Assembly (NCBI RefSeq): GCF_000622145.1
Contig: NZ_JHWH01000023.1
Location: 1 to 64,000 of the forward strand
Source of the DNA: Paracoccus yeei ATCC BAA-599
GTDB taxonomy: Bacteria; Pseudomonadota; Alphaproteobacteria; Rhodobacterales; Rhodobacteraceae
Direction of reading: 5' to 3'
Length of the DNA: 64,000 bases
Position 1 is the stretch's first letter. Each line of letters begins with the position of its first letter. The notes under the pieces are model-generated. The model was given only the letters and a program-made list of their open reading frames with translations, was not told the DNA's origin and did not search any database. Positions 1-64,000 of this stretch are shown here, in pieces. Position numbers and translations under genes: made by a program.

Positions 1-266
1 TTCTTCTGGCGTTTGACGAATGGCTTCACGTAGACCGGCGGGATCAGGCGCACTTCATGTCCAAACGTCTCGAAAGCGCGGCCCCAGCCATGCGCCGTCG
101 CACACGCCTCCATGGCGACAACGCACCGCGGTACCTGAGACATGAACGCAAGTAGCTGGCCACGCGAAAGCCTTTTGCGAAACACGACGGATCCGTCGTG
201 ACCGGCACCGTGCAGGTGGAAAATGCGCTTTGCCAGATCGATCCCGATAATCGTAACCTCGGACAT
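1..266 (-). CDS. IS110-family transposase, N-terminal part (cut by window edge)
   Basis: The frame starts with ATG at 266, behind a strong AGGAGGGAGC ribosome site (271-280), and runs off the left edge after 88 codons. The N-terminus reads VTIIGIDLAKRIFHLHG, the usual start of IS110/IS1111 transposases, whose RuvC-like DEDD domain has its first catalytic Asp in the GIDLAK motif. VVAMEACATAHGWGR and VRLIPPVYVKPFVK follow, also typical of this domain. These enzymes insert circular intermediates without the usual DDE chemistry. The C-terminal Tnp_20 domain with its catalytic Ser lies outside the window. Family assignment is firm; whether the element is intact cannot be told. Confidence 0.88.
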   Translation of the reverse strand, partial: MSEVTIIGIDLAKRIFHLHGAGHDGSVVFRKRLSRGQLLAFMSQVPRCVVAMEACATAHGWGRAFETFGHEVRLIPPVYVKPFVKRQK

Positions 267-453
267 GGATGCTCCCTCCTTCTGTGATGGCTTCAACACG
301 CATCACATTGGCACATTGCGATGCCGTCAGGTGGGGGCATCCACGCCATCAGAGCCCTTCCCTGTTCGACCGGCCGGCCCGGCCCGGCCTTTTGTTCGGG
401 CCGGGGCCGTCCTATATGCTGGCAGGCGAACGACTGGCCGCGAAAGGAAACCC

Positions 454-537
454 ATGTCCCGCAAAGCGACACAGCGCCTGTCCTTTTTCCTGCTGATGGG
501 GCTGGTGCTTTACGCCTCGTTCGGGGGCGCGGGCTGA
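454..537 (+). CDS. 27-residue single-span membrane peptide
   Basis: A short frame opens with ATG behind a GAAAGGAAA ribosome site and ends two bases before the ATG of the XpaC-like gene. The peptide starts with basic residues (MSRKATQRLS) and continues into a hydrophobic stretch (FFLLMGLVLYASFGGAG), so it should sit in the inner membrane with its N-terminus inside. Tight spacing and a good ribosome site suggest it is translated with the next gene. I do not recognise a named family. It could act as a leader or accessory peptide for its neighbour, but that is inference from position only. Confidence 0.5.
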   Translation: MSRKATQRLSFFLLMGLVLYASFGGAG

Positions 538-539
538 TC

Positions 540-1502
540 ATGGCGAAACGCTACACGGGCCCTCATTCACCGCAGGCCCGGCCGGACGACCGCCGCCCCC
601 TGCCCCGCCCGCGCGACCTGCGCCATCCGCTGGAATCGCGCACCCGCTGGATCACCCTCATGGCGATCCCGTTCCTGCTGAGCGCCTTCTGGCAGGGGCC
701 GCTGGGCCTGGCCGCGCATCTTGCGGCCTTCGGCGGGCTGGCGCTGGGGATGGCCCTGACGCGCGAAGGGCTGATGGCCGAAGCGGCCTATGACGCCCGC
801 CCCGTCGCCCGCCGCCCCGCCTGGCCGCGCAAGCTGTTTGGCGGCATCCTGACCGGCGTGGCGCTGGGCGTGGGCTCCTGGGTGCCGGGCGCCGAGCTTG
901 GCGCCGCCGTCATCGGCGTCGCGGGCGGCGTGCTGCACTGGCTGGCCTTTGGCCCCGACCCGATGCGCGACAAGGGGATGGAGGGCATCGACAGCGTCCA
1001 GCAGGACCGCGCCCACCGCATCATCGCCGAAGGCGAGGCGCATCTGAAGGCCATGCAGGACGCGATCCTGCGCACCGGCGACCGCCGGCTGGACGCCCGG
1101 GTCGCCATGTTCGCGGCCACCGCGCGCGACCTGTTCCAGCGCATCGAACAGGACCCGGGCGACATCGCCGCGACCCGGCGCTACATGGGCGTCTATCTGC
1201 AGGGCGCCCGCGACGCGACGGTGAAGTTTGCCGACCTTTATGCCCAGACCCGCGACCCGCGCGCGCGCCAGGATTACGAAACCCTGCTGGGCGACCTGGA
1301 ATCGCAGTTCGCCGCCCGCACCCGCAAGCTGGTCGAGGGCGACCGCGCCGACCTGGATATCGAGATCAGCGTGCTGCGCGACCGGCTGGCCCGCGAAGGC
1401 GTCCGGCCCCCTGCCCCGGCCGAGCCCTCCGAGCCGGCCGAACTCGAGCGGCCGATGACGCTCGACGACCTGCTGATCCCGCGCGAGCCGACGAGACGCT
1501 GA
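540..1502 (+). CDS. XpaC-like protein (5-bromo-4-chloroindolyl phosphate hydrolysis family)
   Basis: A 320-residue protein. The first half has about four hydrophobic segments ([66 protein letters not shown]). The second half is a soluble helical domain with [18 protein letters not shown] and [17 protein letters not shown], the pattern of the XpaC family (PF10112). Despite the historical family name, no enzymatic activity is established. In other bacteria relatives often sit beside toxic-anion resistance (TelA) genes, but none is seen here. The ATG at 540 was chosen because longer readings cross the small upstream gene. The stop overlaps the truA start by one base (TGATG), so the two are probably translationally coupled. 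Confidence 0.72.
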
Positions 1503-2278
1503 TGCCGCGTTTTGCCTTGCTGATCGACTATGACGGCACACCCTTTGCCGGTTGGCAGGCGCAGGCCGAACAGCCCAGTGTGCAGGGCGCGATCGAGGCG
1601 GCGCTGGCCCGGCTGGACCCGGGCTTTGCCCAGGGCGCGCGCATCGCGGCCGCCGGCCGCACCGACGCGGGGGTCCACGCCACCGGGCAGGTCGCCCATG
1701 CCGACCTCGCCCGCGACTGGGACCCGTTCCGCCTGTCCGAAGCGCTGAACTGGCACCTGAAGCCCGCCCCTGTCGCCATCCTGGCCGCCGCGCGCGTGGA
1801 CGAGGATTTCCATGCCCGATTCTCGGCCCAGGAGCGGCGCTACAGCTTTCGCCTGGTCGCCCGGCGCGCGCCGGTCACGCATGACCGGGGCCGGGTCTGG
1901 CAGGTGCTGAGCCCGCTGGATCTGGAGGCCATGCGCGCGGGCGCGGCGCATCTGCTGGGCCGCCACGACTTCACCACCTTCCGGTCGACCATGTGTCAGT
2001 CGAAAAGCCCGGTGAAGACGCTGGACGCCATCAGGATCGAAGAGTTTCCCATTCCGCGCGGCCGCGAATACCGCTTTCACCTGCGGGCCCGGTCCTTCCT
2101 GCACAACCAGGTGCGGTCCATCGTCGGCACGCTGGAACGGGTGGGGGCGGGCGCCTGGCACCCCGACCGCGTGGCCGAGGCCCTGGCGGCGCGCGACCGC
2201 GCGGCCTGCGGCCCGGTCTGCCCGCCGCAGGGGCTTTACCTGACCGGCGTGGGCTATCCCGCCGATCCCTTCGCCTGA
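1502..2278 (+). CDS. truA: tRNA pseudouridine(38-40) synthase TruA
   Basis: A 258-residue protein of full family length. It isomerises uridine to pseudouridine at positions 38-40 in the anticodon arm of many tRNAs. The N-terminus [18 protein letters not shown] and the catalytic block [11 protein letters not shown] (nucleophile Asp55) are textbook TruA, and the second half has [18 protein letters not shown], the usual RNA-binding strand. It starts on the last base of the XpaC-like stop codon (TGATG). It faces the sugar transferase gene with only seven bases between the stop codons and no visible terminator, so transcripts from the two sides may collide or read through. Confidence 0.97.
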
Positions 2279-2285
2279 GGAGGGG

Positions 2286-3158
2286 TTATTCCGCAGGGAT
2301 GCGGTTGGCCTCGAGCGGGCTTGGCGCCACGACCGCACGGGGCGGGATCACCAGCGCATGCGCCTTGGCGGCGGTGGCATTGGCCTTGGGCGACGCCGGC
2401 ACTTTTCCCGACGGCGCCCGGCGGCGACCGCGCCCCTGCCAGTTCGGGATCAGCACGGTCATGATGGTGTGCCAGATGATCCACAGGTCCACGCGCAGGT
2501 TGCGCCGGCGCTGATAGATCATGTCGAGCCGCAGCTTTGTCGGCAGGCAGCGGCGGTAATAGGCGGCCTCGGTCGCCTCGGCGGTGGTGCAGCGCGCCAT
2601 GATGCGGTCTTCGTGGGCGTGATAGATCATCGTCGCAAGGCCGGTGACGCCCGGCCGGTCCTGCAGCACCACGGCGTAAAGCGCGGGGAACCGCTCGACA
2701 TATTCGCGCAGCGGCGGGCGCGGTCCGACAAAGCTCATGTCGCCGCGCAGGATGTTGAACAGCTGCGGCAGTTCGTCGATGCGCGTGCGCCGCAGGAAAC
2801 GCCCGACCCGGGTGATGCGCCAGTGCTTGTGCGCACCCGTCGCCCCCGAATCGCCGTCCTGGCGCAGCATGGTGCGGAACTTGAGCAGCTTGAACTGTTC
2901 CCCCGGGGCGCGCATGCGCGGCGCGACATAGAACAGCGGCCTGCCCTGCATCAGCAGCAGCACCGCCGCCACCACCACCATCACCACCGACAGCGGCACC
3001 AGCAGCACCAGCGCCAGCACGATGTCGAAGACCCGCTTGCCCGGCGTCATGCCGATCCGGCCCGAGTCCGGTTCGCGGGCGATCCAGGCAAGCTCGAACC
3101 CGGGGACCGAAGCGAGGTCACGGCGGTCGGCTTTGTCCCAATCCTGGTGAATGGTCAC
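2286..3158 (-). CDS. exopolysaccharide-type sugar transferase (ExoY/WcaJ C-terminal family)
   Basis: About 290 residues. After a short hydrophilic lead comes KRVFDIVLAL with a membrane segment (about residues 44-70), then KLLKFRTML, and RIDELPQLFNILRGDMSFVG followed by PRPP, the hallmark motifs of bacterial phosphoglycosyl transferases (PF02397). They load the first sugar phosphate onto undecaprenyl phosphate at the inner membrane. It lacks the N-terminal multi-span domain of WcaJ/RfbP and so belongs to the short ExoY type, with a basic C-terminal tail. GTG at 3158 was chosen because the longer reading overlaps the divergent stress-protein gene; an ATG some 36 codons further in is possible. 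No other polysaccharide gene is nearby, so its pathway is unknown. Confidence 0.85.
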   Translation of the reverse strand: MTIHQDWDKADRRDLASVPGFELAWIAREPDSGRIGMTPGKRVFDIVLALVLLVPLSVVMVVVAAVLLLMQGRPLFYVAPRMRAPGEQFKLLKFRTMLRQDGDSGATGAHKHWRITRVGRFLRRTRIDELPQLFNILRGDMSFVGPRPPLREYVERFPALYAVVLQDRPGVTGLATMIYHAHEDRIMARCTTAEATEAAYYRRCLPTKLRLDMIYQRRRNLRVDLWIIWHTIMTVLIPNWQGRGRRRAPSGKVPASPKANATAAKAHALVIPPRAVVAPSPLEANRIPAE

Positions 3159-3318
3159 AATGGGATTCCCGCGCTTTTGCCTGTGTGCCTTGTTTTTCGC
3201 CCTAGCATAGCGGGGCGAAAATGGGAACGAACGCAAGGGGCAAAGCGCAACGGACTTGCGCGACCGTGTCCTTTCGGCCAGTCTTTGCCCATCATCCTTG
3301 CAGCCGGTCGCCTGAAAC

Positions 3319-3774
3319 ATGCGGAAATCCCTGGTCGTTCTGGACGACACCCGCGAATGTCTGAACGCCATCCGCTTTGCCGCCATGCGCGCGGCCAAGA
3401 CGGGCGGCGGGGTGCAGGTGCTGGCCGTCATCCCCGCCTCGGAAATCCAGCATGGCATGGGCGTGGCCGAGGTCATGCGGGCCGAGGCCTATGAACGCAT
3501 CCAGGCCCATTTCGAGGTCTTTGCCAAATGGATGCGCGACCGCCCCGGGGTCGAGCCCGAACTGGTCATCCGCGAGGGCGAGCCCGCGACCGAGCTTCTG
3601 GCCCAGATCGGCGACGACCCGGAAATCGGCATCGTGGTGCTGGCCGCCTCGGCCGACAGTTCGGGGCCGGGGCCGCTGGTCACGCGCCTGATGCGCGAGG
3701 TGGCGACGCTGCCCTGCCCCATCACCATCGTGCCGGGCGACATCTCGCGCGAGCGGCTGGAAAAGATCACCTGA
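3319..3774 (+). CDS. universal stress protein, UspA family
   Basis: A 151-residue single-domain protein. It begins MRKSLVVLDDTRECLNAIRF, the typical UspA opening strand and helix, and ends with SSGPGPLVTRLMREVA followed by PITIVPG, a degenerate version of the G-x2-G-x9-G(S/T) nucleotide-binding loop. ATP binding is therefore plausible but not certain. UspA proteins are small cytoplasmic homodimers induced by growth arrest and stress. The gene is divergent from the sugar transferase (about 160 bp between start codons, presumably holding both promoters). It overlaps the next gene by one base (TGATG), suggesting coupling to the membrane protease. Confidence 0.85.
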   Translation: MRKSLVVLDDTRECLNAIRFAAMRAAKTGGGVQVLAVIPASEIQHGMGVAEVMRAEAYERIQAHFEVFAKWMRDRPGVEPELVIREGEPATELLAQIGDDPEIGIVVLAASADSSGPGPLVTRLMREVATLPCPITIVPGDISRERLEKIT

Positions 3775-4379
3775 TGGACCGCCGACTGGGCTGGATCGCG
3801 CTGGCGCTGATCCCGCCCATGGCCGGGCTGTTCCACCTGCTGTCGCTGACCCGGCATCCGTTGACGGGCTATCTGATCGGGATGGGCGTCTACTGGCTGC
3901 TGCTGATCGCGGCGCTGGTCTGGCGCGGGTGCTGGCCCTGGCGCATCGGCAGGCCGGCACGCTGGACGGTCCTGGGTTTCGCGGCGCTGCTGGGGCTTGC
4001 CCTGTGGATGGGGCGGGACTGCCTGGACCGGCTTTCCCCGCTGGTCATGGCGGCGGTCGTCGTCTCGGCGCTGCTGAACGGCTTTCTCGAGGAAGGGTTC
4101 TGGCGCGGCGCGCTGATCCCCGGCCTGGGCCGAGGCGACTGGGGCCGCGCGCTGGCGCCGCTGGGGCTGTTCGTGCTGTGGCACCTGGCGCCGATGGCGG
4201 GACAGGCGCGCATTACCCATGCCTGCAACGACGTGAACATGCTGCTGGCCGCGGCCCTGCTGGCCGTGCCCGCGATGGGGGCGCGGCTCAGTTCCGGCAG
4301 CGCGGGCGCGGGTGCCCTGGGCCACGCGGCGCTGAACCTGGCGGTCTTCTGGATCATCGCCGCCCACTCTCCGGCGTAA
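3774..4379 (+). CDS. CPBP (CAAX/Abi-type) intramembrane metalloprotease
   Basis: A 201-residue, mostly hydrophobic protein with about six membrane segments. All three hallmark motifs of the CPBP family are present: EExxxR (Glu106-Glu107, Arg111 in FLEEGFWRG), FxxxH (Phe133, His137 in FVLWH) and HxxxN (His184, Asn188 in HAALN). These residues hold a catalytic metal in the membrane in studied relatives. The substrate is unknown; bacterial members have been linked to bacteriocin self-immunity and to protein processing. It overlaps the stress-protein stop by one base, so the pair is probably co-expressed. The compact length fits a minimal Abi domain. Confidence 0.8.
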   Translation: MDRRLGWIALALIPPMAGLFHLLSLTRHPLTGYLIGMGVYWLLLIAALVWRGCWPWRIGRPARWTVLGFAALLGLALWMGRDCLDRLSPLVMAAVVVSALLNGFLEEGFWRGALIPGLGRGDWGRALAPLGLFVLWHLAPMAGQARITHACNDVNMLLAAALLAVPAMGARLSSGSAGAGALGHAALNLAVFWIIAAHSPA

Positions 4380-4453
4380 GGGGCCGCGGCGCGGGGCTCT
4401 CCCTTGACTTGGCCCCCCTCGGCTCCCCATATCCCCGGCAAAGGAGTGCCTCC

Positions 4454-5008
4454 ATGTTCATCCAGACCGAAACCACCCCGAACCCCGCCACGCTGAAGTT
4501 CCTTCCGGGCGAAACCGTTCTGGGCAGCGGGACCGCCGATTTCACCGAGGCCGGCACCGCCGCCGCCAGCCCGCTGGCGCGCCGCATCTTTGCCGTGCCG
4601 GGCGTCACGGGGGTTTTCCTGGGCTCGGACTTCGTGACCGTCACCAAGGCCGACAGCGCCGTCTGGGACCACCTCAAGCCGTCGGTCCTGGGCGCGATCA
4701 TGGAACATTACCAGTCCGGCGCCCCGGCGATCGAAGGCGTGGCCCAAAGCGCCCATAACGATCAGGCCGGTCCCGACGCCGGCATCGTCGAGCAGATCAA
4801 GGAACTGCTGGACACCCGCGTACGGCCGGCGGTGGCGCAGGACGGCGGCGACATCACCTTTCACGGCTTCGACCGCGGCGTGGTCTATCTGCACATGCAG
4901 GGCGCCTGCGCCGGCTGCCCGTCCTCGACCCTGACGCTGAAGATGGGGATCGAGAACCTGCTGCGCCACTATATCCCCGAAGTGACCGAGGTCCGGCCCG
5001 TTGGCTGA
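4454..5008 (+). CDS. NifU-family iron-sulfur cluster carrier (NfuA/Nfu type)
   Basis: 184 residues in two parts: an Nfu N-terminal domain (MFIQTETTPNPATLKFLPG, about residues 1-87) and a NifU C-terminal domain carrying the cluster-binding CxxC (Cys152 and Cys155 in GACAGCPSSTLTLK). The protein receives Fe-S clusters and delivers them to target enzymes in the cytoplasm. The domain order is the one found in alphaproteobacteria and mitochondria, not that of E. coli NfuA, whose N-terminal part is A-type-like. The start follows an AAGGAG ribosome site (4441-4446). The 3' end overlaps tsaB by eight bases. Confidence 0.93.
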   Translation: MFIQTETTPNPATLKFLPGETVLGSGTADFTEAGTAAASPLARRIFAVPGVTGVFLGSDFVTVTKADSAVWDHLKPSVLGAIMEHYQSGAPAIEGVAQSAHNDQAGPDAGIVEQIKELLDTRVRPAVAQDGGDITFHGFDRGVVYLHMQGACAGCPSSTLTLKMGIENLLRHYIPEVTEVRPVG

Positions 5009-5597
5009 CGGCCTGTCCCTGGGGTTCGACACATCGGCCGCGCATTGCGCGGCCGCTTTGGTCAGCGGCACCCGCATCCTGGCCGCCCGGCACGAGGAGA
5101 TGACCAAGGGCCAGGCCGAGCGGCTGTTCCCCTTGCTGGCCGAACTGCTGGCCGAGGCGGGCGTGGACTGGCGCGACCTGTCGGTCGTGGGCGTCGGCAC
5201 CGGGCCGGGCAATTTCACCGGCGTCCGCATCGCGGTGGCCGCCGCGCGCGGCCTGGCGCTGTCGCTGCGCATCCCCGCCGTGGGTGTCAGCGCAACCGAG
5301 GCCGCCGCCCTGGACCTGCCGCGCCCCTGCCGCGTCGCCCTGCCCGCCCGCGCGGGCGAGGTGATCTGGCAGGACTTCGGGCCCAGGGACGCCGCTGACC
5401 GGCCGGCGCAGGGGCCGCTGCACATGCTGCCACCCGGGCCCCCGATCCTGCTGCAGCGCCACCCGCCGGCGGTGGCCATCGCCCGCATCGCCCTGGCCCG
5501 GCGCGACCAGCCCGGCCTGCCCCGGCCCGCGCCGATCTATCTGCGCCCCGCCGATGCCGCCCCCGCGCGCGACCGGGGGCCGGTGATCCTGGCATGA
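5001..5597 (+). CDS. tsaB: tRNA threonylcarbamoyladenosine biosynthesis protein TsaB
   Basis: A 198-residue ASKHA-fold protein. It opens with LSLGFDTSAAHCAAALV and contains the family signature VGTGPGNFTGVRIAVA (about residues 65-80), followed by ARGLAL. TsaB is the scaffold of the TsaB-TsaD-TsaE complex that puts t6A at position 37 of ANN-decoding tRNAs. It does not itself bind ATP catalytically, in keeping with a shortened C-terminal half. The best start is a TTG at 5001, inside the nfuA-like gene; no ATG fits without losing the first strand. The 3' end overlaps the acetyltransferase gene by four bases (ATGA). The TsaB/RimI pairing is widespread in bacteria. Confidence 0.92.
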   Translation: MADGLSLGFDTSAAHCAAALVSGTRILAARHEEMTKGQAERLFPLLAELLAEAGVDWRDLSVVGVGTGPGNFTGVRIAVAAARGLALSLRIPAVGVSATEAAALDLPRPCRVALPARAGEVIWQDFGPRDAADRPAQGPLHMLPPGPPILLQRHPPAVAIARIALARRDQPGLPRPAPIYLRPADAAPARDRGPVILA

Positions 5598-5995
5598 CCC
5601 CCGCAGCCCTGGCCGCGCTGCATGCGCGCTGCTTTGCCGCCCACCCCCGCCCCTGGTCCGCGACCGAGATTGAGGGGCTGTTGGACAGCCCGCCGAATTT
5701 CCTGATCGACCTGCCACAAGGCTTCCTGATCGGCCGCGCCGTCGCCGACGAGGCCGAGCTTCTGACCCTGGCCGTCGCCCCCGAGACCCGCCGGCAGGGG
5801 CTGGCGCGCGCGCTGCTGGCCGGATTTTACGCAAGGTCGCGCGAGCGCGGCGCGGAGCGCGCCTTTCTTGAGGTGGCGTCCGACAACCCGGCCGCGCTTG
5901 CGCTTTACCGCAGCGAGGGCTGGGCCGAGGCGGGACGGCGGCGGGGTTATTACGCGCCCGGCATCGACGCGATCCTGATGGACCGGGCGCTGTAG
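5594..5995 (+). CDS. rimI: RimI-like GNAT N-acetyltransferase
   Basis: A 133-residue GNAT domain. The acetyl-CoA-binding motif A reads LAVAPETRRQGLARALL (the Q/RxxGxG/A loop), and motif B has FLEVASDNPAALALYRSEGW, with the Asn and Tyr usual in RimI. RimI acetylates the N-terminal alanine of ribosomal protein S18. The gene follows tsaB with a four-base overlap, the standard tsaB-rimI arrangement, which supports the RimI call over a generic acetyltransferase. The protein is slightly shorter than E. coli RimI (148). It is the last gene before the nucleoside transporter cluster. Confidence 0.82.
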   Translation: MTPAALAALHARCFAAHPRPWSATEIEGLLDSPPNFLIDLPQGFLIGRAVADEAELLTLAVAPETRRQGLARALLAGFYARSRERGAERAFLEVASDNPAALALYRSEGWAEAGRRRGYYAPGIDAILMDRAL

Positions 5996-6076
5996 CCGGT
6001 TGACGGACCAGGGCCCATGCGCCCTAATCCCCTGGCTCCCGGGCTGAATCGCCCGCAACAGGTTGAGGTTCGAACA

Positions 6077-7063
6077 ATGTCCCTGATGAAATCGCTGCTG
6101 GCCGGCGCCTGCCTGACCCTGATGCCGCTGGGGGCGCTGGCCGATCCGGCGCTGATCTTCGACCTGGGCGGGAAATTCGACAAATCCTTCAACGAGGCGG
6201 CCTATAACGGCGCCGAACGCTGGAAGGCCGAGACGGGCGGCAGCTACAAGGAACTGGAGATGCAGTCCGAGGCGATGCGCGAACAGGCGCTGCGCCGGCT
6301 GTCCGAAACCGGGGCCAATCCCATCGTGATGACCGGCTTTGCCTTTGGCGAGGTGCTGTCCAAGGTCGCGCCCGACTATCCCGACACGAAATTCGTCATC
6401 ATCGACGCCAGCGTGGACCAGCCCAACGTGCAGTCGATCGAGTTCTCCGAGGAGCAGGGCTCGTATCTGGCGGGGGTGATGGCGGCCAAGGCCTCGAAAT
6501 CGGGCACCGTCGGCTTTATCGGGGGCATGGACATTCCGCTGATCCACAAGTTCGAATGCGGCTATGCCCAGGGCTTCAAGGCCGCGCGGCCCGACGGCAC
6601 GCTGATCGTGAACTATGCCGGCACCACGCCCGCGGCCTGGAACGACCCGGTCAAGGGCGGCGAGCTGGTCAAGGCGCAGATCTCGCAGGGGGCGGACGTG
6701 ATCTATGCCGCGGCGGGCGCGACCGGCATCGGCGTGCTGCAGGCGGCAGCCGACGGCGGCATCCTGTCGATCGGCGTGGACAGCAACCAGAACGCGCTGC
6801 ATCCGGGCAAGGTGCTGACCTCGATGGTCAAGGGCGTGGACAACGCGGTCTACGAGGCGTTCAAGGCCGGCGCCGACCTCGCCCCCGGGCGCAAGCTGAT
6901 GGATCTGGCCTCGGGCGGGGTGTCGGTGGCGATGGACGACAACAACAAGCCCCTGGTCACGCCCGAGATGACCGAGGCCGTCGAGGCTGCCAGCAAGGGC
7001 ATCATCGACGGCTCGATCGCGGTGCACGACTACATGACCGACAACACCTGCCCGGTGCAGTGA
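6077..7063 (+). CDS. BMP-family ABC transporter substrate-binding protein (nucleoside type)
   Basis: 328 residues with a Sec signal peptide (basic start, hydrophobic core, likely cleavage in LGALA/DPAL). The mature part is a Bmp/PnrA domain: DPALIFDLGGKFDKSFNEAA, then SIEFSEEQGSYLAGVMAA and GTVGFIGGMDIPLI, the conserved blocks of this family. Studied relatives bind purine nucleosides in the periplasm. A canonical lipobox is not evident, so it is probably soluble. The stop shares one base with the ATPase start (TGATG). The following ATPase, two permeases and a nucleoside phosphorylase make a nucleoside ligand much more likely than the medium-chain lipids or other ligands reported for some relatives. 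Confidence 0.92.
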   Translation: MSLMKSLLAGACLTLMPLGALADPALIFDLGGKFDKSFNEAAYNGAERWKAETGGSYKELEMQSEAMREQALRRLSETGANPIVMTGFAFGEVLSKVAPDYPDTKFVIIDASVDQPNVQSIEFSEEQGSYLAGVMAAKASKSGTVGFIGGMDIPLIHKFECGYAQGFKAARPDGTLIVNYAGTTPAAWNDPVKGGELVKAQISQGADVIYAAAGATGIGVLQAAADGGILSIGVDSNQNALHPGKVLTSMVKGVDNAVYEAFKAGADLAPGRKLMDLASGGVSVAMDDNNKPLVTPEMTEAVEAASKGIIDGSIAVHDYMTDNTCPVQ

Positions 7064-8667
7064 TGGCGGCGCCGGAGCCCCCGGCCATCGAACTCCGGGG
7101 GATTTCCAAGGCCTTCGGCCCGGTTCAGGCGAACAAGGGCATCGACCTCAGCGTGCCGCGCGGCACCATCCACGGCATCATCGGCGAGAACGGCGCCGGA
7201 AAATCGACGCTGATGTCGATCCTTTACGGGTTCTATCGCCCAGACGCGGGCGAGATCCTGATCGGCGGCAAGCCCGTCGCCATCGCCGACAGCCAGGCGG
7301 CGATCCGCGCGGGCATCGGCATGGTGTTCCAGCATTTCAAGCTGGTCCAGAATTTCACCGTGCTGGAAAACGTCATCCTGGGGGCCGAAGACGGCGGCCT
7401 TCTGCGCCCCTCGCTGGCGCGGGCGCGCGGCGAATTGCAGCGGCTGGCGCGGGAATACGAACTGCAGGTCGATCCCGACGCGCTGGTCGAGGACCTGTCG
7501 GTCGGCCACCAGCAGCGGGTGGAGATCCTGAAGGCGCTGTATCGCCAGGCCGACATCCTGATCCTGGACGAGCCTACGGGCGTCCTGACGCCGGCCGAGG
7601 CCGACCACCTGTTCCGCATCCTGCGGGGCCTGCGGGACGAGGGCAAGACCATCATCCTGATCACCCACAAGCTGCGCGAGATCATGGAGATCACCGACAA
7701 TGTCAGCGTAATGCGGCGCGGCGAGATGGTGGCCTCGGTCCGGACCGCCGACACGAGCCCGGCCGCGCTGGCCGAGCTGATGGTCGGGCGTAAGGTGCTG
7801 CTGCGCGTCGACAAGGCCCCCGCCCGCCCCGGCGCGCCCGTGCTGGAGGTGCGCGGCCTGCGCATGGTCGATGCCCAGGGCGTCGAGCGGCTGCGCGGCA
7901 TCGACCTGACCATCCGCGCCGGCGAGATCCTGGGGCTGGCCGGCGTCGCCGGCAACGGCCAGACCCAGCTGCTGGAGATCCTCGGCGGCTATCCCGAAGC
8001 CGGCGCGCGGCTTTCGGGCGAGGTCCGGCTGAACGGCCGGGTGCTGCCGCTGGCGGGGTCGGACGCGCGCGCGCGGCGGCATGCCGGCATCGGCCATGTC
8101 CCCGAGGACCGCCAGGCCGAGGGGCTGATCCTGGAGTTCTCGGCCTGGGAAAACGTGGCCTTCGGCTATCACGACGCGCCGGAATACAACCGGGGCTGGC
8201 TGATGGACGAGGCCGCGATCCGCGCCGATGCGCAGGGCAAGATCGAGCGCTTCGACGTGCGCCCGCCCGACCCGGACCTGGCGGCGCGCAACTTCTCGGG
8301 CGGGAACCAGCAGAAGATCGTCGTCGCGCGCGAGGTCGAGCGCGACCCCGACCTGCTGCTGATCGGGCAGCCCACCCGCGGCGTCGACATCGGCGCCATC
8401 GAATTCATCCACAAGCGCATCGTGGCGCTGCGCAACGCGGGCCGGGCGGTGCTGCTGGTCTCGGTCGAGCTGGACGAGATCCTGGCGCTGTCGGATCGCA
8501 TCGCGGTGATGTTCGACGGCCGCATCATGGGCGAGCGCCGGCCGGACGAGGCCAAGACCGGCGATCTGGGCTGCCTGATGGCGGGCGTCGATCCCGCGGT
8601 GGCGCCGCCCGAAGCCGCGATCCCGCCGGCGGCCGCGCCCGGCGCCGCACCCGAGGGGGTCGCCTGA
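7063..8667 (+). CDS. nucleoside ABC importer, duplicated ATPase subunit
   Basis: 534 residues with two ABC domains in tandem. The first has an intact Walker A (GENGAGKST), signature LSVGHQQRVEILKAL and Walker B ILILDEPT. The second has a degenerate Walker A (GVAGNGQTQ), signature FSGGNQQKIVVARE and LLLIGQPTRGVDIGA. This asymmetry is normal for sugar and nucleoside importers of the RbsA/NupO type, where the first site does most of the hydrolysis. It energises the two permeases downstream. It starts on the last base of the BMP stop. Its own stop runs by TGATG into a 21-codon repeat-derived frame that bridges to the permease (see 8667-8732). Confidence 0.95.
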   Translation: MAAPEPPAIELRGISKAFGPVQANKGIDLSVPRGTIHGIIGENGAGKSTLMSILYGFYRPDAGEILIGGKPVAIADSQAAIRAGIGMVFQHFKLVQNFTVLENVILGAEDGGLLRPSLARARGELQRLAREYELQVDPDALVEDLSVGHQQRVEILKALYRQADILILDEPTGVLTPAEADHLFRILRGLRDEGKTIILITHKLREIMEITDNVSVMRRGEMVASVRTADTSPAALAELMVGRKVLLRVDKAPARPGAPVLEVRGLRMVDAQGVERLRGIDLTIRAGEILGLAGVAGNGQTQLLEILGGYPEAGARLSGEVRLNGRVLPLAGSDARARRHAGIGHVPEDRQAEGLILEFSAWENVAFGYHDAPEYNRGWLMDEAAIRADAQGKIERFDVRPPDPDLAARNFSGGNQQKIVVAREVERDPDLLLIGQPTRGVDIGAIEFIHKRIVALRNAGRAVLLVSVELDEILALSDRIAVMFDGRIMGERRPDEAKTGDLGCLMAGVDPAVAPPEAAIPPAAAPGAAPEGVA

Positions 8668-8732
8668 TGCGCGGTCGCACGCCTCCGGCGGGGGTATTTG
8701 GAAAACGGCGAAAGCCGGTGGAGGCGCGCTGA
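8667..8732 (+). other. repeat-derived 21-codon frame bridging ATPase and permease genes
   Basis: A tiny open frame begins on the last base of the ATPase stop (TGATG at 8665-8669), starts MRGRTPPAG, and ends in a TGA whose last base opens the permease ATG (TGATG at 8730-8734). Its middle (about 8681-8714) is one copy of the dispersed intergenic repeat with the GGGGTATTTGGAAAA box. GCCTCC at 8681 can pair with GGAGGC at 8720-8725, and the GGAGG also serves as ribosome site for the permease. Whether the peptide matters is unknown; the arrangement would let ribosomes pass without a break from ATPase to permease. Confidence 0.5.
8681..8714 (+). repeat. dispersed intergenic repeat, copy A (TATTTG box)
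   Basis: The segment has a CCTCCGGCGGGG block, then TATTTGGAAAACGGCGAAA. The same block-plus-box order is found at 11586-11616 (opposite strand) and 23151-23179, and shorter versions at 35939-35966, 47387-47408 and 47477-47498. This copy is the only one lying between two genes of one operon. Confidence 0.7.
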
Positions 8733-9823
8733 TGGAGCGGATGCCGCGATGGGCCGACGTGATCCTGACGCCGCTGATCTCGCTGGCGCTGGCCTTCGCG
8801 ATCTCGGCACTGGTGATCCTGGCGATCGGCGAAAGCCCGACCGAGGCGCTGAAGGTCATGGTCGAGGGCGCGCTGGGGTCCAGCTATGGCTGGGGCTTTA
8901 CCCTGTATTACGCGACGAACTTCATCTTCACGGGGCTTGCCGTTTCGGTCGCCTACCACGCCGGCCTGTTCAACATCGGCGGCGAGGGCCAGGCGGCGAT
9001 GGGGGGCCTGGGCGTCACGCTGGTGGTCCTGGCCCTGCCCTGGCCGCATTGGGCCCTGGCCCTGCCCGCCGCGATGGTCGGGGCGGCGGGGTTCGGCGCG
9101 CTTTGGGCGCTGATCCCCGCCTGGCTGCAGGCCCGGCGCGGCAGCCATGTCGTCATCACCACGATCATGTTCAACTTCATCGCGGCGGCGGTGCTGAACT
9201 ATGTGCTGGTCAATGTGCTGCGCCCGGTGGGCAGCATGGACCCCGCCTCGGCCAGCTTTCCGGCGGCCGTGCATCTGCCGAAGCTGTCGGACATGGCGCT
9301 GGCTCTGGGCGTGACCTGGGGCAAGAACACGCCGGCGAACGTCACCTTCTTCATCGCGCTGGCCGCCTGCGTCCTGGTCTGGCTGCTGATCTGGCGCACG
9401 CGGCTGGGCTATGAGATCCGGGCCTTCGGCCGGTCCGAGCCCGCGGCGCTTTACGCCGGCATCTCTCCGCTGCGGATCACGGTCATGGCCATGGTGATCT
9501 CGGGCGCGCTGGCCGGGCTGATGGCCGTCAACACCGTCATGGGCGAGGCCGAGCGGCTGGTGCTGAACGCGGTCGAGGGCGCGGGCTTCATCGGCATCGC
9601 GGTGGCCCTGATGGGGCGCAACCACCCCCTGGGCGTGGCCCTGGCGGCGCTGCTGTTCGGGTTCCTGTACCAGGGCGGGGGCGAGCTGGCGCTGTGGACC
9701 ACCATCCCGCGCGAGTTGATCGTGGTCATCCAGGCGCTGGTGATCCTGTTCACCGGGGCCTTGGACAACATGGTGCGGATGCCGCTGGAACGGCTGTTCG
9801 CCCGCAGGCGCGGAGGGGCGTGA
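8732..9823 (+). CDS. nucleoside ABC importer permease 1
   Basis: A 363-residue integral membrane protein of the BPD_transp_2 family with about ten hydrophobic segments. AYHAGLFNIGGEGQAAMGG is the conserved cytoplasmic-loop signature of the larger permease in NupP/BmpB-type importers, and the C-terminal half has GAGFIGIAVALMGRNHPLGV. It forms the channel together with the following permease. The start is the ATG overlapping the bridging mini-frame, with GGAGG about seven bases upstream. The stop overlaps the next ATG by one base. Confidence 0.93.
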   Translation: MERMPRWADVILTPLISLALAFAISALVILAIGESPTEALKVMVEGALGSSYGWGFTLYYATNFIFTGLAVSVAYHAGLFNIGGEGQAAMGGLGVTLVVLALPWPHWALALPAAMVGAAGFGALWALIPAWLQARRGSHVVITTIMFNFIAAAVLNYVLVNVLRPVGSMDPASASFPAAVHLPKLSDMALALGVTWGKNTPANVTFFIALAACVLVWLLIWRTRLGYEIRAFGRSEPAALYAGISPLRITVMAMVISGALAGLMAVNTVMGEAERLVLNAVEGAGFIGIAVALMGRNHPLGVALAALLFGFLYQGGGELALWTTIPRELIVVIQALVILFTGALDNMVRMPLERLFARRRGGA

Positions 9824-10788
9824 TGGATTTCCCGACGGTCATCCAGATCCTCGACAGTGCCGTGCGGCTGATGGTGCCCCTGCTGCTGGCCTGCCTGGCC
9901 GGGCTTTATTCCGAACGGGCGGGCGTGTTCGACATCGGGCTGGAGGGCAAGATGCTGATGGCGGCCTTTGCCTCGGGCTCGGTCGCCTATGCGACGGGCA
10001 GCGCCTGGGCAGGGCTGGCGGCGGGCATCGCAGGGTCGCTGGTGCTGTCGCTGATCCACGGGCTCGCCTCGATCACCTTCCGGGGCAACCAGCTGATCTC
10101 GGGCGTGGCGATCAATTTCCTGGCCTCGGGGTTGACGGTGCTGCTGGGGCAAAGGATCTTTGCGCTTGGCGGGCGCACCCCGTCGCTTGACGGCACGGCG
10201 CGGTTCACGGAGATTACCCTGCCCTTCGCCGAGGCGCTGCGGCCGGTGCCGGTGGTCGGGCGCATCTACGCCGACCTCATCTCGGGCCATTCGGTCCTGG
10301 TCTATCTGGGCCTTGCGATCGTGCCGCTGACCTGGTGGGTGCTTTACCGCACACGCTTTGGCCTGCGCCTGCGGGCGGTCGGCGAAAACCCGGCCTCGGT
10401 CGACACCGCCGGCGTGTCGGTAACGCGGCTGCGCTACGGCGCCGTGCTGATCTGCGGCGTACTCTGCGGCATCGCGGGCGCCTATCTTGCCACCGCCATC
10501 TCGGCTGGCTTCGTCAAGGAGATGACGGCCGGGCGCGGCTTCATCGCGCTGGCGGCCCTGATCTTTGCCAAGTGGCGGCCCTGGGGCGCGCTTGGCGCCA
10601 CCTTCCTGTTCGGGCTGATGGAGGCGGTGGCGAACCGCTATCCGAACCTGGACCTGGGGATCGTCACCATCCCGTCGATGTTCATGACCGCGCTGCCCTA
10701 TATCCTGACCGTCATCATCCTGGCAGGCTTTGTCGGCCGCGCCATCCCGCCCCGCGCCGGAGGAGAGCCCTATGTCAAGGAACGCTGA
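9823..10788 (+). CDS. nucleoside ABC importer permease 2
   Basis: A 321-residue hydrophobic protein, the smaller partner of the permease pair (NupQ type). SERAGVFDIGLEGKMLMAAF is its signature loop, and later MTAGRGFIALAALIFAKW aligns with the matching loop of sugar and nucleoside permeases. About eight to nine membrane segments are visible. It starts on the last base of the first permease stop, and its own 3' end overlaps the phosphorylase gene by 17 bases. All four transporter parts (binding protein, duplicated ATPase, two permeases) are therefore present and in the usual order. Confidence 0.93.
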   Translation: MDFPTVIQILDSAVRLMVPLLLACLAGLYSERAGVFDIGLEGKMLMAAFASGSVAYATGSAWAGLAAGIAGSLVLSLIHGLASITFRGNQLISGVAINFLASGLTVLLGQRIFALGGRTPSLDGTARFTEITLPFAEALRPVPVVGRIYADLISGHSVLVYLGLAIVPLTWWVLYRTRFGLRLRAVGENPASVDTAGVSVTRLRYGAVLICGVLCGIAGAYLATAISAGFVKEMTAGRGFIALAALIFAKWRPWGALGATFLFGLMEAVANRYPNLDLGIVTIPSMFMTALPYILTVIILAGFVGRAIPPRAGGEPYVKER

Positions 10789-11575
10789 GCTTGTCCGCCT
10801 GATCCGCGACCGCGCGGGCGCGGAGGCGCCGGAATTCGGGCTGATCCTGGGGTCGGGCCTGGGGCACCTGTCGGCGGCGGTCGAAGGCGTGGCGATCCCC
10901 TATGCCGACCTGCCGGGCTTTCCGCAGGCCGGCGTCTCGGGCCATGTGCCGCGGCTGGCCATCGGCCGGCTGGAGGGCCGTCGCGTCGCCGTCCTGGGCG
11001 GGCGGGCGCATTACTACGAAACGGGCCGCGCCGATGCGATGCGCCCGGCGCTCGAGGTCCTGAAGGCGCTGGGATGCCCGCGCCTGATCCTGACGAACGC
11101 GGCCGGCAGCCTGCGGCCCGACCTGCCGCCCGGATCGCTGATGCTGCTGTCCGACCACATCGCCTTTGCCGGCACCAACCCCCTGATCGGCGAGCCCAGC
11201 GAGGCCCGCTTCGTCCCGATGACAGACGCTCACGACCCCGGCCTGCGCCACGCGCTGATGGCGGCGGCCGGCGCCGAGGGGCTGGACCTGCCCGAAGGGG
11301 TCTATTGCTGGTTTTCGGGCCCCAGCTTCGAAACCCCGGCCGAGATCCGGGCCGCCCGGGTGCTGGGCGCCGATGCGGTCGGCATGTCCACGGTCCCCGA
11401 GGTGATCCTGGCCCGCTTCCTGGGTCTGCGCTGCGCGGCGATCTCGGTCATCACGAACATGGGGGCGGGACTGTCGGACGAAGCGATCAGCCACGACCAC
11501 ACCAAGGCCATGGCCCCCCTGGGCGCGGCCAAGCTGGAACGGGTGCTGCGGCGCTTTCTGCGCGACAGCGCCTGA
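10772..11575 (+). CDS. purine-nucleoside phosphorylase
   Basis: A 267-residue enzyme of the trimeric PNP/MTAP family. The motifs are clear: GLILGSGLGHL at the N-terminus (phosphate site), VLGGRAHYYETG, LTNAAGSL, FSGPSFETPAEIRAARVLG, GADAVGMSTVPEVILAR and ISVITNMGAGLS. It splits purine nucleosides with phosphate into free base and (deoxy)ribose 1-phosphate in the cytoplasm. Position at the end of the nucleoside importer operon, overlapping the second permease by 17 bases, says that imported nucleosides are cleaved straight away for salvage and carbon use. The ATG at 10772 has GGAGGA just upstream. Guanosine/inosine preference is likely from the family but not proven by sequence. Confidence 0.93.
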   Translation: MSRNAELVRLIRDRAGAEAPEFGLILGSGLGHLSAAVEGVAIPYADLPGFPQAGVSGHVPRLAIGRLEGRRVAVLGGRAHYYETGRADAMRPALEVLKALGCPRLILTNAAGSLRPDLPPGSLMLLSDHIAFAGTNPLIGEPSEARFVPMTDAHDPGLRHALMAAAGAEGLDLPEGVYCWFSGPSFETPAEIRAARVLGADAVGMSTVPEVILARFLGLRCAAISVITNMGAGLSDEAISHDHTKAMAPLGAAKLERVLRRFLRDSA

Positions 11576-11581
11576 TCCCCG

Positions 11582-11625
11582 CGTTTCTTTCTTGTCTAAA
11601 TATCCCCGCCGGAGGCACCGGCCGC
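11582..11625 (-). repeat. dispersed intergenic repeat, copy B; provides the mnmH stop codon
   Basis: Read on the minus strand, this copy gives CCTCCGGCGGGGATATTTAG followed by ACAAGAAAGAAA. It lies between the convergent pnp and mnmH stops and runs into mnmH: its GGGGATATTTAG encodes the last residues and the TAG stop of that gene. The TTTCTTTCTTGT end sits just behind the pnp stop and could help end transcription, though there is no strong hairpin of its own. Confidence 0.65.
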
Positions 11626-12690
11626 GCCGCCGGCGCCGGGCTGCCAGTCGAGCCCGGCCAGAGCCGCCTCGACCCGATCCGCCGCCGCGTCCAGATCGTC
11701 CAGACCCCCAAGCGCCACCACCCGGCCGCGGCCGTCGTCGTGGCGGGCGCGGTGCCGGTCATAGCGGGGGTCGTAATGGTCGCGCATCAGCGCGGCGGAA
11801 AGCCCCGCCCAGTCGCGGGCATCGACCAGACGCAGCCAGCCCTCGATCCGCTCGGCGGGGTGGACCGGGCGCAGGCTGTTCACGATGCCGGCCACGCGCT
11901 CGGGGTCGGCGGCGGCCTCGGCATAGCTTTGCGCGGTATAGGCGGCGCGAGCCTCGACCGGGACGGCAAGCCGGATGCGCGGGGCGGCGATGATGGCCTG
12001 CCAGATGCCGCGCGGCAGGTTCAGGTCGCCGATGCGCGAACTTTCGGCCTCGACCAGCACGGGGCGCGCAGGGTCCAGCGCCTCAAGCGCCATGGCCAGC
12101 CGGCCCTCGAACAGCTTCTGGCCGGGCTGGCCGCCGGGCATGGCGCCGAACAGGCTGCCGCGATGGTTCGCCAGCCCCTCCAGGTCGATGACCTGATGGC
12201 CGCGGGCGGCAAGGCGGTGCAGGATCTCGGTCTTGGCGCTGCCGGTATTGCCGTCCAGCACCACCACGGGCGAGCGGACCGGCGCCGTGACGCGCGCGAC
12301 CACCAGCGCGCGCCAGGCCTTGTAGCCGCCTTCGATCCGGCCGACACGCCAGCCGATCTGGCCCAGGATGGTGGCGAAGGCGCCGGACCGCTGCCCGCCG
12401 CGCCAGCAATAGATCAGCGGCCGCCAGCCGCCGCCGTGACCCGAGAGCGGCCCTGCGATGTGGCGCGCCACATTGGCCGCGACCAGCGCGCCGCCCAGCT
12501 TGCGCGCGTCAAAGGGGGAAACCTGCTTGTAGATCGTGCCGACCCGGGCCCGTTCGTCGTCCGACAGCACCGGCAGGCTGACGGCGCCCGGCAGGTGATC
12601 CTCGGCATACTCCGAGGGAGAGCGGCCGTCGATGATGGTGTCGAACCCGGCCAGCGCCGGGTCCGACAGCGATGTCAGCCGGATGTCCAA
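11596..12690 (-). CDS. mnmH: tRNA 2-selenouridine/geranyl-2-thiouridine synthase MnmH
   Basis: 364 residues in two domains. The N-terminal rhodanese domain (about 1-125) carries the catalytic cysteine in IYCWRGGQRSGA. A P-loop domain follows with LDGNTGSAKTE (G-x4-GKT-like, here GSAKT as usual for this family) and a Walker-B-like stretch PVLVEAESSRIGDL. MnmH converts 2-thiouridine at tRNA wobble position 34 to geranylated and selenium forms; no selD is in the window. The start is a TTG directly abutting the TGA of the L,D-transpeptidase gene, so the two are likely co-transcribed. The last codons and the stop lie within a dispersed repeat, so the C-terminus (AGASGGDI) is repeat-derived. Confidence 0.93.
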   Translation of the reverse strand: MDIRLTSLSDPALAGFDTIIDGRSPSEYAEDHLPGAVSLPVLSDDERARVGTIYKQVSPFDARKLGGALVAANVARHIAGPLSGHGGGWRPLIYCWRGGQRSGAFATILGQIGWRVGRIEGGYKAWRALVVARVTAPVRSPVVVLDGNTGSAKTEILHRLAARGHQVIDLEGLANHRGSLFGAMPGGQPGQKLFEGRLAMALEALDPARPVLVEAESSRIGDLNLPRGIWQAIIAAPRIRLAVPVEARAAYTAQSYAEAAADPERVAGIVNSLRPVHPAERIEGWLRLVDARDWAGLSAALMRDHYDPRYDRHRARHDDGRGRVVALGGLDDLDAAADRVEAALAGLDWQPGAGGAAGASGGDI

Positions 12691-13272
12691 TCAGTAGACG
12701 TAGACGGGGGTGCCGACCGGGACCTGTTCGTACAGGTCCATCACCGCCTCGTTGCGCATGCGCAGGCAGCCGTTCGACACCGCGCGCCCGATCGAGTTCG
12801 GCTCGGTCGTGCCGTGGATGCGGATCGAGGTGTCGTTGCCCTTGGCGTCGTAAAGATAAAGCGCCCGCGCGCCCAAGGGGTTCGTCGGGCCGCCCGGCAT
12901 CCCGTCGGCCCATTTGCCGTATTGCTGGGGCTTGCGCTTGATCATCGCGGGGGTGGGCCTCCAGCTGGGCCATTCGGTCTTGCGGCCCACGGTGGCGCGG
13001 CCCTTCCAGACCAGTTCGTCCTTGCCCACGGCGACGCCGTAGCGAATCGCCCGGCCGGGGGCCACGACGTGATAAAGGAAGAAATCCTTGGACACGACGA
13101 CGATGCTGCCCACCTCGAAATCGGGGCGGATCGCCACCTCGGTCGGGGCATAGGGGTCGCGCCGGGTCTCGGCTTGGGCGGCGACAGGGGTGGCCTGCTG
13201 TTGCGCCAGCAGCAGCGAAGGCGCAACGGCGAGCGAGGCGGAAAGCATCAGCATCTGGCGGCGGTTCATCAT
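12691..13272 (-). CDS. L,D-transpeptidase (YkuD domain)
   Basis: 193 residues. A signal peptide (MNRRQMLMLSASLAVAPSLLLA) is followed by a YkuD domain with the complete catalytic motif IHGTTEPNSIGRAVSNGCLR (His153, Cys169). These enzymes act in the periplasm, cross-linking peptidoglycan stem peptides at diaminopimelate or attaching lipoproteins. The small size (no LysM or extra domain) matches the ErfK/YbiS-like stand-alone type common in Rhodobacteraceae. The ATG at 13272 has AGGACAAG upstream; a second ATG follows immediately. It is divergent from the esterase gene, and mnmH follows with no gap. Confidence 0.9.
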   Translation of the reverse strand: MMNRRQMLMLSASLAVAPSLLLAQQQATPVAAQAETRRDPYAPTEVAIRPDFEVGSIVVVSKDFFLYHVVAPGRAIRYGVAVGKDELVWKGRATVGRKTEWPSWRPTPAMIKRKPQQYGKWADGMPGGPTNPLGARALYLYDAKGNDTSIRIHGTTEPNSIGRAVSNGCLRMRNEAVMDLYEQVPVGTPVYVY

Positions 13273-13515
13273 CTTGTCCTGGCTTCGGGCATGTCATCCC
13301 AGCCGGTAACGCCTTGGTCGCGGGCAATCAACTCAAAGCGCCGTGACGGGGGCACAGGGCGGCAATCCTGCCACGCCCCGCTGTCCAGAATACGGGCAGA
13401 AGCGCCGTCCAAAGCCTTGTGACGCAGCGTCCATGTCCCCGGCGCCGGGCACGCTGCTAGGATGCCGGCGCGACATCCGTGTCGCTTGTCCTGACGATTG
13501 CCAAGGTTATTCTCC

Positions 13516-14175
13516 ATGCCGTTCCGTGCTCTTGCCCTGCTTCTTGCCATGACCGCAGCCCCCCTTGCCGCCCAGGCCGAACAGATCCGACTTTTGGCCT
13601 TTGGCGACAGCCTGACCGCAGGCTACGGGCTGAAACAGGCCGACGGACTGGTGCCGCGCCTTCAGGCCTGGCTGGACGCGCACGGCCATGACGTGGTGGT
13701 GCTGAACGGGGGCCTGTCGGGCGACACCACGGCGGGCGGCCGCGCCCGCATCGAACGGTCGCTGGCGCGCCACGACCCCGACGCGGTGATGGTGGAACTG
13801 GGGGGCAACGACCTGCTCTATGACCTGGGCGTGGCCGGGGCCGAGGACAACCTGGACGCCATCCTGACGGCGGCCACACAGGGGGGTCGGCCCGTGCTGC
13901 TGGTGGGCATCGCCAAGCCCGACCGGGACGAGGCCCGGCGCCGCGCCTGGGCCGAGCTTTGGCCAAGGCTGGCGCAAAGGCATGGCACGCTGGTCTATGA
14001 CAATCTTTACATGCCGCTTTTCTCGCTGCCGCAGTCCGAACTGCCGCGCATGATGCAAGGGGACGGCGTCCACGCCTCGGCCGACGGCGTGCGGCTGGTG
14101 GTCGAAGCCCTGGGGCCCCAGGTCGAGGCGCTGCTGGCCCAGGTCCAGCGCAAGCGGCAGGCGGCAGGCGGCTGA
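13516..14175 (+). CDS. SGNH-type arylesterase/lysophospholipase (TesA family)
   Basis: 219 residues with a signal peptide (MPFRALALLLAMTAAPLAAQA) and an SGNH hydrolase domain. Block I is LLAFGDSLTAGYG with nucleophile Ser32, the oxyanion Gly is in LNGGLSGDTTAGG, block III is ELGGNDLLYDL, and block V is GDGVHASADG with the Asp/His pair. Relatives hydrolyse thioesters and short esters in the periplasm. The start at 13516 is preferred over an upstream TTG because it gives a clean signal peptide; the ribosome site is weak. A hairpin terminator shared with rpmB follows at 14193. Confidence 0.9.
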   Translation: MPFRALALLLAMTAAPLAAQAEQIRLLAFGDSLTAGYGLKQADGLVPRLQAWLDAHGHDVVVLNGGLSGDTTAGGRARIERSLARHDPDAVMVELGGNDLLYDLGVAGAEDNLDAILTAATQGGRPVLLVGIAKPDRDEARRRAWAELWPRLAQRHGTLVYDNLYMPLFSLPQSELPRMMQGDGVHASADGVRLVVEALGPQVEALLAQVQRKRQAAGG

Positions 14176-14192
14176 CACCGCCCGAAATGCCA

Positions 14193-14218
14193 AAAGCCCC
14201 GCCGAATGGCAGGGCTTT
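14193..14218. terminator. hairpin terminator between convergent esterase and rpmB genes
   Basis: AAAGCCC(C)GCC, loop GAAT, GGC(A)GGGCTTT: a 10-bp stem with one C/A mismatch, flanked by A-rich and T-rich sides. On the minus strand the stem ends in TTTT, so it best serves rpmB (stop at 14269); it can also stop esterase transcription. Confidence 0.7.
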
Positions 14219-14268
14219 GCAGGAATCCCCGGGACCGCGAATCGGTCGGCCCGGCAATCCGGCGCGGA

Positions 14269-14544
14269 TCAGGCCTTGGCCAGCTCGCGCTTGATCTTCA
14301 GGGCGCGGTCCGACAGCTCCTCGTCGCGGGCTTTCGCCAGGAAGGCGTCGAGGCCCCCGCGGTGGTCCACCGAGCGCAGGGCAGCGGCCGAGATGCGCAG
14401 CTGGTAGGTGCGGCCCAGCTTGTCCGAGATCAGCGAGACCTCGTTCAGGTTGGGCAGAAACCGGCGGCGGGTCTTGTTGTTGGCGTGGGACACGTTGTTG
14501 CCGCTCATCGGGCCCTTGCCGGTCAGTTCGCAAACGCGCGACAT
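14269..14544 (-). CDS. rpmB: 50S ribosomal protein L28
   Basis: 91 residues. It starts [20 protein letters not shown] and continues [13 protein letters not shown], the invariant L28 N-terminus that contacts 23S rRNA. Only one cysteine is present, so this is the form without the four-Cys zinc ribbon. Length is close to the alphaproteobacterial norm (about 95). It is transcribed alone: meaB lies upstream on the same strand with a hairpin between, and a terminator follows. Confidence 0.96.
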
Positions 14545-14590
14545 GATCTTGTTCCTTCGATTCGTTTGAGCGGTCGCCCGCAATATGAAA

Positions 14591-14611
14591 GGGCGCCGCG
14601 TGGCAGCGCCC
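14591..14611 (-). terminator. possible terminator behind meaB
   Basis: On the minus strand GGGCGC and GCGCCC form a 6-bp stem, with two more pairs after a mismatch, followed by TTTCATAT. It lies 43 bases past the meaB stop and upstream of the rpmB start. The short T-run makes it a weak call. Confidence 0.4.
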
Positions 14612-14653
14612 GGAATTCTGTCTGCGGGGGAATAAACGCAGCCAGGCCCAAGG

Positions 14654-15691
14654 TCAAGCCTTTTCGCCCCGATTCCTTGCCGCCCCTGCCCCGTCCCGCA
14701 CGGCGGGATCGGCGCCGGGGCAGGCATCGAAGGTCCGCAGCCAGTCCAGCACATCCGCCGCCGCCGCATTGGGGTCGCTTTCGCCCCGCGCGACGGCGTC
14801 GCCCGCGCGCCGCAGCCGGTCGCGGACCTCGGGCTGTTCCAGCCGCGCCAGCAGGCCCGCGCGCACGTCCGCCAGGAACCAGTGCCGCGCCTGTTCGGCC
14901 CGCCGCGCAGCGAAATGGCCGTGGTCGCGCCGCCAGTCGGCCAGGGCGGTCATCCGCGCCCAGGCCGTGTCCAGCCCCAGCCCCGTCTGGGCCGAGACGG
15001 GCAGCGCCTGGGGAAATCCCTCGGGGTCGTAGGGCCGCTTGCGCATCAGCCGCAGCGCGCCGGCGTAATCGGCCACGGTGCGCAGCGCGGTGTCGTGAAG
15101 CGCGCCGTCGGCCTTGTTGACCAGGATGATGTCGGCGATCTCCATGATGCCGCGCTTGACGCCCTGCAATTCGTCGCCGCCGGCCGGGGCCAGCAACAGG
15201 ATGAACAGGTCCGACATCTCGGCCACCAGGGTCTCGGACTGCCCGACGCCCACGGTCTCGATCAGCACCACGTCGAAGCCCGCCGCCTCGCACAGGCGCA
15301 CCGTCTCGCGCGTGCGGCGGCCGACGCCGCCCAGTTCCGCGCGCGAGGGCGAGGGGCGGATGAAGGCCATGGGGTCGCGCGCCAGCGTCTCCATCCGGGT
15401 CTTGTCGCCCAGGATGGAGCCGCCCGAGCGGACCGAGCTGGGGTCGACCGCCAGGACCGCGACGCGAAGCCCCTGCCCGGTCAGCATCTTGCCGAACGCC
15501 TCGATGAAGGTGGACTTGCCCACCCCCGGCGTACCCGACAGCCCGATGCGCAGCGCCTGGCGGCCGGGCAGGTCCGACAGCAGCGCAAGCGCCCGGGCCC
15601 GGTGGTCGGCGCGCGTGCTTTCGATCAGCGTGATGGCGCGCGACAGGGCGCGCCGGTCGCCCTGGACTAGGGCCGTGGTCAGATCATCCAT
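14654..15691 (-). CDS. meaB: methylmalonyl-CoA mutase-associated GTPase MeaB
   Basis: A 345-residue G3E-family GTPase. Walker A is [12 protein letters not shown] (about residues 52-62), [20 protein letters not shown] is the family switch signature, ETVGVGQSE the switch II block, and ILVNKADG the base-specificity motif. MeaB guards and reloads B12 on methylmalonyl-CoA mutase (or a related mutase) in the cytoplasm. No mutase gene is in the window, so the partner is elsewhere. The ATG at 15691 gives the normal N-terminus; longer readings lack similarity. It is divergent from the thioredoxin-like gene, with about 170 bp between them. Confidence 0.93.
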
Positions 15692-15859
15692 GCGTTCCCG
15701 CCCGTGACCGCGGGGGCCGACTGCCCCGTCGCCGGTCGGTCTTGGACCGATGGCGCGCCGACCGTCAACCCCCGTGGATCTTTGTCCACGAAAGAACCGC
15801 GCATGACGCGCTTGCCGCAGGCCTGGGCGAACGCTAGGGTCCGCCGCGACGGAGGGCCG

Positions 15860-16219
15860 ATGCTGACACGACGAACCCTGTTGGCCGCCATCGCGGCGGG
15901 GCTGGCGGGACCGGCGCTGGCCGGGGACGGGCTGCGGCTGCTGATGGTGCGGCGCCGGGGCTGCGTCCATTGCGCCGCCTGGGACCGCGAGGTCGGTCCG
16001 GTCTATGCCCGTCACCCCGAGGGCCGGGCCGCCCCGCTGATGATGGTCGATGTGGACGGGCCCTATCCCGACGGGCTGGCGCTGGATCGCAAGCCCTGGC
16101 TGACGCCCAGCTTCATCCTGCTGCGGGACGGGCTGGAGGTGACGCGGTTCGAGGGCTATCCGGGCGCCGAGCGGTTCTTTCCGGTCCTGCGGGCCATGCT
16201 GGAGCGGGCGCGCGCCTGA
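15860..16219 (+). CDS. periplasmic thioredoxin-like protein (SoxW-type)
   Basis: 119 residues. A short signal sequence with LTRRTLLAAIAAGLAGPALA is followed by LRLLMVRRRGCVHCAAWDREV, a thioredoxin active site Cys35-xx-Cys38. The twin arginine after the start makes Tat export possible but the motif is incomplete. The C-terminal half has KPWLTPSFILLRDGLEVTR, with the cis-Pro region shifted, and ends in a short helix. It probably reduces or oxidises a specific periplasmic partner, as SoxW/SoxS-like proteins do; the partner is not visible. The ATG at 15860 has GGAGG upstream. serS follows after 62 bases. Confidence 0.75.
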   Translation: MLTRRTLLAAIAAGLAGPALAGDGLRLLMVRRRGCVHCAAWDREVGPVYARHPEGRAAPLMMVDVDGPYPDGLALDRKPWLTPSFILLRDGLEVTRFEGYPGAERFFPVLRAMLERARA

Positions 16220-16281
16220 AGGCTTTCGCCCTGCCTGGGCTTGCGCTATCTGGGGCCGCGTGAACCTGATGAGGAACCGTC

Positions 16282-17574
16282 ATGCACGACATCCGCGCCA
16301 TCCGCGAGAACCCCGCAGCCTTCGACGCGGCCCTGGGCCTGCGCAACCTGCCCCCGGCCTCGCCGCAGATCCTGTCGCTGGATGCCGAGCGCCGGTCCCG
16401 GATCAGCGCCGCCGAGGCCGCCCAGGCCGAGCAGAACAAGGCCAGCAAGGAAGCGGGGGCCGCGAAGGGCCGCGGCGACGAGGCCGAGTTCGAGCGGCTG
16501 CGCGCGCTGGTGTCCGCCAAGAAGGACGAGATCGCCCGCATGCAGGCCGAGGCTGCCGCCCTGGACGGGCAGCTGCGCGAGATGCTGATGGGCATCCCGA
16601 ACCTGCCGGTCGAAAGCGTCCCCCCCGGGCAGGACGAAAATGACAATGTCGAGATCAACCGCTGGGGACAGCCCCGCACCTTCGATTTCACCCCGCGCGA
16701 GCATTACCAGATCGAAGGCGTCAAGCCCGGCATGGATTTCGAGACAGCCGCCAAGCTGTCGGGCGCCCGCTTCGTCGTGCTGAAGGGGGGCGTCGCGCGC
16801 ATCCAGCGCGCCCTGGCGCAGTTCATGCTGGACCTGCACACCGCCGAACACGGGCTCGAGGAAACCTGGACCCCGGTCCTGGTGCTTTCGGACATGATGG
16901 TCGGCACCGGCCAGCTGCCCAAGTTCGGCGAGGACAGCTATCAGACCCGCGAAGGCTGGTGGCTGATCCCGACCTCCGAGGTGACGCTGACCAACACCGT
17001 GCATGGCGATCTGGTCGATCACGCCAGCCTGCCGCGCCGCATGGTCGCCCACAGCCAATGCTTCCGGTCCGAGGCAGGCAGCGCGGGCCGCGACACCGCC
17101 GGGATGCTGCGCCAGCACCAGTTCGAGAAGGTCGAGATGGTCTCGATCACCGATGCCGAAAGCGGCATGGCGGAACACGCCCGCATGACCCGCTGCGCCG
17201 AAACCGTGCTGGAACGGCTGGGCCTGCCCTATCGCACCATCGTGCTCTGCGGCGGCGACATGGGCTTTGGCGCCCGCATCACCCATGACCTGGAAGTCTG
17301 GCTGCCCGGCCAGGACCGTTACCGCGAGATTTCCAGCGTCAGCTATTGCGGCGATTTCCAGGCCCGGCGCATGAACGCCCGCTATCGCCCGGACGGCGGC
17401 GGCAAGCCCGAGTTCGTGCATACGCTGAACGGTTCGGGGCTGGCCGTCGGGCGCACGCTGATCGCGGTGCTGGAGAACGGCCAGCAGGCCGACGGCTCGG
17501 TCGAACTGCCCGAGGCGCTGCATCCCTATCTGGGAGGCAAGACCCGGCTGGCGGCGGACGGCACCCTGGCCTGA
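16282..17574 (+). CDS. serS: seryl-tRNA synthetase
   Basis: 430 residues, the full class II length. An N-terminal coiled-coil arm (about residues 30-105, alternating charged and Ala residues) reaches the long variable arm of tRNA-Ser. The catalytic core has [15 protein letters not shown], the motif 2 block [20 protein letters not shown] and motif 3 [18 protein letters not shown]. It charges tRNA-Ser in the cytoplasm. The ATG follows a GAGGAACCGTC ribosome region. It is flanked by unrelated small genes and is probably transcribed by itself. Confidence 0.97.
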
Positions 17575-17646
17575 GGCCCGGCAGATTAATCGTCAGCCGC
17601 TCCGCAATGGGGCGAAACCGGCGTGGCTGCCGGGCGTTCCGATGGC

Positions 17647-18489
17647 ATGAGACGAGCTGGCGGCCATCTTCTGATTGTAGCGACGCTGGCATTCGTGGCC
17701 AGCCTGCTGGCCTATGCGATGATCCCCCGCTCGCCGCCACGGGGGTCCGCTTCCCTTGATCCGCTTTCGGGCGGCCCCCTGCCCGGGGTCGATATCGTCG
17801 GCCTGTTCCTGCGGCCCCCGAATCTGGCGATGGGGTCGCTGATGGCGCTGGCCATTGCTGCGCTGCTTTATCACGCGGCCTATCGGTTGCAGGAAACCCA
17901 GCGCCTGCGCACGGCCGAGGCCGCGCTGCGCGACCGGCTGGGCCGCAGGCTGCGGGCGGGCGCCTCGGGCCCGCCGCCGCCGCGTCAGATCCTGGAACTG
18001 CACCGGCGCGACGACAGCCTGGCCGAACATGCCCCGGCGATCATCGGGCTGGTGGCCGGCGCAGTCTGGCCCTGGCTGTTTCCCAAGTCCCCGCTGGCGG
18101 CCTTCCTGGTCGCAGCGGTCAGCCTGGCAGGCTTCCTGGCGGCCGCCCTGCGCGGCACCCGCCAGGGCAAGCTGCGGCAACAAAGCAACCCCCTGGGCTT
18201 TGTGGCGGGCTGGGCCACGATGGTGACATTCGCCCTGTTCATCGCCCTGCTGCAACGCAAGCTCGGCGCGCCCCTGACCCTGGCCGCCACCGTGGGCCTG
18301 GCGCTGGCCGCGCTTGCGGCGCTGAGCGTGCAGTTGCGGATGGGGCGCACCATCGGCTTCAGCCTGGCGGTGCTTTGGGGGCTGGTCGCGCTGGCCGCCA
18401 GCACCGTGACCGTCAATGCGGCGCTGGCGACGCTGGCGGTCCTGGCCATCGCGGTCATCGTCTTTGGCCTGGTGCAGGCGGCGACCTAG
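17647..18489 (+). CDS. hypothetical multi-span membrane protein
   Basis: 280 residues that I cannot assign to a named family. An N-terminal segment ([19 protein letters not shown]) is followed by a second ([20 protein letters not shown]). A charged region after it ([20 protein letters not shown]) looks like a short coiled coil on the cytoplasmic side. At least four more segments follow ([61 protein letters not shown]). A GTG at 17623 is an alternative start. The stop TAG lies in a CTAG palindrome shared with the stop of der on the other strand. Confidence 0.65.
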
Positions 18490-19946
18490 GCCTTGGGCTT
18501 TTGCCGGGTCTTGTGCTTGGACAGCGCGCCGGACTGGTTGATCTTGTCGGCCTTGTCCTTGTAGGGGTTCTTGGTCCCCTGGTCGCGGAAGGTCAGCCGG
18601 ATCGGCGTGCCTGGCATGTCGAAATCGGCCCGCAGCCCGTTTACCAGATAGCGCTGATAGCTGTCGGGCAGCTTGTCCACATGCGTCGCCATGACCACGA
18701 AGGCCGGCGGCCGGGTTTTCACCTGCGTCATGTAGCGCAGCCGGATGCGGCGCCCGCCGGGCGCGGGCGGCGGATGCGCCTCGGTCATGGCGCCCAGCCA
18801 CTGGTTCAGCCGCGCGGTCGGCACACGGCGGTTCCAGACCTCGTGCGCCTTCAGGATGGCGTTGTGCAGCCGGTCCAGCCCCTTGCCGGTACGCGCGGAC
18901 ACCGTGACCAGCGGCGCGCCCTTGAGCTGCGGCAGCAGGCGCTCGAACGCCTCGCGCAATTCGTTCAGCTTGTGCGGCTTGTCGTCCTCGAGGTCCCATT
19001 TGTTCGCGGCGATGACCACGGCGCGGCCTTCGCTTTCGGCGAAATCGGCGATGCGCAGGTCCTGCTGCTCGAACGGGATGCCCACGTCCAGCAGCACGAC
19101 GACCACTTCGGCGAAACGCACCGCGCGCAGTCCGTCGGCGACCGAGAGCTTTTCCACCTTGTCGCTGATCCGGGCCTTCTTCCGCATCCCGGCGGTGTCG
19201 AAGATGCGCACCGGCGTGCCCATGAAATCGGTGGCGACGCTGATCGAATCGCGGGTGATTCCGGCCTCGGGGCCGGTCAGCAGGCGATCCTCGCCCAGGA
19301 TCTTGTTGATCAGCGTGGACTTGCCCGCGTTGGGGCGGCCGATGACGGCGATCTGCAGGGGCTTCGCCGCGCTGGGACGCCAGCTTTCGTCGTCATCCTC
19401 GGCCACGTCGACATCGGTGTCGGGGGCCTGCTGGACATTCGCGGCCTCGAATTCTTCGGCCAGCGGAACCAGCGCGCGATAAAGATCGTCCATCCCCTCG
19501 CCGTGCTCGGCGCTGATGCGCAGAGGCTCGCCCAGGCCCAGGGCATAGGCCTCCAGCGCGCCGGATTCGCCGGCGCGGCCCTCGGCCTTGTTGGCGGCCA
19601 GGATGACGTGCCTGGCGCGCTTGCGCAGGATGTCGGCGAAATATTCGTCGGCCGCGGTCACGCCCGCGCGGGCGTCGATCACGAACAGGCAGACGTCCGC
19701 CTCGTCCACCGCGCGTTCGGTCAGGCGGCGCATGCGGCCTTGCAGGCTGTCGTCGTCGGCCATTTCAAGGCCGGCCGAATCGACCACGATAAAGCGCAGG
19801 TCGCCCAGGCGCCCCTGCCCTTCGCGCAGGTCGCGGGTCACGCCGGGCTGGTCGTCGACCAGGGCCAGGCGCTTGCCGACCAGGCGGTTGAACAGGGTGG
19901 ACTTGCCGACGTTCGGCCGCCCGACGATGGCGAGGGTAAAGCTCAT
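18486..19946 (-). CDS. der: ribosome assembly GTPase Der (EngA)
   Basis: 486 residues: two consecutive Era-like GTPase domains and a C-terminal KH-like domain. G1 motifs are GRPNVGKST (domain 1) and GRPNAGKST (domain 2); G3 are DSAGLE and [10 protein letters not shown]4 are NKAE and NKWD. An acidic linker with [13 protein letters not shown] separates the domains. Der is essential for 50S subunit maturation. It overlaps bamB by four bases (ATGA), so it is the last gene of a yfgM-like/bamB/der unit, the same order as in gammaproteobacteria. Confidence 0.97.
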
Positions 19947-21265
19947 CTGTATGCGATCAACTGGCCGTCATGGGTGACGACATAAAGGGTCTGGCCCGCG
20001 ACGGCCGGGGCCGCGGCGGCGCCGCCCGGGATCTCGGCCGTGCCGATCAGGGCGCCCGAAGCGGGGTCGAAGACGCGCAGATAGCCGTCCGAGCCGGCAA
20101 GGTAAAGCTTGTTCCCCGCCAGCACCGGGCCGTAGTGGTTCCAGACCTTGTCCTGCTTGCGCACGACCTGTCTGGTGAAATAGGGCAGCTTCTGCGCCCA
20201 GACCCGGCCGCCGTTCGCGGCATCCAGCCGGATCAGCTGCGCCTGGTCGTTGACCAGGAAGACCGCGTTGCCGGCGACCAGGGGCGGGCTGGACGCGCCC
20301 TCGGGCGCCTCCCATTTCATGGCGCCGGTCGCCAGGTCATAGGCCCCGACCCGGCCCGAGCTGGTGCCGGCATAGACCGTATCGCCCAGGATCACCGGGT
20401 CGCCCGTCATGTCGCGGAACAGCCCGATGGCCCGGCCCAGCCGCGTGCCCGCGACATTGGCCGACCAGAGCTGGCCGCCACCGTCGCGCTCGACCCCCAT
20501 CAGCTCGCCCGTGGAATAGGGAAAGACCACGGTCGAGCCGGCGACGGCGGGGGAGGACACGCCCATCACGCCGGCCATGCCGTCGTTGCCGGACACCTGC
20601 CACAGCACCTTGCCGTCATTGGCGCGCACGGCCCAGCCCTGGGCGTCGCGGCCCATGACATAGACCACGCCATTGGCGACCGTGGGGGCGCCGCCGATCG
20701 GAGCGCCGACGCGCTGGCGCCAGGCGACGCCGCCGGTGCGGGCATCCAGCGCCACAAGCTCGCCATAGCCGGTGGTGGCAAAGACGCGGTTGTCCTCGAA
20801 GGCCAGGCCGCCGCCCGACACGCTGCGGTCGTTTTCGCCCGCCGGGCGCAGGTCCACGCCCCAGACACGGCCGCCGCCGGGGGTGGTGGCGGTGACGGTG
20901 GACTGGCTGTCCAGCGCGAAGACCAGCCCCGCCGCCACGATCGGGTCGGCGGTGACGCGGTGGCGCCGGTCCGAGGCAGCGCCAATGTTGGCAGACCAGA
21001 TCCGGCTGGTCCCCGCCCCCAGCGCCATGTTGCCCGAGACATGTGCCGGACCGCCCGCGCGCTGCGGCCAGTCGGCGTTGCCGCGCACCGGCGGCAGCGA
21101 CAGGGCGGCGGTGGTCGGCGCGACACGCCCCTGCGTCAGCCCGCTTTCGGGGGAAAGCACGGTGCGCGGGTCCAGCCTTTCGCCGGGCAGGATGTCATCC
21201 TTTTGCTGGCAGGCAGCCAGGGCGGTCAGGCCCGCCAAAGCGGCGATCAGGGGCAACCGTGTCAT
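19943..21265 (-). CDS. bamB: outer-membrane assembly lipoprotein BamB-like (PQQ beta-propeller)
   Basis: 440 residues. The signal ends in a lipobox LAAC (Cys19), so the protein is lipid-anchored. The rest consists of PQQ/WD-like propeller blades with repeated [31 protein letters not shown] and [17 protein letters not shown] units. BamB helps BamA fold and insert outer-membrane proteins. The position directly before der and after a YfgM-like gene supports BamB over other PQQ-repeat proteins. Longer than E. coli BamB (392), with an extra N-terminal stretch after the lipobox. Confidence 0.9.
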
Positions 21266-21340
21266 CGCTGTCTCCTCAAGTTGGCGGGCGGGACGGGCAC
21301 GGCCGTCCCCGGCCTTGGTTCTGGTATCATGGCGCGGCGA

Positions 21341-22036
21341 TCAGCCGGCAGGGGCCACGGTCATGGTCTGGGGCCCCGGTCCGGCGGGCTGATCGGGCGC
21401 GGCGCCAAGCGCGATCATCATCTCGGCAAGGCGGCGGCGCAAGGGTTCCGAAAGCCCGTCCCGCTGCTGGATCTGGCGGATCAGCACCACCGCGTCCTCG
21501 GTCCGGCCGGCGCCGATCAGCGCGACCGCCTTCTGTTCCAGCGCCAGCAGCTCGAAGGGTGCGCCGGGCTTGGACAGTTCCGACAGCAGCGCGTCGCGCC
21601 GGGCCGGGTCCATCGCGGGCCCCGCCGCCATCACCGCCTTGAGCTGGGCCAGGTCGTGCAGCACCGGATCGTCCTTGACGCCCTCGGCCGCGGCCAGCAG
21701 CCGCTCGGCCGCCTTCTGGGACAGGCCGGCCTCGACCTCGGCGCCGGCGGCCAGCATCTCGGACAGAAGCTTGCGCGCGGCCGAGCCCTGGGCGTCGACC
21801 GCCGACAGCGCCGCGGCCTTGTCGGCCTCGGCCTGCGCGGCCAGGACGGCGTCGCCCCAGGCGCGGGCCTGCGCCTCGCGCTGGCTGGCGGCGTATTCGC
21901 GCCAGACCGCGCCGCCCACCAGCGCCAGGATCAGCACGATGGCAATCCAGCCAAAGCGGCGAAAGGCGCGGAACAGCCGGTCGCGGCGCAGATCGTCCGT
22001 CACCTCGTCGATGAAGCTGTCGTTCTGGTTGGCCAT
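21341..22036 (-). CDS. YfgM-like TPR-containing membrane-anchored protein
   Basis: 231 residues: a short cytoplasmic start (MANQNDSFIDEVTDDLRRDR), one membrane segment (about 28-45, GWIAIVLILALVGGAVW), then an Ala-rich helical region with TPR-like repeats in the periplasm. In E. coli YfgM (now also called a SecYEG/PpiD partner) sits just upstream of bamB, as this gene does. Sequence identity to E. coli YfgM is low by eye; the call rests on topology plus position. Co-transcription with bamB (75 bases apart) is likely. Confidence 0.75.
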   Translation of the reverse strand: MANQNDSFIDEVTDDLRRDRLFRAFRRFGWIAIVLILALVGGAVWREYAASQREAQARAWGDAVLAAQAEADKAAALSAVDAQGSAARKLLSEMLAAGAEVEAGLSQKAAERLLAAAEGVKDDPVLHDLAQLKAVMAAGPAMDPARRDALLSELSKPGAPFELLALEQKAVALIGAGRTEDAVVLIRQIQQRDGLSEPLRRRLAEMMIALGAAPDQPAGPGPQTMTVAPAG

Positions 22037-22128
22037 CTTGTCCCCGTCGTGGTCGCGCCCGTGTCGTTCGGCGTTGTTCTATACGGGCTTGCGCCGGTTT
22101 GCCAATGGCGCCGAAGGCCCCCGCCCGA

Positions 22129-23034
22129 TCACGCCTGCCGGCGCGCCGTCCGCGCCTGCCACAGCGAGGCGGCGGAATAAAGCGCAAGCGCGGTCCAGAT
22201 CATGGCGAATGCGGTCAGGTGCCAGCCCGTCACCGCCTCGCCGAAGATGGCGACGGCGCAGAAGAACTGCAGCGTCGGGTTCAGGTAAAGCATCAGCCCT
22301 TGCGTCGCCATCTCGAGCCGGCGCGAGGCGTAGCTGAACAGGATAAGCGGCAGCGCCGTGACCACGCCCGAGGCCGCAAGCAGCAGGCTGGCCCGCAGGT
22401 CGGTCCCGAAGGCCATCGGCTCGGCAAGTCCGCCGGGCAGCCAGCCCGCGCCCTGCAGCGCCAGCCAGGCCAGCGCAAAGGGCGTCAGGATCGCCACCTC
22501 GCAGGCGACCGACGGGACCGGGCCCATCGGCAGCGCCTTCTTGGCCATGCCGTAAAAGCCGAAGCTGACCGCCAGGGCCAGACTGATCCAGGGCGCGACG
22601 CCCAGGCCCCAGGTCAGCAGGAGCACCGCAAGCGCCGCCAGGATCACCGCCGCCGCCTGCAGCGGGCTGAGCCTTTCGCCGAAAAAGACCATGCCCATCA
22701 GCACCGCGACCAGCGGAAAGATGTAGTAGCCCAGCGAGCTTTGCATGACATGGCCCGACTGCACCGCCCAGATGAACAGCCCCCAGTTGACCGAGATCAT
22801 CGCCGCCGCGAAGCCCAGCTGGCCCAGGTAACGCCCGCTCATTGCGCGCCGGAACTCGGCCAGCCGGCCCTGCCAGGCCAGGATCAGGACGAACAGCAGC
22901 AGCGACCACAGGGTGCGGTGGATCAGCACCTCGATCACCGGGACGCCCGCCAGCGCGTGATAGAAGATCGGCGACAGGCCCCAGACCACGCAGACGCCGA
23001 TCATTGCCCAGAAGCCCTTGGTCCGTTCGCTCAT
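22129..23034 (-). CDS. rarD: EamA-family transporter RarD
   Basis: 301 residues with ten hydrophobic segments in two EamA halves. The N-terminus KGFWAMIGVCVVWGLSPIFYHAL and LLLAASGVVTALPLILFSYASR near the C-terminus are characteristic of the RarD subfamily (RarD is named after chloramphenicol sensitivity in Pseudomonas). The substrate is not established. It is a stand-alone gene between the yfgM-like gene and sodB. The start follows a GAAAGGATCGGCAG ribosome region. Confidence 0.9.
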   Translation of the reverse strand: MSERTKGFWAMIGVCVVWGLSPIFYHALAGVPVIEVLIHRTLWSLLLFVLILAWQGRLAEFRRAMSGRYLGQLGFAAAMISVNWGLFIWAVQSGHVMQSSLGYYIFPLVAVLMGMVFFGERLSPLQAAAVILAALAVLLLTWGLGVAPWISLALAVSFGFYGMAKKALPMGPVPSVACEVAILTPFALAWLALQGAGWLPGGLAEPMAFGTDLRASLLLAASGVVTALPLILFSYASRRLEMATQGLMLYLNPTLQFFCAVAIFGEAVTGWHLTAFAMIWTALALYSAASLWQARTARRQA

Positions 23035-23095
23035 CTGCCGATCCTTTCGCGGCGCCTCTCATGCGCCCGTTCCCCGGGATTGGCAAGCGCGGCGC

Positions 23096-23179
23096 GGGGG
23101 GCGCTGCCCCCCGGCGCCGGCCTGCCCCTGAACGGGGCCGGCCGGACGCTCCCCCCGGGATATTTGGACAAGAAAGAAT
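23096..23179 (+). repeat. dispersed intergenic repeat, copy C, with hairpin
   Basis: The composite starts with a perfect hairpin, GGGGGGC-GCT-GCCCCCC (23096-23112), followed by further short GC palindromes, then CCCGGGATATTTGGACAAG and AAAGAA (23154-23176). The box matches the other copies listed at 8681. It lies between the rarD start and the sodB terminator. The hairpin GGGGC-GCT-GCCCC recurs in copy D. Confidence 0.7.
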
Positions 23180-23183
23180 GGCA

Positions 23184-23211
23184 AAAGGCCCGCCTGCGGG
23201 GGCGGGCCTTT
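23184..23211 (-). terminator. rho-independent terminator of sodB
   Basis: A perfect 11-bp inverted repeat, AAAGGCCCGCC with GGCGGGCCTTT, loop of six, sits 22 bases behind the sodB stop. Read on the minus strand, it is followed by TTTTGCC, a good terminator. Confidence 0.85.
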
Positions 23212-23232
23212 CCCTTTCGGTCGGCAAGCGGG

Positions 23233-23832
23233 TCAGAGGCGCGAGGCCACGTTTTCCCAGTTCACCAGATTGTTCAGGAAGTTTTCCAGATATTTCGGCC
23301 GCGCGTTGCGGAAGTCGATGTAGTAGCTGTGCTCCCACACGTCGCAGCCCAGCAGCGCGGTCTGGCCGAAGCAGAGCGGGTTCACGCCGTTCTCGGTCTT
23401 GGTGATCTTCAGGCTGCCGTCCTTGTCCTTGACGAGCCAGGCCCAGCCCGAGCCGAACTGGCCGACGCCGGCTTCCGAGAACTTCTTCTTGAAGTCCTCG
23501 ACCGAGCCGAAGGATTCGGTGATCGCCTTTTCCAGTTCGCCCGGGATGGCGCCGGGGTTCGGGGCCATCATTTCCCAGAACTGGGTATGGTTCCAGTGCT
23601 GGCTGGCGTTGTTGAAGATGCCGTTCTGCGCCACGGCGCCCGACTGGTAGGTGCCGGTGACGATGTCCTCAAGGCTTTTGCCTTCCCATTCGGTGCCGGC
23701 GACCAGCTCGTTCAGCTTGTCGACATAGGCCTTGTGGTGCTTGTCGTGGTGGTATTCCAGCGTCTCTTTCGACATGCCGCCCGCGGCCAGCGCGTCATGG
23801 GCATAGGGAAGATCGGGAAGCGTGAAGGCCAT
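23233..23832 (-). CDS. sodB: superoxide dismutase, iron type
   Basis: 199 residues with all four metal ligands: His28 (EYHHDKHH), His82 (WNHTQFW), Asp164 and His168 (DVWEHSYYIDF). Gln78, four residues before the second His, is the position where Fe enzymes carry Gln and Mn enzymes Gly. That, with FGSGWAWLVK, favours an Fe-SOD, although cambialistic activity cannot be excluded. It disproportionates superoxide in the cytoplasm. The ATG at 23832 (MAFTLPDLPYAHDAL) is the family start, with GGAAAG upstream. It has its own terminator and is therefore probably monocistronic. Confidence 0.96.
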   Translation of the reverse strand: MAFTLPDLPYAHDALAAGGMSKETLEYHHDKHHKAYVDKLNELVAGTEWEGKSLEDIVTGTYQSGAVAQNGIFNNASQHWNHTQFWEMMAPNPGAIPGELEKAITESFGSVEDFKKKFSEAGVGQFGSGWAWLVKDKDGSLKITKTENGVNPLCFGQTALLGCDVWEHSYYIDFRNARPKYLENFLNNLVNWENVASRL

Positions 23833-23970
23833 TTTCGATTTCCTTTCCAACGGTTTCGGAAACGGTTTCTGACATGGAACATGCGCCGGGGAAAGCCCGG
23901 ATGCAAGTCCTGCCGCCGGCGCACCAACGCGGGGCGCGGGGCGGGGTTCCGGTCCCCCGGGGTTCCGGGG

Positions 23971-24438
23971 TCAGCCCTCGGCGGGCGAAAGGCAGCGGCC
24001 CTGGCCGTGCATGATGTTGTCATAGCCTTCGGCAACGGCCGTCACATGCGCCGCTCCGTCCGACTTCGACACGGTCAGCCGATAGTCCAGCCGCGCGGCA
24101 TATTGGCCCGAGCCGTTGCGCACGCCCGACAGTGCCCAGCCATAGCTGCGGCTGGCGCCGTCATCGGCGGTGACCTGGGCCGCGACCGGACGGCCGACAA
24201 GATTTTGCAGGATCGGGTCGAAGACCTCGATCCGGCCGCTGTGCGGGCCGGCGGTCTGGCGCGTCAGCATCAGAAAGCCCGGCACCCAGCCGGTGCCGCT
24301 TTCGTCCCGGATCTCGCACATCATCACCCGCAGCGCGCCCGGCGCCAGGGGCGGCGGCGCAGGCTGCGGCGGCGGCGCGGAGGAAACGCAGGCCGCGAGG
24401 GACAGAAGAAGAGGCAGGCAGGGCAACAGACGGCGCAT
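23971..24438 (-). CDS. hypothetical lipoprotein
   Basis: 155 residues. A signal peptide ends in a lipobox LAAC (Cys17), followed by a Pro-rich spacer (PPPQPAPPPLAPG). The mature domain has GALRVMMCEIRDESGTGWVPG and PILQNLVGRPVAAQVT; I do not recognise a named family. It is most likely anchored in the outer membrane. It lies 71 bases behind soxG on the same strand and might be read from the sarcosine oxidase transcript, but no functional link is evident. Confidence 0.7.
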   Translation of the reverse strand: MRRLLPCLPLLLSLAACVSSAPPPQPAPPPLAPGALRVMMCEIRDESGTGWVPGFLMLTRQTAGPHSGRIEVFDPILQNLVGRPVAAQVTADDGASRSYGWALSGVRNGSGQYAARLDYRLTVSKSDGAAHVTAVAEGYDNIMHGQGRCLSPAEG

Positions 24439-24509
24439 GGCGGAACTTCTGGCAAGGATCGCCCCATCCATAGCCGCGCCGCGCGCCGCGACAAGACACG
24501 AAGCGCAGG

Positions 24510-25028
24510 TCAGCGCGGGTCCAGATGCGTCCCTGGCCGCGCCGCATTCCTGAGCAGCCCGCCGATGTAATCCCCGACCGAGCGGAAGCCGATCAGCACA
24601 TAGCCCTGGCCCGTGCGCCACAGCCCGCAGGCGACCTGGGCCGCGCGGGTGCGGCGCACGCCATCGTCGGGCATCGACGCGATGTCCGCGGGGCAAAGCT
24701 TCATCAGCACCTGTTCGGCCTTCGGTCCCTCGACGGCAAAGGCCGCGCGCATGTCGCTGACGTCGAGGACCAGCGAATGTTCGGTCGCCAGCGCGTCGGT
24801 CAGCGCGGTCAGCGCCCCGGCCGTTTCGGCCCGGGGCAGGACCAGCAGCAGTTCGTCCGGCGACATCCACAGCAGGGTGCGGCTGCCGTCCGCGGTGGCC
24901 GAGGTCTGGGCCGGGACCGCAAGCCCGGCTGCGCCGGCGATGGCGTCCCCGGCCCGGTCCAGATCGGCGCGGATCTGGATCATGCCCAGGTCGGTCAGTT
25001 CGGTGATTCGTGCCAGCGCCTCAGCCAT
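24510..25028 (-). CDS. soxG: sarcosine oxidase, gamma subunit
   Basis: 172 residues of the SoxG family, the small subunit that packs against the alpha subunit in heterotetrameric sarcosine oxidase. Recognisable blocks are LLWMSPDELLLVLP, LVLDVSDMRAAFAVEGPKA and GYVLIGFRSVGDYIGGLL. The ATG at 25028 lies eight bases inside the end of soxA, the usual tight soxA-soxG junction, and was preferred over an in-frame ATG eight codons further upstream. It completes the soxB-D-A-G set. Confidence 0.92.
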   Translation of the reverse strand: MAEALARITELTDLGMIQIRADLDRAGDAIAGAAGLAVPAQTSATADGSRTLLWMSPDELLLVLPRAETAGALTALTDALATEHSLVLDVSDMRAAFAVEGPKAEQVLMKLCPADIASMPDDGVRRTRAAQVACGLWRTGQGYVLIGFRSVGDYIGGLLRNAARPGTHLDPR

Positions 25029-27957
25029 TCGCCCGGCTCCCTTCCTTGTCATAGAACACCGGATCGACGATCCGCGCCTTGTAGGTTTCCGCTCCCTGCA
25101 CCGGGAACTCCAGCACCTCGCCCATGCGGTCGGGGCCGTGCAGCACCAGACCCATGGCGATGGGCTTGTTCAGCGTGGGCGACAGGTAGGTCGAGGTCAC
25201 GCGGCCCTGCGTGTTGCGCTGGCCATTGGCGTTGACACCCGGGGCCACGGCATAGACGCCGTCGGGCAGCACCCGGCCATCGACGCTTTCCAGGCCGACC
25301 AGCTTCCAGCGGTCGGGATTGGCCATGAAGGACCGCTCCTGCGCGCGCTTGCCGATATAGTCGGGCTTTTTCTTGGAAATCGCCCAGGACATGCCCAGAT
25401 CCTGCGGGATCACCGTGCCGTCGGTTTCGTCGCCGATCATGATGAAGCCCTTTTCGGCGCGCATGACATGCATTGCCTCGGTGCCATAAGGGGTCACGTT
25501 CAGGTCGCGCCCGGCCTCGTTCAGCTTTTCCCAAAGCTCAAGCCCGCGCTTGGCCGGCACCGCCACTTCGAAGGACAGCTCGCCCGAGAAGCTGATGCGA
25601 TAGATGCGCGCGGGGATCCCGGCGATCTCGCCCTCGGCCCAGCCCATGAAGGGCAGCGCCTCGGCCGAAAGGTCGATGGTCCCGCCCAGGCGCTCCAGCA
25701 GGGTGCGGGCCTTGGGACCGACCACGGCGACCTGCGACCATTGCTCGGTCACGTTGGCGGTATAGACCTTCCAGTCCCACCATTCGCATTGCAGCCAGTC
25801 TTCCATATGGGCGTGCATGCGGTCGGCGCCGCCGGTCGTGGTATGCACCAGCCAGGTGTCCTCGGACAGGCGCGCGGCCACGCCGTCGTCGTTCAGGAAG
25901 CCGTTCTCATTGCAGATCAGGCCGTAGCGGCACTTCCCGATGGGCAGGGTCGACATCATGCCGGTATACATCATGTCGAGGAACTTGCCGGCGTCCGGGC
26001 CCTTGACGATGATCTTGCCCAGGGTCGAGGCGTCGAGCGTGCCGACCGAGGCCCGCACCGCCCGGATTTCCCGCGCCACTGCGTCGTGATGGCTTTCGCC
26101 CGCCTTCGGATAGCAATAGGGCCGGCGCCAGTGGCCCACGGGCTCGAAGAAGGCGCCATGCGCCTCGTGCCAGCCGTGGATCGCGGTCTTGCGCAGCGGC
26201 TGGAACAGATCGCCCCGCGCCTCGGCCGCGATGGTGCCCAGCGTCAGCGGCGTATAGGGCGGGCGGAAGGTCGTGGTGCCGGTCTGCGGGATCGGCTGGT
26301 TCAGCGCGTTCGACAGCACGGCCAGGCCGTTGATGTTGCTGACCTTGCCCTGGTCGGTCGCCATGCCCAGCGTGGTGTAGCGCTTGGTGTGCTCGACGCT
26401 TTCATAGCCTTCGCGCGCGGCCAGTTCGACGTCCGAAACCTTCACGTCGTTCTGGAAGTCCAGCCACATCTTGAACTTCATCTTGCGGGTCGCGTTCTGC
26501 GGCATGACCCAGACCGGCAGCAGGGGCTGCTCGGCCTCGGCGCCGGTGGCCTCTGCGACCAGCAGGTCGCCCGCGGCGGCGCCCACGGGGGTCGCCATCG
26601 CCTGGCCGTCCGCCCCGGTCGGCGGGCGGGCGGTGTCGGGGTAGAACATCGCCTGATCCTCGGACCAGGAGAGCTTGCCGCCGCAATGGCTCCAGAAATG
26701 GACCACCGGGGACCAGCCGCCGGACATGGCGACGCAATCGGCCTCGATGGTCTCGGTGACCTCGCCGCTGCCCGAATGGGCGCAGAGCTTGACCGCCTCG
26801 ACCGCCTGGCCGCCCTTGATGCCGGCAACGGCGCTGCCGGTCAGGACGCGCACGCCGCGGGCGCGCAGGGCCTCGGGCAGCGCGCCATTGGCCTGCGGGC
26901 GGGCGTCGATCACGACAGGAACCTCAAGCCCGGCGTCCAGCGCCGCCAGCGCGGTGCGATAGGCGTCGTCGTTGTTCGTGACCACGACGATGCGCCGGCC
27001 CGGCGCCACGCCGTAATCCTTGATGAAGTCGCGCACGGCCGAGGCCAGCATCACGCCCGGCACGTCGTTGCCGGCAAAGCTGAGCGGCCGTTCCAGCGCG
27101 CCCGAGGCCACGATCACATGGCCCGCGCGGATGCGCCACAGGCGCTGGCGGGGCAGGCCGGCGTTCGGGTCGTGGTCGGCCACCGCCTCGCGCGCCAGCA
27201 GATAGCCGTGGTCGTAAAGCCCGGTCGCCATCGTCGAGCGGCGCAGCGTGACATTGGGCAGCGCCCGCAGTTCGGCCAGGACCGCGTCGATGCACCCCTG
27301 CCCGCCTTCGTGGTCCGTGGGCGTGCGGCCCCCGAACACCGGCATCTGTTCCAGCACGATCACCGTCTTGCCCACGCGACCGGCCTCGAGCGCGGCGGTC
27401 AGGCCGGCGATGCCGCCGCCCACCACCACCAGGTCGGCATGAGCATAAGCCTGTTCATAGCTGTCCGGGTCGGCCTCGGTCGGGGCCTTGCCGAGACCCG
27501 CCGAGCGGCGGATGATCGGCTCGAACAGGTGCTTCCAGGCCGCGCGGGGATGGATGAAGGTCTTGTAGTAAAAGCCCGCCGGCAGGAAGCGGTACAGCCA
27601 GTTGTTCACCGCGCCGATATCGACGTTCAGGCTGGGCCAGCAGTTCTGGCTGGTCGTGACCATGCCGCCGACCAAGGGCGTCGTCGTTGCGCGCTGGTTC
27701 GGCTCGAACCGGCCGCCCTGGCCAAGGCCCAGCAGCGCGTTCGGCTCCTCGGCGCCGCTGGCGACGGGGCCGCGCGGCCGGTGATACTTGAAGCTGCGGC
27801 CCATCATCAGCTGGCCGTTCGCCAGCAGCGCCGAGGCCAGCGTGTCCCCCGCCAGCCCGCGCATATGGCGGCCGTCGAAGCGGAACGGCAGTTGATAGGC
27901 GCGATCGATCAGGCGGCCGCCGCGCGGCAGGCGGAAGGGTCCGTTCTCGGTGGTCAT
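25021..27957 (-). CDS. soxA: sarcosine oxidase, alpha subunit
   Basis: 978 residues. The N-terminal part has the ferredoxin-like segment GDTLASALLANGQLMMGRSF and KYHRPRGP, followed by an NAD-binding domain (DLVVVGGGIAGLTAALEAGR, VLEQMPVFGGRTP). The C-terminal ~400 residues are a GcvT-like folate domain (IVKGPDAGKFLDMMYTG; ELSFEVAVPAKRGLELWEKL). In the enzyme complex this subunit passes the methylene group from the beta-subunit product to tetrahydrofolate, giving 5,10-methylene-THF and glycine from sarcosine. It overlaps soxD by four and soxG by eight bases. The GC-rich antisense frame of 1138 codons on the other strand is a shadow. Confidence 0.97.
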   Translation of the reverse strand: MTTENGPFRLPRGGRLIDRAYQLPFRFDGRHMRGLAGDTLASALLANGQLMMGRSFKYHRPRGPVASGAEEPNALLGLGQGGRFEPNQRATTTPLVGGMVTTSQNCWPSLNVDIGAVNNWLYRFLPAGFYYKTFIHPRAAWKHLFEPIIRRSAGLGKAPTEADPDSYEQAYAHADLVVVGGGIAGLTAALEAGRVGKTVIVLEQMPVFGGRTPTDHEGGQGCIDAVLAELRALPNVTLRRSTMATGLYDHGYLLAREAVADHDPNAGLPRQRLWRIRAGHVIVASGALERPLSFAGNDVPGVMLASAVRDFIKDYGVAPGRRIVVVTNNDDAYRTALAALDAGLEVPVVIDARPQANGALPEALRARGVRVLTGSAVAGIKGGQAVEAVKLCAHSGSGEVTETIEADCVAMSGGWSPVVHFWSHCGGKLSWSEDQAMFYPDTARPPTGADGQAMATPVGAAAGDLLVAEATGAEAEQPLLPVWVMPQNATRKMKFKMWLDFQNDVKVSDVELAAREGYESVEHTKRYTTLGMATDQGKVSNINGLAVLSNALNQPIPQTGTTTFRPPYTPLTLGTIAAEARGDLFQPLRKTAIHGWHEAHGAFFEPVGHWRRPYCYPKAGESHHDAVAREIRAVRASVGTLDASTLGKIIVKGPDAGKFLDMMYTGMMSTLPIGKCRYGLICNENGFLNDDGVAARLSEDTWLVHTTTGGADRMHAHMEDWLQCEWWDWKVYTANVTEQWSQVAVVGPKARTLLERLGGTIDLSAEALPFMGWAEGEIAGIPARIYRISFSGELSFEVAVPAKRGLELWEKLNEAGRDLNVTPYGTEAMHVMRAEKGFIMIGDETDGTVIPQDLGMSWAISKKKPDYIGKRAQERSFMANPDRWKLVGLESVDGRVLPDGVYAVAPGVNANGQRNTQGRVTSTYLSPTLNKPIAMGLVLHGPDRMGEVLEFPVQGAETYKARIVDPVFYDKEGSRANG

Positions 27958-28325
27958 TGGATCAGGCCTTCAGGGGTGGAGGTGGGCGTCGGGCTGGTGG
28001 CGTCGAAATCGGGCGTCCAGTCCGGGTGACGGGCCTGGATGGCGGCGACGATCTCGGGCGTGGGGAACGGGGTCTGCGCCCTGTAGGTGCCGTAAACCTC
28101 AAGCGTGACGGTGTCGCGCGCGGCCAGGAACCACTTGCCGCAGCCATAGGCATGGCGCCAGCGTTCGAAATGCACGCCGCGCGGGTTCTTGCGGGCGAAC
28201 AGATAGCCTTCGAAATCCTCGTCCGAGGCCCCCGGGCCGAAGCGTTTCAGATGCGCCTCGCCCCCCGGGGCCAGTTCGGTCTCTTCGGCACGGATGCCGC
28301 AATAGGGACAGGTCAGGGTCAGCAT
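27954..28325 (-). CDS. soxD: sarcosine oxidase, delta subunit
   Basis: 123 residues. A zinc site of the family is present: Cys6 and Cys9 (TCPYCGIR), His58 and Cys62 (RWRHAYGCGKW). ELAPGGEAHLKRFGP and LFARKNPRGVHFERW are conserved blocks. The subunit is structural in the alpha-beta-gamma-delta enzyme. The C-terminal extension (DATSPTPTSTPEGLIQ) is longer than usual. It overlaps soxA by four bases; a TfoX-like gene ends three bases upstream, instead of soxB. Confidence 0.95.
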   Translation of the reverse strand: MLTLTCPYCGIRAEETELAPGGEAHLKRFGPGASDEDFEGYLFARKNPRGVHFERWRHAYGCGKWFLAARDTVTLEVYGTYRAQTPFPTPEIVAAIQARHPDWTPDFDATSPTPTSTPEGLIQ

Positions 28326-28328
28326 CCA

Positions 28329-28661
28329 TCACTCCTTCGGCGTCAGCGCGCGCACGGTCTCAGGCGCCCGGGCAGCCAGCCGGGCGCGGGTCTTGTCATC
28401 GGAAAGGGAATCGCCCGCCAGCCACACCCAGCCTGCAGAGGGCCGGCCCTGGTGGATCATCGGGGCGAGATTGGTCATGGCCAGCACCTGCGCCTGGCGG
28501 GCGGGACCGACACGAACCATCGCGCCCTCCTGCCGGATCGCGCAACGCATGTGGCGGTTCAGAAGAAAGCACAGGCCCCCGAACATCGGACGTTCGGTCA
28601 GGCCGGGCAGCGCGCCCAGATCACGGCGCATGGCGCCTTCAAGACGGGCATCTCGGGCCAT
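28329..28661 (-). CDS. TfoX N-terminal-domain protein
   Basis: 110 residues. RPMFGGLCFLLNRHMRCAIR followed by VRVGPARQAQVLAM is the TfoX/Sxy N-terminal domain. In gammaproteobacteria full-length TfoX steers competence regulation, but this is the single-domain form, common in alphaproteobacteria and without established role. It ends three bases before soxD and lies between soxB and soxD, so it is likely co-transcribed with sarcosine oxidase genes. The ATG at 28661 is the first that leaves the domain intact. Confidence 0.85.
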   Translation of the reverse strand: MARDARLEGAMRRDLGALPGLTERPMFGGLCFLLNRHMRCAIRQEGAMVRVGPARQAQVLAMTNLAPMIHQGRPSAGWVWLAGDSLSDDKTRARLAARAPETVRALTPKE

Positions 28662-28785
28662 GGGCGCCCCCTGTGTGGCACGGGTGGCGCGAATGGCGGG
28701 CAGCGGGGCCGAAGGGCTGAACGCCCACCGGCCCCGGATGGTTGCAGCAGGTTCGCGGGCACCCAGGGGGGCCGGCAGGAACCCC

Positions 28786-29061
28786 TTAGTTGCTGGCCGG
28801 CGCAGTGGTGCCGGGCGTGGCCGGAGCAGGCTCGGTCGGGGCGGGCGTTGCAGGAGCAGCGGGCTCGACGCTGACGGCATCGCCGCCAGCAGGGGCGGTT
28901 GTGGCCGGTGCAGTCGTTGCTGGCGCGGTGGTCGTTGCCGTGTCGGCAGGCGGCGTCGTGTCGGGCGAGGTGCCGGCAGACATGTACCACCAGATAACGG
29001 CAAGCACCACGATGATGGCGCCGATGATGAGCCACATGTTGCTCTTGTTCTGTTCGGCCAT
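28786..29061 (-). CDS. small Ala/Pro/Thr-rich single-span membrane protein
   Basis: 91 residues: MAEQNKSN, one membrane segment (about 9-27, MWLIIGAIIVVLAVIWWYM), and an outside tail almost entirely of Ala, Pro and Thr, with three TTAPA repeats. Such tails behave as flexible spacers or cell-wall anchors. The ATG at 29061 has AGGAGTTCACTTC upstream, a good ribosome site. It lies between soxB and the TfoX-like gene on the same strand. No family name can be given. A Gly-rich reading on the opposite strand (28790-29068) is its shadow. Confidence 0.65.
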   Translation of the reverse strand: MAEQNKSNMWLIIGAIIVVLAVIWWYMSAGTSPDTTPPADTATTTAPATTAPATTAPAGGDAVSVEPAAPATPAPTEPAPATPGTTAPASN

Positions 29062-29215
29062 GAAGTGAACTCCTTGGTCATGGGGACGTGACCTAGGAAA
29101 GCATGAAACGCCGAATAGTTCCATTGAAATTGCACGTTTTTCCACCCCGCCGCGAATTGGGCGGGAAACGGCCTGCCCGTCGTGGGCCGGGTGGACGGGA
29201 CGCGCGCCGGTTGCA

Positions 29216-30487
29216 TCAGTGCGCGACCCCCGCCGCGACGCTTTCGTCGATGAAGCGGCCTTCGCGGAAGCGGTTCAGCCCGAATTCGGCCGCAAGCGGC
29301 CCGGGCGTTCCGTTCGCGACCAGCTCCGCCATGGCCCAGCCCGAGCCGGGAATCGCCTTGAACCCGCCGGTGCCCCAGCCGCAGTTGACGAAGATGTTGC
29401 CCACCGGCGTCGTCGACAGGATGGGCGAGCGGTCGCCGGTCATGTCCACGATCCCGCCCCATTGCCGCAGCATCTTCAGCCGCGACAGCATCGGGAAGGT
29501 TTCGACCAGGGCGCGGACGGTTTCCTCGATATGGTGCCAGGACCCGCGCTGCGAATAGTTGTTGAACCCGTCGGTGCCGCCGCCGATCACCATCTCGCCC
29601 TTGTCGGATTGCGACAGATAGCCGTGCACGGTGTTGGCCATGATGACCAGGTCGCAGCAGGGCTTGATCGGTTCGCTGACCAGGGCCTGCAGGGCGACCG
29701 ACTCGATCGGCAGGCGAAAGCCCGCCATCTCGGCCAGGACCGAGGAGTTGCCCGCCACGATCATGGCCAGCTTGTCGCATTCGATGCGGCCCTTGGTGGT
29801 GTTGACCGCGCGGACCTGGCCGTTCGCGGTCTCGACGCCCTTGACCTCGCAGGTCTGGATGATGTCCATGCCCATCGCGCTGCAGGCCCGGGCATAGCCC
29901 CAGGCCACGGCGTCGTGGCGCGCGGTGCCGCCGCGGGCCTGGTAAAGCCCGCCCAGCACCGGATAGCGCGGCCCGTCGATGTTGATGATCGGCAGCATCT
30001 CCTTGATGCGCTCGGGCGTGACCCATTCGGTCGCGACGTTCTGCAACTGGTTGGCATAGACGGTGCGCTTGTAGCCGCGCACCTCGTGTTCGGTCTGCGC
30101 CAGCATCAGAAGGCCGCGCGGGCTGAACATGATGTTGTAGTTCAGGTCCTGGGACAGATCCTCGTACAGCTTCAGCGACTTGTCGAAGATCGCGGCCGAG
30201 GCGTCCTGCAGGTAGTTCGAGCGGATGATGGTCGTGTTCCGCCCGGTGTTGCCGCCGCCCAGCCAGCCCTTTTCGATGATCGCGACATCGGTGATGCCGT
30301 GGTTCTTGCCAAGGTAATAGGCCGTCGCCAGGCCATGCCCGCCGGCGCCCACAATGACGACCTTGTATTTCTTCTTGGGCTCGGGGCTGGCCCAGGCGCG
30401 CTTCCAGCCTGTGTGCAGGCGCATCGCCTCGCGCGCGATGGCAAAGACCGAATACTTGCCGGTGCCTCTGGTGGGGGATGCGGACAT
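29216..30487 (-). CDS. soxB: sarcosine oxidase, beta subunit
   Basis: 423 residues, a flavoprotein of the DAO family. The FAD-binding motif is VVIVGAGGHGLATAYYLG (G47xGxxG52), with GNTGRNTTIIRSNYLQ next. His191 in GGTARHDAVAWG matches the position where FMN is covalently bound in studied heterotetrameric enzymes. The C-terminal NCGWGTGGFKAIPGSG is the family end motif. It oxidises sarcosine to an imine, producing H2O2, and hands the methylene to the alpha subunit. It is the first gene of the set, divergent from ccmI with about 200 bp between start codons. Two small genes separate it from soxD, which is unusual. Confidence 0.96.
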   Translation of the reverse strand: MSASPTRGTGKYSVFAIAREAMRLHTGWKRAWASPEPKKKYKVVIVGAGGHGLATAYYLGKNHGITDVAIIEKGWLGGGNTGRNTTIIRSNYLQDASAAIFDKSLKLYEDLSQDLNYNIMFSPRGLLMLAQTEHEVRGYKRTVYANQLQNVATEWVTPERIKEMLPIINIDGPRYPVLGGLYQARGGTARHDAVAWGYARACSAMGMDIIQTCEVKGVETANGQVRAVNTTKGRIECDKLAMIVAGNSSVLAEMAGFRLPIESVALQALVSEPIKPCCDLVIMANTVHGYLSQSDKGEMVIGGGTDGFNNYSQRGSWHHIEETVRALVETFPMLSRLKMLRQWGGIVDMTGDRSPILSTTPVGNIFVNCGWGTGGFKAIPGSGWAMAELVANGTPGPLAAEFGLNRFREGRFIDESVAAGVAH

Positions 30488-30691
30488 GGGGACCTCTCGC
30501 GACTCGTCGAGGGCACAGTGGATTTTCGGGGCCTTTCGGGCAAGCCGCGTTGCGACGGGAAAATTGTCGGAATGCGTCAGGGACGGCGCAGATGTTCCGC
30601 CCGGGGGCCCCGCGCGCCTTGTCGCAGGTCTGTGGCTTTTTCGCGCCGCGCAAACCGGCTATGAAGCGGGAACCGCAATGAAGGGGATGCG

Positions 30692-31912
30692 ATGTTCTGG
30701 ATCATCTGCGCCGCGCTGACGGCGGTGGTGGCGATTGCGGTCGCCGCGCCCCTGATGCGCCGGGGCAGCGGCACCGAGGCGCCCGCCGCCGCCTATGACC
30801 TGCGGGTCTATCGCGACCAGCTGCGCGAGGTCGGGCGCGACCTGGAGCGCCGGCTGATCGAGCCCGCCGAGGCCGAGCGGCTGCGCACCGAGATCGGGCG
30901 CAAGGTCTTGGCCGCCGACCGCGCGCTGGAGCGTCAGGCCGAGCGCGCCCGCGCCCCGGGCGGGCCGCTGGCCGTCGCGGTGCTGCTGGCGCTGCTGGGC
31001 GGGGCCTTCCTGCTTTACCGCGATCTCGGCGCGCCGCAGCGGCCCGACGAGCCCATCGCCACGCGCATCGCCGCGGCGCAGGCCCGCTACGACGCCCGGC
31101 CCACCCAGGCCCAGGCCGAGGCCGCCGCCCCCAAGGTCCAGCGCCCGCAGCCCGATGCCGAATACCTGCGCCTGATCGAAGAGCTGCGCGCCGCCGTCTC
31201 CGCGAACCCGAACGATCCCCGGGGCCTGGAACTGCTGGCCCTGCACGAGGAGCGGTTGGGCAACCTGGCCGCCGCGCGCAAGGCGCAAGGGGATCTGGTG
31301 GCACTGCGCGGCACGGACGCCACCGCCGCCGACCACGCCCGCCTGGCCGCGCTGATGGCCGAGGCGGCGGGCGGGCTGATCACCCCCGAGGCCGAGGCCC
31401 AGATGGCCCGCGCCCTGCAACTGGACCCGCGCGATCCGCAGGCCCGCTTCATGGCTGGTCTCTTGCAGATCCAGAACGGCCGGCCCGACCGCGCCTTCCC
31501 GGTCTGGGCCGCGCTTCTGGCCGAGGGGCCGGCGGACGCGCCGTGGCTCGCGCCGATCCGCGCCTCGATCCAGGATCTTGCCTGGTTCGCGGGCCAGCCC
31601 GGCTATACCCCGCCCGAACCTTCCGGCACCGCCCTGCCCGGCCCCGATGCCGAGGCCATGGCGGCGGCCGAGGCCATGACGCCCGAGGACCGCCGCCGCA
31701 TGGTCGAAGGCATGGTCGAGGGGCTGGAGACCCGGCTTGCGACCCAGGGCGGCGCGCCCGACGAATGGGCGCGGCTGATCGGCGCGCTGGTCGTGATCGG
31801 ACGCCAGGACCACGCCCGCGACATCCTGGCCGAGGCCCGCGCCCGCTTTTCCGCCACGCCCAAGGCGCTGGCCGTCATCGCCGAGGCGGCTGGAAAGGCG
31901 GGGCTGGAATGA
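30692..31912 (+). CDS. ccmI: c-type cytochrome biogenesis protein CcmI
   Basis: 406 residues. The first domain has two membrane segments (2-20 and 91-109) around a cytoplasmic Leu-zipper-like loop ([18 protein letters not shown]), the CcmI-1 part. The periplasmic CcmI-2 part has TPR-like repeats ([40 protein letters not shown]). CcmI chaperones apocytochrome c to the CcmFH heme lyase. Other ccm genes are not in the window, as is usual for Rhodobacter and Paracoccus, where ccmI stands apart. It overlaps ruvX by four bases (ATGA). Confidence 0.93.
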
Positions 31913-32388
31913 TCTGCGCCGCCATCGAGGATTTCGCCGCCGCCCTGCCCCGCACCGGCGCCATCGCCGGGCTGGACCTGGGGACCAAGACCATCGGCGT
32001 CGCGGTCAGCGACGGGCTGCGCGGCGTCGCCTCGCCGCTGCTGGTGATCCGGCGCGAAAAGTTCACGCTGGACGCCCAGGCCCTGCTGAAGATCGTGGCG
32101 GATCGCGCGCTGGTGGGCATCGTCCTGGGCCTGCCGCGCAACATGGACGGGTCCGAGGGGCCGCGCGCGCAATCGACCCGCGCCTTTGCCCGCAACCTGG
32201 AGCGACTGACGCCCCTGCCCATCGGCTTCTGGGACGAACGCCTGTCCACCGTCGCCGCCGAACGCGCCCTGCTCGAGGGCGACACCTCGCGCAAGCGCCG
32301 GGCCGAGGTCATCGACCAGGTCGCGGCGGGCTATATCCTGCAAGGCGCGCTGGACCGGCTGCGCCATCTGGCGGCTGAGGGCCTATAG
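31909..32388 (+). CDS. ruvX: Holliday-junction resolvase-like protein RuvX/YqgF
   Basis: 159 residues. RNase-H fold: [20 protein letters not shown] (first catalytic Asp), [20 protein letters not shown] (conserved Glu region) and [15 protein letters not shown] (Asp/Glu block). YqgF processes the 5' end of pre-16S rRNA and has resolvase-like activity in some bacteria. The gene overlaps ccmI by four bases at the start. Its end overlaps the stop of hisG on the other strand by six bases. Confidence 0.93.
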
Positions 32389-33060
32389 CCCCAGCCGCAG
32401 CGCAAAGGCGCGCACCTCGGCCTCGTCCCCCGCCGCGAGCGAGCGCAGCAGCGTCGCCTGGCTGCGCAGGATCGGCTCGCCCCCGATGATCTTGAGGTGG
32501 TTGGCGCGCAGGGTTTCCCCCGACGAGGTGATGTCGGCGATGGCCTCGGCGGTCAGGTTCGCGACCGTGCCTTCGGTCGCGCCCTGGCTGTCGACCAGCT
32601 GGTAATCGGCGACCTCCTCGGCCGAAAGCCAGGCCCGCACCAGCCGGTGATACTTGGTGGCGATGCGCAGGCGAAAGCCATGTTCGGCGCGGAAGTCGCG
32701 GGCGATGGTGGCGAAATCGTCCAGCGTCTCGCAGTCGGCCCAGCAGGCCGGCACGGCCAGGATCAGGTCGGCGTGGCCGAAGCCCATCGGCGCCAGTTCC
32801 TCGACATGGCTGCGCCAGCCGGCCAGCTTCTCGCGGATCAGGTCGGTGCCGGTGACGCCCAGGTGGATGCGCCCGGCGCTGAGTTCGCGCGGGATCTCGC
32901 CCGCCGACAACAGCACCAGCGCGACATTCTCGGCCCCCTCGACGCGGCCGGCATATTCGCGGTCCGACCCGGCGCGCGACAGCTGCACGCCGCGTTCGGC
33001 GAACCAGTCGAAGGTCTGCTCCATCAGCCGCCCCTTGGACGGCACCCCCAGCCGGATCAT
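32383..33060 (-). CDS. hisG: ATP phosphoribosyltransferase, catalytic subunit (short form)
   Basis: 225 residues, the short HisG form lacking the regulatory C-terminal domain and therefore needing HisZ. Blocks: [48 protein letters not shown] and the PRPP-binding [20 protein letters not shown]. It carries out the first step of histidine synthesis. It starts within the hisZ stop (ATGA overlap). It is cotranscribed with hisS and hisZ. The 3' end overlaps ruvX tail to tail. Confidence 0.95.
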
Positions 33061-34124
33061 GAAAGGCCCCCGAGTTCATGGACCAGACCGGGGCGGATGA
33101 TGCCCCCCACCGCAGGGATCGAGCGGCCCTGCGCCTGCCCCAGCACGGCGGCCAGCGCGTCATAGCGCCCGCCCGAGGCGACCGGCGGCCAGTCGGCACG
33201 GCCCGGCGCCACGAAGCTGAAGGTCATGCCGTCGTAATATTCCATCGTGTGCCGGCCGTGGCTGGCGTCAAAGCGGATGGCGCCCACGTCGATGCCGCGC
33301 GCGGACAGCAGCGCCAGGTTGCGCGCCAGCCGGTCCACCGCCTCGGCGATGTCGGGGATTTCCGTCGCCAGCGCGCGCAAGTCGGCCAGCGCCTGCGGCG
33401 CCGGGGCGTCGACGGTGAACAGGCGCTGCAACCGTTCGGCCCAGATGGCCGGCAGCGGCGTCTCGGCGGCGTCGGCCTGAAGCCGGGCGATGCGGGCCTG
33501 CATTTCCTCGCGCGAGCGCAGGCCGTTCCAGGGCGCGGCCGACGCCTCGAACCGGCGCGGCGCGCTGGGCGCTGCGAACCGGGCCAGCGCCTTGGCAAAG
33601 CGCTTCGGCCGCCAGATGTGATGCAGCAGCGCCGCACGGCGCGCGCCCGACAGGGGCAGCGCGCGCACCGCATCCATCAGCAGGTCCATGTCCCCCATGG
33701 TCGCCTGCAAATCCAACGGCTTGAGGATGGAATGGAACAGCGCGAAGACCTCGGCGTCGGCATCCGGGTCGCGGGCGAACAGCTCGAACCCCGCCTGAAG
33801 GTATTCGTTGTCGCGCGGATGTTCGGGCCGGGTGTCGCCGTGGTCCTGCTTGCGGAACACCTCGCCCAGGTAGCAATAGCGCGCCGGCTCGGCGCCGTTC
33901 CGCATGTGCATCTGCACCACCGGCACGGTGAAGTCGGGCCGCAGCATCATCTCGCCCCGGATCGGGTCCTGCGTGACATAGGCGCGGGCGCGGATATCCT
34001 CGCCGTAAAGGTCCAGCAGCGTTTCCGCCTCGAGCAGGATGTCGGGCGCGACCTCGACGGCGCCAGCGGCGCGGAAGGCCGCCAGGATCTGCTGGCCGAT
34101 GGCCTGTTTGGCGCGCTTGGTCAT
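33057..34124 (-). CDS. hisZ: ATP phosphoribosyltransferase regulatory subunit HisZ
   Basis: 355 residues, a HisRS-like class II fold without anticodon-binding domain. [17 protein letters not shown] and [12 protein letters not shown] correspond to motif 1/2 regions; the synthetase histidine-binding motif is altered ([18 protein letters not shown]), as expected for a regulatory paralogue. It forms an octamer with HisG and gives feedback control by histidine. It starts within the hisS stop and overlaps hisG by four bases. G+C returns to the normal high level right at its start, in contrast to the 3' end of hisS. Confidence 0.94.
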
Positions 34125-35656
34125 TTTCTATCCAGCAACTTGGCTCGCTCTTGTTTGCGCCACCCGATCGTCCGCTCAAGCCCTTGAACAGCCTCAACCA
34201 GCTTGTCGCGAGATACTTCAATCTGTGTTGGATGGGACTTCCATTCCTCGTGGCTCAAATTGGTATTTGATACAATTGCCCCGAGGTGAAGATCCTTTAT
34301 CTGGAGCACGCCGCGCTCAGCTTCGTCCGCACCTTGAATAACAGCGATTTCTGAACCACGCTTGTCGGCATATTTCAACTGGTTGCCGAAGTTCTTGGGG
34401 TTGCCCAGATAGACCTCGGCCCGGATGCCGGCGGCGCGCAATTCCGCCGCCATGGCCTGATAATCGGCCATGCGGTCGCGGTCCATGACGGTGACGACGA
34501 CCGGGCCCGGCTCGGTCCCGCCCATCAGCCCCTTGGCGCGCAGGGCGGCCAGCAGACGGTCGACGCCGATGGAAACCCCGGTCGCGGGCACCTTTTGCCC
34601 GGTGAAGCGTTCCACGAGGCCATCGTAACGCCCGCCGCCGGCGACCGAACCGAACTGGCGCTTGCGGCCTTTTTCGTCCAGGATTTCAAAGGTCAATTCG
34701 GCCTCGAACACCGGGCCGGTATAATAGCCAAGGCCGCGCACGATCGAGGGGTCGATGATCGCCCGATCCTCGGCCACGCCCATCGCTGCAAGCATGTCGG
34801 CGATCTGGGCCAGTTCCTCGACGCCTTCTGCCCCCACGGCCGAGGCGCCGACGGCGGCGCGCAGATTGCCCAGCGTTTCCGCGTTATTGGCGCCTTTTGA
34901 GGTCAGGAAGGCCAGCACCGGCCCGGCCTGTTCGGGGCTGAGCCCCACGCCCTCGATAAAGGCGCCGCTGTCGTCCTTGCGGCCCGAGGTCAGCAGCTGG
35001 CGCACGCCCTCCTCGCCGACCTTGTCGAACTTGTCGATGGTGCGCAGCACGTCGTCGGCGGGCTTGCCCTGATCCACGCCCATGGATTCCAGGATGCCGT
35101 TCAGCACCTTGCGGTTGTTGATGCGGATCAGGTAATCGCCGCGGGCGATTCCGGCATGTTCCAGCGCCGCCGCCAGCATGGCGCAGATCTCGGCATCCGC
35201 GGCGACCGAGGCGGAGCCCACGGTATCGGCATCGCATTGATAGAACTGGCGGAACCGGCCGGGCCCCGGCTTTTCGTTGCGCCAGACCGGGCCCATGGCA
35301 TAGCGGCGATAGGGGCTGGGCAGATCGTTTCGGAACTGCGCCGCGACGCGCGCGAGCGGCGCGGTCAGGTCATAGCGCAGCGCCAGCCAGTCGCCGGCGC
35401 CACCGCCCGGAACGTCGGCTTCCTGCCAGGCGAAGACGCCGGCGTTCGGGCGGTCCACGTCAGGCAGGAATTTCCCGAGCGCCTCGACGGTCTCCACCGC
35501 GCTGGTTTCCAGGGGATCGAAGCCGTGGCGATGATAGATCTCGGCGATGCGGTCCAGCATCTGCTTGCGTTCGGTGACGTCCGCGCCGAAATAGTCACGG
35601 AACCCCTTGGGTGTTTCGGCCTTGGGACGGGGCTGTTTCTTTTGATCTTTCGCCAT
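34121..35656 (-). CDS. hisS: histidyl-tRNA synthetase
   Basis: 511 residues, class II. Motif 2 is [20 protein letters not shown] with FRQFYQCD, the His-binding block is [20 protein letters not shown], and motif 3 is [13 protein letters not shown]. The C-terminal anticodon-binding domain starts around residue 410. From about residue 424 (nt ~34385) to the stop, base composition falls to about 52% G+C, and codons rare in neighbours appear (ATA, GTA, TCA, AGA, ATT, CAA). The C-terminus ends with an extra tail ([18 protein letters not shown]). The frame is intact, so the enzyme is probably functional. It heads the hisS-hisZ-hisG unit. Confidence 0.96.
34125..34385 (-). other. low-GC patch within the 3' end of hisS
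   Basis: Counting 34141-34380 gives 124 G+C in 240 bases, about 52%, against about two thirds on both sides. The patch stays in frame, contains codons avoided elsewhere in the window, and stops at the hisS/hisZ overlap. This is the look of a gene segment replaced by recombination with a less GC-rich homologue. Confidence 0.75.
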
Positions 35657-35704
35657 GGTTTGCCTCGGGCTTTTCCAGGCGCGGGTCTAGCGGATGGAGG
35701 CTGG

Positions 35705-35914
35705 ATGGACAAGGACGAGCGAATCCTGCGGCTGGAGGAGGCCGTGGCGCATCTGGGCCGGGTGGTCGAGGATCTGTCCGAGGTCGTGGCCCGGCAGGAG
35801 CGCGAGATCCTCCGGCTGTCGCGGCGCGTCGGCCTGCTGATGGAGCGGGAGGCCGAACGCGAGGCCGAGGGCGGCACGATCCCGCTGGCCGACCAGCGCC
35901 CGCCGCATTGGTAG
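35705..35914 (+). CDS. slyX: SlyX family protein
   Basis: 69 residues. MDKDERILRLEEAVAHLGRV and QEREILRLSRRVGLLMER form a heptad pattern (coiled coil), followed by a short tail with ADQRPPHW, the usual SlyX ending (PPHY in E. coli). The function is not established; the E. coli gene lies next to slyD. It is divergent from hisS, with about 48 bases between starts. Its stop faces the DUF4177 gene across a repeat/hairpin. Confidence 0.85.
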   Translation: MDKDERILRLEEAVAHLGRVVEDLSEVVARQEREILRLSRRVGLLMEREAEREAEGGTIPLADQRPPHW

Positions 35915-35921
35915 GCGTCTT

Positions 35922-35966
35922 GCGGGGCGCTGCCCCGCGCCCCGGGGTATTTGAAAAACGGTGAAG
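35922..35966 (+). repeat. dispersed intergenic repeat, copy D, with hairpin
   Basis: A perfect hairpin GCGGGGC-GCT-GCCCCGC (35922-35938), then CCCCGGGGTATTTGAAAAAC and GGTGAAG. It shows the same hairpin-plus-box order as copy C. It lies between the convergent slyX and DUF4177 stops, where it could end transcription in both directions. Confidence 0.7.
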
Positions 35967-35968
35967 GA

Positions 35969-36442
35969 TCAGCGGTTTGCCGGGCCCAGGCGCGGGCCGG
36001 GCGGCGTGGTCGGCGCGGGCGCGGTCAGGGGCGGCTCGGCCGGGCGGGCCTGCTGCTGCTGTTTCGGCATGGCGCGCATGGGCTGGCTGAAAGGCGCGCG
36101 GACCGGCGGGGTGGTTTCGGCGGGTTCGGGCGCGGGCGCAGGTTCCGGCACGGGTGCGGGCGCGGGTTCGGGGGCGGCGTGGACGGGGTCCGGCATGGGC
36201 TGCGCGGCGGCCAGGGAGCGCCGGAAAATCAGCAGGTTGTGATAGACGGTCGTGCGGCTGGTCAGGCCCGAGCGTTCCTCGGCCGGCAGGGTTTCGGCGC
36301 GGACATAGTCCCAGCCGTCGCCGGCCATGCGGTTCAGCGTGTCGGTGAGGGTGGCGGCGAAACGGTCGATGCCGGTCTTGGCGCCCCTGATCTTTTCCCC
36401 GCGCGCGGGGGCGGGAATGGCGATGTATTCGTAGCTGCTCAT
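35969..36442 (-). CDS. DUF4177 domain protein with Pro/Ala-rich tail
   Basis: 157 residues. The N-terminal half has MSSYEYIAIPAPARGEK, LTDTLNRMAGDGWDYVRAET and VYHNLLIFRR, the DUF4177 pattern (a small alpha/beta domain around a GW dipeptide). The second half is a Pro/Ala/Glu-rich region with repeated PAPAPEPA units and a QQQQ stretch, probably disordered. Function unknown, presumably cytoplasmic. The ATG at 36442 follows an AAAGGAAAGGCCACGGTC ribosome region. The 11-bp repeat array lies about 140 bases upstream. Confidence 0.72.
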   Translation of the reverse strand: MSSYEYIAIPAPARGEKIRGAKTGIDRFAATLTDTLNRMAGDGWDYVRAETLPAEERSGLTSRTTVYHNLLIFRRSLAAAQPMPDPVHAAPEPAPAPVPEPAPAPEPAETTPPVRAPFSQPMRAMPKQQQQARPAEPPLTAPAPTTPPGPRLGPANR

Positions 36443-36577
36443 GACCGTGGCCTTTCCTTTGGCGGCAGGTTAGGCGCAAGCCGGGCGCTTCGCAACGGCT
36501 GCGGGCGTTGCGCGGTGCACCGGGCCGGGCGGCGGGGCGCCGAACCCCTGCGTTTGCCGGGGTTTTCGCTGTTCCGG

Positions 36578-36621
36578 GCGTGCACGGGGCGTACAGCGCG
36601 CGTACACAGGGCGTACACCGG
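36578..36621. repeat. four 11-bp direct repeats, GCGTACAC type
   Basis: Units start at 36578, 36589, 36600 and 36611, each exactly 11 bases: GCGTGCACGGG, GCGTACAGCGC, GCGTACACAGG, GCGTACACCGG. The constant core is GCGT(A/G)CA. The array lies between the DUF2254 stop (36639) and the DUF4177 start (36442), both on the minus strand, so it is upstream of the latter. Spacing equals about one helical turn, as in binding sites for side-by-side proteins. Confidence 0.8.
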
Positions 36622-36638
36622 AGGCGCGGCCGGACGGA

Positions 36639-37919
36639 TCACGCCGGACCCGCGCTGGCGGCGATCTCGGCCCGCAGGCGGGCGAGGTCCTGGGGCTGGG
36701 TCAGCCCGGATTCGGCACGGGCGAGCGCCAGGGCGGCCTGGTCGCGCGCGGCGGCGCGAAACGAGTCCGGTCCGAGCCGCGCCAGGGCGGCCAGGCTTTT
36801 CTGCAGGCGCAGCTGCACCTCGATCAGGCCGGCGCCGTCGCGGGCCATCAGCATGAAGGCGTCCTCGAAAAGATCGGCATCGGTCAGGGGCGGGACGTGG
36901 ACGCGGGGGTGGTCCGGTTCGGCCGCCGCGCCGCGCAGGTCGGCCCCGCCCCATTCCGCCAGAAGCCGGGTCGCGCGGCCGATCACGTCGATGGCGGTGC
37001 CGGGGTCATTGGTCGCGGGCGAGAGCGCGCGCGAGCCGATCTCGCTGAGGACGGCGAGGCCGAAGCGCGGATCCTGGTCGAAAAGGCGGGTGTCGCCCAG
37101 GGTGAAGGCCGCGCGCACGCCCTGGCGGAAGTCCTGGCGGGTCTGCGCATCGCCCTGTGGCCAGCGCGCCCAGGCCAGCACGCTGTCGGGGTAAAGAAAG
37201 GCGCCGGGGTTGTGCAGCAGGTGGATGTCGCACCCCGCCTTGTCGGCGCAATCCGACAGGGCGAACATGTCGATGTGCTGCAGATAGCCGATCTGGCCGG
37301 CCAGCACCGTCATGGCGTCGCCGGGCACCGTCGCCCGTTCGGGCGTCAGGGCCACGCCGCCCAGCCAGGGATCGTCCAGCCGGTCGCGCAGGGCCCGGTG
37401 CGTCGCCTGTTCGACGCGCTGGGTGGTTTCGCCGACGCGGCCCAGCCGGGTCAGGTGTTCGATCCAGCGCAGCAGCATGATGACGATGACCGCCACCACG
37501 GCGATGGTGACCAGGAACAGCACCGCCCGGCCGCCCGGACCATAGGCGCCGGTGCGCAGCACGATGATGCCGACGATGCTGAACAGGAACGATCCGATGA
37601 AGGTCGACAGCACGTTCTGGGCCAGCCGATCCTCGACCAGCAGGCGGGTGGCGCGGGGGGTGACGTTGGTGGTGGCCGCCGAATAGGCCGAGTTCATTAC
37701 CGAGAGCGAGAAGGTGGTCACCGCCAGCATCGAGCTGGCGATGATGTTCAGAAGGCTGTCGACCGCGTCCGAGCCGATCCAGTCCGCAACCTGCCAGGGG
37801 ATCAGGTGCTGCGCCCAGATCGCCACCACCGCCGAGAACACGCCCAGAAGCGCAAAGCAGGTCGCGCGCAGCCAGAGCTTGCGCAGGAGTTGCGACATGA
37901 GCCAGCGCCAGCGTGTCAT
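36639..37919 (-). CDS. DUF2254 family membrane protein
   Basis: 426 residues. Four membrane segments lie in the first 150 residues (ATCFALLGVFSAVVAIWAQ, LLNIIASSMLAVTTFSLSV, FIGSFLFSIVGIIVLRTG, AVLFLVTIAVVAVIVIMLL). A large soluble domain follows with DPRFGLAVLSEIGSRALSPA and NDPGTAIDVIGR, the DUF2254 signature block. Function is unknown. The ATG at 37919 has AAGGATCGCCC upstream; a second ATG lies seven codons later. It stands alone between the repeat array and gatB. Confidence 0.87.
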   Translation of the reverse strand: MTRWRWLMSQLLRKLWLRATCFALLGVFSAVVAIWAQHLIPWQVADWIGSDAVDSLLNIIASSMLAVTTFSLSVMNSAYSAATTNVTPRATRLLVEDRLAQNVLSTFIGSFLFSIVGIIVLRTGAYGPGGRAVLFLVTIAVVAVIVIMLLRWIEHLTRLGRVGETTQRVEQATHRALRDRLDDPWLGGVALTPERATVPGDAMTVLAGQIGYLQHIDMFALSDCADKAGCDIHLLHNPGAFLYPDSVLAWARWPQGDAQTRQDFRQGVRAAFTLGDTRLFDQDPRFGLAVLSEIGSRALSPATNDPGTAIDVIGRATRLLAEWGGADLRGAAAEPDHPRVHVPPLTDADLFEDAFMLMARDGAGLIEVQLRLQKSLAALARLGPDSFRAAARDQAALALARAESGLTQPQDLARLRAEIAASAGPA

Positions 37920-38103
37920 GGGCGATCCTTGTAGTGCTGCGGTATCGCGGGGGAAGCGCCGCAGCCCGGCCCCGGTTCCCGGCAGGCGCAGGGCCAGGGT
38001 CGGGTCACCTTGGGCACCCCGACCCCAAAACAGCCGGTCTGACAGCGGCTGGCCCGTTCAAGGCGGGGGAGGCTGGCGATGATGTCGCCCCCTTGGCGCG
38101 CCG

Positions 38104-39618
38104 TTACGCGCCCAGCTTTTTCGCCACCAGGTCCTGCACGGCCGCCGGATTGGCCTTGCCGCCGGTGGCCTTCAGGACCTGGCCCACGAACCAGCCCGCA
38201 AGCTTGGGGTTGGCACGCGCCTTTTCCACCTGCGCGGGGTTCGCGGCGATGATGTCGTCCACTGCCTTTTCGATGGCGCCCAGGTCGGTGACCTGTTTCA
38301 TGCCGCGTTCCTCGACGATGGCGGCGGGGTCGCCGCCCTCGGTCCAGAGGATCTCGAACAGTTCCTTGGCGATCTTGCCGGAAATCGCGCCCGAGCCGAT
38401 CAGGTCGATCACGCCGCCAAGCTGGGCGGCGGAAACGGGCGAGGTCTCGACGCTGAGGCCTTCCTTGTTCAGGCGGCCGAACAGTTCGTTGATGACCCAG
38501 TTCGCGGCCATCTTGCCGTCGCGTCCCTGCGCGACTGCCTCGAAATAGTCGGCGCTTTCGACCTCGGCGGTCAGCACGCCGGCATCGTATTCGGAAAGGC
38601 CGAGTTCCTTGACGAAGCGGGCCTTTTTTTCGTCCGGCAGTTCGGGCATCGACTGCGCGATGCCATCCACCCATTCCTGTTCGATGTCCAGGGGCAGCAG
38701 GTCGGGATCGGGGAAATAGCGGTAGTCGTGCGCTTCCTCTTTCGACCGCATCGAGCGCGTCTCGCCGTTGTCGGGATCGTAGAGGCGGGTTTCCTGCACC
38801 ACCGTGCCGCCGTCTTCCAGAATGGCGATCTGGCGGCGCGCCTCGTATTCGATGGCGGCCTGGATGAAGCGCAGCGAGTTCATGTTCTTGATCTCGCAGC
38901 GTGTGCCCAGGTGGCTGAAGTCCTGGGTTTCCTGATAGCGTTCGTAATCGCCCGGCTTGCAGACCGAGACGTTCACGTCGGCGCGCAGGTTGCCGTTCTG
39001 CATGTTGCCGTCGCAGGTGCCCAGATAGCGCATGATCTGGCGGAGTTTCGCGACATAGGCCGCCGCCTCCTCGGGTCCGCGGATGTCGGGGCGCGAGACG
39101 ATCTCCATCAGCGCGACGCCGGTGCGGTTCAGGTCGACGAAGGACATGGTCGGGTCCATGTCGTGGATCGACTTGCCCGCGTCCTGTTCCAGGTGGATGC
39201 GCTCGATGCGCACGCGGCGGGCGACGCCGGGGCCCATGTCCACGATCACCTCGCCCTCGCCCACGATGGGGTGGTACAGCTGGCTGATCTGGTAGCCTTG
39301 CGGCAGGTCGGGGTAGAAATAGTTCTTGCGGTCGAAGGCCGAGCGCAGGTTGATCGCGGCCTTGAGGCCGAGTCCGGTCTTGACCGCCTGGGCCACGCAG
39401 AATTCGTTGATGACGGGCAGCATGCCGGGCATGGCGGCATCGACGAAGGCCACGTGGCTGTTCGGCTCCGCCCCGAAGCCGGTCGAGGCGCCGGAAAAGA
39501 GCTTCGCGTTCGAGGCGACCTGGGCATGGACCTCGAGCCCGATGACCAGTTCCCAGTCGCCCTTGGCCCCGGCGATCACCTTGGGTTCCGGCGCGGTATA
39601 GGTCAGATGGTCGAGCAT
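38104..39618 (-). CDS. gatB: Asp/Glu-tRNA amidotransferase subunit B
   Basis: 504 residues. [20 protein letters not shown] is the GatB opening, [11 protein letters not shown]-like [19 protein letters not shown] the family block, and [16 protein letters not shown] the signature; the last 130 residues form the YqeY-like tail. GatB recognises misacylated tRNA and phosphorylates its Glu/Asp before amidation by GatA. gatC and gatA are not in the window, so the genes are dispersed, as is usual in alphaproteobacteria. The start ATG lies at 39616-39618, with CAGGGGAAACGCC upstream. Confidence 0.97.
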
Positions 39619-39679
39619 GGCGTTTCCCCTGGCATTTCGCGGGTCGTTCTAGGCCCTTGGCGCGCGCGGGGCAAGCGTC

Positions 39680-41608
39680 CTAGCGGCCGGCGGCGCGGGC
39701 CGGGGGCCGGGGCGCGACCGGCGGCAGGCCGTGTTCGGGGGCCTCGTCGTCGGTGTCCGTCGTGACCGGGCCGGCGGCGGGCCCCTGGGCGAAGCGCTGG
39801 GCCAGCGCCTGTTCCAGCTGGCGGTTCATTTCGCGGCTGAGGCGGATGTAGTCGGGATTGTCCTGCAGCGGCACGCCCGGCTTCCAGACCTCGGCCAGTT
39901 CGCGCAGGCTGGCGCGGTCCATGCGATAGAAGATGCGCTCCAGCTCGGATGCCTCGTATTCCGACAGGCCCACGTGTTCCAGGACATAGCGGCCGGCGCG
40001 CAGCGAGCTGTCGAAGGTTTCGCGCACGATATGGTCGGCCTTGGCATCGTAAAGCTGGAACACGTTCACCCGGTCGCGGGCGCGGGCGATCACCACGATG
40101 TCGGGGCGCTTTTCCTTGGCATAGCGGATCAGGCGCAGGTTGGCCTGCGGATCGTCCAGCGCGGCGACCAGGATGCGGGCCTTGTCGAGGCCGGCGGCGG
40201 TCAGGATTTCCGGGCGGGTCGGGTCGCCGAAATAGCCCTTGAAGCCGAAGCGGCGCATGAGCTGGATGACCTCGAGGTCGTGGTCGAGCACGGTGGTGCG
40301 GAAGCCCGACATGGTGACGAGGCGGTTCACCACCTGGCCGAAGCGGCCGACGCCCGCGATGATGACGGGCTGCTGTTCGGGGATGTCGTCCGGGGGCAGG
40401 TCGGCGCGTTCCTCGGCCAGGCGGCGCGAGATGAAGTCCGACAGGATGAACAGAAGGGGCGTCGCCAGCATCGAGAGCGCGATGACCAGCAGCATCCCCT
40501 GCGCCAGGGGCCGGGGCAGCACCGCCAGCGACACGGCATAGGAGATGAGGACGAAGCCGAATTCGCCCGCCTGCGCCAAGGACAGGGTGAAAAGCGTGCG
40601 GTCGCGGCCCTTGAGCCCGGTGACGCGGGCGACCCCGTGCAGGACCAGCGCCTTGATCGCGATGACGGTGACGGTGACGCCCAGCACCAGGGCCGGCATC
40701 TGGAACAGCAGGCCGAAATCCATGCCCGCGCCCACGGTGATGAAGAACAGGCCCAGGAGCAGCCCCTTGAACGGGGCGATCTGGCCTTCGAGCTCGTGGC
40801 GGAACTCGGAGCCCGCGAGCATCACCCCGGCGAGGAAGGTGCCGAGCGCGGGAGAGAGGCCCACGATCTCCATCAGCGAGGCGATGCCCACCACGATCAG
40901 GAGCGCGAGCGCGGTGTCGAGTTCGTTCAGCCGCGCGGAATAGACATAGCGGAAGGCCGGGCGGATCAGGTACTGGCCGATCAGGATGACGCCCGCCACC
41001 GCCCCCAGCGTCACCAGCGCCGCCGCCCAGCCCGGCAGGCTGTGCATGAAGGCGGCGCCGCCTTGGTCCTCCTCGGCCAGGGCCATGGCGCGGGGCGCCA
41101 GCAGCGGCATCAGCGCGATCATCGGGATCACGGCGATGTCCTGGGTCAGCAGCACGGCGAAGGCGCTGCGCCCGCCGGCCGTCTGCATCAGCGATTTCTC
41201 GGACAGGGTCTGGAGCACGATGGCGGTCGAGCTGAGCGACAGGATCATGCCGAGCGTCAGCGCCACCTGCCAGCTTTGCCGCAGCGCCAGCGCCACCAGC
41301 GCCAGCAGGGCGACGGTGCCCAGGATCTGCATTCCCGCCAGCCCGATCAGCCGCTGGCGCATCTGCCAGAGCGCGCGCGGCTCAAGTTCCAGCCCGATCA
41401 GGAACAGCATCATCACCACGCCGAATTCGGCGAAATGCTGCAGGTCGGCCATCTCGCCCTCGGAGCCCGCCAGGCCCAGGACCGGGCCGATCAGGATGCC
41501 CGAGATGAGATAGCCCAGAACCGACCCAAGCCCCAGCCGCGCCGACAGCGGCACGGCGACGACCATGGTCATCAGATAGACCGTGGCGAGCAGCAGGAAG
41601 GATTCCAT
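39680..41608 (-). CDS. CPA2-type cation:proton antiporter with RCK domain (KefB/C-like)
   Basis: 642 residues. About 12 membrane segments (residues 1-400) with the CPA2 blocks LGLGSVLGYLISGILIGPVL, FGVVMMLFLIGLELEP and LSSTAIVLQTLSEK. A cytoplasmic TrkA-N domain follows with VIIAGVGRFGQVVNRLV (GxGxxG nucleotide site) and HDLEVIQLMRRFGFKGYFGD. Such proteins are glutathione-gated K+ efflux systems or K+/H+ antiporters. There is no KefF/G partner nearby, so the gating ligand is open. Its start codon abuts the stop of the large fusion protein, so the two may share a transcript. Confidence 0.9.
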   Translation of the reverse strand: MESFLLLATVYLMTMVVAVPLSARLGLGSVLGYLISGILIGPVLGLAGSEGEMADLQHFAEFGVVMMLFLIGLELEPRALWQMRQRLIGLAGMQILGTVALLALVALALRQSWQVALTLGMILSLSSTAIVLQTLSEKSLMQTAGGRSAFAVLLTQDIAVIPMIALMPLLAPRAMALAEEDQGGAAFMHSLPGWAAALVTLGAVAGVILIGQYLIRPAFRYVYSARLNELDTALALLIVVGIASLMEIVGLSPALGTFLAGVMLAGSEFRHELEGQIAPFKGLLLGLFFITVGAGMDFGLLFQMPALVLGVTVTVIAIKALVLHGVARVTGLKGRDRTLFTLSLAQAGEFGFVLISYAVSLAVLPRPLAQGMLLVIALSMLATPLLFILSDFISRRLAEERADLPPDDIPEQQPVIIAGVGRFGQVVNRLVTMSGFRTTVLDHDLEVIQLMRRFGFKGYFGDPTRPEILTAAGLDKARILVAALDDPQANLRLIRYAKEKRPDIVVIARARDRVNVFQLYDAKADHIVRETFDSSLRAGRYVLEHVGLSEYEASELERIFYRMDRASLRELAEVWKPGVPLQDNPDYIRLSREMNRQLEQALAQRFAQGPAAGPVTTDTDDEAPEHGLPPVAPRPPARAAGR

Positions 41609-44600
41609 CTATCTCCCGTCCAGCATGCGCAATTCGCGGGTCTGGCCCGATTTCACATAGGTCAGCCGGCCATTGCCGATCGAATTGATCGTGCCGCCGT
41701 CGATGCGGTCGCCCAGCCGCACCGTCACGACCTTGCCGTTGCGCAGCCGGATCAGCGCGCGGCTGGCCTGGCCCGCGCCGATGATGCCGATGATCGTGGT
41801 GCGGCCCATGTCGATGCCGCGCGACTGGGTGGCGGCGCGGGCGACGCTGGCCGCGGTGGTGCCGCCGCGCGCCATGTTGGCGGCGATCTCGGGTTCGTTG
41901 TCGATCTCGGGCGGCTTGTAGTCCTGGCGGCGGGCGCGGGCGGCGCGCTCCTCGGCCTCGGCCTGGGCGCGGGCGCGGGCCTCGGCCTGGGCGCGGGCCT
42001 GGGCCTCGGCGGCGGCGTCGGCGGCGGCGCGCGCGCGGATGCGCGCCTCGGCCTGGGCCTGAAGCTGTTCGTCGAGCGCGCGGCGGGCGGCGATTTCGGA
42101 TTCCGTCGGCCCCGGCGCGGCGGCGGCAGCCGGGGTCGGTGCCGCAGGCGTCGCGGCCGCAGCAGCAGCGGCGGCGGGCGCGGCGGCGGCAGCAGCAGCG
42201 GCCGACGGGGCCAGCGGCGTCGCGCGGCGCGGCGGCAGCGGCGAGGAGGCCAGCGCCGCCAGGCCGACGCCGCCCGGGGTCGCCGGCGAGGCATCGACGG
42301 CGGCGGCAATGGCGCTTTCGATGGCGCTTTCGCTGGGCTTGCCGGCTGGCTTTTCGGCAGGCTTCTCGGCGGCATGCCCGGCCGAGCGGGCGGCGCCGTC
42401 CCGGCCGGGCCTTGCCACCGGGCGCAGCGAGCCATGCAAAAGCCCGCCCGAGGTCCGGGCGGGCGTCGTGGCCGTCTTCGCTGTGTCGGGCCGGTCTGGC
42501 GGCGGCTGCGTCGTGGCCGAGCGCAGCGCCGCATCGACCGCCGAGGGCGAAACCGCGTCGCTGACGCTGCGCCCGCCCCGGCCGGCGGGCTTGCGCAGGG
42601 GCCGCGCCTCGGCCAGGCGGGACCCGGCGGGGGGATGGGCGTCGCGCGCGGCGCGCTGCGGCACGGGGATCAGCCCCTGCCGGCGCATGTCGCGGGCCAG
42701 CGCGTCCATCTGGTCCAGATCGGCCGGGTCGAGCCCGGCGGCTTCGTCCAGGATCAGGTCGGGGGCCGAGCCTTCGGGCCGCGGCGGCGGGCGGTTCGCC
42801 CGGATCGCCGAAGCCGGGACGGGGGCCGGGGCGGCGGCCTGGGTCGCGGCGGGCGCGGCCCGTTGCGGACGGCTGGGCGGCCGGGCACTGGCGGTCGGGC
42901 GCGCCGCCTGGTCGCGTTGCGCGAAGGGCACGGGATTGGCCGGCACGGCGGGCGGAGTATCGACGCGGGGTGTCGTCGCGCGCGGCGTGCTGCGGCGCGG
43001 GGACAGCTGCGGCCGGGCCGAACTGGTCAGCGCGCCGAGGCCGGGCTGCGCCGGACGCGCGGCCGGAGTGGCAGCAGGGGTCGCAACCGGGCTCGCAGCC
43101 GGCGCCGGGGTTGGCGCAGACGCCCGCGATGGGGCGGGCTGCGCCGCCGGTTGCGGCGCGGGCCGCGCCGGGGTGGCGGTGGCGGCGGGTGCCGCGCGGG
43201 GACGCTCGGGGGTCGGTGCGGTCTCTGCCAGTGCCGCGCCGGCGGCCGGCTGGGCCGGCTGGGCGGCGGGCTGGACACGCGGGCTTTCGGGCGGGACCAC
43301 GGCCGCCGCGACGGCTGCGGCGGCGATCAGCACGCGGCGCTGTTCATCCTGCGTCAGCGCCGAGACCGGGGCGGGTTCCTGCGCCGCCATCTCGGCCGCC
43401 GGATCGGCGCGCAGCTGGGCGGGGGCGCCGGCGTCCTCGGGCTCATCCTCGGCCGCCGCCTCGGCCGGAGCGGATGGGGCGGGCGCGGGTTGGGCGGGCG
43501 CCGGGGTCGTCGCAGCGGGCGCCGGATCGGCGGCCGGCGCCGGCGCGGGCGTCGCCGGAATCGTCGCCGGGGTTTCCGAGGGCGCGGGTTCCTCTTCGCT
43601 GGCCACCACCTGGGCGGGGCCGTCGCCGGGGACGGCAAAGCTCCAGATCAGCAGCAGGCCCAGGACCAGCGCGGCCAGCATCGCCACAAGCCCGGCCAGA
43701 CTGCCGCGGCGGCCGGCCTCGGGGCGGGGCGCGGCGGCGGCGACGGGATCGGGGCGCGGCGTCAGGACGGGCGCGGCCTGGGGCGCGGGCCGGGGGCCGG
43801 CCGGGGGCTGCTCGCGGCCGGCCACCGGGCTTCCCAGCCGCACCTGACGGGCCGAGGCGGCGCGGTCATGGACGGCGCGGGCGCGCGGCTCGGTCGGCTC
43901 GGGCCGGCGGGCCGCCGGGGCGGCGGCGGTCGCGCTGCGCGGCGCGTGGCGCACGACGGGCGGCACCCGCGCGGACTGGGATGCGGGCGCCTCGGCCTGT
44001 TCGGGCGCGGGCGGATCGGCCACGGGAACCGGGTCGGATTCGGCCGGAGCCTCGGCCGGTTCGGCGGGATTTCCGGGGGTATCGGTCGCCGGCGCCTCGA
44101 CGGGCTGTGGCTCGGGCCTGGGCGCGTCCTCGGGCTCGGGCTTCGGCTCGGGAACGTCCTCGGGCTGGGGTTCGGGTTCGGACGTGGGCTCGGGCTCGGG
44201 CTCCTCGGCCGGCATCTCGGCGGGCAGTTCCAGCTGCGCGGCGGAAAGCCCTCGGCCCGATGCGGCGATGGTGGGCGTTTCGTCGTCGAGCGCGTCGGTG
44301 TCGGGAGTTTCGTCTTTGGGGGTCTCGTCTTCGCGTGTCTCGGCGGCGAGGGTTTCCGCGTCGGAGGTTTCCGCGGCCGGTGTCTCGGGCGGCTCGTCCC
44401 CGGTCCTGGGCGCGGCAAAGGCCGGGCGGCGGGCCTCGGGCGGGTCCAGCACGAAGACCGGCTCACCCGGGAAGCCGCCGTCCTGCGGGTCCGCGCAATA
44501 GGCCGTGCCCTCGAATCCGTATTGCGCGGCGAAATCGCGCGCCTCGCGCAGGGTCTGGCGCGCCACGGCGGCCACCTGCACCGCCTCCCCGTCGCCGTCC

Positions 44601-44947
44601 CAGTCGAAGGCGAGATCGGCGATGGGATAGGGGGTCAGCCCGTCCAGCGCCCGGCCGACCGCGCTTTCCCGGTCGGCCGCCGGGCCCACCGTCAGGCCGG
44701 TGTACAGGATCTGGTCGTCGGGAATGACCAGCGTCACCGGCAGGGCGGCATCGCCATCCTGCCCGCTGGCCATCCGGCGCAGCTGCGTCAGGCTGTCGCG
44801 AAACTGCGGGTCGTCGAATTCGACCGAGCCCAGGTGACGCCACGGCCGCCGGTGGCCCGCAACCGCAGGCATGCGTTCGCGATGCTGCAGGTGGACCGCG
44901 TCCCCGCTGAAGGAGAGGGCATATTCGGTAGCGGAATCAAGCGACAT
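41609..44947 (-). CDS. large bitopic protein: PilM/GspL-like start, Ala/Pro-rich linker, PilP/GspC-like end
   Basis: 1112 residues. The cytoplasmic N-terminal ~150 residues (LVIPDDQILYTGLTVGPAAD, then ESAVGRALDGLTPYPI) resemble the actin-like domain of PilM/GspL. An acidic Pro/Glu region follows (EPEPEPTSEPEPQPED), then one membrane segment (about 415-436, LVAMLAALVLGLLLIWSF). About 500 residues of Ala/Pro-rich linker and a coiled coil ([20 protein letters not shown]) lead to a C-terminal ~65-residue domain (RALIRLRNGKVVTVRLGDRI, INSIGNGRLTYVKSGQTREL) like PilP/GspC. The start at 44947 (MSLDSATEYALSF) was chosen from this similarity. Function is inferred, not shown. The giant antisense frame is a compositional shadow. 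Confidence 0.62.
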   Translation of the reverse strand: MSLDSATEYALSFSGDAVHLQHRERMPAVAGHRRPWRHLGSVEFDDPQFRDSLTQLRRMASGQDGDAALPVTLVIPDDQILYTGLTVGPAADRESAVGRALDGLTPYPIADLAFDWDGDGEAVQVAAVARQTLREARDFAAQYGFEGTAYCADPQDGGFPGEPVFVLDPPEARRPAFAAPRTGDEPPETPAAETSDAETLAAETREDETPKDETPDTDALDDETPTIAASGRGLSAAQLELPAEMPAEEPEPEPTSEPEPQPEDVPEPKPEPEDAPRPEPQPVEAPATDTPGNPAEPAEAPAESDPVPVADPPAPEQAEAPASQSARVPPVVRHAPRSATAAAPAARRPEPTEPRARAVHDRAASARQVRLGSPVAGREQPPAGPRPAPQAAPVLTPRPDPVAAAAPRPEAGRRGSLAGLVAMLAALVLGLLLIWSFAVPGDGPAQVVASEEEPAPSETPATIPATPAPAPAADPAPAATTPAPAQPAPAPSAPAEAAAEDEPEDAGAPAQLRADPAAEMAAQEPAPVSALTQDEQRRVLIAAAAVAAAVVPPESPRVQPAAQPAQPAAGAALAETAPTPERPRAAPAATATPARPAPQPAAQPAPSRASAPTPAPAASPVATPAATPAARPAQPGLGALTSSARPQLSPRRSTPRATTPRVDTPPAVPANPVPFAQRDQAARPTASARPPSRPQRAAPAATQAAAPAPVPASAIRANRPPPRPEGSAPDLILDEAAGLDPADLDQMDALARDMRRQGLIPVPQRAARDAHPPAGSRLAEARPLRKPAGRGGRSVSDAVSPSAVDAALRSATTQPPPDRPDTAKTATTPARTSGGLLHGSLRPVARPGRDGAARSAGHAAEKPAEKPAGKPSESAIESAIAAAVDASPATPGGVGLAALASSPLPPRRATPLAPSAAAAAAAAPAAAAAAAATPAAPTPAAAAAPGPTESEIAARRALDEQLQAQAEARIRARAAADAAAEAQARAQAEARARAQAEAEERAARARRQDYKPPEIDNEPEIAANMARGGTTAASVARAATQSRGIDMGRTTIIGIIGAGQASRALIRLRNGKVVTVRLGDRIDGGTINSIGNGRLTYVKSGQTRELRMLDGR

Positions 44948-45143
44948 CAGCAGGCTTTGCCTTACAGTTCCGGGCGCCGTGGCGCACATTCCCAATGATG
45001 CTTCCGGACTATCGCAGAACGCGCCGCGTGAAAAGCCAAACACCGGAATGTGTGGGAGCAGGAGCGCAAAATCGACGTTATATCGGCCTTACTGCAACAA
45101 GGTGCGACGCGGCTTTGCCCGCCGCACCCAAGGAGGGACAGAC

Positions 45144-45971
45144 ATGCCTGCTATCCGCCCCCTGATCGCCGCCGCCTCGCTTCTTGCGCTGGCCTCGGGG
45201 CCCGCCCTGGCGCAGATGCCCGCGCCGGGCGACGCCCCGCCCGCGCCGGGCGCCCATCACGCCATGCCGGGTCATCCCAAGCCCCACGCCGCCCGCCTGA
45301 GCGTCACCGGAGAGGGCCAGTCTGCCACCCAGCCCGACATGGCCACGATCTCGCTGGGCGTCAGCACCGAGGCCGCCACCGCGCAGGAAGCGATGGCCCA
45401 GAACGCCACCCGCCAGCAGGCCGTCATCGACGCGCTGAAGGCCGAGGGGATCGCGGCGCGCGACATCCAGACCTCGGGGCTGAACCTGTCGCCGCGCATG
45501 GCCTTTGCCGAGGGCCAGCCGCCGAAGCTGTCGGGCTATACCGCGCAGAACATGGTCACGGTCCGGGTCCGCGACCTAGCCCGGCTGGGCCCGGTGCTGG
45601 ACAAGCTGGTCGAGACCGGCGCGAACGAGATCAACGGCATCGGCTTTGCCCGCGAGGACATGGAGGCCGCCCGCGACGAGGCCCGCGCCCGCGCCATCGC
45701 CGAGGCCCGCCGCCGCGCCGAGCAGATGGCCGGGGCGGCCGGGATGCGGCTCGGCGCGCTGCGCGCGCTGTCGGATGCGCCGGTCGCCGAGGGGCCGCGG
45801 CCGATGATGATGCGGGCCGAGGCCAAGGCCGCCGACGCCACCCCCATCGAGGCGGGCGAGCTGTCGGTGACCGCCCAGGTCAGCGCGGTCTATGACCTGC
45901 TGCCCGGCGACGCGCCTGCCCCCGATGCGCCTGCCCCCGACGGCGAGGCACCCGAGGCCCCGGCGAACTGA
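45144..45971 (+). CDS. SIMPL domain (DUF541) periplasmic protein
   Basis: 275 residues. A signal peptide (cleavage after ALA23), a His/Pro-rich spacer (GAHHAMPGHPKPHA), then the SIMPL domain: LSVTGEGQSATQPDMATISL, DIQTSGLNLSPRM, GYTAQNMVTVRVRDL and EARRRAEQMAGAAGMRLG. The C-terminal tail is Ala/Pro/Asp-rich. Members are periplasmic or outer-membrane linked and in a few bacteria reduce oxidative stress; the biochemical role is unknown. A strong AAGGAGGGACAG ribosome site fixes the start. It is divergent from the large fusion gene. Confidence 0.88.
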   Translation: MPAIRPLIAAASLLALASGPALAQMPAPGDAPPAPGAHHAMPGHPKPHAARLSVTGEGQSATQPDMATISLGVSTEAATAQEAMAQNATRQQAVIDALKAEGIAARDIQTSGLNLSPRMAFAEGQPPKLSGYTAQNMVTVRVRDLARLGPVLDKLVETGANEINGIGFAREDMEAARDEARARAIAEARRRAEQMAGAAGMRLGALRALSDAPVAEGPRPMMMRAEAKAADATPIEAGELSVTAQVSAVYDLLPGDAPAPDAPAPDGEAPEAPAN

Positions 45972-45997
45972 GCCAAGACCCCGCGCCGCCGCGATCC

Positions 45998-47284
45998 TCA
46001 GCCGGTCGCGGCGGCCAGCGCCTGGTCCAGATCGGCGATCAGGTCGGCGGCGTCCTCGATCCCGACCGACAGGCGCACCACGTCGGGCCCCGCGCCGGCC
46101 GCGGTCTTCTGGTCGTCCGTCAGCTGGCTGTGCGTGGTCGAGGCGGAATGGATCACCAGCGAGCGCGCATCCCCCAGGTTCGCCACATGGCTGAACAGCT
46201 TCAGGGCATCGACCAGCCGGACCGCCGCGTCGTATCCACCCTTGATGCGAAAGGTGAAGAGCGCCCCCGCCCCTTTCGGGCAGACCCGCTGCGCGGTGGC
46301 GTGCCAGGGCGAGGACTCCAGCCCCGCATAGCTGACCGAGGCGACGCGCGGGTCGCGCTCCAGCCATTCGGCGACCGCGCGGGCGTTCTCGACGTGGCGG
46401 GCCATGCGCAAGCCCAGCGTCTCGATCCCCATCAGCGTGTAATGGGCGGCCTGCGGGTTCAGCGTCATGCCGAGGTCGCGCAGCCCGATGGCGATGCCGT
46501 GAAAGGTGAAGGCGAGGTTGCCGAAGGCCTGATGGAACGTCAGCCCGTGATAGGCGGGCTCGGGCTGCGAGAGGCTGGGGAAGCGGTCGCTGGCCGACCA
46601 GTCGAAGCGCCCGCTGTCGACCACCACGCCGCCGGTCACCGTGCCGTTGCCGGTCATGTACTTGGTCAGGCTGTGCACGACCAGGGTGGCGCCCATCTCG
46701 ATCGGCCTGCAAAGCCAGGGCGTGGCGAGGGTATTGTCCACGATCAGCGGCAGGCCGAGATCCTCCGCAAGCCGCGCTACCGCCGGGATGTCGGTGACAT
46801 AGCCGCCCGGATTGCTGATCGATTCGCAAAAGATCGCGCGGGTGTCCCCGTCCACGGCGGCGCGCAGCGCGTCCAGGTCGTCGAAATCGACAAAGCGCGC
46901 GCTCCAGCCGAAGCGGCGGATGGTCTGGGCGAACTGGGTGACGGTGCCGCCGTAAAGCCGGGTCGAGGCGACGATGTTGCGCCCCGGCCCCATCAGCGGG
47001 AACAGCGCCAGGATCTGTGCGGCGTGGCCCGAGGAACAGCAGACGGCGCCCGCGCCCCCCTCCATCGCGGCGATGCGCGACTGCAGCGCGGCCACCGTGG
47101 GATTGGTCAGCCGCGAATAGATGTAGCCGACCTCCTGCAGGGCAAACAGCCGCGCGGCATGGGCCGCATCCTTAAAGACATAGGCCGTGGTCTGATAGAT
47201 CGGCACCTGCCGCGCCCCGGTCGCGGGATCGGGCGCCGCGCCGGCATGGATCGCCGTCGTGTCAAAGCCCCATTCATTGCTCAT
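45998..47284 (-). CDS. metY: O-acetylhomoserine aminocarboxypropyltransferase (sulfhydrylase)
   Basis: 428 residues, a PLP enzyme of the Cys/Met metabolism family. DTTAIHAGAAPDPATGARQV, PIYQTTAYVFKDAAHAARLF and IYSRLTNPT open the protein, and the PLP lysine is in VVHSLTKYMTGNGTVTGGV. It makes homocysteine (or methionine) from O-acetylhomoserine and sulfide (or methanethiol). The length (about 430) fits MetY rather than the shorter MetZ/MetB (about 390). The ATG at 47284 has GGAGGAGTTCGCG upstream. An inverted-repeat pair lies about 100 bases upstream. Confidence 0.9.
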   Translation of the reverse strand: MSNEWGFDTTAIHAGAAPDPATGARQVPIYQTTAYVFKDAAHAARLFALQEVGYIYSRLTNPTVAALQSRIAAMEGGAGAVCCSSGHAAQILALFPLMGPGRNIVASTRLYGGTVTQFAQTIRRFGWSARFVDFDDLDALRAAVDGDTRAIFCESISNPGGYVTDIPAVARLAEDLGLPLIVDNTLATPWLCRPIEMGATLVVHSLTKYMTGNGTVTGGVVVDSGRFDWSASDRFPSLSQPEPAYHGLTFHQAFGNLAFTFHGIAIGLRDLGMTLNPQAAHYTLMGIETLGLRMARHVENARAVAEWLERDPRVASVSYAGLESSPWHATAQRVCPKGAGALFTFRIKGGYDAAVRLVDALKLFSHVANLGDARSLVIHSASTTHSQLTDDQKTAAGAGPDVVRLSVGIEDAADLIADLDQALAAATG

Positions 47285-47386
47285 CGCGAACTCCTCCAGT
47301 TGCTGCGGCGGAGGGTGGGACAGGAAGCAGCCCCTTGCAACGACAAAGAAAAACTTTCGCCCTTCGGACGGGCGGCAAGGCAGGAA

Positions 47387-47498
47387 TGGGTATTTGAACA
47401 ACAAGGAAACGGGGCAGGACGTTTCCCGCCGCCCTTGACGCAGGAACGGGGAAAGCCCGCGCGCCACGGGCAGGTCTTCCTTGTTGTTCAAATACCCA
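47387..47498. repeat. dispersed repeat copies E and F as a 22-nt inverted pair
   Basis: 47387-47408 and 47477-47498 are exact reverse complements over 22 bases, with the core GGGTATTTGAACAACAAGG. The 68-base spacer contains further G/C-rich stretches. The pair sits between the metY start and the pgi stop, both on the minus strand. A transcript through it could fold into a long hairpin; it may end pgi transcription or be a remnant of a mobile repeat unit. Confidence 0.75.
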
Positions 47499-47541
47499 AA
47501 TCGCGGCCGCGCCACCCTCGGGGCGCGGCCAAGGGACGGGA

Positions 47542-49152
47542 TCAGTCGCGCAACTCGCGGATCAGCCGGGCCAGGCGTTCGGTCGAGGGATCGTGGCCCG
47601 GGGCGGCCTCGCCGTCGAGCAGGGGGGCGACCTGAAGCGCGAGTTCCTTGCCCAGTTCGACGCCCCATTGGTCGAAGCTGTTGATCCCCAGGATCGCGCC
47701 CTCGACGAACACGCGATGTTCGTAGAGCGCGACGATCTGGCCCAGCGTGTAGGGCGACAGGTCGGGATAGACGAGGGTGGTCGAGGGGCGGTTGCCGGGG
47801 AACACCCGGTGGCGGGCCTGACGCTCGAGTTCGTCGCCCTCGAGGCCCTTGGCGCGCATCAGGTCCAGCGCTTTTTCCAGGGGACGGCCCTGCATCAGCG
47901 CCTCGGACTGCGCCAGGCAGTTCGCCACCAGCAGCAGGTGGTGGTGGTCGAGATCGGGTTCATGGCCGCGCGCGGCGACCATGAATTCGCAGGGCACGAC
48001 CGCCGTGCCCTGGTGGATCAGCTGGTAGAAGGCGTGCTGACCGTTGGTGCCCGGCTCGCCCCAGACCACGGGACCCGAGGGGACGGTCAGGGCGCTGCCG
48101 TCCATGGCGACGCCCTTGCCGTTCGATTCCATTTCCAGCTGCTGCAGATAGGCCGGCAGCCGCGCCAGGCGGTTGTCATAGGGCAGGACCGCACGGGTGC
48201 CGTAGCCGCAGACCTGGTGGTGCCAGATCCCGACCAGGGCCAGGATCACCGGCAGGTTCGCCTCGGGCGGCGCCTGGCGGAAATGGTTGTCCATCGCCAG
48301 GCCGCCGGCCAGGAAGCGGTCGAAATCGTCCGGGCCGATGGCGATCATCAGCGACAGGCCGATCGGCCCCCACATCGAATAGCGCCCGCCGACCCAGTCC
48401 TCGAAGCCGAAGACGCGGTCGGCGTCGATGCCCCATTGCGCGGTGCGCCCCTGGGCCGAGGACAGGGCGGCGAATTGCGCGGCCGGCGTGGTGACGGTTT
48501 TCCCCATCCAGGCCCGTGCGGTTTCGGCATTGGTCATCGTCTCGATGGTGGTGAAGGTCTTGGAGGCGACGATCACCAGCGTGGTTTCGGGATCAAGCCC
48601 CTTCAGCGTGTCGGCGATGTCGGCGCCGTCCACGTTCGACACGAAATGCACGCGCGGCCCGTCGTGCCAGGGCGCGAGCGCGCGCGTCGCCATCGCCGGC
48701 CCGAGGTCCGATCCGCCGATGCCGATGTTGACCACGTCGGTGAACCGCCCGCCCTGCCCCGAAAAGCGCCCGTCGCGCACGCGGGAGGCGAAGTCGCGCA
48801 TCCGCTCATGCGTCTCGCGCACGTCGGGCATCACGTCGCGCCCGTCCACCACGACCGAGCCCTGCAGGTTGCGCAGCGCCGTGTGCAGGACGGCGCGGTC
48901 CTCGGTCTGGTTGATGCGCTCGCCCCGGAACATGGCGTCGCGGCGGGCGGGCACCTGCTGGGCCAGTTCCAGGAGCAGGTCGCGCGCGGTCTCGTCGATC
49001 AGGGTCTTGGACCAGTCGAGCGTCAGGCCGTCAGCTTCCGTCGAAAAGCGCGTCGCCCGGTCGGGGTCGGCGGCGAACAGGGCCGAGATGCGCAGGTCGG
49101 CCTGAGCCCGGCGATGGTCCTTCAGTCGGTTCCAGATGTCGCTTGTCATCAT
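47542..49152 (-). CDS. pgi: glucose-6-phosphate isomerase
   Basis: 536 residues. The active-site blocks are [59 protein letters not shown] and, near the C-terminus, [16 protein letters not shown]. It interconverts glucose 6-phosphate and fructose 6-phosphate. It overlaps pgl by four bases (ATGATG start inside the pgl stop). With zwf and pgl it forms an operon that feeds hexose phosphates into the Entner-Doudoroff route. Confidence 0.96.
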
Positions 49153-49826
49153 TCAGCCCAATGCACGGTGATATCGCCCAGGAAGGCCCGGATCGGCGCG
49201 TCCCGGGGGTCGAGCCCCTGCGCGCGTTCCAGCGCGGCGCGCTTTTCGGGGCCGGTGATCATCAGATGGGTGTTGATGGCCTTTTGCAGGGCGGCCGGGG
49301 TCAGGGTGATGCGCGGCTCGTCCCGAACCGAGCGGACGGCCATCACCCGCGGCGCGTCCGGGGCCAGCGCCAGCGCGGTTTCGGGCGCACCGGGAAACAG
49401 GCTTGCCGTGTGCATGTCCGTGCCCATGCCCAGCAGCAGGACCGTGATCGGCAGTTCCGGCGCGATCAGCGCATCCAGCCGCTCGGCCGCCGCCTCGGGT
49501 TCGGCGTCGCCGCTGTAGAGGTCGATATAGCGCGCATCCGCCGCCTTGCCGGTCATCAGGTGACGCCGCAGGAGCCGCCCGTTCGAGCGGTTGTGGCTGC
49601 CATCGACCCAGCGTTCGTCGTTCAGGAACACCGTCACCCGCGACCAGTCCAGCAGCCCGGTCCCTGCCAGCGTGTCGTAGACCGGGGCGGGCGTGGTGCC
49701 GCCGGGCACGCAGAGGCTGGCGCGGTCGTTCACGCGCAGGTGCTGGGCCAGTTGGCCCGCGATCTTGTTGGCCAGCGACAGGGCCAGCATCTCGCGGTCG
49801 GGGTATTCGACGAATTCCAGGGTCAT
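49149..49826 (-). CDS. pgl: 6-phosphogluconolactonase
   Basis: 225 residues of the DevB/SOL type. [38 protein letters not shown] and [20 protein letters not shown] are the conserved blocks. It hydrolyses 6-phosphogluconolactone to 6-phosphogluconate, the substrate of Edd. It starts within the zwf stop and overlaps pgi by four bases. The order zwf-pgl-pgi follows the pathway. Confidence 0.95.
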
Positions 49827-51274
49827 GGCCTGATCTCCCTCCAGCGGCGGTTGTCGCGGTGCAGAAGCCGCAGGGCTTCCTCGGGACCGCTTGAACCCGC
49901 ATCATAGGGCTCGGGGCGTTTCGATCCAGCCTCCCATTCCGAAATGATGGGATCGGTCCAGGCCCAGGCCGCCTCGACCTCGTCGCCGCGCATGAAGAGC
50001 GTCTGGTTGCCCCGGATCACATCCATGATCAGCCGTTCATAGGCGTCGGGCATGTCCTTGCCGTTCGCGCCCAGCGCGTCGGCAAAGCTCATGTCCAGAG
50101 GCACCTGAACCAGCCGCATGCCGCCGGGGCCCGGTTCCTTGATCATCACCGTCAGGTCCATGCCTTCGTTCGGTTGCAGCTTGATGACAAGCTGGTTCGA
50201 GCGCGGGCCGTCCACCTCGTCGAAGATGGAATGCGGCGGGGCCTTGAAGGTCACCACGATCTCGCTGGTCCGCGCCCGCAGCTTCTTGCCGGTGCGCAGG
50301 TAGAAGGGCGTGCCCGACCAGCGCCAGTTCGCGATATGCGCCTTGAGCGCGACATAGCTTTCGGTGCGCGAGTTGGGGTTGCCGACGTCCTGCAGATAAC
50401 CCGGTTCGTCGCCATCGGCCTGATACTGGCCGCGCACGATCTCGGCCGGGTGCAGGGGTTCCAGCGCGCGGATCACCTTGAGCTTTTCGTCGCGCACCGC
50501 GTCCGGGTCGAAATGATAGGGCGGCTCCATCGCGATCAGGCACAGAAGCTGCATCATGTGGTTCTGCACCATGTCGCGCATGGCACCCGAATGGTCGTAG
50601 TATTCGCCGCGCCCGCCCACGCCCACCGTCTCGGCCACGGTGATCTGGACGTGGTCGACGTAAAGCGAATTCCACAGCGGCTCGAACAGCATGTTGGCGA
50701 AGCGCACGGCCATCAGGTTCTGGACGGTTTCCTTGCCCAGGTAATGGTCGATGCGATAGATCTGGCTTTCGCTGAAATGCCGCGCGAGCACCGCGTTCAG
50801 CTCGCGCGCGGTGGCCAGGTCGCGGCCGAAGGGCTTTTCGACCACGATGCGGCTGTCCTGGTCGGCGATGCCGTGATCGGCAAGCCGCTGCGCGATGTCG
50901 CCGAACAGCGCCGGCGCGACCGAGAAATAGAACGCATGGACCACGCCCGGCCGGATGCGGGACCGCAGGTCGTCCCAGCCGTCGGTGCCGCGCGCATCGA
51001 TGGGCACATAGCCCAGGTGATTCAGGAAATCATCAAGCTGCGAGGCGTCGTCCCCGGGGCTGGCGAATTCGCGGATCGCGGCCCGCGCCTCGTCCCGAAA
51101 GGCCGCGTCGTCCTGGCGGGTGCGCGCCGCGCCGATGATCCGGGCGGACCCCGGGATCTGGCCCGCCACATAGCGCCGGTACAAGCCCGGCAGGATCTTG
51201 CGCCGGGCCAGGTCGCCCGTGGCGCCAAAGATCACCAGGTCGAAATCCTCGACAGGTATGATGCGCGATACCAT
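49823..51274 (-). CDS. zwf: glucose-6-phosphate dehydrogenase
   Basis: 483 residues. NADP site VIFGATGDLARRKILPGLYR, substrate/catalytic block RIDHYLGKETVQNLMAVRF, and later DNHMMQLL-like HSGAMRDMVQNHMMQLLCL. It opens the oxidative hexose route and gives NADPH. The ATG at 51274 with a strong GAGGAGGGCTTG ribosome site is the start; a longer reading would cross the operator-like palindrome at 51326-51339, which lies about 50 bases upstream. pgl and pgi follow with overlaps. Confidence 0.97.
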   Translation of the reverse strand: MVSRIIPVEDFDLVIFGATGDLARRKILPGLYRRYVAGQIPGSARIIGAARTRQDDAAFRDEARAAIREFASPGDDASQLDDFLNHLGYVPIDARGTDGWDDLRSRIRPGVVHAFYFSVAPALFGDIAQRLADHGIADQDSRIVVEKPFGRDLATARELNAVLARHFSESQIYRIDHYLGKETVQNLMAVRFANMLFEPLWNSLYVDHVQITVAETVGVGGRGEYYDHSGAMRDMVQNHMMQLLCLIAMEPPYHFDPDAVRDEKLKVIRALEPLHPAEIVRGQYQADGDEPGYLQDVGNPNSRTESYVALKAHIANWRWSGTPFYLRTGKKLRARTSEIVVTFKAPPHSIFDEVDGPRSNQLVIKLQPNEGMDLTVMIKEPGPGGMRLVQVPLDMSFADALGANGKDMPDAYERLIMDVIRGNQTLFMRGDEVEAAWAWTDPIISEWEAGSKRPEPYDAGSSGPEEALRLLHRDNRRWREIRP

Positions 51275-51325
51275 CAAGCCCTCCTCGCCGCCCGATTGGG
51301 GGGCGGCCCATGTGGGATTAGCCTC

Positions 51326-51339
51326 TGTTAGCGATAACA
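51326..51339. promoter_or_regulatory. operator-like palindrome upstream of zwf
   Basis: TGTTAGCGATAACA pairs in six of seven half-site positions around a central CG, the general form of LacI-family operators. It lies 51 bases before the zwf start and immediately behind the PIN-gene stop. The same core, GTTA-R-CG-M-TAAC, is found before edd at 53152-53167. Confidence 0.65.
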
Positions 51340-51888
51340 TCAACCCTGGCCTTTCTCCATGTCCGAACGCGCGATGGCCTTGGCCAGCCTGGGCAGGCGG
51401 GCGCGGCGCATCAATTCCTTGCGCGGGATTGCGGCACCCGCGTGACGGGCGCGCGCCTCGGTTGCCTCGACGGCGGCCAGAACCGGGCCGGGATGCCGCA
51501 GGAACAGGTCGCGCAGGAATTCGTCGGGGTGGGTCGCGTGCAGGCCCAGGGGCGCCAGCGCCGGGCGCGGAAAGTCGCGCAGATTCGCGGTGACGATCCG
51601 GTCCGCCCCGCCAGCCAGCGCGGTTTCAAGCACATGGCGGTCGGCCGGGTCGGGCAGGTCCATGCCGTCCGCACCCCCGGCGGGCACCGCCATCGCCTCG
51701 GGAAAGCGGTCGGTGAGCAGCGCGATCTCGGGGCCGGCCGGCAGGCCGTTGCGGTCGGCGGCCACGCGCCATTCGTCCAGGATGCGCTGCGACCAGACGG
51801 GCCGGAACAGCCCGGCGGCGGCGCAATCGCCCAGGATCTCGCGCAGGATGGTGGGGTAAAGGACGCAGGCGTCCAGCACCGCCCTCAT
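51340..51888 (-). CDS. PIN-domain protein (Rhodobacterales RSP_2648-like)
   Basis: 182 residues. PIN fold acids are in place: Asp6 (VLDACVLYP), Glu39 (RILDEWRVA), Asp83 (DPADRHVLETAL) and Asp105 (TANLRDFPRP), so it probably cuts RNA. No antitoxin gene precedes it; instead its start overlaps the RNA methyltransferase gene by four bases. I recall the same pair in Rhodobacter sphaeroides, which would argue for an RNA-processing role and not a toxin-antitoxin module. Substrate unknown. It ends right at the zwf operator. Confidence 0.82.
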   Translation of the reverse strand: MRAVLDACVLYPTILREILGDCAAAGLFRPVWSQRILDEWRVAADRNGLPAGPEIALLTDRFPEAMAVPAGGADGMDLPDPADRHVLETALAGGADRIVTANLRDFPRPALAPLGLHATHPDEFLRDLFLRHPGPVLAAVEATEARARHAGAAIPRKELMRRARLPRLAKAIARSDMEKGQG

Positions 51889-53081
51889 CCGTCCAGCCGA
51901 AAGAACAGGGCCTTGAGATAGCCGGTCTCGGCCAGTTGCGGCAGGGTGGGATGGTCCGGCCCGGCCTGGCCCGTATGCAGAAGCTGCATCCGCCGCCCGC
52001 CCCGGCCGATGCCGCGCGCGCTGGCGCTGCGAAACGCGGTCAGGTCGGCGGCGTGGCTGCATGAACACAGGACCAGATACCCCCCGGGCGCGACCAGCGG
52101 CGCGGCCAGGCGGGCGACCCGTTCATAGGCGCGCAACCCCGCCTCGAGCGCGGGTTTCGACGGCGCGAAGGCCGGCGGGTCGCAGATCACCAGGTCGAAG
52201 CGCGCGCCTTCCTCGGCCAGCGCCTCCATCTGGGCAAAGGCGTCACCCTGGCGCGTCACCAGCCGATCCTCGGCCCCCATCGCGCGCGCCCCGCCCTGCG
52301 CCAGGGCCAGCGCCGGGGCCGAGCCGTCCACGCAGGTGGCCTGCACGGCGCCACCGGCCAGCGCAGCAAGGCCGAAGCCACCGACATGCGAGAACACGTC
52401 TAGCACCCGTGCGCCCCGCGCGAGCCGCTGGGCAAAGGCATGGTTCGGGCGCTGGTCATAGAAGAGGCCGGTCTTTTGCCCGCCCAGCAGATCGGCCAGA
52501 TAGGTGGCGCCGTTCATCGGCACCGGGACCGGGCCATCGACGCCGCCCGACAGGATTTCCATCCGCTCGTCCAGCCCTTCAAGGCCGCGCGCCCTGCCCT
52601 GCCCGTTCAGGATGACGGTCGAGACCCCGGTGACGGCGCGCAGCGCCTCGGCGATCTCGGGCACCATGCGCTCGGCCCAGGCGGCGTTCGGCTGGATCAC
52701 GGCGGCATCGCCGAAACGGTCGATGACGGTGCCGGGCAAGCCGTCCGCCTCGGCATGGACCAGGCGATAGAAGGGGGCGTCGAACAGCCGCTCGCGCAGG
52801 GCCAGCGCGCGGGCCAGCCGGGCGGCGATCCAGTCGCGGTCGATCACAGCCGCCGGATCGGGGTCCATCATCCGCGCGATGATCTTGGAATTCGGATTGA
52901 CCGTGACCACGCCCATCGGCCGCCGCTCGGCGTCCTCAAGCGCCGCGAAGCTGCCGGGCGCAATCGCGCGGGTGCGGCGGTCCACCACCGCCTCGTCGGC
53001 GAAGACCCAGGGGAAACCATGACGGATCGCCTGGGGTTTGGACTTGGGACGCAAACGGATGACGGGCAGATCGGCGGACAT
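51885..53081 (-). CDS. class I SAM-dependent rRNA methyltransferase, RlmI-like
   Basis: 398 residues. An N-terminal PUA-like RNA-binding part ([20 protein letters not shown]) and a central region with [20 protein letters not shown]. The Rossmann domain has the SAM motif [19 protein letters not shown] and catalytic motif [13 protein letters not shown]. coli RlmI makes m5C1962 in 23S rRNA; the sequence supports a cytosine C5 enzyme, but site specificity is inferred. A two-gene unit with the PIN-domain gene (ATGA overlap). It is divergent from edd. Confidence 0.87.
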
Positions 53082-53151
53082 GCGGGCCTCATGCAAAACG
53101 CGGGCAGGATTGCCATGCCTGCGGCCGCGGGGCAAGAGCGGGCCGGTTGCG

Positions 53152-53167
53152 CCGTTAACGCTAACGG
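53152..53167. promoter_or_regulatory. operator-like palindrome upstream of edd
   Basis: CCGTTAACGCTAACGG pairs in seven of eight half-site positions around a central CG. It lies 31 bases before the edd start, in the divergent region with the methyltransferase gene (70 bases from that start). It shares the core of the zwf palindrome, so one LacI-type repressor may control both promoters. Confidence 0.65.
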
Positions 53168-53198
53168 ACTATATCCAGGACCAGAAAGCGAGCCAGCC

Positions 53199-55001
<1,803 letters not shown>

Positions 55002-55063
55002 CCCTCGGGACCCCACTCCGGGTATCTCGGTCGGTTCCAGCGGGAACGGGCCGCCGCCGGTCT

Positions 55064-56433
55064 AACAGGGCGCTGAAATAGTCGCCGGGCCGGAACGGTT
55101 TCCCTTGGTTGCCGGCTTTGCTGCCCGGCCGTGCGCTTTTTGTTCTGAAACGCGTGTGTGTGACTGACGCGGTTTTTCGTCATCATGCGGCCAACAGCCG
55201 AGGCAGTCGCGCGAGGTTGTTGGCAGTCATCGTCAGGATGAAGCGGGAACGCACCCGTTCGATGCCCCGATAGACGGTCTGGGCCATGCCACCGACGGTT
55301 TTGGCCCAGCCAAATGCCTCTTCGATCCGTTTGCGGTGTTTGATCGACAGGGAGTAACCCTCGTGCCGGGTGGTGCGGCCGTCGATCGCTGAATATCTCG
55401 ATTTCTGCGCGATATGGGGTGTTATGCAGGCTTTTCGCAGGTCGGCGACGAACTCTGCCGCGTCGAACCCCTTGTCGGCGCCGAGCGTCAACTGTCGGGT
55501 CGAGCCGGGTGAATGGCGGTGGATCATGTCCAGTGCGGCACGCCGTTCCGCGTGACCGTCGGCCTGCGTAAGGTCGCCCTGCACGATGAGCCCATTCCGG
55601 TTCTCCATCAGCGCATGCCCGATGAAGCACAGCATCGCGCCGGTGCCGGGGGATTTCTTGTAGAGCCGCGCGTCGGGGTCGGTCGTCGAGGCATGGGTGG
55701 CATTGGAGCGCTTCTGGCCCCGGAAATCGACTTCGGCATTGCGGTTCTGGTGGGTGGGGCGGGACATCGGGTCGGTCTCGGACGGTGTCGGCTCAGGGTG
55801 GTCTTCGGTGGGGCTGTCTGGACCGGGCGGGCCGCCCGGATCGTCGTCAGACGGCGTGTCGGTCGCCTTCGGCTGGAAGCTCTTCATGGAGGCCCAGGCC
55901 TTCACAAGTGTGCCATCGACCGAGAAGTGGTCGTCCGACAAGAGCGGCGCGACCTCGCGATGGGCCAGGATCGCTGCCATCACCTTGCGCGACATCCCGG
56001 TGGTCAGTAGCCGGTCGCGGTTCTTGGTGAAGACGGTCGGCACCCAGACGGCGTCGTCAATCCCGAGGCCGACGAACCAGCGGAACAAGAGGTTATACTG
56101 CATCTGTTCCATCAACTGCCGCGCGGAGCGGACCGAGAACAGGATCTGGATCAGGCTCGCCCGGATCAGCCGTTCCGGCGGGATCGAGGGGCGGCCGAAA
56201 TCGGTGTAAAGCGCCTCGAACTCGCCATCCAGGCTGGCCAGCGCGTCGTTCACCACCTGCCGGATCTTGCGCAACGGATGCCGCGCGGGGATGCGCGCCT
56301 CCAGGTCCACATAGCTGAACAGCGACCCGCTCGCCTCGTCCGTCCCGCGCATCATAACCCCCGCCGTTATCATGCCGACGGTGAATCATGTTCTCAAACC
56401 ACTGTCGAGGCAGGACTATTTCAGCGGCCCGTT
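55064..56433. mobile_element. IS5-family insertion sequence, complete
   Basis: The element is bounded by imperfect 20-bp inverted repeats at 55064-55083 and 56414-56433, sharing the core CGCTGAAATAGTC, and holds one transposase gene on the minus strand. Total length is about 1370 bp. Flanks show TAA on both sides but no convincing longer target duplication. The left flank is the edd 3' region and the right flank an IS66 transposase remnant, so the ends are probably not from one original target. Insertion may have been accompanied by a deletion. Confidence 0.85.
55183..56355 (-). CDS. IS5-family transposase
   Basis: 390 residues. The N-terminal DUF772-type domain has [20 protein letters not shown] and [20 protein letters not shown]. 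Catalytic DDE residues are in [22 protein letters not shown] and [16 protein letters not shown] (the Y-R-E-K type signature). A Pro/Asp/Thr-rich insert ([20 protein letters not shown]) sits between the first and second acids. The frame is unbroken, so the element may be active. ATG at 56355 is preferred because GGCGGGGGTT lies upstream; an ATG six codons earlier (56373) is the alternative. Confidence 0.88.
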
Positions 56434-56502
56434 AAGCCTTGGCTGGAGGTCCAGCTCTCCCGCATCCCGCAGAAATCCCAACTCGCCGAGGACATCCGCT
56501 AC
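56434..56502 (+). pseudogene. IS66-family transposase remnant
   Basis: Directly behind the right IS5 inverted repeat the + frame reads KPWLEVQLSRIPQKSQLAED then IRY, which is the conserved stretch of IS66 (TnpC) transposases before their IRYALSRW block. Similarity stops after IRY and the frame closes at 56529. Only about 23 codons remain; both ends are lost. Confidence 0.6.
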
Positions 56503-57114
56503 ACGGAACTTCGTCAGCTGGAGTCATGACCTGTTTCTCTCGTTAGCCTTTCGCGTGTCTGGATGTTTCCCAAAAAATCGAAATTGCAACACAGCGTTTC
56601 CGACCGCACGTCAGAAACAATTCCTTACAAATCTATGCGTGCGCCCGAGTGATTGTCGGGCCACATGCTTGTGGCAGCAAGAAGCAGTTCGAGAACTGAT
56701 AACTGGATATGCAACCATGGCACGCCAAACCATTGCCGGCACCGCACGACAGGTCGCGCTTTATGCGCCGCTCTTGTTGAGCCTGATTAAGGCTGGCAAT
56801 GAAAGACCGGCCTTGCGACTGGGTCATGTAAAAGGCGGCCTTCTCGAACTGAGGTCGAGCTTGGTAGACACGCTGCAAAGTGTCCGCTTGATCTGGTTCG
56901 TCATGTCGCTGGTGCTCAGCGTCGAGGCCTGCGCGCTGATCGGCTGGGCCTTCGGCCATATCAAGCGCGCTGCTGCCATAAGCGTATTGCTGCCTGTTCT
57001 GGATCTTGTTGTTGTGGAACGTGACAGAGGACGAGGATGAACCTTTGCTTCCGATCGGGGCGCAACCTGCAGCAGGTTGAACCTTGCGCGCCACCTCTCG
57101 ACCGAGGATTACTC
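56503..57114. other. low-GC interval between IS remnants and efflux genes
   Basis: About 600 bases with clearly lower G+C than the chromosome average; for example 56581-56640 has 26 G+C in 60. I see no convincing regulator gene (no TetR or MarR helix-turn-helix). The only long + frame is the doubtful membrane reading at 56717-57040. The interval presumably holds the promoter of the efflux operon and debris of former mobile DNA. Confidence 0.5.
56717..57040 (+). CDS. doubtful hypothetical membrane protein
   Basis: 107 codons, starting MARQTIAGTARQVALYAP. Hydrophobic stretches (LYAPLLLSLI, LIWFVMSLVLSVEACALIGW, AAAISVLLPVLDLVVV) would give two or three membrane segments. No ribosome site, no family recognised, and composition unlike the neighbours. 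An equally long frame exists on the other strand, so this may be chance. Listed because it fills a gap in front of the efflux genes and ends 75 bases before the adaptor start. Confidence 0.25.
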   Translation: MARQTIAGTARQVALYAPLLLSLIKAGNERPALRLGHVKGGLLELRSSLVDTLQSVRLIWFVMSLVLSVEACALIGWAFGHIKRAAAISVLLPVLDLVVVERDRGRG

Positions 57115-58386
57115 ATGATCTTTTGCTCTTTGCTTCGATTTGCCAGGGTGGGTATGGCCCTGGCCGCCCTTTCCGTCGCAGGGCAGGCGGGGGCGCAGCA
57201 GCCTCCCGCGACCGGCCCCAGGCAAGTTGGGGTCGTCACGCTCAAGGCGCAATCGGTGCCGTTGGTAAGCACGCTGCCGGGGCGGGCGGTGGCACGCGAT
57301 TCCGTGGACATCCGCCCGCGCGTTGACGGTTTTGTGACCGAGATCGTCTATAATCCCGGCCAGCAGATCAAGGCGGGCGATCCGATGTTCCAGATCGATC
57401 GTACCACCTATCAGGCGTCGGTCGAGGAGGCCAAGGCTAACCTCGCCTCGGCCAAGGCGGCGGTGCCGCAGGCTGAGGCGGCTTATGAGCGATCGAGCAG
57501 GCTGCAAAATTCCGGCTCGACCCGCGCGGACCTTGAGGAAGCGGAAGCCACGCTGGAACAGGCGCGTGCTGCCGTGAGCGCGGCCGAGGCTGCCCTGCGC
57601 ACGGCTGAGGCGCAGCTGTCCTGGACCACGATCACCAGCCCGCTGGACGGCCTGCCCTCGGTTTCGGCGGTGTCGGTGGGCGATCTGGTCACGGCCGGGC
57701 AAAGCGATGCGCTGGCCACCGTCACCCAGCTTGATCCCATCGACGTGGACATGTTCGAGCCATCGGCCCGCTTGCAGCGCATCCGCGACCGCATCGAGGC
57801 CGGCACGATCCAGCGCGCGGATTCGATCAACGCGCAACTGACGCTGGAAAACGGCCGGACCTATGCCGCGAAGGGAGAATTGGTGGCGCCGGGGTTCGAG
57901 GTCTCGACCTCGACCGGGGCCATCGACTTCCGCTTTCGCTTCGAGAACCCCGAACGCCGCATCCTGCCCGGCATGTTCGTGCGCGGCAGCATCGAAATCG
58001 GCCGCATCCAGGCGATCCTGGTGCCGCAGATGGCGGCAACCCGCGGCCGCGACGGCACGCTGACTGCCTGGGTGGCAGAGGACGGCAAGGCGATGAAGCG
58101 CATCCTGACCGAAGAGGGCGTGCATGAAAACGCCTGGATCGTCACCACCGGGCTGCAAGAAGGCGAGGTGCTGATCGTCAACGGCACCACGAGTCTTGCC
58201 GAAGGCGCCGAGATCGCCGCCACCCCCGTCGTGGTCGATGAGGACGGCGTGGTACGCGACCAAGCCACGGTGGATCAAGCCACAATCGGGACGGACGATG
58301 CCGCTTCAGCCGGGGAGACGACGCCGCAAGACGAGAGGGCCCCAGCGAACGACACAGCTCCGGCAGCGCAAGGCGGGGCGGAATAG
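57115..58386 (+). CDS. RND efflux periplasmic adaptor (membrane fusion protein)
   Basis: 423 residues. A signal peptide (RVGMALAALSVAGQAGA), no lipobox, then the adaptor blocks: VDIRPRVDGFVTEIVYNPGQ and IKAGDPMFQIDRTTYQA (lipoyl half), an alpha-hairpin (about 85-155, ASAKAAVPQAEAAYERSSRL), LSWTTITSPLDG and INAQLTLENGRTYAAKG. The C-terminal tail after about residue 380 is Ala/Thr/Asp-rich and atypical. AcrA/MexA-like role: links the RND pump to an outer-membrane channel. ATG at 57115 with CGAGGATT upstream was preferred over an in-frame ATG at 57037. The pump follows after three bases. Confidence 0.92.
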   Translation: MIFCSLLRFARVGMALAALSVAGQAGAQQPPATGPRQVGVVTLKAQSVPLVSTLPGRAVARDSVDIRPRVDGFVTEIVYNPGQQIKAGDPMFQIDRTTYQASVEEAKANLASAKAAVPQAEAAYERSSRLQNSGSTRADLEEAEATLEQARAAVSAAEAALRTAEAQLSWTTITSPLDGLPSVSAVSVGDLVTAGQSDALATVTQLDPIDVDMFEPSARLQRIRDRIEAGTIQRADSINAQLTLENGRTYAAKGELVAPGFEVSTSTGAIDFRFRFENPERRILPGMFVRGSIEIGRIQAILVPQMAATRGRDGTLTAWVAEDGKAMKRILTEEGVHENAWIVTTGLQEGEVLIVNGTTSLAEGAEIAATPVVVDEDGVVRDQATVDQATIGTDDAASAGETTPQDERAPANDTAPAAQGGAE

Positions 58387-58389
58387 ACC

Positions 58390-61300
58390 ATGGCGCGGTT
58401 CTTCATTCACCGGCCGGTCTTTGCCTGGGTCCTGGCGATCATCACCATGCTGGCGGGGGTCTACGGCCTGTCCAGCCTGCCCATCGCGCAATATCCCGAC
58501 ATCGCGCCGACCACGGTGCGCATCAGCGCGACCTATACCGGCGCGTCGCCCGACATCGTGGAAAACTCGGTCACGACGGTGATCGAGGACGGGATGACCG
58601 GCATCGACGGGCTGATCTACATGACCTCGACGTCGTCGCAGGGCTCGGCGTCCATCCAGTTGACCTTCGACGGCAGCGTGGACCCCGACATCGCCCAGGT
58701 GCAGGTCCAGAACAAGCTGCAGCTGGTGACGCCGCAACTGCCCGACGCCGTGCAAAGCCAGGGCGTGTCGGTCAGCCGCTCGACCTCGTCGATCCTGCTG
58801 GTGGGGGCGCTGACCTCGACCGACGGCAGCCACACCTCGCTGGAACTGGGCGACCTGGTCAGCCAGATGATCGAGGATCCGGTCAAGCGCACGAGTGGCG
58901 TAGGGTCAGTGCAGAGTTTCGGCTCGGGCTACGCGATGCGCATCTGGCTCGATCCCGACCGGATGCTGCAATATCAGGTGACGCCCGCGGATGTCGTCGC
59001 GGCCGTCAGCGAACAGAACACCAACGTTACCGTGGGCAGTCTGGGCGACCAGCCCACGGTCAAGGGCCAGCAGCTGAACGTGGCCCTATCGGCGCAGTCG
59101 CAACTGACCTCGGTGCGCGAATTCGAAAGCATCCTGCTGCGCACCGACAGCGACGGCGCCACCATCTTCCTGGGCGACGTGGCCGACATCGAGATCGGGC
59201 AGGAGGATTACGGCAGCGCCTCGCGCTTCAACGGGATGCCGGCGGCGGGCTTCGGCGTGAACCTGGCGACGGGGGCGAATGCGGTCGACACCGCGGCGGC
59301 CGTGCGCCAGGTGCTGGACGGGCTGCAAGCCTCGCTGCCCGCCGGGGTGCAGATCGTCTATCCCTATGACACCTCGCCCTTTGTCGAGGAATCGATCAAC
59401 CAAGTCTATCACACACTGGCCGAGGCGGTGGTCCTGGTCTTCGTCGTCATCCTGATCTTCCTGCAAAGCTGGCGCGCGACGCTGATCCCGACGCTGGCGA
59501 TCCCGGTGGTGCTGCTGGGGACCTTTGCGGTGCTGGCCTTCGCGGGCATGTCGATCAACACGCTGACCATGTTCGCCATGGTGCTGGCGATCGGCCTGCT
59601 GGTCGACGACGCCATCGTGGTGGTCGAGAACGTCGAGCGGGTGATGGAGGAAGAGGGTCTTGGCCCCGTCGAGGCGACCGAGAAGAGCATGGACGAGATC
59701 TCGTCCGCGCTGGTCGGCATCGTGCTGGTCCTGTCGGCGGTGTTCCTGCCGATGGCCTTCATGTCGGGCTCGACCGGGGTGATCTATCGCCAGTTCTCGA
59801 TCACCATCATCAGCGCCATGGTGCTGTCCCTGGCGGTCGCGCTGATCCTGACGCCGGCGATGTGCGCCACCTTGCTGAAGCCGAAGAAGCACGGCGGGGG
59901 CATCGCGCCGGCGCGCTGGTTCAACCGCACGCTCGACCGCGCGACCAACGGCTATGCCGGCACGGTTGGGGCTTTCGTCAAGCGGCCGTTCCGCTTTCTG
60001 GTCGTGCTGCTGGCCTTTGGCCTAGGCGCCTGGATGCTGTACCAGAAACTGCCCGGATCGTTCCTGCCGTCCGAGGACCAGGGCGTGCTGATGGTCATGG
60101 TTGAAACCCCCGAGGGCTCGACCGCCGAACGCACCCGGGCGCTGGTCGAGGAAGTCGAGCAGTTCGTTCTTCAGGATGAAAAGGACACCGCCGAAAGCGT
60201 GTTCGCCGCGCTTGGCTTCGGCTTCGGAGGCTCGGGCCAGCGCAATGCGATGGTGTTCATCAAGCTCAAGGACTTTGCCGAACGCGAAGGGTTCGACGCC
60301 GCCTCGATGGCGACGCGGGGAAACATGAAGTTCATGTCGAACAAGAACGGCCGCGTGTTCTTCATGCAGCCGCCGGCAATCCAGGGCATGGGCAACACCG
60401 CGGGCTTCACCATGCAGCTGATCGACCAGGCCGGCACCGGGCAGGAACGTCTGGCGGCCGCCGCCGACGAACTGGTGGCCCGCGCCAATGCCGACGGTCG
60501 CGTGACCAGCCTGCAGGGCAACGACGCCCCGTTCCAGACCTCGCGGCGCATCGACATCGACCAGCAGAAGGCCGCGGCCTATGGGCTGTCGATCTCGGAC
60601 CTGAACCAGACGCTGTCGATCATCTTCGCCAGCTCGAACGTCAACGACTTTTCGCTGTCGGGCGAACTGCGGCCGGTGATCGTGCAGGGGCGGGCCCAGG
60701 CCCGGATGCAGTCCGACGACATCGAGAAGTGGTATGTCCGCAACGAGGACGGTGACATGGTGTCCTTTGCCGCCTTTACCGCCCAGGAATGGGACCAGCA
60801 GGCGCAAAGCCTGGCGCGCTATGGCGGTACCCGCTCGATGGAAATTTCCGGCGCGGCGGCGCAGGGCGTCTCCTCGGGCACGGCGATGGACGTGATGGAG
60901 GAACTGGTCGGCCAGCTCGACGGCGGCTATGGCACCGCCTGGACGGGGTTATCCTATCAGGAGCGGCTGTCGGGGAACCAGGCGCCCATGCTGTTCGCCC
61001 TGTCGGCGCTGGTCGTGTTCCTGGCCCTGGCCGCGCTTTACGAAAGCTGGTCGGTGCCGATCTCGGTGATGATGACGGTGCCCATCGGCATCGTCGGCGC
61101 GATGGCGGCGGCGCTGGTCTTCGGGCAGTCGAACGACGTCTATTTCAAGGTCGGGATGCTGACCACCATCGGCCTTGCCGCCCGGAACGCCATCCTGATC
61201 GTCGAGTTCGCCGAGATGCTGCGAAAGCAGGGCAAGCCTTTGCTGGAGGCGGCGGTCGAGGCCTCGCGCATGCGGCTGCGGCCGATCCTGATGACGACGC

Positions 61301-61485
61301 TGGCCTTCATGCTGGGCGTCATGCCGCTTGCCTTGGCCAGCGGCGCGGGGGCAGCCGCGCAGAAATCCATCGGCATCGGGGTTCTGGGCGGCATCGCGAC
61401 ATCGGCTGTCATCGGCATCTTCCTGGTCGCCGTGTTCTATGTCGTGGTCCTGCGCGGCGTCAGTTCGATTCGGCGTAGGGTTTGA
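58390..61485 (+). CDS. RND multidrug efflux permease (HAE-1, AcrB/MexB-like)
   Basis: 1031 residues, 12 membrane segments and two large periplasmic loops. MARFFIHRPVFAWVLAIITM and LPIAQYPDIAPTTVRISATY open the protein; the proton-relay block VLAIGLLVDDAIVVVENVER holds the Asp-Asp pair in TM4; GIGVLGGIATSAVIGIFLVA closes TM12. It expels drugs, dyes or solvents by proton exchange as a trimer. Substrates cannot be told. No TolC/OprM-type channel gene follows; nasA on the other strand is next, so an outer-membrane partner must be encoded elsewhere. Confidence 0.96.
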   Translation: MARFFIHRPVFAWVLAIITMLAGVYGLSSLPIAQYPDIAPTTVRISATYTGASPDIVENSVTTVIEDGMTGIDGLIYMTSTSSQGSASIQLTFDGSVDPDIAQVQVQNKLQLVTPQLPDAVQSQGVSVSRSTSSILLVGALTSTDGSHTSLELGDLVSQMIEDPVKRTSGVGSVQSFGSGYAMRIWLDPDRMLQYQVTPADVVAAVSEQNTNVTVGSLGDQPTVKGQQLNVALSAQSQLTSVREFESILLRTDSDGATIFLGDVADIEIGQEDYGSASRFNGMPAAGFGVNLATGANAVDTAAAVRQVLDGLQASLPAGVQIVYPYDTSPFVEESINQVYHTLAEAVVLVFVVILIFLQSWRATLIPTLAIPVVLLGTFAVLAFAGMSINTLTMFAMVLAIGLLVDDAIVVVENVERVMEEEGLGPVEATEKSMDEISSALVGIVLVLSAVFLPMAFMSGSTGVIYRQFSITIISAMVLSLAVALILTPAMCATLLKPKKHGGGIAPARWFNRTLDRATNGYAGTVGAFVKRPFRFLVVLLAFGLGAWMLYQKLPGSFLPSEDQGVLMVMVETPEGSTAERTRALVEEVEQFVLQDEKDTAESVFAALGFGFGGSGQRNAMVFIKLKDFAEREGFDAASMATRGNMKFMSNKNGRVFFMQPPAIQGMGNTAGFTMQLIDQAGTGQERLAAAADELVARANADGRVTSLQGNDAPFQTSRRIDIDQQKAAAYGLSISDLNQTLSIIFASSNVNDFSLSGELRPVIVQGRAQARMQSDDIEKWYVRNEDGDMVSFAAFTAQEWDQQAQSLARYGGTRSMEISGAAAQGVSSGTAMDVMEELVGQLDGGYGTAWTGLSYQERLSGNQAPMLFALSALVVFLALAALYESWSVPISVMMTVPIGIVGAMAAALVFGQSNDVYFKVGMLTTIGLAARNAILIVEFAEMLRKQGKPLLEAAVEASRMRLRPILMTTLAFMLGVMPLALASGAGAAAQKSIGIGVLGGIATSAVIGIFLVAVFYVVVLRGVSSIRRRV

Positions 61486-61525
61486 TGATCAAGGGCTTGC
61501 GTGAAGAATCTGGAAACCGAATGAT

Positions 61526-64000
61526 CTATTCGGCGGCCCTTGCGACCGCCTTGGCCTCAAGGATGGCGCGAATCTCGGGCCGGCACGAACCGCAGTTCGT
61601 GCCCGCGCCAAGCGCCTTGCCCACCGCCTCGACCGAGGTCAGGGCCTGGCTGGCGATGGCCCGGACGATGCTGTTCACCCCGACCGAGAAGCAGGCGCAG
61701 ATCAGCGCCCCGTCATCCGGCCGTCCGGCCGCGGCCTGACCCGCCAGCAGGTCCGGCCCGCAGTCCGCGCCAAGCGCGGCGGCCACATGGCTGCGCGACA
61801 GCGCGACGGGTTCGGGCGCGACGAACAGGGCCGCCTGCAGCCGCCCGTCCCGGACAAAGGCCAGCCGCACCAGGCCGCGGCGGCGATCCTGCATCACCAG
61901 CGGATCGCCCGTCAGGCCGAACAGGGCGCGTGCCTCCTGTATCCAGTCCTCGGGCAGGGCGCCGCCGGCCAGTTCCACCTGCTGGCCCTTGGGCAAGGTG
62001 GCCCGCGCCCAGTAATCCGCGCGCGGCGTGATCGGCCCGGCCGCGACCGCGAAGCCGTACCAGGCCGCCGCAAAGGGCCGGATCGCAACCTGCGCCGATT
62101 TCAGCGCCGGCTGGCCCGAGACGGGGTCGGTCAGCGCCGGCACCAGGGCGTCGACGCGCCCGGTCGGCGCGGTTTCGGCGGTCCAGTGCATTGGGGCAAA
62201 GGGCTGGCCGGGCGCCACGCGGTCGGTGATCAGGACCCGCAGGACGGCACGGCCCAAGGGGCTTTCCACCTGCGCCAGCGTGGCGGGCCGCAGGCCCAGC
62301 CGGCCCGCATCCTGCGGGTGCAGTTCCAGGAAGGGCTCGGCCATGTGCCGCGACAGGCGGGGTGACAGGCCGGTGCGGGTCATCGTGTGCCAATGGTCCC
62401 GCACCCGCCCGGTGTTCAGCCGGAAGGGATGAGCGGGATCGGGGGCCATCGGGATGCGTGGGGCCACCGCCACCATCCGCGCCTTGCCCGACGGGGTATG
62501 AAAGCGGCCATCGCCAAAGAACCGCCCACCCGCCTTGCGCGGCGATTGCGGCCACAGGAACGGCTGCATCGCGTTGTAATCGGCCGTCTTGATGTTGGCA
62601 TGGTCCGAGATGTCGAAGTCGCTGCCCAGCCGACCGGCGACGCCCGACAGGGCGGCGTGCTCGGCAAAGACCTGGGTCGGGTTTTCCCAGGCAAAGGCCT
62701 TGCCCCAGCCCATGCGGGCGGCAACATCCGCGATGATGCGCCAGTCGTCGCGCGCCTGGCCCGCCGGCGGCAGGCTGCTGCGTTGGCGCGAGATGCGGCG
62801 TTCCGAGTTTGTCACCGTGCCGTCCTTTTCGCCCCAGCCGGTGGCGGGCAGCAGCACATGCGCAAGCCGCGTCGTGTCGGTCCGCGCCACCATGTCCGAG
62901 ACCACCACGAAGTCGCAGCCGGCGATGGCGCGAGCGACCCGGTCGGCCTCGGGCATCGAGACGGCGGGATTGGTGCAGACGATCCACAGCGCCTTGATGC
63001 GCCCCTCCTCGACCGCGCGGAACATGTCCACGGCCTTCAGCCCTGGCTTTTCCGCGATGGTGGGCGAGGCCCAGAAGGACTGGACGGCGGCGCGATGGGC
63101 GGGGTTCTCGATATCGAGGTGGCAGGCCAGCATGTTGGCAAGCCCGCCCACCTCGCGCCCGCCCATGGCGTTGGGCTGGCCGGTGATGCTGAAGGGGCCC
63201 ATGCCGGGCTGGCCGATGCGCCCCGTCGCAAGGTGGCAGTTCAGGATGGCATTGACCTTGTCGGTCCCGTCGTCGGACTGGTTCACGCCCTGAGAATAGA
63301 CCGTCACAACCCTGTCGCTGCCCCGCCAGATCGACAGAAACTGCGCCAGGTCGGCAGGGTCCAGGCCGGTGGTTTCCACAGCCGCCAGCCGGGCCTGCGC
63401 CAGCGCCTCTTCCGCACCCTCGACATTTTCAAGGGAGTCCATGCAATGCGCTGAATTGGAAAGAAGCCAGTTGAAAAGAACGGTGTCTGTCCCGAGCCTC
63501 AGCGCCAGATGCAGATCGGCGATGTCGCAACTGGCCGTGCGGCGGGGATCGACGACCACGACCTGCGTGCCCCGCGCCTCGCGCGCGGCGGCAAGGCGCT
63601 GGTACAGCACCGGATGGCACCACGCCAGGTTCGACCCGACCAGGACCACCACATCCGCCTGCTCAAGGTCCTCGTACAGTCCCGGCACGGTGTCAGAGCC
63701 GAATGCCCGGCGGTGCCCCGCGACCGACGAGGCCATGCACAGCCGCGAATTCGTGTCGATGTTGGCGCTGCCGACAAAGCCCTTCATCAACTTGTTGGCG
63801 ACATAGTAATCCTCGGTCAACAACTGGCCCGAGACATACATGGCGACCGCATCCGGCCCATGCGCGGCGATGGTCCGGGACAGGCGCCCCGCGACCATGT
63901 CCAGCGCCTCGTCCCAGCCTGCCTCGCGCCCGTTGATGCGGGGGGCGAGCAGCCGGCCCCCCGTCCCCAGGGTTTCACCCAGCGCCGCGCCCTTGACGCA
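61526..64000 (-). CDS. nasA: assimilatory nitrate reductase large subunit, 5' end cut by window edge
   Basis: 825 residues are visible; the N-terminus lies beyond the right edge. The first visible residue, Cys of CVKGAALGETLGTGGRLLAP, is the last ligand of the N-terminal 4Fe-4S cluster. Mo-bisMGD-binding blocks follow (SRLCMASSVAGHRRAFGSD, VVVLVGSNLAWCHPVLYQRL, VVVDPRRTASCDIADLHLAL). The last ~60 residues form a BFD-like [2Fe-2S] domain (ICACFSVGVNSIVRAI, GAGTNCGSCRPEIRAIL). It reduces nitrate to nitrite for assimilation in the cytoplasm. The C-terminal cluster domain fits the NasA form of Klebsiella and alphaproteobacteria. Partner genes are outside the window. Confidence 0.94.
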   Translation of the reverse strand, partial: CVKGAALGETLGTGGRLLAPRINGREAGWDEALDMVAGRLSRTIAAHGPDAVAMYVSGQLLTEDYYVANKLMKGFVGSANIDTNSRLCMASSVAGHRRAFGSDTVPGLYEDLEQADVVVLVGSNLAWCHPVLYQRLAAAREARGTQVVVVDPRRTASCDIADLHLALRLGTDTVLFNWLLSNSAHCMDSLENVEGAEEALAQARLAAVETTGLDPADLAQFLSIWRGSDRVVTVYSQGVNQSDDGTDKVNAILNCHLATGRIGQPGMGPFSITGQPNAMGGREVGGLANMLACHLDIENPAHRAAVQSFWASPTIAEKPGLKAVDMFRAVEEGRIKALWIVCTNPAVSMPEADRVARAIAGCDFVVVSDMVARTDTTRLAHVLLPATGWGEKDGTVTNSERRISRQRSSLPPAGQARDDWRIIADVAARMGWGKAFAWENPTQVFAEHAALSGVAGRLGSDFDISDHANIKTADYNAMQPFLWPQSPRKAGGRFFGDGRFHTPSGKARMVAVAPRIPMAPDPAHPFRLNTGRVRDHWHTMTRTGLSPRLSRHMAEPFLELHPQDAGRLGLRPATLAQVESPLGRAVLRVLITDRVAPGQPFAPMHWTAETAPTGRVDALVPALTDPVSGQPALKSAQVAIRPFAAAWYGFAVAAGPITPRADYWARATLPKGQQVELAGGALPEDWIQEARALFGLTGDPLVMQDRRRGLVRLAFVRDGRLQAALFVAPEPVALSRSHVAAALGADCGPDLLAGQAAAGRPDDGALICACFSVGVNSIVRAIASQALTSVEAVGKALGAGTNCGSCRPEIRAILEAKAVARAAE

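Follow-up and report, generated by a model that had tools for sequence, protein, structure and literature searches.

Introduction

Mosaic genes arise by recombination within a gene, whether homologous or illegitimate and homology-facilitated, and are well known. The exchange of a gene end is also familiar from icd, where the element e14 provides an alternative 3′ end and phage 21 likewise replaces this part of the gene. Here we describe a hisS gene of Paracoccus yeei ATCC BAA-599 with a 3′ end of low GC content that is foreign both by composition and by phylogeny, and compare it with the same locus in other members of the genus.

Results

The hisS–hisZ locus and its product

In the window, by which we mean the whole stretch of 64,000 nucleotides that was analysed, hisS (34121..35656, minus strand) codes for a histidine–tRNA ligase of 511 residues. 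It is followed directly by hisZ (33057..34124, minus strand), the gene of the ATP phosphoribosyltransferase regulatory subunit, which is native in composition from its start onward. As expected of a HisRS, the protein exceeds the curated cut-offs for the core and the anticodon-binding domain, scoring 384.2 bits against TIGR00442 (cut-off 286.75), 131.6 against PF13393 (cut-off 25) and 43.2 against PF03129 (cut-off 21), with the Pfam core at residues 18–368 and the anticodon domain at 386–491. It differs from the family in that its last 79 residues are foreign and that it exceeds the usual Paracoccus HisS of ~494 residues by 17, with one residue inserted internally and 16 added at the C-terminus. 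By these profiles its identity as a HisRS is kept, with what is predicted to be a new end to the anticodon domain and a longer last helix. As the genome of the window contains a single hisS match, this is presumably the enzyme that aminoacylates tRNA-His. An AlphaFold model based on eight sequences was poor overall (mean pLDDT 56.8), the last helix, residues 483–510, being among its better parts.

Composition and phylogeny of the 3′ end

A preliminary description of this DNA had proposed that hisS is foreign-looking at its 3′ end exactly up to hisZ, with ~52% G+C in the last ~85 codons. The GC is indeed ~0.52 over the final quarter kilobase of hisS and rises again in hisZ. From codon 433 to the stop (codons 433–511; 34124..34360, minus strand) the GC is 0.51 and the GC3 0.50, against a GC3 of 0.85 over the final 900 nt of the native part (codons 1–432; 34361..35656, minus strand). 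Expressed as a 3′-end contrast, the GC of the last 258 nt compared with that of the preceding 900 nt, the value for hisS is −0.169, the lowest among 25 gene-like ORFs, all 900 nt or longer, selected in the 64 kb by our own filter; the remaining 24 have a mean of +0.002 (sd 0.037) and a lowest value of −0.093. The 258-bp GC falls to 0.53 or below at only two places in the window, the end of hisS and 56381–56828. The second of these adjoins what by eye appears to be an IS transposase. The upstream part of hisS and hisZ are typical in composition, as had been stated. The codons ATA, GTA, TCA and AGA, said to be otherwise avoided, are enriched as claimed, although in small numbers, occurring 1, 2, 2 and 1 times respectively in the last 86 codons and 0, 0, 1 and 0 times in the preceding 425.

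The edge itself had to be moved. It had been placed near 34385, whereas divergence from the near relatives begins ~25 bp further inside, at codon 433 (34360), leaving 79 codons foreign. The AT-rich codons just before codon 433 are native and present in the near relatives too, and TTGAAATATGCCGACAAGCG, immediately left of the foreign segment, is common to relatives with native ends. The 15-residue stretch coded by 34361..34405 (minus strand) is near-identical between the window and its native relatives, and the left crossover probably lies in or to the left of it. The foreign piece covers residues 433–491 of the anticodon-binding domain, a little over half of it, together with the longer C-terminus; it is thus part of a domain with an extension rather than the domain-sized piece first suggested.

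The nearest row to the upstream part of the window hisS comes from a Paracoccus with a native tail (97% identity over 399 columns), and the upstream tree places it among Paracoccus. The tail, on the other hand, groups with two other low-GC tails, including that of P. ferrooxidans NCCB 100066 (locus L053), at 99/95 support, and a constraint joining it to the native tails of its relatives in the upstream tree was rejected (AU p = 0.0004). Similarly, the tails of L053 and P. versutus DSM 17099 (L054) could not be forced together with those of P. versutus UW1 (L055) and L006 (AU p = 0.002). These tests used 63 columns with long branches present and groups taken from the upstream tree. Against relatives, dS in the foreign segment is high or saturated. 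Separate trees of the two parts, put forward in the preliminary description as a check on its claim, thus disagree, as is characteristic of a mosaic gene.

Recurrence in Paracoccus

A hisS match was present in 122 of the 125 Paracoccus genomes searched, and 120 of these, together with three named-strain records, supplied the 123 loci to which the comparison was extended; G121/L002, which has frameshifts, and G094 were left out. Long hisS tails of low GC are present at seven loci, in six lineages and of several kinds. The other 116 are without one, so that the segment is not a general property of Paracoccus hisS, the condition that would have told against the preliminary description. Besides the window (L001), L053 and L054, the seven comprise L169 (genome G093), L172 (G068), L135 (G054) and L027 (G003). 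Their contrasts lie between −0.10 and −0.19, the weakest being those of L135 (−0.11) and L027 (−0.10), while the native loci have a mean of +0.017 (sd 0.026, range −0.05 to +0.10); the cut of −0.095 was chosen post hoc with the values already known. Exactly these seven loci have at least 74 residues after the KYADK motif, compared with 62–70 in the rest. Separation by GC3 is imperfect, L123 with an ordinary tail of 62 residues having a value of −0.21, below the −0.18 of L135. As a control, the 3′ ends of hisZ in the same loci were examined, and a contrast beyond −0.05 was found in none of 120; the difference between hisS and hisZ in 3′-end outliers gives a Fisher p of 0.014, uncorrected for kinship.

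On the upstream tree (FastTree) the low-GC tail requires at least seven changes. The tails of L053 and L054 are identical, with flanks differing at 12 of 900 and 9 of 600 positions, and because of this identity the two were counted as one lineage. The tails of the window and L053 share 76% protein identity from YADK onward. Since the tail dS of this pair is saturated while the upstream dS is 0.33, vertical inheritance of a tail shared with P. ferrooxidans was rejected and the two are read as separate imports whose donors were related; had one of the tails been passed on by an unsampled Paracoccus, the count would fall to five. The event in the window is one of about six such in the genus, which goes beyond anything in the preliminary description.

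Among 91 further loci gathered for other genera, 86 of them with the anchor, a contrast beyond −0.08 was seen only in the window's own row. Certain genomes are represented twice in this set, which also includes a few Paracoccus and one phage and consists mainly of best matches to profiles that contain low-GC tails; in so small a sample, selected for similarity, the absence of low-GC tails from other genera is no more than suggestive. Long tails without low GC do occur, in L066 of the other-genus sample (79 residues, GC-rich) and in a phage contig, L190 (77 residues).

Edges of the foreign segments

In the window's codon numbering, alignments and GC profiles inspected by eye put the left edges between ~373 and 460: ~373 or earlier in L172, 404 in L169, 433 in the window and L053, 452 in L135 and 460 in L027. 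The right edge coincides with the hisS stop and hisZ start in all seven, these codons overlapping or lying within one nucleotide of each other in the sequences ATGA, GTGA, TGATG or TAGTATG. In the window the junction is an ATGA overlap (34121..34124, minus strand), and the foreign DNA ends there or within the first hisZ codons. From codon 1 or 2 onward hisZ reads as native in all seven; L169 and L027 have an additional codon, ACA or ACT, after the hisZ ATG, which suggests that the donor segment included the start codon and one codon more. Among the tabulated loci the widest gap between the two genes is found in L134 (G100), where ~277 bp with a small ORF separate them.

The clearest view of an exchange is provided by two relatives, L053 and L055: over 900 nt upstream they show 2 differences and over 600 nt downstream 5, while their tails are very different. 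They are identical over 150 nt to the left and 96 nt to the right of the divergent block, and the 15-residue stretch corresponding to 34361..34405 is exactly identical within the pair; upstream dS is 0.00 and tail dS saturated. Near-identical flanks around a divergent block are thus seen in these relatives, and for the window itself only the ambiguous assembly of P. mutanolyticus RSP-02 is as close. The C-terminal end of HisRS is more variable than the core in these alignments, as it would be if the tails were native and, in certain lineages, simply evolved fast or under a mutational bias. Against this speak the near-identity of flanks around very different tails, the sharp edges and the inserted codons, and it is almost certainly not the explanation.

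Search for donors, elements and further copies

No donor was found in 394 genomes of the family, where tail matches other than the window's own reach at most 67% identity over ~50 residues, and a scan of genome contigs with the window tail gave, besides RSP-02, only matches of 53–67%. Tail alignments score up to 116 bits in other genomes of the family and up to 90 outside it among the class genomes sampled. As scores are higher in the Rhodobacteraceae than in the other sampled families, the donors look like Rhodobacterales, and a donor outside the family is unsupported.

A profile of the domain end gave a single match in each of the 376 family genomes (of 394) in which it matched, with up to 12 candidates scored per genome. 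In the search of the 125 Paracoccus genomes, 122 of which had a match, split matches in G023, G041, G057, G074 and G092 resemble one gene. These results argue against a resident element. Only RSP-02 had an extra tail, a copy of 222 bp at 99% (L032:7991–8212). It was at first considered a mobile hisS fragment, an idea dropped since it sits within a scrambled stretch (NZ_CP030239.1, ~2.300–2.316 Mb), made up of short segments whose matches are dispersed over the window's genome. The hisS locus of RSP-02 is, by eye, of low GC to ~codon 455 and then has a scrambled, native-like end. Both this end and the second copy are probably assembly faults, in spite of which the data suggest that the strain carries the low-GC allele. 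A prophage or island at hisS was also rejected, there being no duplicate ends and no element, and hisZ following directly. NZ_CP015293.1, a record of 21.9 kb listed as a plasmid of Cereibacter sphaeroides, carries hisS and is perhaps a chromosomal fragment.

These results bear on whether elements could have attached at the end of hisS, as e14 does at icd, brought an AT-rich 3′ end and later been lost. AT-rich, longer and differing C-termini are what element-supplied ends would be expected to look like, one place hit in six lineages suggests a target, and e14 supplies the 3′ end of icd (PMC6379469). A weak match (43% identity) was also obtained to Klebsiella phage stretches annotated as histidyl-tRNA ligase or synthetase (MK416010.1 52358–52510 and MK422448.1 8292–8444), which are perhaps host flank and perhaps a prophage site near hisS. 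Set against this, no displaced or duplicate hisS end was seen in the 376 matching family genomes, the only Paracoccus extra being that of the scrambled RSP-02; hisZ lies within a few nucleotides of hisS at all seven loci, and no such element was recognised in viral contigs, phages or plasmid records, three of which were read. Replacement by elements therefore appears improbable.

Scans of viral sequences, for which the queries were the tail of the window, a further two tails, two alignments and the greater part of the window's HisS, yielded a single phage contig, L190 (IMG/VR UViG_3300025759_000462, 8735–11810). The contig is AT-rich, with UvsX, DnaB, ThyX and PhoH genes, and carries a complete, GC-richer and host-like hisS and a tyrS of the same description, two genes that lie near each other in Paracoccus. 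Its hisS has an ordinary tail with a short AT-rich extension. AT-rich phages that had captured a Rhodobacterales hisS might recombine its end into the host, and the full hisS of L190, with its low-GC C-terminal extension ending in TAATGA, would suit such a donor. It stands alone, however, in the two scans able to reach a whole hisS, which used exact short peptide patterns, and its gene is mostly GC-rich with a tail like the ordinary ones of the family; we regard phage-borne donors as doubtful, to much the same degree as elements.

Discussion

We think it probable that the 3′ end of hisS has been imported repeatedly in Paracoccus from an AT-richer hisS of unsampled Rhodobacterales type, each exchange being closed at or near the ATGA overlap. 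RecA would anchor the incoming hisS DNA where the gene is highly conserved, in the window at the 34361..34405 stretch, and a short shared sequence at or near the stop/start overlap would close the other end. The survivors would be those products that kept HisRS working and hisZ translated, and such survival would fix the right edge. One-sided homology with microhomologous closure has been documented in transformable bacteria (PMC6382021). The anchor on one side is clear and an overlap of the ATGA type fits 3–10 nt of shared sequence; the exchange may also have used homology on both sides. Of the replacement by homologous recombination first proposed, the foreign origin is supported by the trees; homology is evident at the left only, and microhomology may account for the right junction. 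Counting against our explanation are the failure to find a donor and the regularity of the right edge, which in six lineages exceeds what generic homologous recombination would predict.

Less securely, the DNA may have entered through gene transfer agents or by transformation. Uptake of Rhodobacter gene-transfer-agent DNA involves ComEC, DprA and RecA (PMC10883770). The window's genome has four GTA_TIM matches and one each to comEC and dprA; in control genomes comEC was matched in 10 of 14 and dprA in 11 of 14. These genes represent an opportunity for uptake and no proof of it. The four GTA_TIM matches, on contigs C24, C3 (two) and C1 of this genome, indicate several gene-transfer-agent-like clusters or related prophages.

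It is also conceivable, if rather unlikely, that the hisS–hisZ junction is the target of a yet-unseen vector, either a mobile element or AT-rich phages with hisS ends, which time after time gives an essential synthetase a C-terminus of the vector's own; a changed HisRS end would perhaps protect against attackers of HisRS or tRNA-His. We know of no agent that would select for a hisS swap.

Under repeated import, part of an essential synthetase would seem to be repeatedly exchangeable in nature for the AT-rich versions of distant relatives, at the same gene boundary. Both mechanism and benefit could be tested in P. ferrooxidans NCCB 100066 and P. versutus UW1, two near-identical strains, and HisRS trees within the Paracoccus group can mix two histories. 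A limited search of the open literature, by title and opening of the abstract, found no publication on a hotspot at the hisS 3′ end in Paracoccus.

The locus resembles icd with e14 in having an alternative gene end with a changed C-terminus at one gene, but at hisS no element, integrase or displaced end was seen and the next gene directly follows. With mosaic genes it shares sharp breaks in composition and phylogeny within the gene, a conserved anchor on one side and a short shared sequence at the other edge. It differs from them in that the gene is that of an essential aminoacyl-tRNA synthetase, affected in six lineages that have one right edge in common, and from unsampled donors. Recurrent exchange with a fixed right edge at the junction of one essential gene is what this locus adds to the known cases, and it is unusual among them.
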